A DNA stretch of 33,807 bases from Nitrospiraceae bacterium (GTDB lineage: Bacteria; Nitrospirota; Thermodesulfovibrionia; UBA6902). Under the pieces are notes generated by a model that was not told where the DNA came from, did no database searches, and was given only the letters and a program-made list of their open reading frames with translations. The stretch spans positions 1,869,254 to 1,903,060 of the forward strand of contig CP070632.1 of the NCBI GenBank assembly GCA_020356065.1. The letters are read 5' to 3'. Both the position numbers and the translations under genes were made by a program. Positions 1 to 33,807 of the stretch are shown piece by piece; position 1 is the stretch's first letter, and the number at the start of each line of letters is the position of its first letter.

Positions 1-1
1 A

Positions 2-808
2 GCCATTTCGGCTTCATTAACAGGCATTACCGGCATCGGAATTGGAGTGGCAGGAATTATTGACAGGCAAAAAGGGATAGTTATCCAGTCCCCCAACATC
101 TCCACTCTGAATGGTCTTCCTTTAAGAGAGCTCTTTGAAAAGGAATTTGGACTTCCGGTTGTTGTTGAAAATGATGCCAATACGTACGCATATGGGGAAA
201 AATGGGTTGGAGCAGGGAAAGACCTTGATAATTTTGTTCTTCTCACACTCGGGACCGGATTGGGAGGCGGTATCATTTATCATGGTGACCTGTTTGAGGG
301 GCCTGTTGAAATCGGACATATGACGATCGTGCCGAGCGGACGCTACTGCACCTGTGGCAGTTACGGCTGCCTTGAGTCGTATGCCTCAGGCAGGGCCATT
401 GTTGACAGGGTCATATCTTCACTTGAAAAAGGCGCGGAAAGCATGCTTACGGAGCGATGTAACGGCAATTTTTATAAAGTAACATCCAAACTTATTTATG
501 AAACGGCCCTTGATGGTGACAGCCTGAGCAGGGAAGTGTTCAGGGAAGCGGGACATTTTTTAGGTATCGGGATAGCAAATCTAATTAACATTCTGGGACT
601 TGAAGCAGTAATCATCGGCGGAGGACTGATCGGTGCGTGGGACATGTTTGTAAGTGAGTTGGAAAAGGAAGCATTAAGAAGGGCATTTAAGCCTCTTTCA
701 ACCAATCTGAAAATTCTCAAAAGTTCGCTCGAAGAAAATGCCGGATCCATCGGCGCGGCCGGTCTTCTTTTAAAGAAAATCCAATCAGGTACCGGAGATT
801 TAGCCTGA
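2..808 (+). CDS. ROK family sugar kinase (glucokinase-like), 5' end cut off by the window
   Basis: The frame is open from base 2, so the N-terminal phosphate-binding part (about 50 residues of a usual 310-320) lies outside the window; a GTG at 47 is internal, not the start. ROK proteins phosphorylate hexoses or N-acetyl-hexosamines with ATP in the cytoplasm, and some are repressors. Visible family marks are VENDANTYAYGE, the glycine-rich LGTGLGGGII nucleotide-binding strand, the EIGHM sugar-binding motif, and the zinc-site motif CTCGSYGCLES. A further IGGGLIG segment near the C-terminus is also typical. No DNA-binding domain is seen, although the true N-terminus is missing. It ends 18 bases before lepA, suggesting co-transcription. 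Family is certain; the sugar is not determined. Confidence 0.9.
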   Translation, partial: AISASLTGITGIGIGVAGIIDRQKGIVIQSPNISTLNGLPLRELFEKEFGLPVVVENDANTYAYGEKWVGAGKDLDNFVLLTLGTGLGGGIIYHGDLFEGPVEIGHMTIVPSGRYCTCGSYGCLESYASGRAIVDRVISSLEKGAESMLTERCNGNFYKVTSKLIYETALDGDSLSREVFREAGHFLGIGIANLINILGLEAVIIGGGLIGAWDMFVSELEKEALRRAFKPLSTNLKILKSSLEENAGSIGAAGLLLKKIQSGTGDLA

Positions 809-826
809 CGTTCCTCCGATTATTCC

Positions 827-2620
827 ATGTCTGAAAAAAATATCAGAAATTTCTCTATCATCGCACATATCGATCACGGCAAATCCACCATTGCTGACCG
901 CATCCTTGAGATAACCGGAGCGCTTACACAGCGGGAAATGACCACAAAACAGGTGCTTGACTCGATGGACCTGGAGCAGGAGCGCGGAATTACCATCAAG
1001 GCACATGCGGTAACCATTAATTATACGTCAGATGATGGTCAGATATATAAATTAAATCTGATCGACACCCCGGGTCATGTTGATTTTTCGTATGAGGTAT
1101 CCCGCAGCCTTGCCTCCTGTGAAGGTGCCCTGCTTGTAGTGGACGCTTCGCAGGGTGTAGAGGCTCAGACACTGGCCAACACCTATTTGGCTGTTGAACA
1201 CGATCTGGAAATCATTCCTGTCATAAACAAGATCGATCTTCCAAGTGCTGAACCGGAACGGGTCAAAAAGGATATCGAAGATTCAATTGGCATAGACTGC
1301 AGTGATGTTATTCTTACGTCTGCCAAGGAGGGTACAGGCATAAAAAGCCTGCTGGAAGCAATCGTACAAAGGGTCCCGCCTCCGGTGGGAAAGGAAAGCA
1401 GTCCGTTAAAGGCCCTTATATTTGACTCATGGTTTGACAATTACCAGGGCGTGATAGTCCTTGTGAGGCTCTTTGAGGGCACGGTGGAAAAAGGCTCAAA
1501 GATACTCATGATGGCAACCAGAAAGGTGTTTGAAGTCCAGGAAGTTGGCATATTTACTCCGGCCAAGAAAGCCGTGACAGCTCTCAGGGCAGGTGAAGTG
1601 GGTTATATCATAGCAGGCATGAGAAACGTTTCCGATACAAAAGTCGGAGATACGATAACGGATGCGGTCAATCCCTCACCAGAACCGTGCCCTGGGTACA
1701 GGGACATAAAGCCGATGGTATTTTGCGGGTTGTACCCCACGGAGGCAAACCAGTATGAAGACCTGAAGGACGCGCTTGAAAAGTTACGGCTTAATGATTC
1801 TTCATTTAATTTTGAACCTGAAACATCAACTGCCCTCGGGTTTGGGTTCCGGTGCGGGTTTCTGGGCCTGCTGCACATGGAGATAATAAAAGAGAGGCTT
1901 GAAAGAGAATTCAAGCTCGCCCTTGTAAACACGGCTCCCACGGTTGTGTATAAGATTCTGGAGACCGATGGAAATATCATATATATAGACAGCCCTGCAA
2001 AACTTCCAAAGAAATATGAATCCATTGAAGAGCCTTTTGTAAAGACCACTATCCTCGTCCCTTCCCGGTTTATTGGTCAGATACTGGAATTATGCCAGGA
2101 AAAAAGGGGTTTTCAGAAGGATTTTAATTATATTGGAAAAGACCGCATCATGGTCACGTATGAGTTTCCGCTGAATGAGATTTTGTGGGACTTTTATGAT
2201 AAACTAAAGTCTTCGTCAAGCGGGTATGCCTCAATGGACTATGAATTTCTTGGCTACAGGGCATCAAAACTGATCAAGCTTGATATACTGTTGAATGGAG
2301 AGTCTGTGGATGCCCTTTCGATGATTGTGCATAAGGACAGGGCATATTACAAGGGCAGGCAGATTGCTGAGAGGTTGAGGCAGGAAATTCCCAGACAGCT
2401 TTTTGAGGTTATCATACAGGCGGCGATCGGCAGTAAGATTATTGCCAGGGAGAGCATCAAGGCCATCAGAAAAAATGTGCTTGCCAAGTGTTATGGTGGT
2501 GATATAACCAGGAAAAGAAAGCTCCTTGAAAAACAGAAAGAGGGGAAAAGGAGAATGAAACAGGTCGGAAGGGTTGAGATCCCGCAGGAGGCCTTTCTTG
2601 CCGTGCTGAAGGTTAAGTAA
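827..2620 (+). CDS. lepA: Elongation factor 4 (LepA), ribosome back-translocating GTPase
   Basis: The 597-residue product matches the usual LepA length of about 600. LepA binds the ribosome at the inner membrane or in the cytoplasm and hydrolyses GTP to remodel stalled or mistranslocated complexes. The GTPase motifs run in order: AHIDHGKST (residues 13-21), the switch-I sequence [19 protein letters not shown] and SAKEGTG. Domain II, the EF-G-like domains and the LepA-specific C-terminal tail rich in lysine and arginine ([19 protein letters not shown]) follow. The ATG at 827 is chosen because [20 protein letters not shown] is the standard LepA N-terminus. It follows the ROK kinase by 18 bases and precedes lepB, the widespread lepA-lepB order. 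Confidence 0.98.
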
Positions 2621-2685
2621 CGAATTCCGGGACCATTTTAATTATTGCGGAAAAATTTAATTAATAATAGAAGAGAAGAACTACA

Positions 2686-3405
2686 TTGGCAAAAAAAAAT
2701 ATAACACATAAATCAAAGTTCAGGGAATATACCGAGGCCATACTCATTGCTGTCCTGCTTGCCCTTGTGATCAGGGCCTTTGTTGTACAGGCATTCAAGA
2801 TTCCCTCCGGCTCAATGATCCCCACACTTCTGGTCGGCGACCATATACTGGTAAACAAGTTTATTTACGGAATAAAAATCCCTTTTACAGACAGCAGGTT
2901 TCTGATATTCAACCCTCCCAAAAAGGGTGATATTATTGTGTTCTCATTTCCCAAGAACAAGGAGCAGGAAGAGTGTATAAGCACGTACAACAACATTTCA
3001 TACAGGATCGGAAATGCCTTCAGCAGCGGAAACCCGGCCTATCTGTTCAAGGACAACTGCAGGGATTTTATAAAGAGGGTCATCGGGGTTGGCGGGGACA
3101 AAATAGAGATTAAAGACAAGACCGTTTTTGTTAATGACATTCCCCGTGATGAAAATTTCACTGTTCACAGGGACCCCGGAATAGAGGACTCCCCGAGGGA
3201 CAATTTCGGCCCGTTTATCGTACCGAGAAGGAGCTTTTTTGTAATGGGAGATAATCGTGACCAGAGTTATGACAGCCGGTTCTGGGGGATCGTTTCAATG
3301 GAAGAAGTCAAAGGCAAGGCCTTTATCATGTACTGGTCTTGGAACAGTGAGGGTAGCCTGCTGGACAAAATCCGATGGAACAGGATAGGCAAACTTATCA
3401 AGTAA
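2686..3405 (+). CDS. lepB: Signal peptidase I
   Basis: LepB cleaves signal peptides from exported preproteins at the outer face of the inner membrane. The 239-residue product has a cytoplasmic lysine-rich tip, one membrane segment (about residues 18-36), then box B IPSGSMIPTLLVGD with the nucleophile Ser43. The general base is Lys130 in DFIKRVIGVGGD, and the conserved MGDNRDQSYDSRFWG box follows. Between roughly residues 90 and 126 there is an extra loop containing Cys97 and Cys125, which could form a periplasmic disulfide. The start is TTG, supported by an upstream AGAAGAGAAG stretch and by the length of the cytoplasmic tip. It lies 65 bases after lepA and 10 bases before ribE. Confidence 0.95.
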   Translation: MAKKNITHKSKFREYTEAILIAVLLALVIRAFVVQAFKIPSGSMIPTLLVGDHILVNKFIYGIKIPFTDSRFLIFNPPKKGDIIVFSFPKNKEQEECISTYNNISYRIGNAFSSGNPAYLFKDNCRDFIKRVIGVGGDKIEIKDKTVFVNDIPRDENFTVHRDPGIEDSPRDNFGPFIVPRRSFFVMGDNRDQSYDSRFWGIVSMEEVKGKAFIMYWSWNSEGSLLDKIRWNRIGKLIK

Positions 3406-3415
3406 CGTCGACAAC

Positions 3416-4054
3416 ATGTTTACAGGTCTTGTTGAAATTCAGGGAGCAGTTACTTCGGTCAGGGAGACCGACAACGGTATCCGTCTTTCTCTCAAGCCCA
3501 TTCCCGAGTTTGAGCTCAGGCTGGGTGACAGCGTCTCAGTTAACGGTGTCTGTCTTACGGTAACTAAACACAATAAAGAAATATCTTTTGACGTATCTCC
3601 CGAAACAATGAGGAGTACAAACCTTGGAGAGCTGAAAAACAGCGACAGCGTTAATCTGGAGCGCGCCCTGAGGTTGTCAGACAGACTGGGCGGACATATT
3701 GTCTCGGGACATGTAGACAATGTAGGTTCAATAAGAGAAATAAAAAAGGCGGGAGAATACACCTTTTACAGATTTGACGCGACGAATGACATATTAAAAT
3801 ATGTGGTAAAAAAAGGCTCCATCGCAATTGACGGAATAAGTCTTACCGTAGTTGACCTTGACAGCAGTTCATTCAGTGTAGCCATTATTCCCCATACCCT
3901 TTCGGCAACAAATATAGGGAAGAAAAAAGTCGGTGACAGGGTCAATCTTGAGGTGGACATCATCGGGAAGTATATTGAGAAACTGCTTAATACGAATGAC
4001 ACCGGTTCAAACCTGATGGGGCTTTTAAGGGAAAAGGGATTTGTGAATGACTAA
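3416..4054 (+). CDS. ribE: Riboflavin synthase, alpha subunit
   Basis: The enzyme dismutates two 6,7-dimethyl-8-ribityllumazine molecules into riboflavin and a pyrimidine that returns to the lumazine synthase reaction. The 212-residue protein begins [12 protein letters not shown], the hallmark N-terminus, and contains the two tandem lumazine-binding barrels. The repeat signatures are SVNGVCLTV in the first half and [11 protein letters not shown] in the second, and [10 protein letters not shown] lies at the domain boundary. It starts 10 bases after lepB and its last 8 bases overlap the ribBA start, so translation is probably coupled. Some species call this gene ribC. No ribD (deaminase-reductase) gene is in the window, so that step is encoded elsewhere. 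Confidence 0.97.
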
Positions 4055-5300
4055 GAAAAAAACAGTGAAAAAAAATCACCGTGCCCGCAAGACATATAAG
4101 TTGAATACCATTGAAGAGGCAATAGAAGATATCAGGGCTGGCAAGATGGTCATTCTTATCGATGATGAGGACAGGGAAAACGAAGGGGACCTCACTATTG
4201 CCGCACAGAAAGTAACTGCCCAGACAATAAACTTCATGGCCAAACATGGACGGGGGCTCATCTGCCTCTCCCTGACTCCTGAAAAGGTTGAGCAGCTCAA
4301 GCTCCCCATGATGTCAGAGCTTAATACGTCCAGTTTTGGGACTGCTTTTACAGTGTCCATAGAAGCAAGGAAGGGTGTAACTACCGGTATATCTGCCTCT
4401 GACAGGGCCAAAACCGTAAAAGCGGCAATCAATCCAAAAGCAAAACCTGAAGACATTGCACGTCCGGGACATATTTTCCCTTTGCGGGCCCAGCCCGGCG
4501 GCGTGCTCCAGCGGGCAGGTCAGACAGAGGGCTCTGTTGACCTGGCCAGACTTGCCGGCCTGAATCCTGCAGGCGTTATCTGTGAGATAATGAATGATGA
4601 CGGCACAATGGCAAGGGTGCCCCAGCTGGCAAAGTTTGCAAAAAAACACGGGCTGAAAATGGTCACCATCAAAGACCTTATCCAGTACAGGATGAGAAAC
4701 GAATGCCTGGTTGAGCGTCTGGCTGAAACAAAAATGCCCACAGCCTTTGGAGGAGAATTCAGGGCTATTATATTTGGGAATATGGTGGATGATACAACTC
4801 ATGTGGCACTGGTCAAGGGCGATATATCCCCGGATGAAGAGGTTCTTGTCCGCGTACATTCAGAGTGTCTCACAGGAGATGTCTTTGCTTCCAAGAGATG
4901 TGACTGTGGAGACCAGCTCCACAAAGCGATGCATATGATTAAAAAAGAAGGCAAGGGTGTCCTGCTGTACATGAGACAGGAGGGAAGAGGCATCGGGCTG
5001 GTTAATAAACTCAAGGCCTATGCTCTGCAGGACGAAGGCTTTGATACGGTTGAGGCAAATGAAAAGCTGGGTTTCAAGGCTGACATGAGAGACTATGGAA
5101 TAGGTGCACAGATTCTGGTTAATCTTGGTATACAGAAAATGAGAATAATGACGAATAATCCCAAGAAGCTCATAGGCCTTGAGGGGTATGGTTTAAAAAT
5201 TGTCGGCAGGGTGCCCATAGAGGTCAAACCACATGACAAAAACATCAAATACCTTTCGATCAAAAAGGAAAAGCTGGGACATATGCTGAATCATGTTTAG
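4047..5300 (+). CDS. ribBA: Bifunctional 3,4-dihydroxy-2-butanone-4-phosphate synthase / GTP cyclohydrolase II
   Basis: The fused enzyme opens both branches of riboflavin synthesis: RibB makes dihydroxybutanone phosphate from ribulose-5-phosphate, and RibA opens the imidazole ring of GTP. The N-terminal half has [31 protein letters not shown] and [18 protein letters not shown]. The C-terminal half has the zinc ligands in [20 protein letters not shown], the [16 protein letters not shown] loop and [12 protein letters not shown]. At 417 residues it is full length for RibBA. A lysine- and arginine-rich extension of about 20 residues precedes the usual RibB start at [11 protein letters not shown]. 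The ATG overlaps the ribE stop by 8 bases, and ribH follows 60 bases later. Confidence 0.97.
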
Positions 5301-5360
5301 TCCAAATAAAGCAAATGAATTGTTCGGATGTTAATCAGCTGAAACATACAGGAGGAACGA

Positions 5361-5822
5361 ATGAGAACATTTGAGGGAGAGCTTCAGGCCAAGGGACTGA
5401 AGTTTGCGATCATAGTCAGCCGTTTCAACGATTTTATCGGAAGCAAGCTGCTTGACGGAGCAATTGATGCGCTCACCAGGCACGGGGCATCAGAGCAGAA
5501 TATAGATATCATAAAAGTCCCGGGCGCATATGAGATACCGCTTGCAGCAAAAAAAGTGGCTTTAAAAAAGAAACACGACGCCGTGATCTGTCTCGGGGCC
5601 ATCATTCGGGGTGCAACTCCACATTTTGATTATGTTGCTGCTGAGGCCTCCAAAGGAATCGCCCAGGCATCTCTTGATACGGGCATTCCCATTGCATTCG
5701 GGGTCCTCACTACCGATACCATTGAACAGGCAGTTGAGAGGGCCGGTACAAAGAGCGGAAACAAGGGCTGGGACAGCGCAATAGCTGCTATTGAAATGGC
5801 ACAGCTTTTTAAAAAGTTATGA
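5361..5822 (+). CDS. ribH: 6,7-dimethyl-8-ribityllumazine synthase
   Basis: RibH condenses the ribitylamino-pyrimidine with dihydroxybutanone phosphate, giving the lumazine used by RibE; the family forms pentamers or 60-mer capsids. The 153-residue length is typical. Visible active-site segments are [45 protein letters not shown] with the catalytic His in the PHFD turn, [12 protein letters not shown] and the conserved [13 protein letters not shown] near the C-terminus. A strong GGAGGAACG Shine-Dalgarno sequence sits just before the ATG. It is the third gene of the riboflavin cluster. A palindromic repeat separates it from nusB, the usual neighbour of ribH in many bacteria. Confidence 0.97.
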
Positions 5823-5935
5823 GTGACGAGTTACGCGTAACGGGTAAAGGACATGTAACAAAACCTGGTCTCACAAGTGAGCAATCTTTCTGCAGATTTT
5901 TTCTCGTCACTTGTTACCTTTTACCCGTCACTGTC
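5823..5935. repeat. Palindromic GTAACGGGTAA-type intergenic repeat between ribH and nusB
   Basis: The left arm GTAACGGGTAAAGG...GTAACAA (about 5837-5860) is matched by the inverted right arm TTGTTACCTTTTACCCGTCAC (5911-5931). Shorter GTGACGAG-type words occur in both flanks. Inside the loop lie a small perfect hairpin CTCAC-AA-GTGAG (5870-5881) and an AATCT...AGATT stem followed by a T-run (5883-5901). The right arm ends just before the nusB ATG and occupies the place where its Shine-Dalgarno would be. It resembles dispersed low-complexity palindromes rather than a transposase-bearing element. Confidence 0.7.
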
Positions 5936-5937
5936 TT

Positions 5938-6366
5938 ATGAAACGACGACGATCCAGAGAATATGCCCTCCAGATTCTCTTCCAGCTTGAACTTACCGGA
6001 AACAAACTGAGCAATGAAGTCCTCGATGAATTTTGGGAAAGTATAAAAGAGGATGATGAAGTAAAGCAGTTCACGTATGATATCGTAAGCTCCACCCTGG
6101 CAAACCTTGAAACCATAGACCGTGTAATTCAAAAGGCTGCCGAGCACTGGGCCATAGAAAGAATGGCCGCTATAGACAGAAATATACTCAGGGCAGCTAC
6201 AAATGAGATCCTCTACAGATCAGACATCCCATCTTCCGTGGCAATCAATGAGGCCCTGGAAATAGCCAAGAAATATTCCACGGAAGATTCAGCACCTTTT
6301 ATCAATGGAATTCTGGACAGGATAGCCGAAGAGGGAATACACCCCTCATCGTCCAGCAAAGAATAA
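5938..6366 (+). CDS. nusB: Transcription antitermination factor NusB
   Basis: NusB forms a heterodimer with S10 (NusE) and binds boxA RNA during rRNA antitermination. The 142-residue all-helical product has the basic N-terminus MKRRRSREYALQILFQLEL. It also has the characteristic C-terminal segments RNILRAATNEILYR, PSSVAINEALEIAKKYS and FINGILDRIAEE. The ATG at 5938 is chosen over an in-frame TTG at 5911 because it gives the standard family N-terminus; the TTG lies inside the upstream repeat arm. No convincing Shine-Dalgarno precedes the ATG, because the repeat abuts it. The gene follows ribH, a common pairing, and precedes a phosphoesterase by 20 bases. Confidence 0.93.
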   Translation: MKRRRSREYALQILFQLELTGNKLSNEVLDEFWESIKEDDEVKQFTYDIVSSTLANLETIDRVIQKAAEHWAIERMAAIDRNILRAATNEILYRSDIPSSVAINEALEIAKKYSTEDSAPFINGILDRIAEEGIHPSSSSKE

Positions 6367-6386
6367 ATATATAGAGAGAGTCTGGC

Positions 6387-7115
6387 ATGCCTTCTTTTGC
6401 AGTTATATCAGACGTCCATTCCAATCTTGAGGCCCTGTATGCCGTACTCAATGAGATTGAAAAGGAACATACATCTGCCCTTTTCTTTCTGGGAGACGCG
6501 GTGGGTTATGGGGCTGAACCAAATACATGCGTAGAGGTCATCAACGATGTATCAGAGATCATTGTTGCTGGCAATCACGATCGGGGAGCTGTCGGTCTTA
6601 CTGACATATCTCATTTCAATCCCTATGCAAGGACTGCCATAGACTGGACCAGGGACGTCCTGACTGACAAAAACAGGGATTTCCTCAGAACAGCCCCTCT
6701 TACCTATGAAAGTGACGACAAAGACATATTTCTGGTCCACGGAACTCCAAAAGATCCTGAGAGGTGGTTCTATCTGGAAGGCAAAGAGGATGCTGTCAAG
6801 AACTTCCGCTTTTTCGGTCAGAAATTCTGTTTTGTGGGACACTCCCATATACCCTTCATTGCTGAACAATCAGCTAATGGCAAAACAGTCTTGTTTCATA
6901 CACTTACAGAAATCAGAAAAGATTGCAGATACATAATCAACATTGGAAGTGTGGGACAGCCCAGAGACGGCAATCCTGATGCCTGCTATGTGATCATGAG
7001 CAGTAATGTGATAGAAATAAAAAGGGTTTCATATGATATATTATTAACTCAGAAAAAAATGAAAGACGCCGGACTTCCGGACTCTCTCATTACGAGACTG
7101 GCAGAGGGAAGATGA
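6387..7115 (+). CDS. Calcineurin-like metallophosphoesterase (YfcE/MJ0936 type)
   Basis: The 242-residue protein carries the full two-metal phosphoesterase motif set: SDVHSNLEAL (Asp9, His11), LGDAVGYG (Asp37), AGNHDRGAVG, a LVHGTP segment and GHSHIPF. NIGSVGQPRDGNPDACY near the C-terminus is the usual end of the small cytoplasmic YfcE-like group. Members hydrolyse phosphodiesters or phosphomonoesters such as cyclic nucleotides or diadenosine polyphosphates in vitro. The physiological substrate cannot be read from sequence. An AGAGAGAG stretch precedes the ATG. It lies 20 bases after nusB and is separated from purB by a palindromic GTTCAA repeat, so it is probably part of the same run of genes. 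Confidence 0.88.
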   Translation: MPSFAVISDVHSNLEALYAVLNEIEKEHTSALFFLGDAVGYGAEPNTCVEVINDVSEIIVAGNHDRGAVGLTDISHFNPYARTAIDWTRDVLTDKNRDFLRTAPLTYESDDKDIFLVHGTPKDPERWFYLEGKEDAVKNFRFFGQKFCFVGHSHIPFIAEQSANGKTVLFHTLTEIRKDCRYIINIGSVGQPRDGNPDACYVIMSSNVIEIKRVSYDILLTQKKMKDAGLPDSLITRLAEGR

Positions 7116-7120
7116 AAGTA

Positions 7121-7207
7121 TAGTTCAATAATTGTTCAAAAGTCGTTCAACGTAGTTCAAAGCTGTTTTTATTATGTCAATTTGAACTATATTGAACTAC
7201 GTTGAAC
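7121..7207. repeat. GTTCAA inverted/direct repeat in front of purB
   Basis: Six or more GTTCAA/TTGAAC half-units lie in 87 bases. Direct copies sit at 7123, 7134, 7145 and 7155, followed by inverted copies at 7182, 7192 and 7202. The best pair is a perfect 16-base inverted repeat, GTTCAACGTAGTTCAA (7145-7160) against TTGAACTACGTTGAAC (7192-7207). The loop between them is 31 bases. The transcript could fold into a long hairpin ending 9 bases before the purB Shine-Dalgarno. It could be a mobile or slippage-derived palindrome, an RNA processing site, or an attenuator; there is no T-run after it. Confidence 0.85.
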
Positions 7208-7216
7208 CATGTATTT

Positions 7217-7222
7217 AGGAGG
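7217..7222 (+). promoter_or_regulatory. Shine-Dalgarno AGGAGG that fixes the purB start
   Basis: AGGAGG lies 4 bases upstream of the TTG at 7227. An ATG at 7209 in the same frame is upstream of this site and has no Shine-Dalgarno of its own, so the TTG is the better start. Confidence 0.75.
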
Positions 7223-7226
7223 TTAT

Positions 7227-8519
7227 TTGATACCACGTTATTCACGGCCTGAAATGGCGAAGATATGGGAGCCTGAGAACAGATATCAGAAATGGCTTGA
7301 TGTTGAAATCGCTGCATGTGAGGCATGGGCAAGTAAGGGAGAGATACCCAAAAAGAGCCTGGGAACCATAAAGAAGAAGGCCGGCTTCAATGTCAGAAGA
7401 ATAGACAAGATCGAAGAGAAGGTTAAGCACGATGTGATCGCATTTCTTACCTCCGTTGCTGAATATATCGGGTCTGACTCAAGGTTTGTCCACAAAGGAC
7501 TTACTTCCTCGGATGTCCTTGATACAGCGCTTGCAGTCCTGATGAAGGAGGCGGCTGATATCATTATCAGGGACATCATGAATCTGATGAAAGTCCTGAA
7601 GGCCAATGCCACTAAGTATAAATTTACCCTGCAGATGGGCAGGAGCCACGGGATTCATGCTGAACCCACTACATTCGGCCTGACTTTTGCCCTGTGGTAT
7701 GAAGAGATGAAACGCAATCTTCAGCGCATGAAGACCGCCAGGGAAACAATCAGTTATGGCCAGCTTTCCGGTCCGGTCGGGACTTTTTCAAGCCTTCCTC
7801 CTGATATTGAAACATTTGTCTGCAAGAAACTTGGACTAAAGCCCGCTCCGATTGCTACTCAGGTGATCCAGCGTGACAGGCATGCAGAATATATGACTAC
7901 GCTTGCCCTGATCGCCGGGACTATAGAGAAAATGTCTGTTGAGATACGACATCTTCAGAGGACGGAAGTGCTTGAGGCAGAGGAACCATTTTCAAAGGGG
8001 CAGAAAGGCTCTTCTGCAATGCCTCACAAAAGAAATCCCATTGGCAGTGAAAACCTGAGCGGACTGGCCAGAGTCGTACGTTCAAATGCGATTGCCGCAA
8101 TGGAGAATATACCTTTGTGGCATGAGCGGGACATAAGCCATTCATCAGTTGAAAGAATTATCATACCTGACAGTACCATCCTTATTAACTATATGCTCGT
8201 AAGACTGACAGGAATCCTGAAACACATTCAGGTCTATCCCGAGAGAATGAAAGAAAATATCAATATGAGCAATGGACTGTTCTGTTCACAGCGCGTGCTT
8301 CTTATGCTCACGGAAAAGGGGCTGAGCAGAGAGAAATCATACAGACTCGTTCAACGAAACGCTATGAAGAGCTGGAATCAGGGCATAGACTTTAAGAAAC
8401 TTCTGCTAAAGGATAAGGCCATCACAACGTATATAAGTAACAAAGAAATCGACAACCTTTTTGATCTGAAGTTTTATACAAAAAATGTAGACTACATTTT
8501 CAGGAGGGTCTTCAGGTAA
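7227..8519 (+). CDS. purB: Adenylosuccinate lyase
   Basis: PurB catalyses two beta-eliminations of fumarate in purine synthesis: SAICAR to AICAR, and adenylosuccinate to AMP. The 430-residue product reads (M)IPRYSRPEMAKIWEPENRY from the TTG at 7227, matching the usual PurB N-terminus, whereas the upstream ATG at 7209 would add six non-family residues. Conserved segments include GLTSSDVLDTAL, the catalytic-His region GRSHGIHAEPTTFG, SGPVGTFSS, and the superfamily signature GSSAMPHKRNPIGSEN with its mobile-loop serines. It is the last gene of the plus-strand run; a strong hairpin terminator lies 28 bases after the stop. The GTTCAA palindrome lies immediately upstream and may affect expression. 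Confidence 0.97.
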   Translation: MIPRYSRPEMAKIWEPENRYQKWLDVEIAACEAWASKGEIPKKSLGTIKKKAGFNVRRIDKIEEKVKHDVIAFLTSVAEYIGSDSRFVHKGLTSSDVLDTALAVLMKEAADIIIRDIMNLMKVLKANATKYKFTLQMGRSHGIHAEPTTFGLTFALWYEEMKRNLQRMKTARETISYGQLSGPVGTFSSLPPDIETFVCKKLGLKPAPIATQVIQRDRHAEYMTTLALIAGTIEKMSVEIRHLQRTEVLEAEEPFSKGQKGSSAMPHKRNPIGSENLSGLARVVRSNAIAAMENIPLWHERDISHSSVERIIIPDSTILINYMLVRLTGILKHIQVYPERMKENINMSNGLFCSQRVLLMLTEKGLSREKSYRLVQRNAMKSWNQGIDFKKLLLKDKAITTYISNKEIDNLFDLKFYTKNVDYIFRRVFR

Positions 8520-8546
8520 CTACTTCTGTATCAGTCGGACTTAGAG

Positions 8547-8578
8547 GGACACACCCGAAAGGATGTGTCCTTCTTTTT
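8547..8578 (+). terminator. Intrinsic terminator after purB
   Basis: The stem GGACACACCC / GGATGTGTCC (8547-8556 with 8561-8570, one mismatch) has a GAAA tetraloop and is followed by TTCTTTTT. This is a classic Rho-independent terminator closing the lepA-purB run. Confidence 0.92.
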
Positions 8579-8608
8579 GCTTCTTATATGCCGATGTAAG
8601 GATGAGCT

Positions 8609-8675
8609 ACAATGTATTTTTGAACACTGAAATTAATTTTTATACGTCTTAATTTTAAACTTTTTTATACATTGT
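8609..8675. repeat. Inverted repeat upstream of the two-CW gene
   Basis: ACAATGTAT (8609-8617) is matched by the perfect inverse ATACATTGT (8667-8675) across a 49-base AT-rich gap. It could be a pair of operator half-sites for the gene at 8723 or chance in AT-rich DNA. Confidence 0.4.
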
Positions 8676-8722
8676 TCCGAATAGATAATAACAATCTTGA
8701 CACATTTTAAACAGGAGATAAT

Positions 8723-9031
8723 ATGAGGTTGCAGAATTGCTGGGAATACAAAAAGTGCGGCAGAGAACCCGACGGCCACAATACAGATGAGCTGGGAGTC
8801 TGTCCTGCCACTGTTGAAGAAAAGGCCGATGGTATCAATGATGGAACCAACGGGGGAAGGGCATGCTGGGCCATTGTCGGCACGATATGTAAGGGAACAG
8901 TGCAGGGGACATACGCACTTAAGATACTCAACTGCCTGAAATGTGATTTCTATAAAAAAGTTCTCACTGAAGAGAGTTGGGGATTCAAGAGCGGGGACGA
9001 AATCCTTAAGATCATCAATTCAAAAACCTGA
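8723..9031 (+). CDS. Small two-CW domain cysteine-rich protein
   Basis: The 102-residue protein contains two Cys-Trp modules. The first is NCWEYKKCGRE...CPA near the N-terminus, and the second is ACWAIVGTICKG...NCLKCDFYKKV in the middle. This two-CW arrangement is common in sulfate reducers, Nitrospirota and related anaerobes, where it appears alone or attached to signalling domains. The eight or so cysteines probably bind a metal or a redox partner, but the function is not established. There is no signal peptide or membrane segment. An ACAGGAGAT Shine-Dalgarno precedes the ATG. The gene stands alone between the purB terminator and a 410-base non-coding stretch. Confidence 0.85.
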   Translation: MRLQNCWEYKKCGREPDGHNTDELGVCPATVEEKADGINDGTNGGRACWAIVGTICKGTVQGTYALKILNCLKCDFYKKVLTEESWGFKSGDEILKIINSKT

Positions 9032-9441
9032 TTGCCTGCATGCACGTATCAGTGATCCTCCCTGAGCTGTTATAATATCCTTACATAATTCAATTTCGGT
9101 ATCAAAATTATAGAGGTTATATTTCGCTTACGGTTCCAAAGGAAGCATGTAAGCGTTATTAGAGCCTATCTTAAATATCTAGTTATGATAAAAACACTCA
9201 TTGACATCCCTCGACTTGATCGGGGAATCCAGGCTTTTTAAGGGCTTCTGGATACCCGCTTACGACATGCGGGTATGACAGAAATGACATCTTTAATCTT
9301 GAGACAGGTTCTGGTTACGCGTTCTATGTTAACAGGCACAAAAGGGAATGCCTGACTGCCAGTATGTCCAAATAACAAATAGCGAATAACTTTTAACGTT
9401 CTCTTATTAGCAGAGTTAATCATGAACAATGATGGCTCAAT
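9032..9441. other. Intergenic stretch with one palindromic repeat
   Basis: About 410 bases without a supportable gene. It holds the CTGGAT palindrome described separately; the short minus-strand frame across 9238-9459 runs through that repeat and has no family resemblance. The remainder is AT-rich with no clear structure. Confidence 0.6.
9248..9281. repeat. CTGGAT...ATGACAG palindromic repeat, copy 1
   Basis: CTGGATACCCGC and GCGGGTATGACAG flank a 9-base loop; ATACCCGC (9252-9259) pairs perfectly with GCGGGTAT (9269-9276). A second member of the same family, CTGGATGCCGGC...GCCGGAATGTCAG, is at 28172-28204. The preceding CCC...GGGGAATCCAG segment (about 9208-9232) looks like part of the same unit. 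It resembles REP/MITE-like palindromes common in repeat-rich genomes. Confidence 0.7.
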
Positions 9442-10461
9442 ATGAAAAGACGTTTTCATGTCATTATGAAATTTCTGCTGTTCATGTTCACATTTGTCTG
9501 CAGGGTAACATTTGCAGCTGCAAATGAGACGTATACCAATCCGGTTCTTGTTTAAACGATAATCAAGGAATTAAAAAACAAGGGCGAAAAGCATGTTCAT
9601 CAGTTCACCGGTGTATTGGGAATCGGTGATCCTACAGTCATTATTCATAAAGGCATATATTACCTATACCCTACAGGAGACAACCGTGGCTATGATGTCT
9701 ACATTTCATCTGACCTGATACACTGGCAAAAAGGCCCAAGGGTATTTCGCACCAGCGAGAAGGGGGCATGGGCACCGGACGTGTTCTATGATGAAAAGAG
9801 CGGGAAATTCTATCTCTATTATACGGTAAACAGGCGTATTGGCGTTGCAGTCTCTGACAGTCCTGACGGGATCTTTAACGATCTGAAAACCCTGGTAAAC
9901 GACGCAATTGACGCCCACATGTTCAAGGACGATGACGGGGAATACTATCTTTACTTCGTGAAATTCCCGGCTTTCTTTATATATGTACAGCCCATGGAAT
10001 CATTAACAGCGAAACGGGGTACCCCTGTTAAGCTTATTTATCCTACGGAACAATGGGAAAAGAGACACACACCGCTAACCGAAGCGCCCTGGATATTGAA
10101 GCACAGGAACTCCTATTACCTTCTCTATTCTGCCAGCTGAGCTAACACCATGGAATATGCTATTGGGTATGCAATGGCAAAAAGTCCTCTCGGGCCATTC
10201 ACCAAATATCAGGGCAATCCGATTTTTAAAAAAGGAGAGGGAATCTACGGGCCGGGACATGCCAGTGTAACCCGGGATCTCAACGGCAGGTTATGGATGG
10301 TATACCATCAGCAGAGAGGGGAAAAAACAGGCTGGGACCGGATAATATGCATTGACCGCATCTGGTTTGATGATAAAGGAGTGTTACATGGAAAAGCTAC
10401 CAGAGGAACCCCGCAGCCCCCGCCTGTTACAGATGTTACCTTGACCGGATATTCCAGATAA
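9442..10461 (+). pseudogene. Glycoside hydrolase family 43 enzyme, interrupted by two in-frame stops
   Basis: One continuous frame runs from the ATG at 9442 to the TAA at 10459, broken only by TAA at 9553 and TGA at 10138, with no frameshift. The first 27 or so codons encode a signal peptide (basic start, hydrophobic FLLFMFTFVC core, cleavage near TFAAA), so the ancestor was exported. The five-bladed propeller family GH43 (arabinosidases, xylosidases) uses three carboxylates. All three appear retained: IGDPTVIIHKG (base), AIDAHMFKDDDG (pKa-modulating Asp) and TEAPWILKH (general acid). YGPGHASV supplies the late His motif. The TGA falls in YYLLYSAS-stop-ANTMEYAIGYA, where homologues read through, so a Trp codon TGG changed to TGA is the simplest history. 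No good Shine-Dalgarno precedes 9442. Recoding is possible but unsupported. Confidence 0.8.
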
Positions 10462-10485
10462 TCATATCACAGTGTATGATTATCT
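10456..10485. terminator. Hairpin spanning both stop codons of convergent genes
   Basis: AGATAATCATA (10456-10466) and TATGATTATCT (10475-10485) form a perfect 11-bp stem with an 8-base loop. It includes the TAA of the GH43 pseudogene (10459-10461) and the TAA of the minus-strand receiver gene (10480-10482). It probably serves as a shared terminator, although neither strand has a long T-run after it. Confidence 0.55.
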
Positions 10486-10926
10486 AGCTGATCCGTATTT
10501 TGGAATCACTTCAGACTTGATATAGTTGCCAAGCTCCCCTATGGTCTGGGCAAATTCTTTGTCATCTGAATATTTAATGTAATAATTTTCACATCCCAGT
10601 GCATTACACAATTCAATCTGTTTATTGTCATCGACAACAGAAAGCATAATTACAGGAATATTACGGACCCACTTGTCATTTTTTATTTTTCTTAGAATCT
10701 CGGTGCCATCCATATCGGGCATTCGTATGTCAAGAAGCAGGATGTAAAGGACGTCATCCTTCCGGTAGGGTCCTGTTCCTCTCTTAAAAATAAAATCCAG
10801 AATGGATTTGCCATTTCCAAAAAACAGAATATCATTGGTAACCCCGGCGTACTTCAAATTGCTCGATATCAGCCCGGCATGCCCGTCATCATCTTCAGCC
10901 AATAATATCACTGCATCAGTTTTCAT
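10480..10926 (-). CDS. Stand-alone CheY-like response regulator (Rcp1-type receiver)
   Basis: From the ATG at 10926 the product is 148 residues and consists of a single receiver domain. The acidic cluster AEDDDG is at residues 10-15, the phosphoacceptor Asp66 is in LLLDIRMPDMDG, the switch serine is in VIMLSVVDD, and the conserved lysine is in YYIKYSDD. The extra loop before the phosphorylation strand (FKRGTGPYRKDDV) is typical of Rcp1-like regulators paired with phytochrome or hybrid kinases. There is no output domain. A longer start at 10968 adds 14 residues without family support; the 10926 start has a GGGGA five bases upstream. No kinase is adjacent, so the partner is unknown. The gene converges on the GH43 pseudogene. 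Confidence 0.85.
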   Translation of the reverse strand: MKTDAVILLAEDDDGHAGLISSNLKYAGVTNDILFFGNGKSILDFIFKRGTGPYRKDDVLYILLLDIRMPDMDGTEILRKIKNDKWVRNIPVIMLSVVDDNKQIELCNALGCENYYIKYSDDKEFAQTIGELGNYIKSEVIPKYGSAR

Positions 10927-11186
10927 AATTCCCCGATGAACAATAGCCATTGCAAGCACCGGCTGCAATCAAAATGTTTCCTGATAATTAAAACCCTCAA
11001 TTTAGTATAACTGATGATTCTTAAATGTCAAACAATTTATTTTTCTTGTGAATAAATTTTCTGATGCTTTTTTAAACAGTATAAAAACTATATCCTTTTA
11101 CATCTTATGCATCAGGCTGGTAAGAATATTGCAGATCAAACTTGGAGGTGATTAAAGAAAGTGAGCATTTTTTGATATAATTGCGT

Positions 11187-11951
11187 ATGTCTCTTTACTA
11201 CACACCTCAGCGAACAAAAAATATATACCGACCCGATAATAACAGACCCTTCAAACTGAGCCGTACTAAAGTCGAGCTTTTCCTTGAATGCCCCAGATGT
11301 TTCTATCTTGACAGAAGACTGGGTGTGGGACGGCCACCCGGATATCCTTTTAATCTCAATAGTGCGGTCGATACATTATTAAAGCAGGAATTTGATATGC
11401 ATCGAGTAGAAGGCAGGCCTCATCCCCTTATCGAGCAATACGGTGTTGATGCCGTGCCTGTTCGCCATGATAACCTCGACAGCTGGAGACACAACTTTAC
11501 AGGAGTGCAGCATCTGCATGAGGAGACAAATCTGCTGATCTTCGGAGCAATTGATGACTTATGGCAAAACTCCTCAGGCGAGTATATCGTTGTAGATTAT
11601 AAGGCCACATCAAAGAATGAAAGGATCACTGAACTGAATGCGGAGTGGCATAGAGGATACAAACGACAGATGGAGGTTTATCAATGGCTTCTGAGACGCA
11701 ATAAACTTGTTGTTTCTGATACAGGCTATTATGTATATTGCAATGGACAGACCGACAAACAGGCCTTTGACGGAAAACTGGAATTTGATGTTACGCTCAT
11801 ACCATACACGGGAAATGACGGATGGGTAGAGAAAGCAATTATTGAGGCCCATCAATGTTTGAATGGCGATAATATTCCCGATGCATCAGACATGTGTGAT
11901 TACTGTGCTTACAGAAATGCGGCTGAAATTGCAATTTCAGCTTCAAAATAA
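11187..11951 (+). CDS. PD-(D/E)XK nuclease family protein (RecB/Cas4-like) with CxxC pairs at both ends
   Basis: The 254-residue product starts at ATG 11187; a TTG six bases earlier is the longer alternative. The opening motif LSRTKVELFLECPRCFYLD resembles the N-terminus of Cas4/RecB-like nucleases. The catalytic core is GAIDDLW (Asp123) followed by EYIVVDYKATSKN (Asp137, Lys139), then a QMEVYQWLL helix like RecB motif IV. CPRC (35-38) and CDYC (237-240) bracket the protein and could hold an iron-sulfur cluster or zinc, as such pairs do in Cas4 and AddB. The expected role is DNA end processing or repair, but no CRISPR array, helicase or cas gene is nearby. A TATAAT hexamer at 11176-11181 lies almost on the start. 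The next gene begins 11 bases after the stop. Confidence 0.75.
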   Translation: MSLYYTPQRTKNIYRPDNNRPFKLSRTKVELFLECPRCFYLDRRLGVGRPPGYPFNLNSAVDTLLKQEFDMHRVEGRPHPLIEQYGVDAVPVRHDNLDSWRHNFTGVQHLHEETNLLIFGAIDDLWQNSSGEYIVVDYKATSKNERITELNAEWHRGYKRQMEVYQWLLRRNKLVVSDTGYYVYCNGQTDKQAFDGKLEFDVTLIPYTGNDGWVEKAIIEAHQCLNGDNIPDASDMCDYCAYRNAAEIAISASK

Positions 11952-11962
11952 AGGGGCTATAC

Positions 11963-12157
11963 ATGAGTGATATAATAAAATCTGAATATGAAAAGACCAT
12001 AATGAAAAGAGATGAAATAAAGGCTGAACTGCAGTCCCTGGAATCTGAAAAACCCAGAAACCAGTACAACATTACCATAACCCGTGACAGGCTGGCATAC
12101 TGGGAGGGAAAAGCAGAAGGCCTTAAGTTCGCTCTTGATCATACGAATGAAACCTGA
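11963..12157 (+). CDS. Small coiled-coil protein, function unknown
   Basis: The 64-residue product is charged and helical: EYEKTIMKRDEIKAELQSLE reads as heptad-like coiled coil, a short RNQYNITI break follows, then a second amphipathic helix. I do not recognise the family. It begins 11 bases after the nuclease gene with AGGGGC six bases before the ATG, so it is probably translated from the same transcript. An accessory, inhibitor or chaperone of the nuclease is conceivable from position alone; nothing in the sequence proves it. Confidence 0.6.
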   Translation: MSDIIKSEYEKTIMKRDEIKAELQSLESEKPRNQYNITITRDRLAYWEGKAEGLKFALDHTNET

Positions 12158-12244
12158 TTCATCAGCAAAATAAGTACGTTTATACTGATCATTCCGTTTT
12201 ATATGGTTAATTTGCATTTAACATGATACAAATGAGGTAATCCC

Positions 12245-12646
12245 ATGATAAAAAAATATTTCCAAATTATTTCTATCTCGACTCTTATGATCTTTATTGC
12301 TTTTTCTGCGTACTGTACAGACTGGTTATACTTTATTGAAAATGGTAATGGTGACAAACACTATATAGACCTGGACAGCCTGAATCGCAGCTCACAGAAC
12401 ATTGTAAGCCTCAGGAGAAAGATTGAGTACAAGGAACCTGTAAGACATTCCTATCTCATAAGTGATATAGAAATGGATTGCGAAAAGCTTATCATGAGAA
12501 AACTCTCAGAAAAGGCCTATGGACCGGATGCTGCTGGTGAAGATGCTCTAATCATGAGTGACTGGCATGCAATAAATCCAGAGGGAATTGACGAATCACT
12601 TTATGAGCTGGCCTGCAGTCTAAAAAAGAAACGGAATGAGCCGTAA
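12245..12646 (+). CDS. Secreted small protein resembling surface-adhesin E domain
   Basis: The 133-residue product has a lysine start, a hydrophobic core (residues 6-22) and a probable cleavage site near SAYC-TDW, so it is likely periplasmic or surface-exposed. The mature part opens WLYFIENGNGDKHYIDLDSLNR, continues with VSLRRKIEYKEP and carries a conserved-looking EMDCEKLIMRKLS segment and a late Cys (ELACSL). This W...YIDxxS...EIDC pattern resembles the Adhesin_E family of small exported proteins, whose role in most bacteria is unknown. The two cysteines may form a disulfide. TGAGGT lies upstream of the ATG. It follows the nuclease pair in the same direction with an 87-base gap. Confidence 0.65.
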   Translation: MIKKYFQIISISTLMIFIAFSAYCTDWLYFIENGNGDKHYIDLDSLNRSSQNIVSLRRKIEYKEPVRHSYLISDIEMDCEKLIMRKLSEKAYGPDAAGEDALIMSDWHAINPEGIDESLYELACSLKKKRNEP

Positions 12647-12779
12647 CCCCATAGACCGGATTTGATGCAATAGTCTGGATTTGCCTATACATAAGGTGTC
12701 AACATCATACCTGCCAATTCTTATTACCGATAAGCAGCCCTTCGTAATTTCATTTTCATTGAAGAACAATTTACCATTA

Positions 12780-12846
12780 CCCCTTTGTATATTGCCTTGT
12801 AAAGGGGAGAATTCAAATCCCCTCCTTACAAAGGAGGGGCTGGGGA
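12780..12846. repeat. Dispersed AAAGGGG / CCCCTCCTTACAAAGGAGGGG repeat
   Basis: CCCCTCCT (12819-12826) and AGGAGGGG (12832-12839) form a perfect 8-bp hairpin with a TACAA loop. Just upstream CCCCTTT (12780-12786) pairs with AAAGGGG (12801-12807). Read in frame on the plus strand it gives the NPLLTKEG peptide often mis-annotated as the end of short hypothetical proteins. It is the kind of short repeat scattered through many anaerobe genomes. Confidence 0.7.
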
Positions 12847-13266
12847 GGCACGTATCGAGTAACTAACCTCAAATGAAAGAATGGGAATTGCTTTTAGTAT
12901 TCAGAGCACATTCATGTTTACCTCAGGGAGCACTCTGCGCCTACCTTCTACATATATGAAATTGATAAATCGGAGACAAATCTTTTTTTGCCTATTATTA
13001 CTAGGATCATTAAATTTTCATCAAGAGCAGTATTCATATATTTCATACGCTTAAACATATCCAGCTAATGCCATGAATTGCCTCGCCAACCGCTTACTAA
13101 CATGGATACAAACAGCTTATTAACAGAATGCTAACAATCAGGCATTTTATTAATCATATTATGTTCTTAAACCTCAAAAGACACTATAAATAAGGAAAGA
13201 ATTAACCGTCAGGAAGGATATAACATAGATAAAGCAGGGCCATAATTACAGGATGCTCAGATTATG

Positions 13267-13422
13267 CTACATTATCTTATCAATTAACCTGACCCACATG
13301 TCATGAAGGCCTATACTTTTGTAAACGGCGATAACACCGAAAATTAGTAAGGATGAACCCACGAATTTCATCGATGGGTATAAGATTTTAACCTTGATCA
13401 TTCTTTTCGTTTCTTTACTCAA
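13267..13422 (-). CDS. Possible 51-residue single-pass membrane protein
   Basis: A TTG at 13422 opens a 51-residue frame ending in TAG (13267-13269). The peptide starts (M)SKETKRMIKVKILYPSM, has a hydrophobic segment of about 16 residues (SSLLIFGVIAVY), then a short SIGLHDMWVRLIDKIM tail. The basic N-terminus plus a single membrane helix is a plausible small membrane protein. A GGAAGAG sits a few bases before the TTG. An internal ATG eight codons in (13401) is an alternative start. There is no recognisable family, and it lies in otherwise non-coding DNA, so it may be chance. Confidence 0.3.
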   Translation of the reverse strand: MSKETKRMIKVKILYPSMKFVGSSLLIFGVIAVYKSIGLHDMWVRLIDKIM

Positions 13423-13857
13423 TTATCTCTTCCTTTCATTCCGCCCCTAAGTACATCAGGTGTGCCCTGACTCTTACAGTGACCTTCCCACTAGCCTTGA
13501 TAACCTTCAAGGTCGCCAAAGTTGAGGAGAATATTATGTGTGGATCATAACAAATACAGACGTTAATTATCGTAAAATTTATTATCAATTATAGAATATT
13601 TTAATTTTACATTATGCTGTATTTAATGTCAAGTTATATTACATTTAATTATTAATTTTATTATTAAACAGTATATTATTAAACTGTAAACTAATATTAC
13701 GCATATACCTTGATACATGGGCATTCCTCATATGTTTGACTTCACTGGTTTATTATCAGGAAATATACAGGAAAAATGATTTATTGAAGGTCATACTACT
13801 GTCCTTTATAATTCAAAAAGCAGTATGCTTTGATAAAAATAAAAATGATTTTCCAGA

Positions 13858-15246
13858 CTATAGGATGGGAATTTTATCAGTGATTAATCTTTTGTCAATC
13901 CCGTATTTCTTCAGCTTGTGCCTGAAAGACCGGAACGAGAGGTTTAACAGCTTTGCAGCTTCGGTCTTTACACCGTTTGTCTTTTCTAGGGCCTTTAATA
14001 AATAAGCTTTTTCCGTCTCTGAAATGATCGACTCAATATCTATACCTCCGGACGGAACAGCCACCCTGTCTCTTGACGGTCCGGACCTTATTTCTTCCGG
14101 TAAGGATTCAACATCCATGACATCCCCCTCGCTTAAGAGAAGCACCCTTTCGATTATATTCTCCAGCTCCCTCACATTGCCTTTCCATCGATAATTCTGA
14201 AGCATTGCCATCGCGTCCCGGGTAAACCTCTTTTTCTCACCGGCATATTTTGTCAGGAAGTGATTAACAAGCAATGGGATATCATCACGTCGTTCTCTCA
14301 CAGGAGGTATTTTAAGAGAAAGGACGTTAAGTCTGAAGTAAAGGTCTTCTCTGAACAGCCCATCCTCTATCCGTTTAGTAAGGTTTTTGTTTGTGGCAGC
14401 AACCAGCCTTACATCAACTGTAATATCAGATACCCCTCCTACCCTGCGGAATGTCCCGTCCTCAAGCACTCTTAAAAGCTTGGCCTGCAGACTGACCGGC
14501 ATTTCTCCTATCTCATCCAGAAAGAGTGTACCGTCGTTTGCCAGCTCAAAAAGTCCCTTCTTGTTTGATATTGCGCCGGTAAATGCTCCCTTCATATACC
14601 CGAAAAGCTCACTTTCAAGAAGCCCTTCAGGGATGGCGGCACAGTTAACAGCCACAAAATGGTTGTCTTTTCTCGGACTCATGTTATGAATTGCCTTGGC
14701 TACCAGCTCTTTACCGGTACCGCTTTCCCCGATTATCAATACATTGGCATTGCTTGAAGCGCTCTTTGAAATAACGGTAAAAAGCTCCTGCATCGGCCGG
14801 CTTTCACCTATGATATTTTCTATTGACGGAATCTTAAGCTGGTCTTTCAGGATTGATACATCTTTCTGCAGCTTCTGCTTCTCAAGGGCATTTTTTACCA
14901 CGAGCTTTATATCGTCCATGTGAAACGGCTTCTGAATATAGTCGTATGCCCCGAGCTTCATGGCTTCAACAGCAGACTCGGTAGTACCGAATGCGGTCAT
15001 GACAACAAATACGGTATCAGGAGAACTCTCTTTAACATTTTTGAGCAGCTCCAGTCCCCCCATTTTTGGCATCTTCATATCGGAAATAATCAGATCAAAT
15101 ATATCATTTTTCAACGCTTCAACCGCTGTCTCACCATTATTGGCAACGGAGACACGGTACCCTTCATTCTTTAGAAAGATCTCAAGGATCTCTCTCATGC
15201 TCTTTTCATCATCAACAACCAAAATCCTGCCCTGTGATTTATTCAT
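13858..15246 (-). CDS. pilR: Sigma-54-dependent two-component response regulator, PilR-like
   Basis: The 462-residue NtrC-family protein has three domains. The receiver (1-120) carries Asp12/Asp13 and phosphoacceptor Asp56 in ISDMKMPKMGG. The AAA+ domain has Walker A GESGTGKE, the sigma-54-contacting GAFTGA loop, DEIGEMPVSLQAKLLRVLE and an RVGG/ATNKNL sensor region. The C-terminal Fis-type helix-turn-helix is TEAAKLLNLSFRSFRHKLKK. It activates transcription at -24/-12 promoters by remodelling RNA polymerase. It begins 21 bases after the kinase gene and is the last gene of the pil block, which is why I call it PilR and not another NtrC homologue. In Pseudomonas and Geobacter, PilR drives pilA, which is not present here. 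Confidence 0.85.
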   Translation of the reverse strand: MNKSQGRILVVDDEKSMREILEIFLKNEGYRVSVANNGETAVEALKNDIFDLIISDMKMPKMGGLELLKNVKESSPDTVFVVMTAFGTTESAVEAMKLGAYDYIQKPFHMDDIKLVVKNALEKQKLQKDVSILKDQLKIPSIENIIGESRPMQELFTVISKSASSNANVLIIGESGTGKELVAKAIHNMSPRKDNHFVAVNCAAIPEGLLESELFGYMKGAFTGAISNKKGLFELANDGTLFLDEIGEMPVSLQAKLLRVLEDGTFRRVGGVSDITVDVRLVAATNKNLTKRIEDGLFREDLYFRLNVLSLKIPPVRERRDDIPLLVNHFLTKYAGEKKRFTRDAMAMLQNYRWKGNVRELENIIERVLLLSEGDVMDVESLPEEIRSGPSRDRVAVPSGGIDIESIISETEKAYLLKALEKTNGVKTEAAKLLNLSFRSFRHKLKKYGIDKRLITDKIPIL

Positions 15247-15267
15247 AGTTCTTAAACGTCCGCTTGA

Positions 15268-16905
15268 TCAAACCTGTGTCGGTAATAATATTTTAAATAC
15301 TGCCCCTGCGCCTTCACCTTCAGACTCGACCTCAATCTTTCCGCCATGTTCCTCAATGATCTTCTGGGCAATTGACAGACCGAGACCAGTTCCCTTTTCT
15401 TTAGTTGTATAAAAGGGATAAAAAATCTTGTCTATTTCATCATGATTAATGCCTTTTCCGCTGTCCTGAAAAACAACTTCCACAGCATTGCCATTTCCGG
15501 ATGTACGAATATCTATACTGCCTCTGTCAGAAACCGCATCCATGGCATTCACTCCAAGGTTCCAGAACACCTGCTTCAACTGTCTGGCGTCTCCTTTAAT
15601 AACCCGATCTCCTTCCAGCCTAGCTGATATTGTAACATGATCATTATTTGCTCCTGAACTGTTCATCAATGTAACAATTTCACGGAGAGACTGGTTCAGA
15701 TCATACTCTTCCTTATGCAGTTCCCGGGGCCGTGCGTACAGCAGAAAATCGGTTACTATCCCGTTCAGCCTGTCCATTTCTGAAAGCGCTATGCCCATAA
15801 GACGGTCAGCATGTTCCTCTGAGACCTTTTTGCCCTTCAGCATCTCAATAGAACCTTTCAGGGAGGCCAATGGATTTCTCAATTCATGGGCGATGGATGC
15901 AGACAACTCACCAATAAATGCCCACTTTTCTTTTCTCTTTACTTCAGCCTCCATTGCCTTCAGCTCGGTCAGGTCCTGAAAAATACCAATCAGCCCTATT
16001 TCCTCTCCTGAACTGTCCTTCAGCTTGGAGATCCTCATCCCAACCGGAAACGTCCTGCCGTCCTTTTTTATTTCTCCCTCGACCCTGTCAAGATGGTCTT
16101 TGAAATTACGCAAAAAGGGGAATATTTCTTCGGGCTTTTTGCCCGCTACGTCATCAAGGGTACGGCTTGTTATTTCCTGGGCTGAACTGTTAAATGATAT
16201 AATCCTGTTGTGCAGGTCTGTAGTAAATATGCCGCTCGGCATGCTTTCTATTACATACTTATTGAATGCCTTAAGATCGCTTAATACGGCATCCCTTTCT
16301 TCCAGACGTTTTGTCGCCCTGTGAAGTTTGTTAGAAAGATATCCGCTCAGGTATGCAATGAGATAAAATGCAGTAATATTGGCGAATATATTGTAAAAAT
16401 AATCCTTCTCTGTAAACACGGCGTCAGTGTTGATCCTTATGATGTCGTAGAATTGCAGATCTATTAACACACCATATAGCAAGCTGCTGAATGTTGCGGT
16501 AATATAGCAGGAGCGGCGGCCCAGAACAATGGCAGCCGCAATGATACTCAGAGGAAACAAAAATGAAAACATGCTCTCAATACCGCCCGTTATATAAATC
16601 AATATTACCTCAGCCGTAACATCAATAAAAATCTGCACGTAGGCAAAGGCTTTAAAGGCATTCAGGAGATGTACCTGAGAATAATCAGGTTTTTTTGATT
16701 TATACAGCTTTTTAATTGTGCCTAATGTAACCGCGTAACATATGGTAAGGAAATAAAGTGCAGCAATAAGATAAGAATAATACTCCGGATGGGGCAGCTT
16801 ATCGTAGCCAATCTGGAAAATATAAATTGACCCGAGCAGCAGTGTTACGACTATTGCTCTCACATAAATAAGAGCGCTGACTCTGTTTTCCAGTTCCTCA
16901 ATCAT
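15268..16905 (-). CDS. pilS: Sensor histidine kinase with six membrane helices, PilS-like
   Basis: The 545-residue protein starts with about six hydrophobic segments (residues 10-190, including ALIYVRAIVVTLLLGSIYIF and FSFLFPLSIIAAAIVLG), the layout of PilS kinases. A cytoplasmic PAS domain (about 210-320; FTTDLHNRIISFNSSAQEI) follows. The dimerisation helix carries the phosphorylated His340 in SIAHELRNPLASLKGSIEML, and the ATPase domain has the N box (WNLGVNAMDAV), DSGKGI and GTGLGLSIAQKI. It autophosphorylates and should pass phosphate to the receiver gene 21 bases downstream. The separation from pilC by 355 bases and a hairpin suggests its own promoter. The signal is unknown; in Pseudomonas the PilS helices read pilin levels. 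Confidence 0.85.
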   Translation of the reverse strand: MIEELENRVSALIYVRAIVVTLLLGSIYIFQIGYDKLPHPEYYSYLIAALYFLTICYAVTLGTIKKLYKSKKPDYSQVHLLNAFKAFAYVQIFIDVTAEVILIYITGGIESMFSFLFPLSIIAAAIVLGRRSCYITATFSSLLYGVLIDLQFYDIIRINTDAVFTEKDYFYNIFANITAFYLIAYLSGYLSNKLHRATKRLEERDAVLSDLKAFNKYVIESMPSGIFTTDLHNRIISFNSSAQEITSRTLDDVAGKKPEEIFPFLRNFKDHLDRVEGEIKKDGRTFPVGMRISKLKDSSGEEIGLIGIFQDLTELKAMEAEVKRKEKWAFIGELSASIAHELRNPLASLKGSIEMLKGKKVSEEHADRLMGIALSEMDRLNGIVTDFLLYARPRELHKEEYDLNQSLREIVTLMNSSGANNDHVTISARLEGDRVIKGDARQLKQVFWNLGVNAMDAVSDRGSIDIRTSGNGNAVEVVFQDSGKGINHDEIDKIFYPFYTTKEKGTGLGLSIAQKIIEEHGGKIEVESEGEGAGAVFKILLPTQV

Positions 16906-17260
16906 GAGACAAATAGAAATTCGTGATTAATGTTTCAGCATTCATGGTATGAAGAATGACAATGATGGATTATTCTGATTTTGTTTTCCATTACCGGATC
17001 CATCTACACCACCTTATTTATTCATATGTGAGCCGTGGAGGCAGGCATTAAAAAAAGTTTTAAATACGGCACAATGCAGGAGGATATGATCAATCTTAGC
17101 ACTACATCAACATTCGAAGTGTGTGCTGACGTTCTGCTGTGAAACTCTCTCCCCATACTCTTTTTAAGACTTGCCTCCATGGCTGTGTAAATAATCTGAA
17201 CTAAACATAACAGGCCCAGTTTACAGAGTAAACTGGGCCCCGTGATTCGCCGACAAGGCA
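16906..17260. other. Intergenic region between pilC and pilS
   Basis: These 355 bases hold the pilC-distal hairpin (17213-17239) and presumably the pilS promoter on the minus strand. An 80-codon minus-strand frame across 17022-17264 runs through the hairpin and looks non-coding. A plus-strand AGGAGG-AT-ATG at 17078-17088 leads only to an 18-codon frame. Confidence 0.5.
17213..17239 (-). terminator. Hairpin after pilC
   Basis: GGCCCAGTTTA (17213-17223) and TAAACTGGGCC (17229-17239) form a perfect 11-bp stem with a 5-base loop, 21 bases past the pilC stop on the minus strand. The following minus-strand bases (TGTTATGTTTAG) are only moderately T-rich, so it may terminate or simply protect the 3' end. 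Confidence 0.7.
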
Positions 17261-18466
17261 TCACTTTACAAGCGTTATAAGTTTGAATATGGGCAGATAC
17301 ATTGCAACTACGATAAAACCAATCGTCCCCCCGAGAAAAACCATGAGCACCGGTTCTATCATTGAGGTCAGGTTAGACACTGCTATATCAACCTCATCAT
17401 CATAGAAGTCTGCAATTTTCTCCAGCATACTATCCAGGGCTCCTGTCGATTCTCCAACAGCTATCATCTGGGTTACCATGGGAGGAAAGACTTTTGCTTC
17501 TGAAAGAGGTTCTGCAATTGTCTTACCTTCTGAAACTCCCTTCCTGACAGACAGCACAGATTCTTCTACAACCTTGTTACCTGCTGTTTTTGCGGTTATA
17601 TTCAATCCATCAAGAATCGGCACTCCACTGCTGATGAGCGTTCCAAGTGTCCTGGTGAACTTTGCAACTGCCACTTTTTTGAACAGGATACCCACGATGG
17701 GCAACTTCAGGATAGTACTGTCGATAACCTTTCTTCCACGCTCGGTCTTTTTGAACTGCATGATGAATACGACCATCGCAACTATGCCCGCGAGAACGGT
17801 GAGCCCTCCCTTTCCCCCAAGGAAATCACTGGCGTCAATAATGATCTGGGTTGGCAGAGGCAGACTGCCGCCAAGGGTTTCAAACATCTTCCCAAAGGTG
17901 GGCACAACAAAAACCATAATTATTACTATAACCAGTATAGCAACTGTTATGACCACTGACGGGTAGACCATGGCCCCTTTTACTTTTCTTTTCAGGTTCT
18001 GGGCTTTTTCAATGTAGGTAGCAAGTCTCACCAGGATGGTGTCAAGTATACCGCCTGCCTCTCCTGCGGCAACCATGTTTGAGTAGAGATCTGAAAATAC
18101 CTTTGGATGTTTTTTCAGGGCATCAGCAAAGGTAGAGCCGCCTTCAACATCATTCTTAATCTCACCTATTATCTTGGCGAATGCCTTGTTTTCGGTTTGT
18201 TGAGACAGGATTTCGAGTGCCTGAACAAGAGGGAGACCTGCCCCGATCATAGTTGAAAACTGTCTTGTAAAGATAACCAAATCTTTGTCCTTTACACTGC
18301 CCCCGAAAGACGTAAAAAGAGATGCTGGTTTTTTAGATACGGATTTGGGAATGATCTTCTGTTTTCTCAGATACGCCTTTACTTCCTGATCAGACTTTGC
18401 TGTTATTTCACCCTTGACAATATCTCCATTCTGTGCTTTTCCGGACCATTTATAGACTGTAGACAT
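17261..18466 (-). CDS. pilC: Type IV pilus inner-membrane platform protein PilC
   Basis: PilC is the inner-membrane platform on which the PilB and PilT motors act. The 401-residue length is typical. The N-terminal region (STVYKWSGKAQNGDIVKGEI...) is followed by two T2SS-F cytoplasmic helical bundles. The first is FTRQFSTMIGAGLPLVQALEIL, and the second is FTRTLGTLISSGVPILDGL; both carry the conserved G-x-P turn. Three hydrophobic segments are seen: about residues 170-195, 215-235 and the C-terminal TSMIEPVLMVFLGGTIGFIV stretch, whose EP motif is universal. It begins 6 bases after pilT, so the two are co-translated. Confidence 0.96.
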   Translation of the reverse strand: MSTVYKWSGKAQNGDIVKGEITAKSDQEVKAYLRKQKIIPKSVSKKPASLFTSFGGSVKDKDLVIFTRQFSTMIGAGLPLVQALEILSQQTENKAFAKIIGEIKNDVEGGSTFADALKKHPKVFSDLYSNMVAAGEAGGILDTILVRLATYIEKAQNLKRKVKGAMVYPSVVITVAILVIVIIMVFVVPTFGKMFETLGGSLPLPTQIIIDASDFLGGKGGLTVLAGIVAMVVFIMQFKKTERGRKVIDSTILKLPIVGILFKKVAVAKFTRTLGTLISSGVPILDGLNITAKTAGNKVVEESVLSVRKGVSEGKTIAEPLSEAKVFPPMVTQMIAVGESTGALDSMLEKIADFYDDEVDIAVSNLTSMIEPVLMVFLGGTIGFIVVAMYLPIFKLITLVK

Positions 18467-18472
18467 TTTATG

Positions 18473-19555
18473 TTATCCTCTGACTGTAGCGCCTTTTCGC
18501 TGTATCATGTTCAACAGCTCATCAGGCATAGTTGATTTACCCAGGGCATCTTCATATGAAAGCTCCCCGTTTCTGTAAAGTTCATATAGTGATTGATTCA
18601 TCGTCTGCATCCCAAACTTTGACTGCCCTGTCTGCATCATTGAATATATCTGGTGCGTCTTATCTTCTCTAATAAGGTTTCTGATCGCAGGAGTTGGAAT
18701 AAATATCTCTGTTGCCAGGACTCTGCCCCTGCCATTCTTTTTTGGAATGAGCTGCTGGGCTATAATCCCTTCAAGCACAAAAGAAAGCTGAATCCTTATC
18801 TGCTCCTGCTGATTAGAGGGAAAGACATCAATGATACGGTTGATGGTCTGCACCGCAGTATTAGTATGCAACGTTGCAAATGTAAGATGTCCCGTCTCAG
18901 ACACAGTAAGTGCTGCCTCTATTGTTTCAAGGTCCCTCATTTCACCGATAAGCACAATATCCGGGTCCTGCCGCAGGACATATCTCAACGCATCCTTAAA
19001 TGATGTTGTATCTGAATTTACTTCTCTCTGATTGACAAGGCATTTTTTATGGGAATGCAGATATTCGATCGGATCTTCAACCGTCATTATGTGTTCACTG
19101 CGCTCCGAGTTTATCTTGTCGATCATGGCTGCAAGAGTTGAGGACTTTCCGCTTCCTGTGGGACCGGTTACAAGCACTAATCCCCTCGGTTTCTTTGCAA
19201 GGTTCTGAACAGACTCCGATAATCCAAGATCCCTGAATGATCTGATCTCAAATGGGATCATTCTGAATGCCCCGCCTACGGCACCACGCTGCATAAATAT
19301 GTTGGCCCTGAACCTGCTCATTCCCTTCACACCAAAGGACAGGTCAAGTTCATTATGCTCTTCAAATTTATGCTTCTGGGTATCCGTGAGAATGCTGTAA
19401 CACAAGCTCTTGGTTTCAGCAGGAGTAAGGGGTTCACTTCCAATAGATTTAAGACTTCCATGGACCCTTACTCTGGGAGGGGAGCCTGTTGTAATATGAA
19501 GATCCGAAGCCTCATGGTCCAGCATCTGTTTTAATAAATCGTATAAACTTGACAT
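18473..19555 (-). CDS. pilT: Twitching motility retraction ATPase PilT
   Basis: PilT is a hexameric ATPase that depolymerises pili, powering retraction, twitching and DNA uptake. The 360-residue protein has an N-terminal PAS-like domain and Walker A GPTGSGKSST (131-140). The Asp box VEDPIEYLH, Walker B DIVLIGEMRDLETIE, the His box TFATLHTNTAVQTINRIID and the PilT-specific AIRNLIREDKTHQIYS motif follow. That last motif distinguishes PilT from the PilB and GspE assembly ATPases. It precedes pilC by 6 bases. A 217-base gap to pilB contains a CRP-like palindrome, suggesting pilT-pilC can be transcribed separately from pilB. The Shine-Dalgarno (AGAGGG) is close to the ATG. Confidence 0.97.
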   Translation of the reverse strand: MSSLYDLLKQMLDHEASDLHITTGSPPRVRVHGSLKSIGSEPLTPAETKSLCYSILTDTQKHKFEEHNELDLSFGVKGMSRFRANIFMQRGAVGGAFRMIPFEIRSFRDLGLSESVQNLAKKPRGLVLVTGPTGSGKSSTLAAMIDKINSERSEHIMTVEDPIEYLHSHKKCLVNQREVNSDTTSFKDALRYVLRQDPDIVLIGEMRDLETIEAALTVSETGHLTFATLHTNTAVQTINRIIDVFPSNQQEQIRIQLSFVLEGIIAQQLIPKKNGRGRVLATEIFIPTPAIRNLIREDKTHQIYSMMQTGQSKFGMQTMNQSLYELYRNGELSYEDALGKSTMPDELLNMIQRKGATVRG

Positions 19556-19640
19556 TACCCTCTATAATTCCCTTTCCAATTATCAGGCTACGTTAAATTA
19601 TCGGTTAAAAGCTCTGTATTCTTTAATCCTCTCTTTATCA

Positions 19641-19656
19641 TGTGATATGGATCACA
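19641..19656. promoter_or_regulatory. Perfect CRP/Vfr-type palindrome upstream of pilT
   Basis: TGTGATATGGATCACA is an exact TGTGA-N6-TCACA site, centred 93 bases upstream of the pilT start on the minus strand. A weak GATAAT hexamer lies at 19603-19598 on the minus strand, putting the site near -58. It is the only such match I found in the non-coding DNA of the window. Confidence 0.5.
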
Positions 19657-19772
19657 AAACTAAATCCATTATCCGAATCACGATATTAAAGTTATCGGAC
19701 ATACGCATGGGTTTCTTTAGCCCCCGGTTCATCATGTGCTTCAGACAACAAATATTTTTCATTCATCTGCGA

Positions 19773-21476
19773 TCAGTCCCCGAAGGTAACCCTTAATACT
19801 TCCTCAAGGGTGGTAATACCCTCTTTAATTTTTGTCAGCCCGCTCATTCTTAATGTTTTCATGCCCAACCTGACGGCCGTTTTTTTAATATCCGATGTCG
19901 TTGCTCCCTTGACTATCATATCCTTTATTTCTTCTTTAACCGGCATCACTTCATACAGGGCAATTCTTCCCTTATAGCCGGTGTCACCACATGCAGAACA
20001 TCCCTTCCCCTTGTAGCATTTAAAATTGCCCGCTTCATCCTCTGTGAATCCTGCGTTAATAAGTGCAGAAACAGGAATTTCCTCTTCTTCCTTGCAATGC
20101 TCACATATCTTTCTGCACAGTCTCTGGGCAAGGATAAGCAGAACTGATGCTGATACAAGAAAGGGCTCTATTCCCATATTCAGAAGTCTTGATACTGTGC
20201 TGGGGGCATCATTGGTATGTAGTGTGCTGAGTACCAGATGGCCTGTCAGAGCAGCCTTGACAGCAATCTCGGCAGTCTCAAAATCCCTGATCTCACCAAC
20301 CATAACAATATCAGGGTCCTGCCTGAGAAATGATCTTAAAGCAGCTGCAAATGAAAGACCGATATCATCTCTGACATGCACCTGATTTATCCCGTTAAGA
20401 TTGTATTCAACAGGATCTTCGGCAGTCATGATATTCACATCAACCTTGTTCACTGTGCTCAATGCAGAATACAGCGATGTGGTCTTACCGCTACCGGTCG
20501 GCCCTGTTACCAGAACCATACCAAATGGTGAATGTATGGCTTCTTCAAAATCCTCAAGCGCCTTCTGCTCAAAACCAAGTTTTGTCAGGTCAAGGTTGAG
20601 GTTACTCTTATCCAGTATCCTCATAACAATTTTTTCACCAAAGAGTGTCGGCAGTGTAGACACACGCAGATCAACAGCATTTCCCTTTATCCTCAGTTTG
20701 ATCCTGCCGTCCTGGGGGAGCCGCCTTTCAGATATATCCAGCTCTGACATAATCTTCATACGTGAAGAAAGTGCGGCCTTCATCTTTACCGGCGGCTGCA
20801 TAATGTCATAGAGAATGCCGTCCACCCGGTATCGTATCCGTAGCTCTTTTTCATACGGCTCAACATGAATATCACTTGCTCCTCTGCTTATAGCTTCTGC
20901 CAGTATAAGATTTACAAGCTTGACGATCGGCGCCTCTTCTCCTGCATTCTGGAGATCATTAACATCAATGTCATCCTCCTGCTCCTTTATGAGGTCCAGA
21001 TTGGAGTCATCAAGGCTGGCCATATCATCAACAACTGACTGAATGCCGTCAGTCTGTTCATAGTGTTTTTTGATCGCCTCCTTTACGGATGACTCTGTCG
21101 CAACAACAGGCTGTACATTGTAGCCTGTCATGAATTTAACATCGTCTATGGCAAAAACATTTGAGGGATCTATCATTGCGAGTTTAAGAGATGCTCCATT
21201 TTTTGATACAGGAAATATCTGATATTTATTGGCTACATCATAGGGCACAAACTTGATAATGGAGGGATCAATATCTTCGTGAGACAGGACAATAGAGGGC
21301 ACCCCGTATTGCTTGCTCAGAAATTCAACTAATGATTCTTCAGTCAAAAAACCCAGCTTGATAAGATTGGAACCGATGCGTCCACCGTCTTTTTTCTGCT
21401 GCTCAATGGCCTTAATCAACTGATCTTCTGTTATGAGATTATTATTTAATAAAATCTGTCCCAGCTTAGGAGCCAT
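19773..21476 (-). CDS. pilB: Type IV pilus assembly ATPase PilB
   Basis: PilB is the cytoplasmic hexameric motor that extends pili by driving pilin insertion through PilC. The 567-residue protein begins with a GspE/MshE-type N-terminal domain (MAPKLGQILLNNNLITEDQL; possible cyclic-di-GMP-binding MshEN repeats). It has a conserved ASDIHVEPYEKELRIRYRVDG strand, Walker A GPTGSGKT (325-332), DPDIVMVGEIRDFETAEIA and the LSTLHTNDAPSTVSRL His box. The C-terminal zinc site is CRKICEHC plus CKGKGCSACGDTGYKG. There is an acidic, low-complexity linker at about residues 150-180. It is the first gene of the minus-strand pil block and has its own 376-base upstream region. Confidence 0.96.
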   Translation of the reverse strand: MAPKLGQILLNNNLITEDQLIKAIEQQKKDGGRIGSNLIKLGFLTEESLVEFLSKQYGVPSIVLSHEDIDPSIIKFVPYDVANKYQIFPVSKNGASLKLAMIDPSNVFAIDDVKFMTGYNVQPVVATESSVKEAIKKHYEQTDGIQSVVDDMASLDDSNLDLIKEQEDDIDVNDLQNAGEEAPIVKLVNLILAEAISRGASDIHVEPYEKELRIRYRVDGILYDIMQPPVKMKAALSSRMKIMSELDISERRLPQDGRIKLRIKGNAVDLRVSTLPTLFGEKIVMRILDKSNLNLDLTKLGFEQKALEDFEEAIHSPFGMVLVTGPTGSGKTTSLYSALSTVNKVDVNIMTAEDPVEYNLNGINQVHVRDDIGLSFAAALRSFLRQDPDIVMVGEIRDFETAEIAVKAALTGHLVLSTLHTNDAPSTVSRLLNMGIEPFLVSASVLLILAQRLCRKICEHCKEEEEIPVSALINAGFTEDEAGNFKCYKGKGCSACGDTGYKGRIALYEVMPVKEEIKDMIVKGATTSDIKKTAVRLGMKTLRMSGLTKIKEGITTLEEVLRVTFGD

Positions 21477-21852
21477 TTATATCATTGCCCTCATATTCTG
21501 TTCTTATTAACATTCCGGAAAAGGCTAATAACACATCGTAAAAGTAAATAAATTCACTATATGTTTAATATTAATTCGGCAGATTTAAGAAAAACTGAAG
21601 GTGCGCAGGCTGAAGGGAATTAAATGCAATATTTAATACTTCATGAAACGAGACAGGCATGTTAAAAACCTATTCATCGTTCCCTTAGTGATAAATATTC
21701 AAAACACTATGCAAAATATGTTCGTTTATCAGCGAAGATGTATATCATCAATCTGATTGCATTCAATACATTTATTTGTATGTCTGTCTTGATGATTATA
21801 TGAGAATAATACATTTTACATATAAATCAGACAATATGAGTTGAGCATTGTC
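21477..21852. other. Intergenic region between the DUF4380 gene and pilB
   Basis: These 376 AT-rich bases lie upstream of pilB and downstream of the DUF4380 gene on the minus strand. I see no gene, no strong terminator, no sigma-54 -24/-12 pair and no recognisable cyclic-di-GMP riboswitch. Confidence 0.5.
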
Positions 21853-22767
21853 TCAGATCAGATCCGGGACAATGCCTTTCAGAGTTTTTGCAATATCATC
21901 TTCATCATCAGCAGGCATATTGATATTTTCAAAAAGTTCCCACGACTCTTCATGATCGATGTCTTCACCCGGCTTAAGCAGCGTTAACGGAGAAAGCGAT
22001 TCCATCTCGAGCATAAAGTGATTGGTATATGTTTCGTATGAAACTCCGAAATCAGGATACAGGGCATTTTTGATATGAGCGTGTTTTTTTAGAAAAAGAT
22101 TATTGCTGTTAAAATAGACCGCCCATCCATTTTTATTTGATACCCCAATTTTTAAAGGACGCTGCACCGCATTATCCTGACGCAGAATAATAAATTTTCC
22201 GCCCAGTGTCATCCGGCTGTCATCCAGCCTTGTATACGGCCAGAGCGCAATATTTCTGTTTGGCAGGAGGCCCTTGTTCTTCCGGATATGCGGTATGACT
22301 TCCTTGCCTCCTGCCTTCATTACTGTTATGGCCCAGACAGAGAGTTCAATTTTTTTATGTCCGTCGTTGGTTAACCTGTGATTAACAGTCACATGGGAAC
22401 CTGTTGATGCAAGTGTAATATGCATCTCTTTTATTACCTTTGTATCAGGACCTGCTTTCTGTTTTACCGTGATTCCATTTTCAACTTCTTCCCAGCTCAC
22501 AGGCACATTGTCAGGCTCATACGTCCTTACCCTTGATTCAGGACTGATCCATAAGCGATGCCCTCCATACATCCTCCATTCATTGCCCCGGGTCAGCCCT
22601 ATCTGGGACTTAATTTCACACAGTTCATTGTCCTGTCCATGAAAACCATATCGTATGATGCGCGGGCCCACATCTGTTGTCACGACCAGATCCACAACAT
22701 CATTTGAAATATATACACAGTTTTCCCAGCCACCGTAGGGTTTTTTCTGCAGTTTTACTTTTGACAT
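21853..22767 (-). CDS. DUF4380 family protein with mutarotase-like fold, function unknown
   Basis: The 304-residue product contains the pattern of the DUF4380 family. It has an N-terminal YGGWENCVYISNDVVDLVVT strand, DVGPRIIRYGF, EWRMYGGHRLWISPE with the invariant YGGHRLW core, TYEPDNVPV, a central LSVWAITVMKAGG segment, and ENI near the end. These proteins resemble galactose mutarotase or beta-sandwich sugar-binding folds, and the His and Glu of GGHRLW...SPE could mark an active site, but no reaction has been assigned. There is no signal peptide. A GGAGGGAC Shine-Dalgarno precedes the ATG. Its neighbours (pilB downstream, nrdJ divergent) give no hint of its role. Confidence 0.75.
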   Translation of the reverse strand: MSKVKLQKKPYGGWENCVYISNDVVDLVVTTDVGPRIIRYGFHGQDNELCEIKSQIGLTRGNEWRMYGGHRLWISPESRVRTYEPDNVPVSWEEVENGITVKQKAGPDTKVIKEMHITLASTGSHVTVNHRLTNDGHKKIELSVWAITVMKAGGKEVIPHIRKNKGLLPNRNIALWPYTRLDDSRMTLGGKFIILRQDNAVQRPLKIGVSNKNGWAVYFNSNNLFLKKHAHIKNALYPDFGVSYETYTNHFMLEMESLSPLTLLKPGEDIDHEESWELFENINMPADDEDDIAKTLKGIVPDLI

Positions 22768-23008
22768 TCAGTCCCTCCAGAAGCACATTGCTTCCCTGAT
22801 TATAGACTATTGATAACCTCAAGGGGCAGATGGCCGGGCCTGCCTGTGTGCTGGTATGCATGTTTTAACATTCATATTGCCTTCTGAAATTCTATGATCC
22901 CGGATTCCATACCATGATTTCATTAACAATTCATTCACCCTGTTTGCACAGCAAAACACGATTAAAATCAACAACTTTTCTTTATCGGCTTTTTATTTCG
23001 TTTTCCTC

Positions 23009-23037
23009 TTGACATATACAAGATATTGTGGTTTAAT
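23009..23037 (+). promoter_or_regulatory. Sigma-70 promoter for nrdJ
   Basis: TTGACA (23009-23014), a 17-base spacer and TTTAAT (23032-23037) make a near-consensus promoter. Transcription should start near 23044, about 130 bases before the nrdJ ATG. Confidence 0.75.
23016..23031. promoter_or_regulatory. NrdR-box-like site between the -35 and -10
   Basis: ATACAAGATATTGTGG matches, in reverse complement, the NrdR consensus ACACWATATNTWGTGT at 14 of 16 positions. NrdR is the zinc-finger/ATP-cone repressor of ribonucleotide reductase genes. Its position inside the promoter fits repression. NrdR boxes usually come in pairs about 31 bases apart, and no good second copy is seen. Confidence 0.55.
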
Positions 23038-23043
23038 TTCTTA

Positions 23044-23070
23044 GCTACTCTAAATAGAGTAGCTTTTTTT
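23044..23070 (+). other. Stem-loop plus T-run at the predicted 5' end of the nrdJ transcript
   Basis: GCTACTCT (23044-23051) and AGAGTAGC (23056-23063) form a perfect 8-bp stem with an AAAT loop, followed by seven T. It has terminator shape but begins at about +1 of the promoter. It is therefore either a 5' stabilising hairpin, a very early attenuator, or a terminator protecting against upstream transcription. Confidence 0.6.
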
Positions 23071-23175
23071 ATTTATGCATGTTTAAGACAGTTAATTCAA
23101 TTGAAGTGGTTGAATAATAAAATCAATCTATTTAATAATCATTAAGAGAGCTATAATATAACTAAGGGAGGAATC

Positions 23176-25458
23176 ATGTCAGAGACATTATCAGACCAGA
23201 TACAGTTAAGTCCGAGTGCACTCAAGGTCCTTGAAAAGCGATATCTGAAAAAGGATGAAGAGGGCAATGTAACAGAGCGTCCCGATGATCTTTTCAGAAG
23301 GGTTGCCAGGGCTGTTGCATCTGTTGAGAAAAAGTACGGTAAACCGGAATCAGATGCACTGGTCGTAGAAGATAAATTTTATCATCTTATGACATCATTA
23401 AAGTTTCTCCCGAACAGTCCTACCCTGATGAATGCAGGCAGGAGACTGGGGCAGCTGTCAGCATGTTTTGTATTGCCTGTAGATGATTCAATGGATTCCA
23501 TTTTTGAGGCCGTAAAAAATGCCGCCTTAATTCACAAATCAGGGGGGGGCACAGGTTTTTCATTTTCCAATCTCAGGCCAAAAGGTGATATCGTAGGGTC
23601 CACAAAAGGAGTTTCTTCAGGACCGATTTCGTTCATGACCGTCTTTGACTCAGCAACAGAAGCGATAAAGCAGGGCGGGACACGAAGGGGAGCAAACATG
23701 GGAATCCTGAGTGTTGACCACCCTGATATACTTGAGTTTATTTCAGCCAAGGACAAGAACAATCAACTCAATAATTTCAACCTCTCTGTCGCACTGACCG
23801 ATGTATTTATGAAAGCTCTCAAGGAAAGCGGAGAGTATGACCTTATTAATCCTCACAACGGGAAACCGGTACGCAAACTGAAAGCCAGAGACGTATTTGA
23901 CTCGATAGTGAATCACGCATGGAAAAACGGCGAGCCCGGAATCATTTTTATGGATAGAATAAACCAGTGCAACCCTACCCCTGCTGCGGGCAAAATAGAA
24001 AGTACCAACCCATGCGGTGAGCAGCCGTTACTTCCCTATGAGTCTTGCAATCTCGGTTCAATTAATCTGTCAAAATTCGTAATCCCGTCTGTTGAGCCGG
24101 AATCTGCCGAGAATATACATGCGAACATAGACTGGGACGCACTCAGGGAGACCATCCATCTGTCCGTTCATTTCCTTGATAATGTCATTGATATAAACAG
24201 GTATCCGCTGGACAAAATAGAACAGTCAACTAAAGCGAACAGAAAAATCGGACTCGGGGTCATGGGCTGGGCAGACATGCTGATTCAGCTCGGCATACCC
24301 TACAACTCTGTTGAAGCATCAAACCTTGCGAACGATCTCATGAAATTTATTCAGAGCGAAGGAAAGAGGCAGTCTTCATTCCTGGCAGTGGAAAGAGGGG
24401 TCTTTCCCAATTTTGATGAAAGTGTTTACTGTGAAAGGATGGATTTGAGAAACGCTACCGTCACAACCATTGCACCAACAGGCACTCTGTCCATTATAGC
24501 GGGCTGTTCAAGTGGCATTGAGCCGTTATTTGCCGTGTCTTTTGTCCGCAATGTCATGGAAGGCACCAAGCTGTATGAAGTCAATCCGCATTTTGAAAGA
24601 ATCGCAAAAGAGAGAGGTTTCTGGAGCAAGGAGCTCATAGAAAAGATTGCTGAACATGGCACACTGCAGGACATCGAAGAGGTGCCCGATGATGTCAAGA
24701 AGGCATTTATCACAGCCCATGACATATCTCCCCTTGACCATGTCAGGATGCAGGCAGCCTTTCAGAAGCATGTGGACAATGCTGTATCCAAGACCGTGAA
24801 TTTTCCGCATGACGCCACGAAAAAAGATGTCGAGGATGTTTACTTTCTCGCTTACGGCCTTGGCTGCAAAGGGGTAACTGTATACAGAGATGGATCCCGT
24901 GATGAGCAGGTGCTCTCCACAGGACAAAGCAGTCAGAAAGAGGAACCGCAATCTGAGGTTGTGGCTGAGCCTGTCTATAAAATAACGCCAAAGAAAAGAC
25001 CGGAAGTAATCAAGGGAACAACCCGGCTTATGAAGACAGGCTGCGGCAATCTCTACATAACCATTAATGAAGATGAAAATGGAAATGTCTTTGAGCTTTT
25101 TACCCATATGGGAAAAGCAGGGGGATGCGCCTCGAGTCAGGCAGAAGCAATCGGACGACTTGTCAGCCTTGCCTTAAGAAGTGACATCGAGCCTATCGAA
25201 ATAGAAAAACAGCTGAAGGGAATAAGCTGCCACAGCCCGGCCTGGGCAGCAGGCGGAAAGATCGCATCATGCTCTGATGCTATTTCCAAAGCTATCGAAA
25301 GATATAAACAGGTCGGCACCAAAAAGAACGGCAATGGTTCGCACACCAAGAACGAGAAGGTAATGATGTGCGGTGCCTGTCCTGATTGTGGTGGCGCAGT
25401 TGAACACGAAGGCGGATGTGCTGTCTGCAGGGACTGTGGATTTACGAAGTGCAGCTAA
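23176..25458 (+). CDS. nrdJ: Adenosylcobalamin-dependent (class II) ribonucleoside-diphosphate reductase
   Basis: This enzyme reduces ribonucleotides to deoxyribonucleotides using a thiyl radical made from adenosylcobalamin, so it works with or without oxygen. At 760 residues it lacks an N-terminal ATP-cone. The thiyl Cys280 and Glu282 lie in NPCGEQPLLPYESCNLGSIN, and Cys291 with Cys97 (SACFVLPVDD) should form the redox pair; this spacing matches the Thermotoga enzyme. KSGGGTGFSFSNLRP and TQGGTRRGAN-like GGTRRGANMG are substrate-loop motifs, and APTGTLSIIAGCSSGIEP is the late signature. The C-terminal tail is cysteine-rich (MMCGACPDCGGAVEHEGGC...CRDCG), probably a zinc ribbon and thiol shuttle. 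A GGGAGG Shine-Dalgarno precedes the ATG. rlpA overlaps its end by 10 bases. Confidence 0.97.
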   Translation: MSETLSDQIQLSPSALKVLEKRYLKKDEEGNVTERPDDLFRRVARAVASVEKKYGKPESDALVVEDKFYHLMTSLKFLPNSPTLMNAGRRLGQLSACFVLPVDDSMDSIFEAVKNAALIHKSGGGTGFSFSNLRPKGDIVGSTKGVSSGPISFMTVFDSATEAIKQGGTRRGANMGILSVDHPDILEFISAKDKNNQLNNFNLSVALTDVFMKALKESGEYDLINPHNGKPVRKLKARDVFDSIVNHAWKNGEPGIIFMDRINQCNPTPAAGKIESTNPCGEQPLLPYESCNLGSINLSKFVIPSVEPESAENIHANIDWDALRETIHLSVHFLDNVIDINRYPLDKIEQSTKANRKIGLGVMGWADMLIQLGIPYNSVEASNLANDLMKFIQSEGKRQSSFLAVERGVFPNFDESVYCERMDLRNATVTTIAPTGTLSIIAGCSSGIEPLFAVSFVRNVMEGTKLYEVNPHFERIAKERGFWSKELIEKIAEHGTLQDIEEVPDDVKKAFITAHDISPLDHVRMQAAFQKHVDNAVSKTVNFPHDATKKDVEDVYFLAYGLGCKGVTVYRDGSRDEQVLSTGQSSQKEEPQSEVVAEPVYKITPKKRPEVIKGTTRLMKTGCGNLYITINEDENGNVFELFTHMGKAGGCASSQAEAIGRLVSLALRSDIEPIEIEKQLKGISCHSPAWAAGGKIASCSDAISKAIERYKQVGTKKNGNGSHTKNEKVMMCGACPDCGGAVEHEGGCAVCRDCGFTKCS

Positions 25459-26114
25459 AAAAAGGGCTGGCCCTTATATTTCTTTTCACACTGCTTTCTT
25501 CATGCGCTTCAACTCCAAAGGTTGAACATAAACCGAGTCGGAGCTACATGACAGCTTCTTGGTACGGTGAGAAGTTTCATGGCCGGCCAACCTCCTCGGG
25601 TGAACGGTTTGATATGCACGGCCTTACCGCCGCTCACAAGACTCTTGTCTTTGGCACAAAACTGCGCGTTACCAATCCGGATACCGGCAGGTCTGTTGAC
25701 GTCGTGGTAAATGACCGTGGACCGTTCATTCCCGGACGGGACCTCGACCTTTCTTATGGAGCGGCAGAGGTCATAGGACTGGCAGAAAAAGGCGTGGGAA
25801 GAGTAAAAGTAAACTATCTGGGAAGGGACATGCGATATGTGAAAAGGATCGCTTACCAACCCTCGCTGCCGGTTGACTCCCCTGTGCCGGTCACGATCCA
25901 GATCGGCTCTTTTGAAGACAAATCCAGGGCATTCAGACTGAAAAAGGGGCTTGATATAAAATACAGCGACGTCTATGTAACCCGTGTCAGAATAAACGGG
26001 AAAATGTTTTTCAGAGTAAAGGTAGGCAATTACAACAGTCGTGATGCTGCATATCAGACAGCTGAAAAACTTGCTGATGAAGGATATGATACACTTATCA
26101 CGGTAAGGAAATAG
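25449..26114 (+). CDS. rlpA: RlpA-like septal lipoprotein with DPBB and SPOR domains
   Basis: RlpA proteins are outer-membrane lipoproteins, some of them lytic transglycosylases, that bind and cut glycan strands stripped of stem peptides at the division site. From a GTG at 25449 the 221-residue product begins VQLKKGLALIFLFTLLSSC with a lipobox LSSC (acylated Cys19). Longer in-frame starts inside nrdJ (25416) would bury the signal peptide. The double-psi barrel has ASWYGEKFHGRPTSSGERFD, LTAAHKTLVFGTKLRVTN and the NDRGPFIPGRDLDLSYGAA catalytic-type motif. The C-terminal SPOR domain begins VTIQIGSFEDKSRAFRLKK. It overlaps nrdJ by 10 bases, so translation is probably coupled. Confidence 0.9.
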   Translation: MQLKKGLALIFLFTLLSSCASTPKVEHKPSRSYMTASWYGEKFHGRPTSSGERFDMHGLTAAHKTLVFGTKLRVTNPDTGRSVDVVVNDRGPFIPGRDLDLSYGAAEVIGLAEKGVGRVKVNYLGRDMRYVKRIAYQPSLPVDSPVPVTIQIGSFEDKSRAFRLKKGLDIKYSDVYVTRVRINGKMFFRVKVGNYNSRDAAYQTAEKLADEGYDTLITVRK

Positions 26115-26139
26115 CTGTTCATCGCCTTATTTCCGGAAT

Positions 26140-26143
26140 GGAG
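26140..26143 (+). promoter_or_regulatory. Shine-Dalgarno deciding the deaminase start
   Basis: GGAG lies 9 bases before the ATG at 26153. The ATG at 26138 overlaps it and is the alternative, longer start. Confidence 0.5.
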
Positions 26144-26152
26144 AATAAAAAA

Positions 26153-26587
26153 ATGCGTCCTGAGTGGGATGAATACTTCATTGAAATTGCAAAAGTCGTG
26201 TCTTCAAGATCAACCTGTCTGCGCCGCAGGTATGGTGCGGTCATCGTAAAAGACCGGGTCATTATCAGCACGGGATACAATGGATCTCCACGAGGGATTC
26301 AGAACTGTATCGATCTGAATATGTGCACCAGGCAGGAGCGGAACATCCCCTCTGGTGAGAGATATGAACTGTGCGAGGCAGTGCATGCTGAACAGAATGC
26401 GATTATTAATGGCCCGCCTGAACGTATGAAGGGTGCAACCATTTATATCGCAGGATTCGAAGAGGACGACAGTTTTGCAGCTGGCAGGCCGTGTAAATTA
26501 TGCGACCGCATGATACGTAACTCCCAGATCACAGAAGTTGTATATCTGGACAAGGATGCATCACTAAAAAAGATTGATATTTTTTGA
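26153..26587 (+). CDS. dCMP deaminase family protein
   Basis: The enzyme deaminates dCMP to dUMP, feeding thymidylate synthesis; the family also includes ComEB of competence operons. From the ATG at 26153 the 144-residue protein reads MRPEWDEYFIEIAKVVSSRS, the standard family start, whereas ATG 26138 adds five residues. The zinc site is His78-Ala-Glu80 in EAVHAEQNAII with Cys114 and Cys117 in RPCKLCDRMI. The TGYNGSPRG loop and two extra cysteines (Cys52, Cys58 or Cys74) match the dCMP branch rather than free-cytosine deaminases. It lies 38 bases after rlpA and its stop overlaps the next ATG (TGATG), so nrdJ, rlpA and this gene probably form one transcript for DNA precursor supply and envelope work. 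Confidence 0.9.
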   Translation: MRPEWDEYFIEIAKVVSSRSTCLRRRYGAVIVKDRVIISTGYNGSPRGIQNCIDLNMCTRQERNIPSGERYELCEAVHAEQNAIINGPPERMKGATIYIAGFEEDDSFAAGRPCKLCDRMIRNSQITEVVYLDKDASLKKIDIF

Positions 26588-27561
26588 TGGCAGCCTTTAT
26601 GAAATTAGATATAACAATTCATAAAGGCAATCCTGAAAAACCTGTTGCAATTTTTATCCATGGGCTGGCCATGGACAAATACTTCTGGCTTGATCCGCTT
26701 GAGACAAAGGCATTTGCCAAAAACATACCGCTGAAGTATTTTGCGGCAAAAAAACCCCGGCACTCCGACTCTTCAAGAAAAATAACTATCGGCGATGTTC
26801 CGAAAAAGATCAGTGGCTTATGGAATGATGTCGTTCGGGAGGGATGCAGCGCTGTCTGCTGGAGCCAGAGAAGACCGGTCGGGCCTATCAGTATTGCCGT
26901 TAAAGAACTGAATGACGTCGTGTTGATCGTGAAAAAAAAGTTTCCGTCCAGGCCGGTTGCCTTTATCTGTCACAGTCGGGGAGGCCTGGTTGCCAGAAAA
27001 TTAATGGAATCAAGGCCCCAGGGAGTGAAAGCCCTTATTACCATTGCCTCTCCGCACAGGGGCAGTTCTCTGTCAAAAATTGGCAAATATATTGAACCTC
27101 TCACAAAACCTCTTAATCCCATTATCCCTGAAAGCACTCGAGGCAATGTTTCAGGAATCATAAAAAACCTGCGTGAACTAATTAATGGAAAGGCGCTTAA
27201 GGAGCTGATGCCAGGTTCAGCTTTTATACGGAATTTACAGGACACCCCGGTAAGCGGAATTCATTATGTATCTTTTGGAGGCAAAAAAACAGCACTGGTA
27301 CATATTTATAAATGGGAAAGAATGGACCACACTGTTAAGGCCAGATCCATATTAACAATTCCCGATTCACTCCTTAAAATAGTTCCCTCTTCTGCAAGGC
27401 CCCCTGAATTGATCCCCGGGAAAGCGGACTTTATGGTGACCGCTGAGAGCTCTGTTCTTCCCTGGACAAAAGAGCACTATAATGTTCAGGCAAACCATTT
27501 CACCATTACATGGAACAGGAAAGTAAGGGGAAAAACCCTCGAGGTCCTTCGGAAGATCTGA
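26587..27561 (+). CDS. Alpha/beta hydrolase, lipase-like (PGAP1-type)
   Basis: The 324-residue product has the alpha/beta hydrolase order: a strand ending IFIHGLAMDKYFW (oxyanion His-Gly at 25-26), and the nucleophile elbow ICHSRGGLVAR (Ser130). ITIASPHRGSSL is typical of lipases and PGAP1-like deacylases. The Asp and late His are less certain; DFMVTAESS and YNVQANHFT near the C-terminus are good candidates, the latter for the catalytic His. The elbow has Cys in place of the first Gly of G-x-S-x-G. There is no signal peptide. The ATG overlaps the deaminase stop (TGATG); a second ATG at 26599 is possible. Substrate unknown. It ends at a 9-bp hairpin shared with the convergent gene. Confidence 0.78.
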   Translation: MAAFMKLDITIHKGNPEKPVAIFIHGLAMDKYFWLDPLETKAFAKNIPLKYFAAKKPRHSDSSRKITIGDVPKKISGLWNDVVREGCSAVCWSQRRPVGPISIAVKELNDVVLIVKKKFPSRPVAFICHSRGGLVARKLMESRPQGVKALITIASPHRGSSLSKIGKYIEPLTKPLNPIIPESTRGNVSGIIKNLRELINGKALKELMPGSAFIRNLQDTPVSGIHYVSFGGKKTALVHIYKWERMDHTVKARSILTIPDSLLKIVPSSARPPELIPGKADFMVTAESSVLPWTKEHYNVQANHFTITWNRKVRGKTLEVLRKI

Positions 27562-27565
27562 CATG

Positions 27566-27588
27566 ATATGGAGGTTCAACCTCCATAT
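27566..27588. terminator. Hairpin between convergent genes
   Basis: ATATGGAGG (27566-27574) and CCTCCATAT (27580-27588) form a perfect 9-bp stem with a TTCAA loop. It lies between the hydrolase stop and the minus-strand gene stop. It lacks a T-run on the plus strand but is well placed as a bidirectional 3'-end structure. Confidence 0.6.
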
Positions 27589-27983
27589 TACCCGTAATAC
27601 AACTTCATCTCTTCCCTGCCAATGATCCTGCCCTTTGATTTTTTTTTATGAAAAACACAGTTATTTTCATCATCAACTTCGATCCAGTCACATGGGTAAG
27701 TCAATTCAGCATTGGGAGATTCAATCACACACATGTCCTTCCATTTTTTTTTCCCATTCTGCTCAATATAAGGGACCAGACCTTTATGCTGCCAGAAAGA
27801 TATCAGGCTTTCCATTTCCATTGAAGTCATGGTCCCGTCCCGGAAGAGGTGCATATCATGCCAGAAGTTCTCGCCAAACTTATTTTGATGATGTGTGCGA
27901 AACAGGTCAAATCCTCCGGGATAGCAGAGGTTGATCTGCTTTATGGGGATGATAAGATTCATGTTTTCAAGTTTGATGGCCAT
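27588..27983 (-). CDS. Conserved-looking protein of unknown function
   Basis: The 131-residue product (124 if started at the Met codon at 27962, MNLIIPIKQINLCYPGGFD) has no signal peptide or membrane segment. It is rich in aromatic residues and His: FDLFRTHHQNKFGENFWHDMHLFRDGTM, then SLISFWQHKGLVPYIEQNG, a cysteine pair spread as CVIESP...YPCDWIEVDDENNCVF, and a basic HKKKSKGRIIGREEMKLYYG end. I do not recognise the family. The His- and Cys-rich composition would allow metal binding, but this is not shown. It sits alone between a terminator and a convergent hairpin on the minus strand; no Shine-Dalgarno stands out for either start. Confidence 0.6.
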   Translation of the reverse strand: MAIKLENMNLIIPIKQINLCYPGGFDLFRTHHQNKFGENFWHDMHLFRDGTMTSMEMESLISFWQHKGLVPYIEQNGKKKWKDMCVIESPNAELTYPCDWIEVDDENNCVFHKKKSKGRIIGREEMKLYYG

Positions 27984-28004
27984 ATGCTGTTTCTATTCAA
28001 GTTT

Positions 28005-28038
28005 AGCAAAAAGAAAGGGACAGAAAAAGCCTGTCCCT
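28005..28038 (-). terminator. Intrinsic terminator downstream of ahcY (minus strand)
   Basis: AGGGACAG (28016-28023) and CTGTCCCT (28031-28038) form a perfect 8-bp stem. On the minus strand it is followed by TTCTTTTTG, a good Rho-independent tail. The GGGACAG word is also common in dispersed repeats. Confidence 0.75.
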
Positions 28039-28090
28039 GTATATAAAAAGATGAATTAATGTCTGTCCATGAACAGCCGTTTTATATTTT

Positions 28091-28204
28091 TGTCATGCCC
28101 GAAATTAGTAATCGGGTATCTCGGAGCGAGTCTCCGTGTAGAGTCGCTCCGACCAGACTATTCCGAAAAGACTGGATGCCGGCTAAAGGACTGCCGGAAT
28201 GTCA
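28091..28204. repeat. Cluster of three palindromes downstream of ahcY, including CTGGAT copy 2
   Basis: Three stems follow one another. First is ATGCCCGA...TCGGGTAT (about 28095-28119). Second is a perfect 8-bp CGGAGCGA / TCGCTCCG pair (28122-28129 with 28144-28151). Third is CTGGATGCCGGC...GCCGGAATGTCAG (28172-28204), which has the same flanks as the repeat at 9248-9281. They sit between the ahcY stop and its terminator, so they would be in the 3' untranslated region. Confidence 0.7.
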
Positions 28205-28237
28205 GACAGAGATATCGAGTTTATACACGGATTCCAA

Positions 28238-29668
28238 CTAATATCTGTAATGCTCCGGCTTGTAAGGCCCTTCCACAGGTACGCCAATGTAATCGGCCTG
28301 TTCCTGTGTCAACCTCGTTAGCTTGACCCCGATCTTTTCCAGATGCAGCCTCGCGACTTCCTCATCAAGCTTCTTTGAAAGCCTGTAGACCTTTTTTTCA
28401 TATACATCTCTGTTATTCCATAAATCGATCTGCGCCAGGGTCTGATTGGTAAAGCTGTTTGACATGACAAACGAAGGGTGCCCGGTCGCGCAGCCAAGGT
28501 TTACAAGTCGTCCCTCGGCCAGGAGAAATATTGAATGTCCTTCAGGGAAAATATATTTATCAACCTGCGGCTTAATATTTACTTTCTCAACTCCTGCATA
28601 GGCATTTAACTTGTCCACCTGTATTTCATTATCAAAATGTCCAATATTACACACAATTGCCTGGTCTTTCATTTTGGCCATGTGCTCGATTTTGATGATA
28701 TCTCTGTTACCCGTCGTAGTAATATACAGATCTCCTTCGCCAAGGGTATCTTCTACCGTTGCAACCTCATATCCCTCCATTGCAGCCTGCAGTGCACATA
28801 TCGGGTCAATTTCGGTAACGATTACTCGGGAGCCATATTCCTTTAATGACTGGGCACAGCCCTTGCCCACATCTCCATAACCGCAAACAACAGAGACCTT
28901 GCCAGCAAGCATCACATCGGTAGCCCTTTTTATGCCGTCAGCAAGTGACTCTCTGCAGCCATAAAGATTGTCAAATTTAGATTTGGTAACTGAATCATTG
29001 ACATTAATGGCAGGGATGAGAAGGGTCCCTTTATTCATCATTTCATATAACCTGTGAACACCCGTCGTCGTCTCTTCACTGACCCCTTTCCACTCCCCGA
29101 CTATTCCATGCCACTTTTTGCTGTCTTCCGCAAGTATGGACTTCAGCAGACTGTTAATGATCTTCAGCTCATGATTATCTGTTGGCTCATCAAGAATGGC
29201 CGCATTGTTTTCCGCCTCATACCCGCGGTGAATAAACAGGGTTGCATCACCACCGTCATCAACGATTAACTGCGGCCCCAGCCCTCCCGGGAATGTAAGG
29301 GCTTCATTCGTACACCACCAGTATTCTTCAAGCGTTTCCCCCTTCCATGCAAAGACCGGTACGCCTGCTGCTGCGATAGCTGCTGCAGCATGGTCCTGGG
29401 TTGAAAAAATATTGCAGCTCGCCCATCTGACATCTGCTCCTAACGCAACAAGTGTTTCTATCAGAACAGCTGTCTGTATGGTCATATGCAGAGAGCCCGC
29501 GACCCTGACCCCCTTCAAAGGCTTTTCTGCTGCATACTTTGCCCTTACAGACATCAGTCCCGGCATCTCCTTTTCCGCTATTTCTATCTCCTTCCTGCCC
29601 CATTCCGCAAGGTTGATATCAGCTACTTTATAGTCCTTTGTTTTTTTATCATCTATTGTTGTAGACAC
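28238..29668 (-). CDS. ahcY: Adenosylhomocysteinase (S-adenosylhomocysteine hydrolase)
   Basis: AhcY hydrolyses S-adenosylhomocysteine to homocysteine and adenosine, relieving methyltransferase inhibition; it carries bound NAD. The 476-residue length suits the bacterial form with its extra insertion segment. Visible motifs are [45 protein letters not shown] with the catalytic Lys/Asp region, the Rossmann stretch [40 protein letters not shown] and the conserved KPEHYRY end. The start is GTG 29668, placed by AAGGAGG eight bases upstream; an ATG at 29686 would put that Shine-Dalgarno inside the gene. metK lies 336 bases upstream on the same strand with its own terminator between. Confidence 0.97.
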
Positions 29669-29676
29669 TGCTCTTT

Positions 29677-29683
29677 CCTCCTT
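29677..29683 (-). promoter_or_regulatory. Shine-Dalgarno AAGGAGG fixing the ahcY start
   Basis: AAGGAGG on the minus strand lies 8 bases before GTG 29668. It overlaps the longer frame's ATG (29686-29684), which has no site of its own. Confidence 0.8.
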
Positions 29684-29944
29684 CATATCTACTGATCATT
29701 GCTTTACGCATATGCGCCATTTCGCAATAATTCATTGAATTTACAATAAGTTGTATATTAATCATTATCTGAATATATTTGCAACTCAAACCGCTTACTG
29801 TATGAAAATGGATGTGATCATACTAACCTTTGTATTCATAACATGACTGTCTTAATACACATAGATGAATTATCAAGACTGACATGTACATTTTAGTCGG
29901 ATTCTCTAATGGAACCCTCCCCAATTTACTGAATACAATATAAA

Positions 29945-29972
29945 GGCGGGAAGGGAATTCATCCCACCCGCC
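29945..29972 (-). terminator. Terminator between metK and ahcY
   Basis: GGCGGG (29945-29950) pairs with CCCGCC (29967-29972), with an inner GGGA/TCCC stem (29953-29956 with 29962-29965). On the minus strand the hairpin is followed by TTTATATTG. It lies about 30 bases beyond the metK stop. The remaining 250 bases up to ahcY show no SAH-riboswitch motif. Confidence 0.7.
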
Positions 29973-30004
29973 GTACCTGGCCATGTCATTTTTAAGCAGA
30001 AAGC

Positions 30005-31165
30005 TTATTTTGCATCATTCTTTAAGGTTTCTGCCATATCAGTTTTTTCCCAGGGGAATCCCATGTCTTCTCTGCCGAAATGACCATATGAAGCAGTGGG
30101 TTCGTATATAGGTCGCAACAGATCCAGCATGGTGATCAACCCTCTCGGCCTGAGATCAAAGTGCTTACGCACAAGCTCTATGATCCTGGAATCATCGATC
30201 TTTCCTGTACCGAAAGTCTCAATATCGATGGATGTCGGTTCAGCAACTCCGATAGCATAGGACACCTGGAGTTCGCAGCGATCAGCAAGGCCCGCAGCAA
30301 CTATGTTTTTTGCAACATATCGGGTGGCATACGCAGCAGAGCGGTCAACTTTTGACGGGTCCTTGCCTGAGAAAGCACCTCCGCCATGATGTGCAGCTCC
30401 GCCATACGTATCCACGATTATCTTCCGGCCGGTAACACCGCAGTCCCCCACGGGGCCTCCAATAACAAACCGTCCCGTTGGATTTATATGAAATTTTGTG
30501 TTCTTACTTATCCATTCCTTCGGCAATACAGGCAGGATAATATCATCCATAACTGCTTCTTTAAGGGCTTTATACTCAATGTCAGGTGAATGCTGGGTGG
30601 AAAGCACAACCGCTTCAATACCAACCGGCTTGCCGTCTTCATAACGTAATGTTACCTGGCTCTTTGCATCAGGACGGAGCCACGGCAGTGTGCCGTTTTT
30701 ACGGACTTCTGCCTGACGCTGCATAAGACGGTGCGCATACGTTATCGGAGCGGGCATAAGCACCTCGGTCTCATTTGTGGCGTATCCGAACATGATCCCC
30801 TGGTCTCCAGCTCCCTGTTCATGGTCATCCGTTTCATCAACACCCATGGCAATATCTGCTGATTGTTTATCAATGGAGGTAAGCACCGCACATGATTCCC
30901 AGTCAAATCCCATGTCTGAATGGTTATATCCAATTTCCCTCACCTTGTTACGAACGATCGCATGCATATCTATCCATGCCGTGGTTGTTATTTCTCCGGA
31001 TATCAAAACCATGCCGGTATTGACGAGCGTTTCGCATGCTACACGGGATGCTGTGTCCTGTTTGAAAATCGCATCCAGTATTGAATCTGAGATCTGGTCT
31101 GCGACTTTATCGGGATGTCCCTCTGATACAGACTCAGATGTAAAAATGTGATTACTTTTGTTCAT
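30005..31165 (-). CDS. metK: S-adenosylmethionine synthetase
   Basis: MetK makes S-adenosylmethionine from methionine and ATP as a tetramer. The 386-residue protein shows [19 protein letters not shown] at the N-terminus, signature 1 [12 protein letters not shown], and [21 protein letters not shown]. The glycine-rich signature 2 [19 protein letters not shown] and the [14 protein letters not shown] segment near the end also match. GGAGG lies 6 bases before the ATG. It is divergent from uvrA and upstream of ahcY, so the production and recycling ends of the SAM cycle sit side by side. The predicted leader is short (about 27 bases), leaving no room for a SAM riboswitch. Confidence 0.98.
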
Positions 31166-31198
31166 TATTGCCTCCGTTAAAGTTCAGATAAGAAGATT

Positions 31199-31228
31199 AT
31201 TATAATATTTTTTTATACTTTCATGCAA
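31199..31228 (-). promoter_or_regulatory. Promoter of metK
   Basis: On the minus strand TTGCAT (31228-31223), an 18-base spacer and a perfect TATAAT (31204-31199). The transcript would start near 31192, 27 bases before the metK ATG. Confidence 0.55.
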
Positions 31229-31313
31229 TTGATGTTATGACGTGGTTAGGACACAGGTTCACTCTTTCTCATGTTCAAAGACGGAACATTGTCCTGTCGA
31301 CATACTCCTTTCA

Positions 31314-31322
31314 TGGTATAGT
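31314..31322 (+). promoter_or_regulatory. Extended -10 promoter element for uvrA
   Basis: TGGTATAGT matches the extended -10 form TGnTATAAT. No good -35 is seen at 16-18 bases. Transcription would begin near 31329, 26 bases before the ATG. Confidence 0.5.
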
Positions 31323-31336
31323 AAAAATTAAACCTT

Positions 31337-31352
31337 TATTGTCTGGACAATA
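31337..31352. promoter_or_regulatory. TATTGTC-TG-GACAATA palindrome in the uvrA leader
   Basis: A 7+2+7 inverted repeat lies between the promoter and the uvrA ATG, where the Shine-Dalgarno would be expected. It could be an operator for a DNA-damage repressor or a translation-blocking hairpin. It does not match the LexA consensus sequences I know. Confidence 0.45.
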
Positions 31353-31354
31353 TC

Positions 31355-33807
31355 ATGATAAACAGTATTACGGTGAAAGGGGCGAGAGTCCATAACCTGA
31401 AAAATATTAACGTAGATATGCCCCGCAACAGCCTCGTGGTCATCACAGGACCATCGGGCTCAGGCAAATCGTCTCTTGCATTTGACACCATTTATGCTGA
31501 GGGCCAGAGACGGTATATGGAGAGCCTTTCTGCATATGCAAGACAGTTTCTTCACCAAATGCAGAAACCCGATGTTGACTCTATTGAAGGACTCTCCCCA
31601 TCCATAGCAATAGATCAGAAAACCACGGTTAAAAGCTTGCGATCCACGGTCGGTACGATAACTGAAATATATGATTATTTGCGGGTCGCTTATACAAGAA
31701 TCGGTGACATGGCCTGTTATATGTGCGGCAGTCCTGTAGCGACACAGAAAGTCCAGCAGATAATCGATACTCTCGCCTCGCTTCCTGAAAGGACGCGCAT
31801 CCAGATCCTCTCCCCCATTGTTGTGGGGAGAAAAGGCGAGTATAAAAAAGAACTGCTGGATGCCCGGAAAAAAGGGTTTATACGGGCGAGAATAGACGGG
31901 GTAATAGTAGACATCACGAAAGAGGTGAAACTCAGCAGATATAAAAGACATAATCTTGACATAGTTATAGACAGGTTAATTATCAAACCCGGCATTGAAA
32001 AACATATTTCAAGGGCGATCGCGCTCGCAACTGATTTCACAGACTCGGTCATCGTCCATATTATTGATGAAGACCAGGACCTTTTTTTCAGCACAAAGCT
32101 TGCCTGCCCCAGATGCGGGATAAATTATCCTGAGATAAGTCCGCGGTTTTTTTCCTTTAACAGTCCGTTCGGCGCCTGTTCTACATGCAGGGGCCTTGGT
32201 ATTCGAAAGGTCGATGAAGAGTCAGATCATATTCATAAGGCAGCTGTATGTCCGGACTGTAATGGGAACAGGTTACGGAAAGAGGCCCTTTCCGTAAAAA
32301 TAAACGGTCTGAATATCAGTGAACTTTCAATGCTTCCAATTAAGGAGATAATCACATTTCTTCAAAACCTCAGACTTTCAAAAACAGAGCAGATGATCGC
32401 ATCCAAAATTATGAAAGAGACAAAAGAACGGCTGCATTTTCTCACAAGTGTCGGCCTTGGCTATCTGACCCTTGACAGGACTGCCGTCTCTTTATCAAGC
32501 GGTGAGGAGCAGAGGATAAAACTTGCGACCCAGATAGGGTCTTCTCTTTCCGGAGTCCTGTATATCTTTGATGAGCCCAGCATCGGGCTTCATCCGAGGG
32601 ACTGTAACAGATTGCTGGACAGTCTGTGCAAACTAAGGGAAATGGAAAACACCGTTATCGTAGTAGAACATGATGAAGAGACGATGAAACGGGCTGACCA
32701 TATTATTGATATGGGGCCTGCTGCGGGAGTGCATGGCGGGCATATCGTATCAGAAGGAAGCTATGATCACGTGTTCAATGATGCTCATTCCCTGACAGGC
32801 TCTTATCTGAGCGGACAATTGTCAATCCCGGTCCCGGATATTCGGCGAAAACCACAAGATTATATTACCGTCAAAGGAGCACGGGAATTCAGCCTAAAAA
32901 ACATTGACGTGAACATCCCGCTCGGCGTATTTACCTGTGTAACAGGCGTTTCCGGATCAGGAAAAAGTACACTCATCATTGAAATTCTTTACAAGGCCAT
33001 CGCTAACAAACTTTACTCATCCCGGGAAACCCCGGGGGAATTTGATGGTATCAAGGGAATCGAAAAGATTGACAAAGTTATTGACATTGACCAGTCACCC
33101 CTGGGAAGGACTCCGCGATCAAATCCCGCAACATATACCGGTATTTTTTCGCTGGTAAGAAACCTCTTCGCCATGGTACCGGACTCAAGAGTCAGGGGGT
33201 ATAAACCGGGCAGGTTCAGTTTTAATGTTCATGGCGGAAGATGCGAGTCATGCAGAGGGGACGGACTGGTGAAAGTATCAATGCACTTTCTCCCTGATCT
33301 TTATATTCCATGTGATACATGCAAAGGGGCCCGTTACAATAAAGAGACCCTGGACATCCGCTACAAGGGAAAAAACATATCCGATGTTCTGAACATGACA
33401 GTATCCCAGGCGATAGATTTTTTTGAAGCTGTACCTCAGTTGAAAAGAAAACTCACTACCCTGGAGAGAGTAGGCCTTGGCTATATTCAGCTTGGACAGT
33501 CAGCAACGACACTTTCCGGAGGAGAAGCCCAGCGGGCAAAACTGTCAAGAGAGCTAAGTAAGAGAGCCACCGGCAATACTCTCTATATCCTTGATGAACC
33601 TACAACAGGGCTTCACTTTATTGATATACAAAAACTCCTTGAGGTGCTTGGTGACCTGGTTGACGCAGGCAACACAGTAATAGTGATTGAGCATAACCTT
33701 GACATAATCAAGAGTGCGGATTATATAATCGACTTGGGGCCGGAAAGCGGAGATGATGGAGGCGAGGTAGTGGCATCAGGGACTCCGGAAGAAGTGGCTG
33801 CCAACCC
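31355..33807 (+). CDS. uvrA: Excinuclease ABC subunit A lacking the insertion domain, 3' end outside the window
   Basis: UvrA is the damage-sensing ATPase of nucleotide excision repair. The frame is open from ATG 31355 to the window edge (817 codons seen; the product should end within about 25 more). Two ABC modules are present: Walker [10 protein letters not shown] (32-40) and GVSGSGKST (531-539), with signatures LSSGE (380-384) and LSGGE (720-724) and DEPSIGLH / DEPTTGLH. The UvrB-binding region (about residues 120-245) is retained. Zinc finger 1 is Cys251/254/275/278, and a zinc module [11 protein letters not shown]...CDTCKG follows in the second half. Only 20 residues separate Cys278 from the next CxxC (Cys299/302), where E. 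coli UvrA has over 100. No obvious Shine-Dalgarno precedes the ATG. Confidence 0.93.

Follow-up and report, generated by a model that had tools for sequence, protein, structure and literature searches.

The nearest solved enzyme of glycoside hydrolase family 43 (GH43) to the gene described here is 4qqs, the structure of HoAraf43 of Halothermothrix orenii, for which the authors name Asp17, Asp126, Glu195, and the metal-binding His256 (PMC4356313). In the passages of that paper on the fold, blade 4 comprises residues 190-244, and blade 5 comprises residues 255-306 and includes His256 (PMC4356313). In-frame stop codons in genes with dN/dS < 1 have been reported to be widespread in bacteria (PMC7918605). 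The same paper, where it turns to artefacts and persistence, favours stops shared between species as a safeguard against artefacts and describes in-frame stops as tending to be short-lived (PMC7918605).

Here we analyzed a stretch of 33,807 nucleotides (the window) from a Nitrospiraceae bacterium of the class Thermodesulfovibrionia, whose genome (G000) is a single contig of 3,168,268 bases (window at G000:C1:1869254-1903060). The window contains a GH43 gene with two in-frame stop codons, which is probably an accessory enzyme gene in a recently inactivated copy.

A GH43 frame with two in-frame stops

The frame at 9442-10461 (forward strand) translates as 340 codons with exactly two internal stops and a terminal TAA. 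The first stop, TAA at 9553-9555 (codon 38), falls between a putative signal peptide and the catalytic domain, and the second, TGA at 10138-10140 (codon 233), falls in blade 4, aligned with Cys214 of 4qqs. Translation thus confirmed the two stops that a preliminary description had reported in an otherwise continuous frame, and no frame-breaking indel was found relative to the other 17 full-length copies, as that description had also held. With X placed at both stop codons, the read-through protein matched the Pfam profile Glyco_hydro_43 (PF04616) with 175.8 bits (E 1.6e-51, cut-off 32.2), and residues 53-329 aligned to 4qqs (E 7.5e-51). Because a significant homolog extends along most of its length, the frame is more than a chance one.

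Counterparts of the named residues were located by counting along the printed alignment of 4qqs with the window: Asp17 corresponds to the catalytic Asp of GIGDP (9628-9630), Asp126 to the modulating Asp of IDAHMF (9910-9912), Glu195 to the catalytic Glu of TEAPW (10081-10083), and the metal-binding His256 to the His of GPGH downstream of the TGA (10258-10260), all on the forward strand. The three catalytic carboxylates, on blades 1, 3, and 4, are all kept in the alignment to 4qqs and the 17 other copies, so the early remark on their retention was correct. With stops at 9553 and 10138, the frame does not encode an uninterrupted product that closes the five-bladed propeller. The locus is a broken GH43 gene rather than a demonstrated enzyme. 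Judging from the look of the N-terminus, the product was probably exported or secreted, and its substrate perhaps consisted of arabinosyl or xylosyl groups, by analogy with the nearest solved enzymes.

The G000 genome gave one GH43 match only, with no second copy. The 27 other window genes have no internal stop, which is true by construction, as they were taken from a list of open frames; names such as purB, LepA, and NtrC are those we presume from their sequences, and Pfam tested some of them.

Relatives, distribution, and neighbourhood

An uninterrupted GH43 copy is present in G001, a genome of the same genus (contig CALZMZ010000065.1), with 81% identity to the window from 9616 on and 76% with a longer query; it is the intact allele that the preliminary description had proposed to look for in close relatives. 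The gene order purB - GH43 - response regulator - PD-(D/E)XK is common to both genomes, and the response regulator receiver gene (10480-10968, reverse strand) adjoins GH43 in G001 too, as seen by neighbourhood comparison and Pfam. Nine further genes of the window, none of them truncated at the contig edge, each align to the G001 contig in one continuous piece. We extracted 18 full-length copies, of which 16 have no stop, that of the window has two, and that of G017 has one TAG at a different column (in G226 and G228, the one stop listed is that which terminates the gene). The window copy thus carries disabling changes relative to intact orthologs, and neither of its stops is present in the other 17 copies. 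At the column of the TAA (9553), these have Glu (12), Asp (4), or Arg (1). At the column of the TGA they have Gly (GGN, 7 of 17) or Ser (AGY, 10 of 17) and never Trp, which contradicts the earlier suggestion that the TGA had replaced a Trp codon; the residue of 4qqs is Cys214.

Five of the 21 assessable copies are broken, and the lesions are all different. These 21 are the 18 full-length copies together with that of G214, the second copy of G212, and that of G009, a contig-edge piece of G212 (C337) being left out. Besides the copies of G000 and G017, the broken ones are those of G214 (internal deletion, frame change, and TGA), the second of G212 (frameshift; this genome is listed as 66% complete), and that of G009 (C-terminal remnant of ~40 residues). 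Faulty assembly may account for some of these lesions. Within the family to which the window belongs, one copy is intact and three are broken. The remnant in G009 lies in a 74-codon frame (L057 6755-6979) that fuses another start to the last ~40 GH43 residues and has no Pfam match; its start resembles what we take to be an IS3-type transposase.

GH43 matches were found in 4 of the 37 genomes of the window's family and in 19 of the 230 genomes of the class (E <= 1e-10); across the phylum, 11 of the 395 genomes sampled had one at E <= 1e-30, every one within the class. Within the class Thermodesulfovibrionia, GH43 is patchy in its distribution and an accessory trait. A search of genome contigs with the single GH43 protein returned only G001 and a distant Lachnospiraceae protein, where an alignment query might find more, and no relative was confirmed in viral contigs. 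Among the matches listed in a literature search on GH43 and glycoside hydrolases, there was no mention of Thermodesulfovibrionia, and no paper on the G001 isolate was found by isolate name or accession stem.

In the gene tree, holding together the three copies of family f21 was rejected (AU p 5.3e-6), as was holding together the two of f15 (AU p 0.0024), while the three copies of the window's family held together were not rejected (p 0.39). The tree thus breaks up families, which indicates that GH43 moved between lineages or was lost differentially. LepA failed as a species marker for G017 and G216, where its best matches look like other GTPases. In G002, lepA (L095 and L099, G002:C155) matches in two pieces (query 1-427 and 448-597), and the gap is perhaps a frameshift or an assembly fault. 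The GC content of GH43 is ordinary (45.2%, against a median of 44.7% for 28 window genes), and this composition, together with the same place in G001, argues that the gene is not a very recent arrival. The proposal of an acquired gene now being lost was therefore sustained in part: patchiness in the class and the broken-up families agree with it, whereas a very recent arrival does not fit. The GH43 copy of G017 is not beside purB.

The other two genomes of the genus gave no GH43 match. In G002, purB and PD-(D/E)XK are each located close to the end of a contig, and PD-(D/E)XK is preceded by a GH63-like frame (L053 10-531), in the place taken by the response regulator and GH43 in G000 and G001. 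In G003, purB is followed by a match (77% over 66 residues) to a small Cys-rich frame that follows purB in the window (8723-9031); this frame has no match in the G001 contig and none in Pfam. Against the G001 contig (L051), blastn gave no match to the window stretch 9031-9441. Within it lies a dispersed repeat (9200-9292) that ends 150 bases upstream of the GH43 start. This repeat matches the genome at 12 places, its own among them, with one other copy 99% identical over 69 bases, and has 7 matches in G001, 6 in G002, and 18 in G003. An inverted repeat (10446-10495; 21-nt arms, 81% complementary, 8 nt between) lies between the convergent GH43 and response-regulator genes. Further downstream, the convergent Adhesin_E-like and NtrC-type genes flank a stretch (13267-13536) that is conserved in G001 (255 bases, 83% identical) and G002 (270 bases, 81%). 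Frames of >=100 codons are absent from it, Rfam gave no match at the gathering score, and it is possible that it is an unknown RNA or regulatory element.

Constraint, timing, and alternative readings

Between G000 and G001, the dN/dS of GH43 was 0.182 (340 codons) or 0.161 (327 codons), values that are approximate, as dS is near 0.9. The nine other genes compared gave 0.05 to 0.143 (response regulator, 0.143; PD-(D/E)XK, 0.133), and GH43 is the highest of the 10, which leans towards relaxation, as do the lineage-novel residues (28 in G000 vs. 20 in G001, with 40 unpolarised). Fifteen intact copies have 107 invariant columns in common; at these, G000 and G001 differ at 6 each and G017 at 8, and leave-one-out differences for the 15 intact copies range from 0 to 9; three of the changes are private to G000 and three to G001. 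The window branch is no longer than that of G001 (0.18 vs. 0.29, and 0.21 vs. 0.25). Under a neutral model, ~10-11 missense changes would be expected at the 107 conserved columns before the second nonsense change; the probability of three or fewer is 0.17-0.20, and that of none, the relevant value should the three private changes be older than the inactivation, is 0.02-0.03. Two stops without an excess of missense changes are somewhat unexpected. Judging from these probabilities, a recent death is compatible with the data, though two stops this early would be a little lucky, and little relaxation is to be expected if inactivation was very recent.

Very recent inactivation, one of the readings offered beforehand, is best supported, by the uninterrupted copy of a close relative in the same neighbourhood, the private stops, and the lack of clearly relaxed constraint. 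Purifying selection acted on the frame during most of the period after G000 and G001 split, and base substitutions would then have given the TGA in blade 4 and, just past the putative signal peptide, the TAA. A protein initiated at 9442 would end after 37 residues, and initiation past the TAA would still stop in blade 4, with loss of all of blade 5 and the metal-binding His. We infer that no functional enzyme is made from this gene.

It is unlikely that the organism has an intact gene and that errors of assembly or consensus produced one or both stops. Conserved columns without a sign of relaxed constraint would agree with such errors, and both stop-bearing full-length copies, those of G000 and G017, come from single-contig assemblies; however, another single-contig assembly, G197, carries the gene uninterrupted, and the nine other window genes are unbroken against the G001 contig. 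Indels are the usual errors of uncorrected long reads, whereas the GH43 lesions are substitutions.

Still less probable is low-level readthrough of the stops with GH43 remaining in use, a reading to which the constraint at conserved columns without visible relaxation would also conform. The ribosome would have to get past stop codons of two kinds, including a TAA, and TGA is the terminator of 10 of the 26 window genes counted. Moreover, neither stop is common to the other 17 copies, whereas the reported survey, in its treatment of such genes, concentrates on stops shared by species (PMC7918605). A gene that is not dead and yields a little of its product, perhaps under regulation, through readthrough of both stops is, by a little, harder yet to credit; if true, it would explain two stops without a visible loss of constraint. 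A changed genetic code was rejected, the 26 genes ending in TAA (12), TGA (10), and TAG (4).

We give very little credence to translation that starts past the TAA, for example at TTG 9616, and yields a functional cytosolic fragment ending at 10138. The open frame 9616-10140 (174 codons) does hold all three catalytic carboxylates, but the fragment would lack the last part of blade 4 as well as blade 5 and the metal-binding His, by the blade limits given for HoAraf43 (PMC4356313). No clear ribosome-binding site was seen by eye before 9616, and 16 of the 18 full-length copies encode the whole enzyme.

Selenocysteine at the TGA has next to no chance of being correct and was rejected mainly on a comparison of hairpins. 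It was considered because G000 has SelA (629.6 bits, cut-off 267.9), a SelB gene, and a single in-frame TGA in each of two formate dehydrogenase alpha genes; in addition, 4qqs has Cys at the TGA column, and the hairpin after the GH43 TGA agrees with a loose rule for SECIS hairpins known from the literature. That rule is also satisfied by 1,627 of 5,701 control codons, though, and the hairpin is no more stable than shuffled sequences (z -0.29), of which 76 of 200 fold equally well. Nine formate dehydrogenase TGAs (the two of G000 and seven of relatives, among 23 TGA-bearing matches listed) all have GGTCT at 18 bases after the TGA, within the predicted apical loop in 8 of 9; the GH43 hairpin has GGTATG at 25 in its loop and thus does not resemble these. 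Cys occurs at the TGA column in 0 of the 17 other copies, no tRNA-Sec scored over the cut-off in G000 (150 of 206 candidates scored), and the upstream TAA would remain even if the TGA were selenocysteine. Thus readthrough, already held to be the less likely reading, proved to be so, and its selenocysteine form was without support. As separate observations, selA and selB (L111 9953-14803; G000:C1 ~3055952-3060802) are separated by an opposite-strand transposase gene (DDE_Tnp_1), and, with part of the candidates scored, tRNA-Sec over the cut-off was found in none of four genomes of the window's genus and in 18 of 25 genomes.

Comparison with described systems

Most likely, then, the window GH43 gene represents ordinary gene decay in a known enzyme family, with the mild oddity of two stops and almost no other decay. 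It offers a clean case of a young pseudogene before sequence decay shows, in a lineage of which several genomes carry differently broken copies of this accessory enzyme gene. If it were still read despite its stops, it would bear on how often bacterial in-frame stops are mislabelled as pseudogenes.

Among the orthologs of Thermodesulfovibrionia, that of G001 is the same gene with the same neighbours, and it is uninterrupted, unlike that of the window. HoAraf43 and the window protein are alike over the aligned residues 53-329, in the three carboxylates, and in the metal-binding His, as far as these are described for the former (PMC4356313); HoAraf43 is intact, whereas the window copy is interrupted twice and belongs to a family of putative activity. 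Like the genes described in the survey of in-frame stops (PMC7918605), the window gene combines in-frame stops with a still visible signature of purifying selection. It differs in having two stops, both private to one genome among the copies seen.
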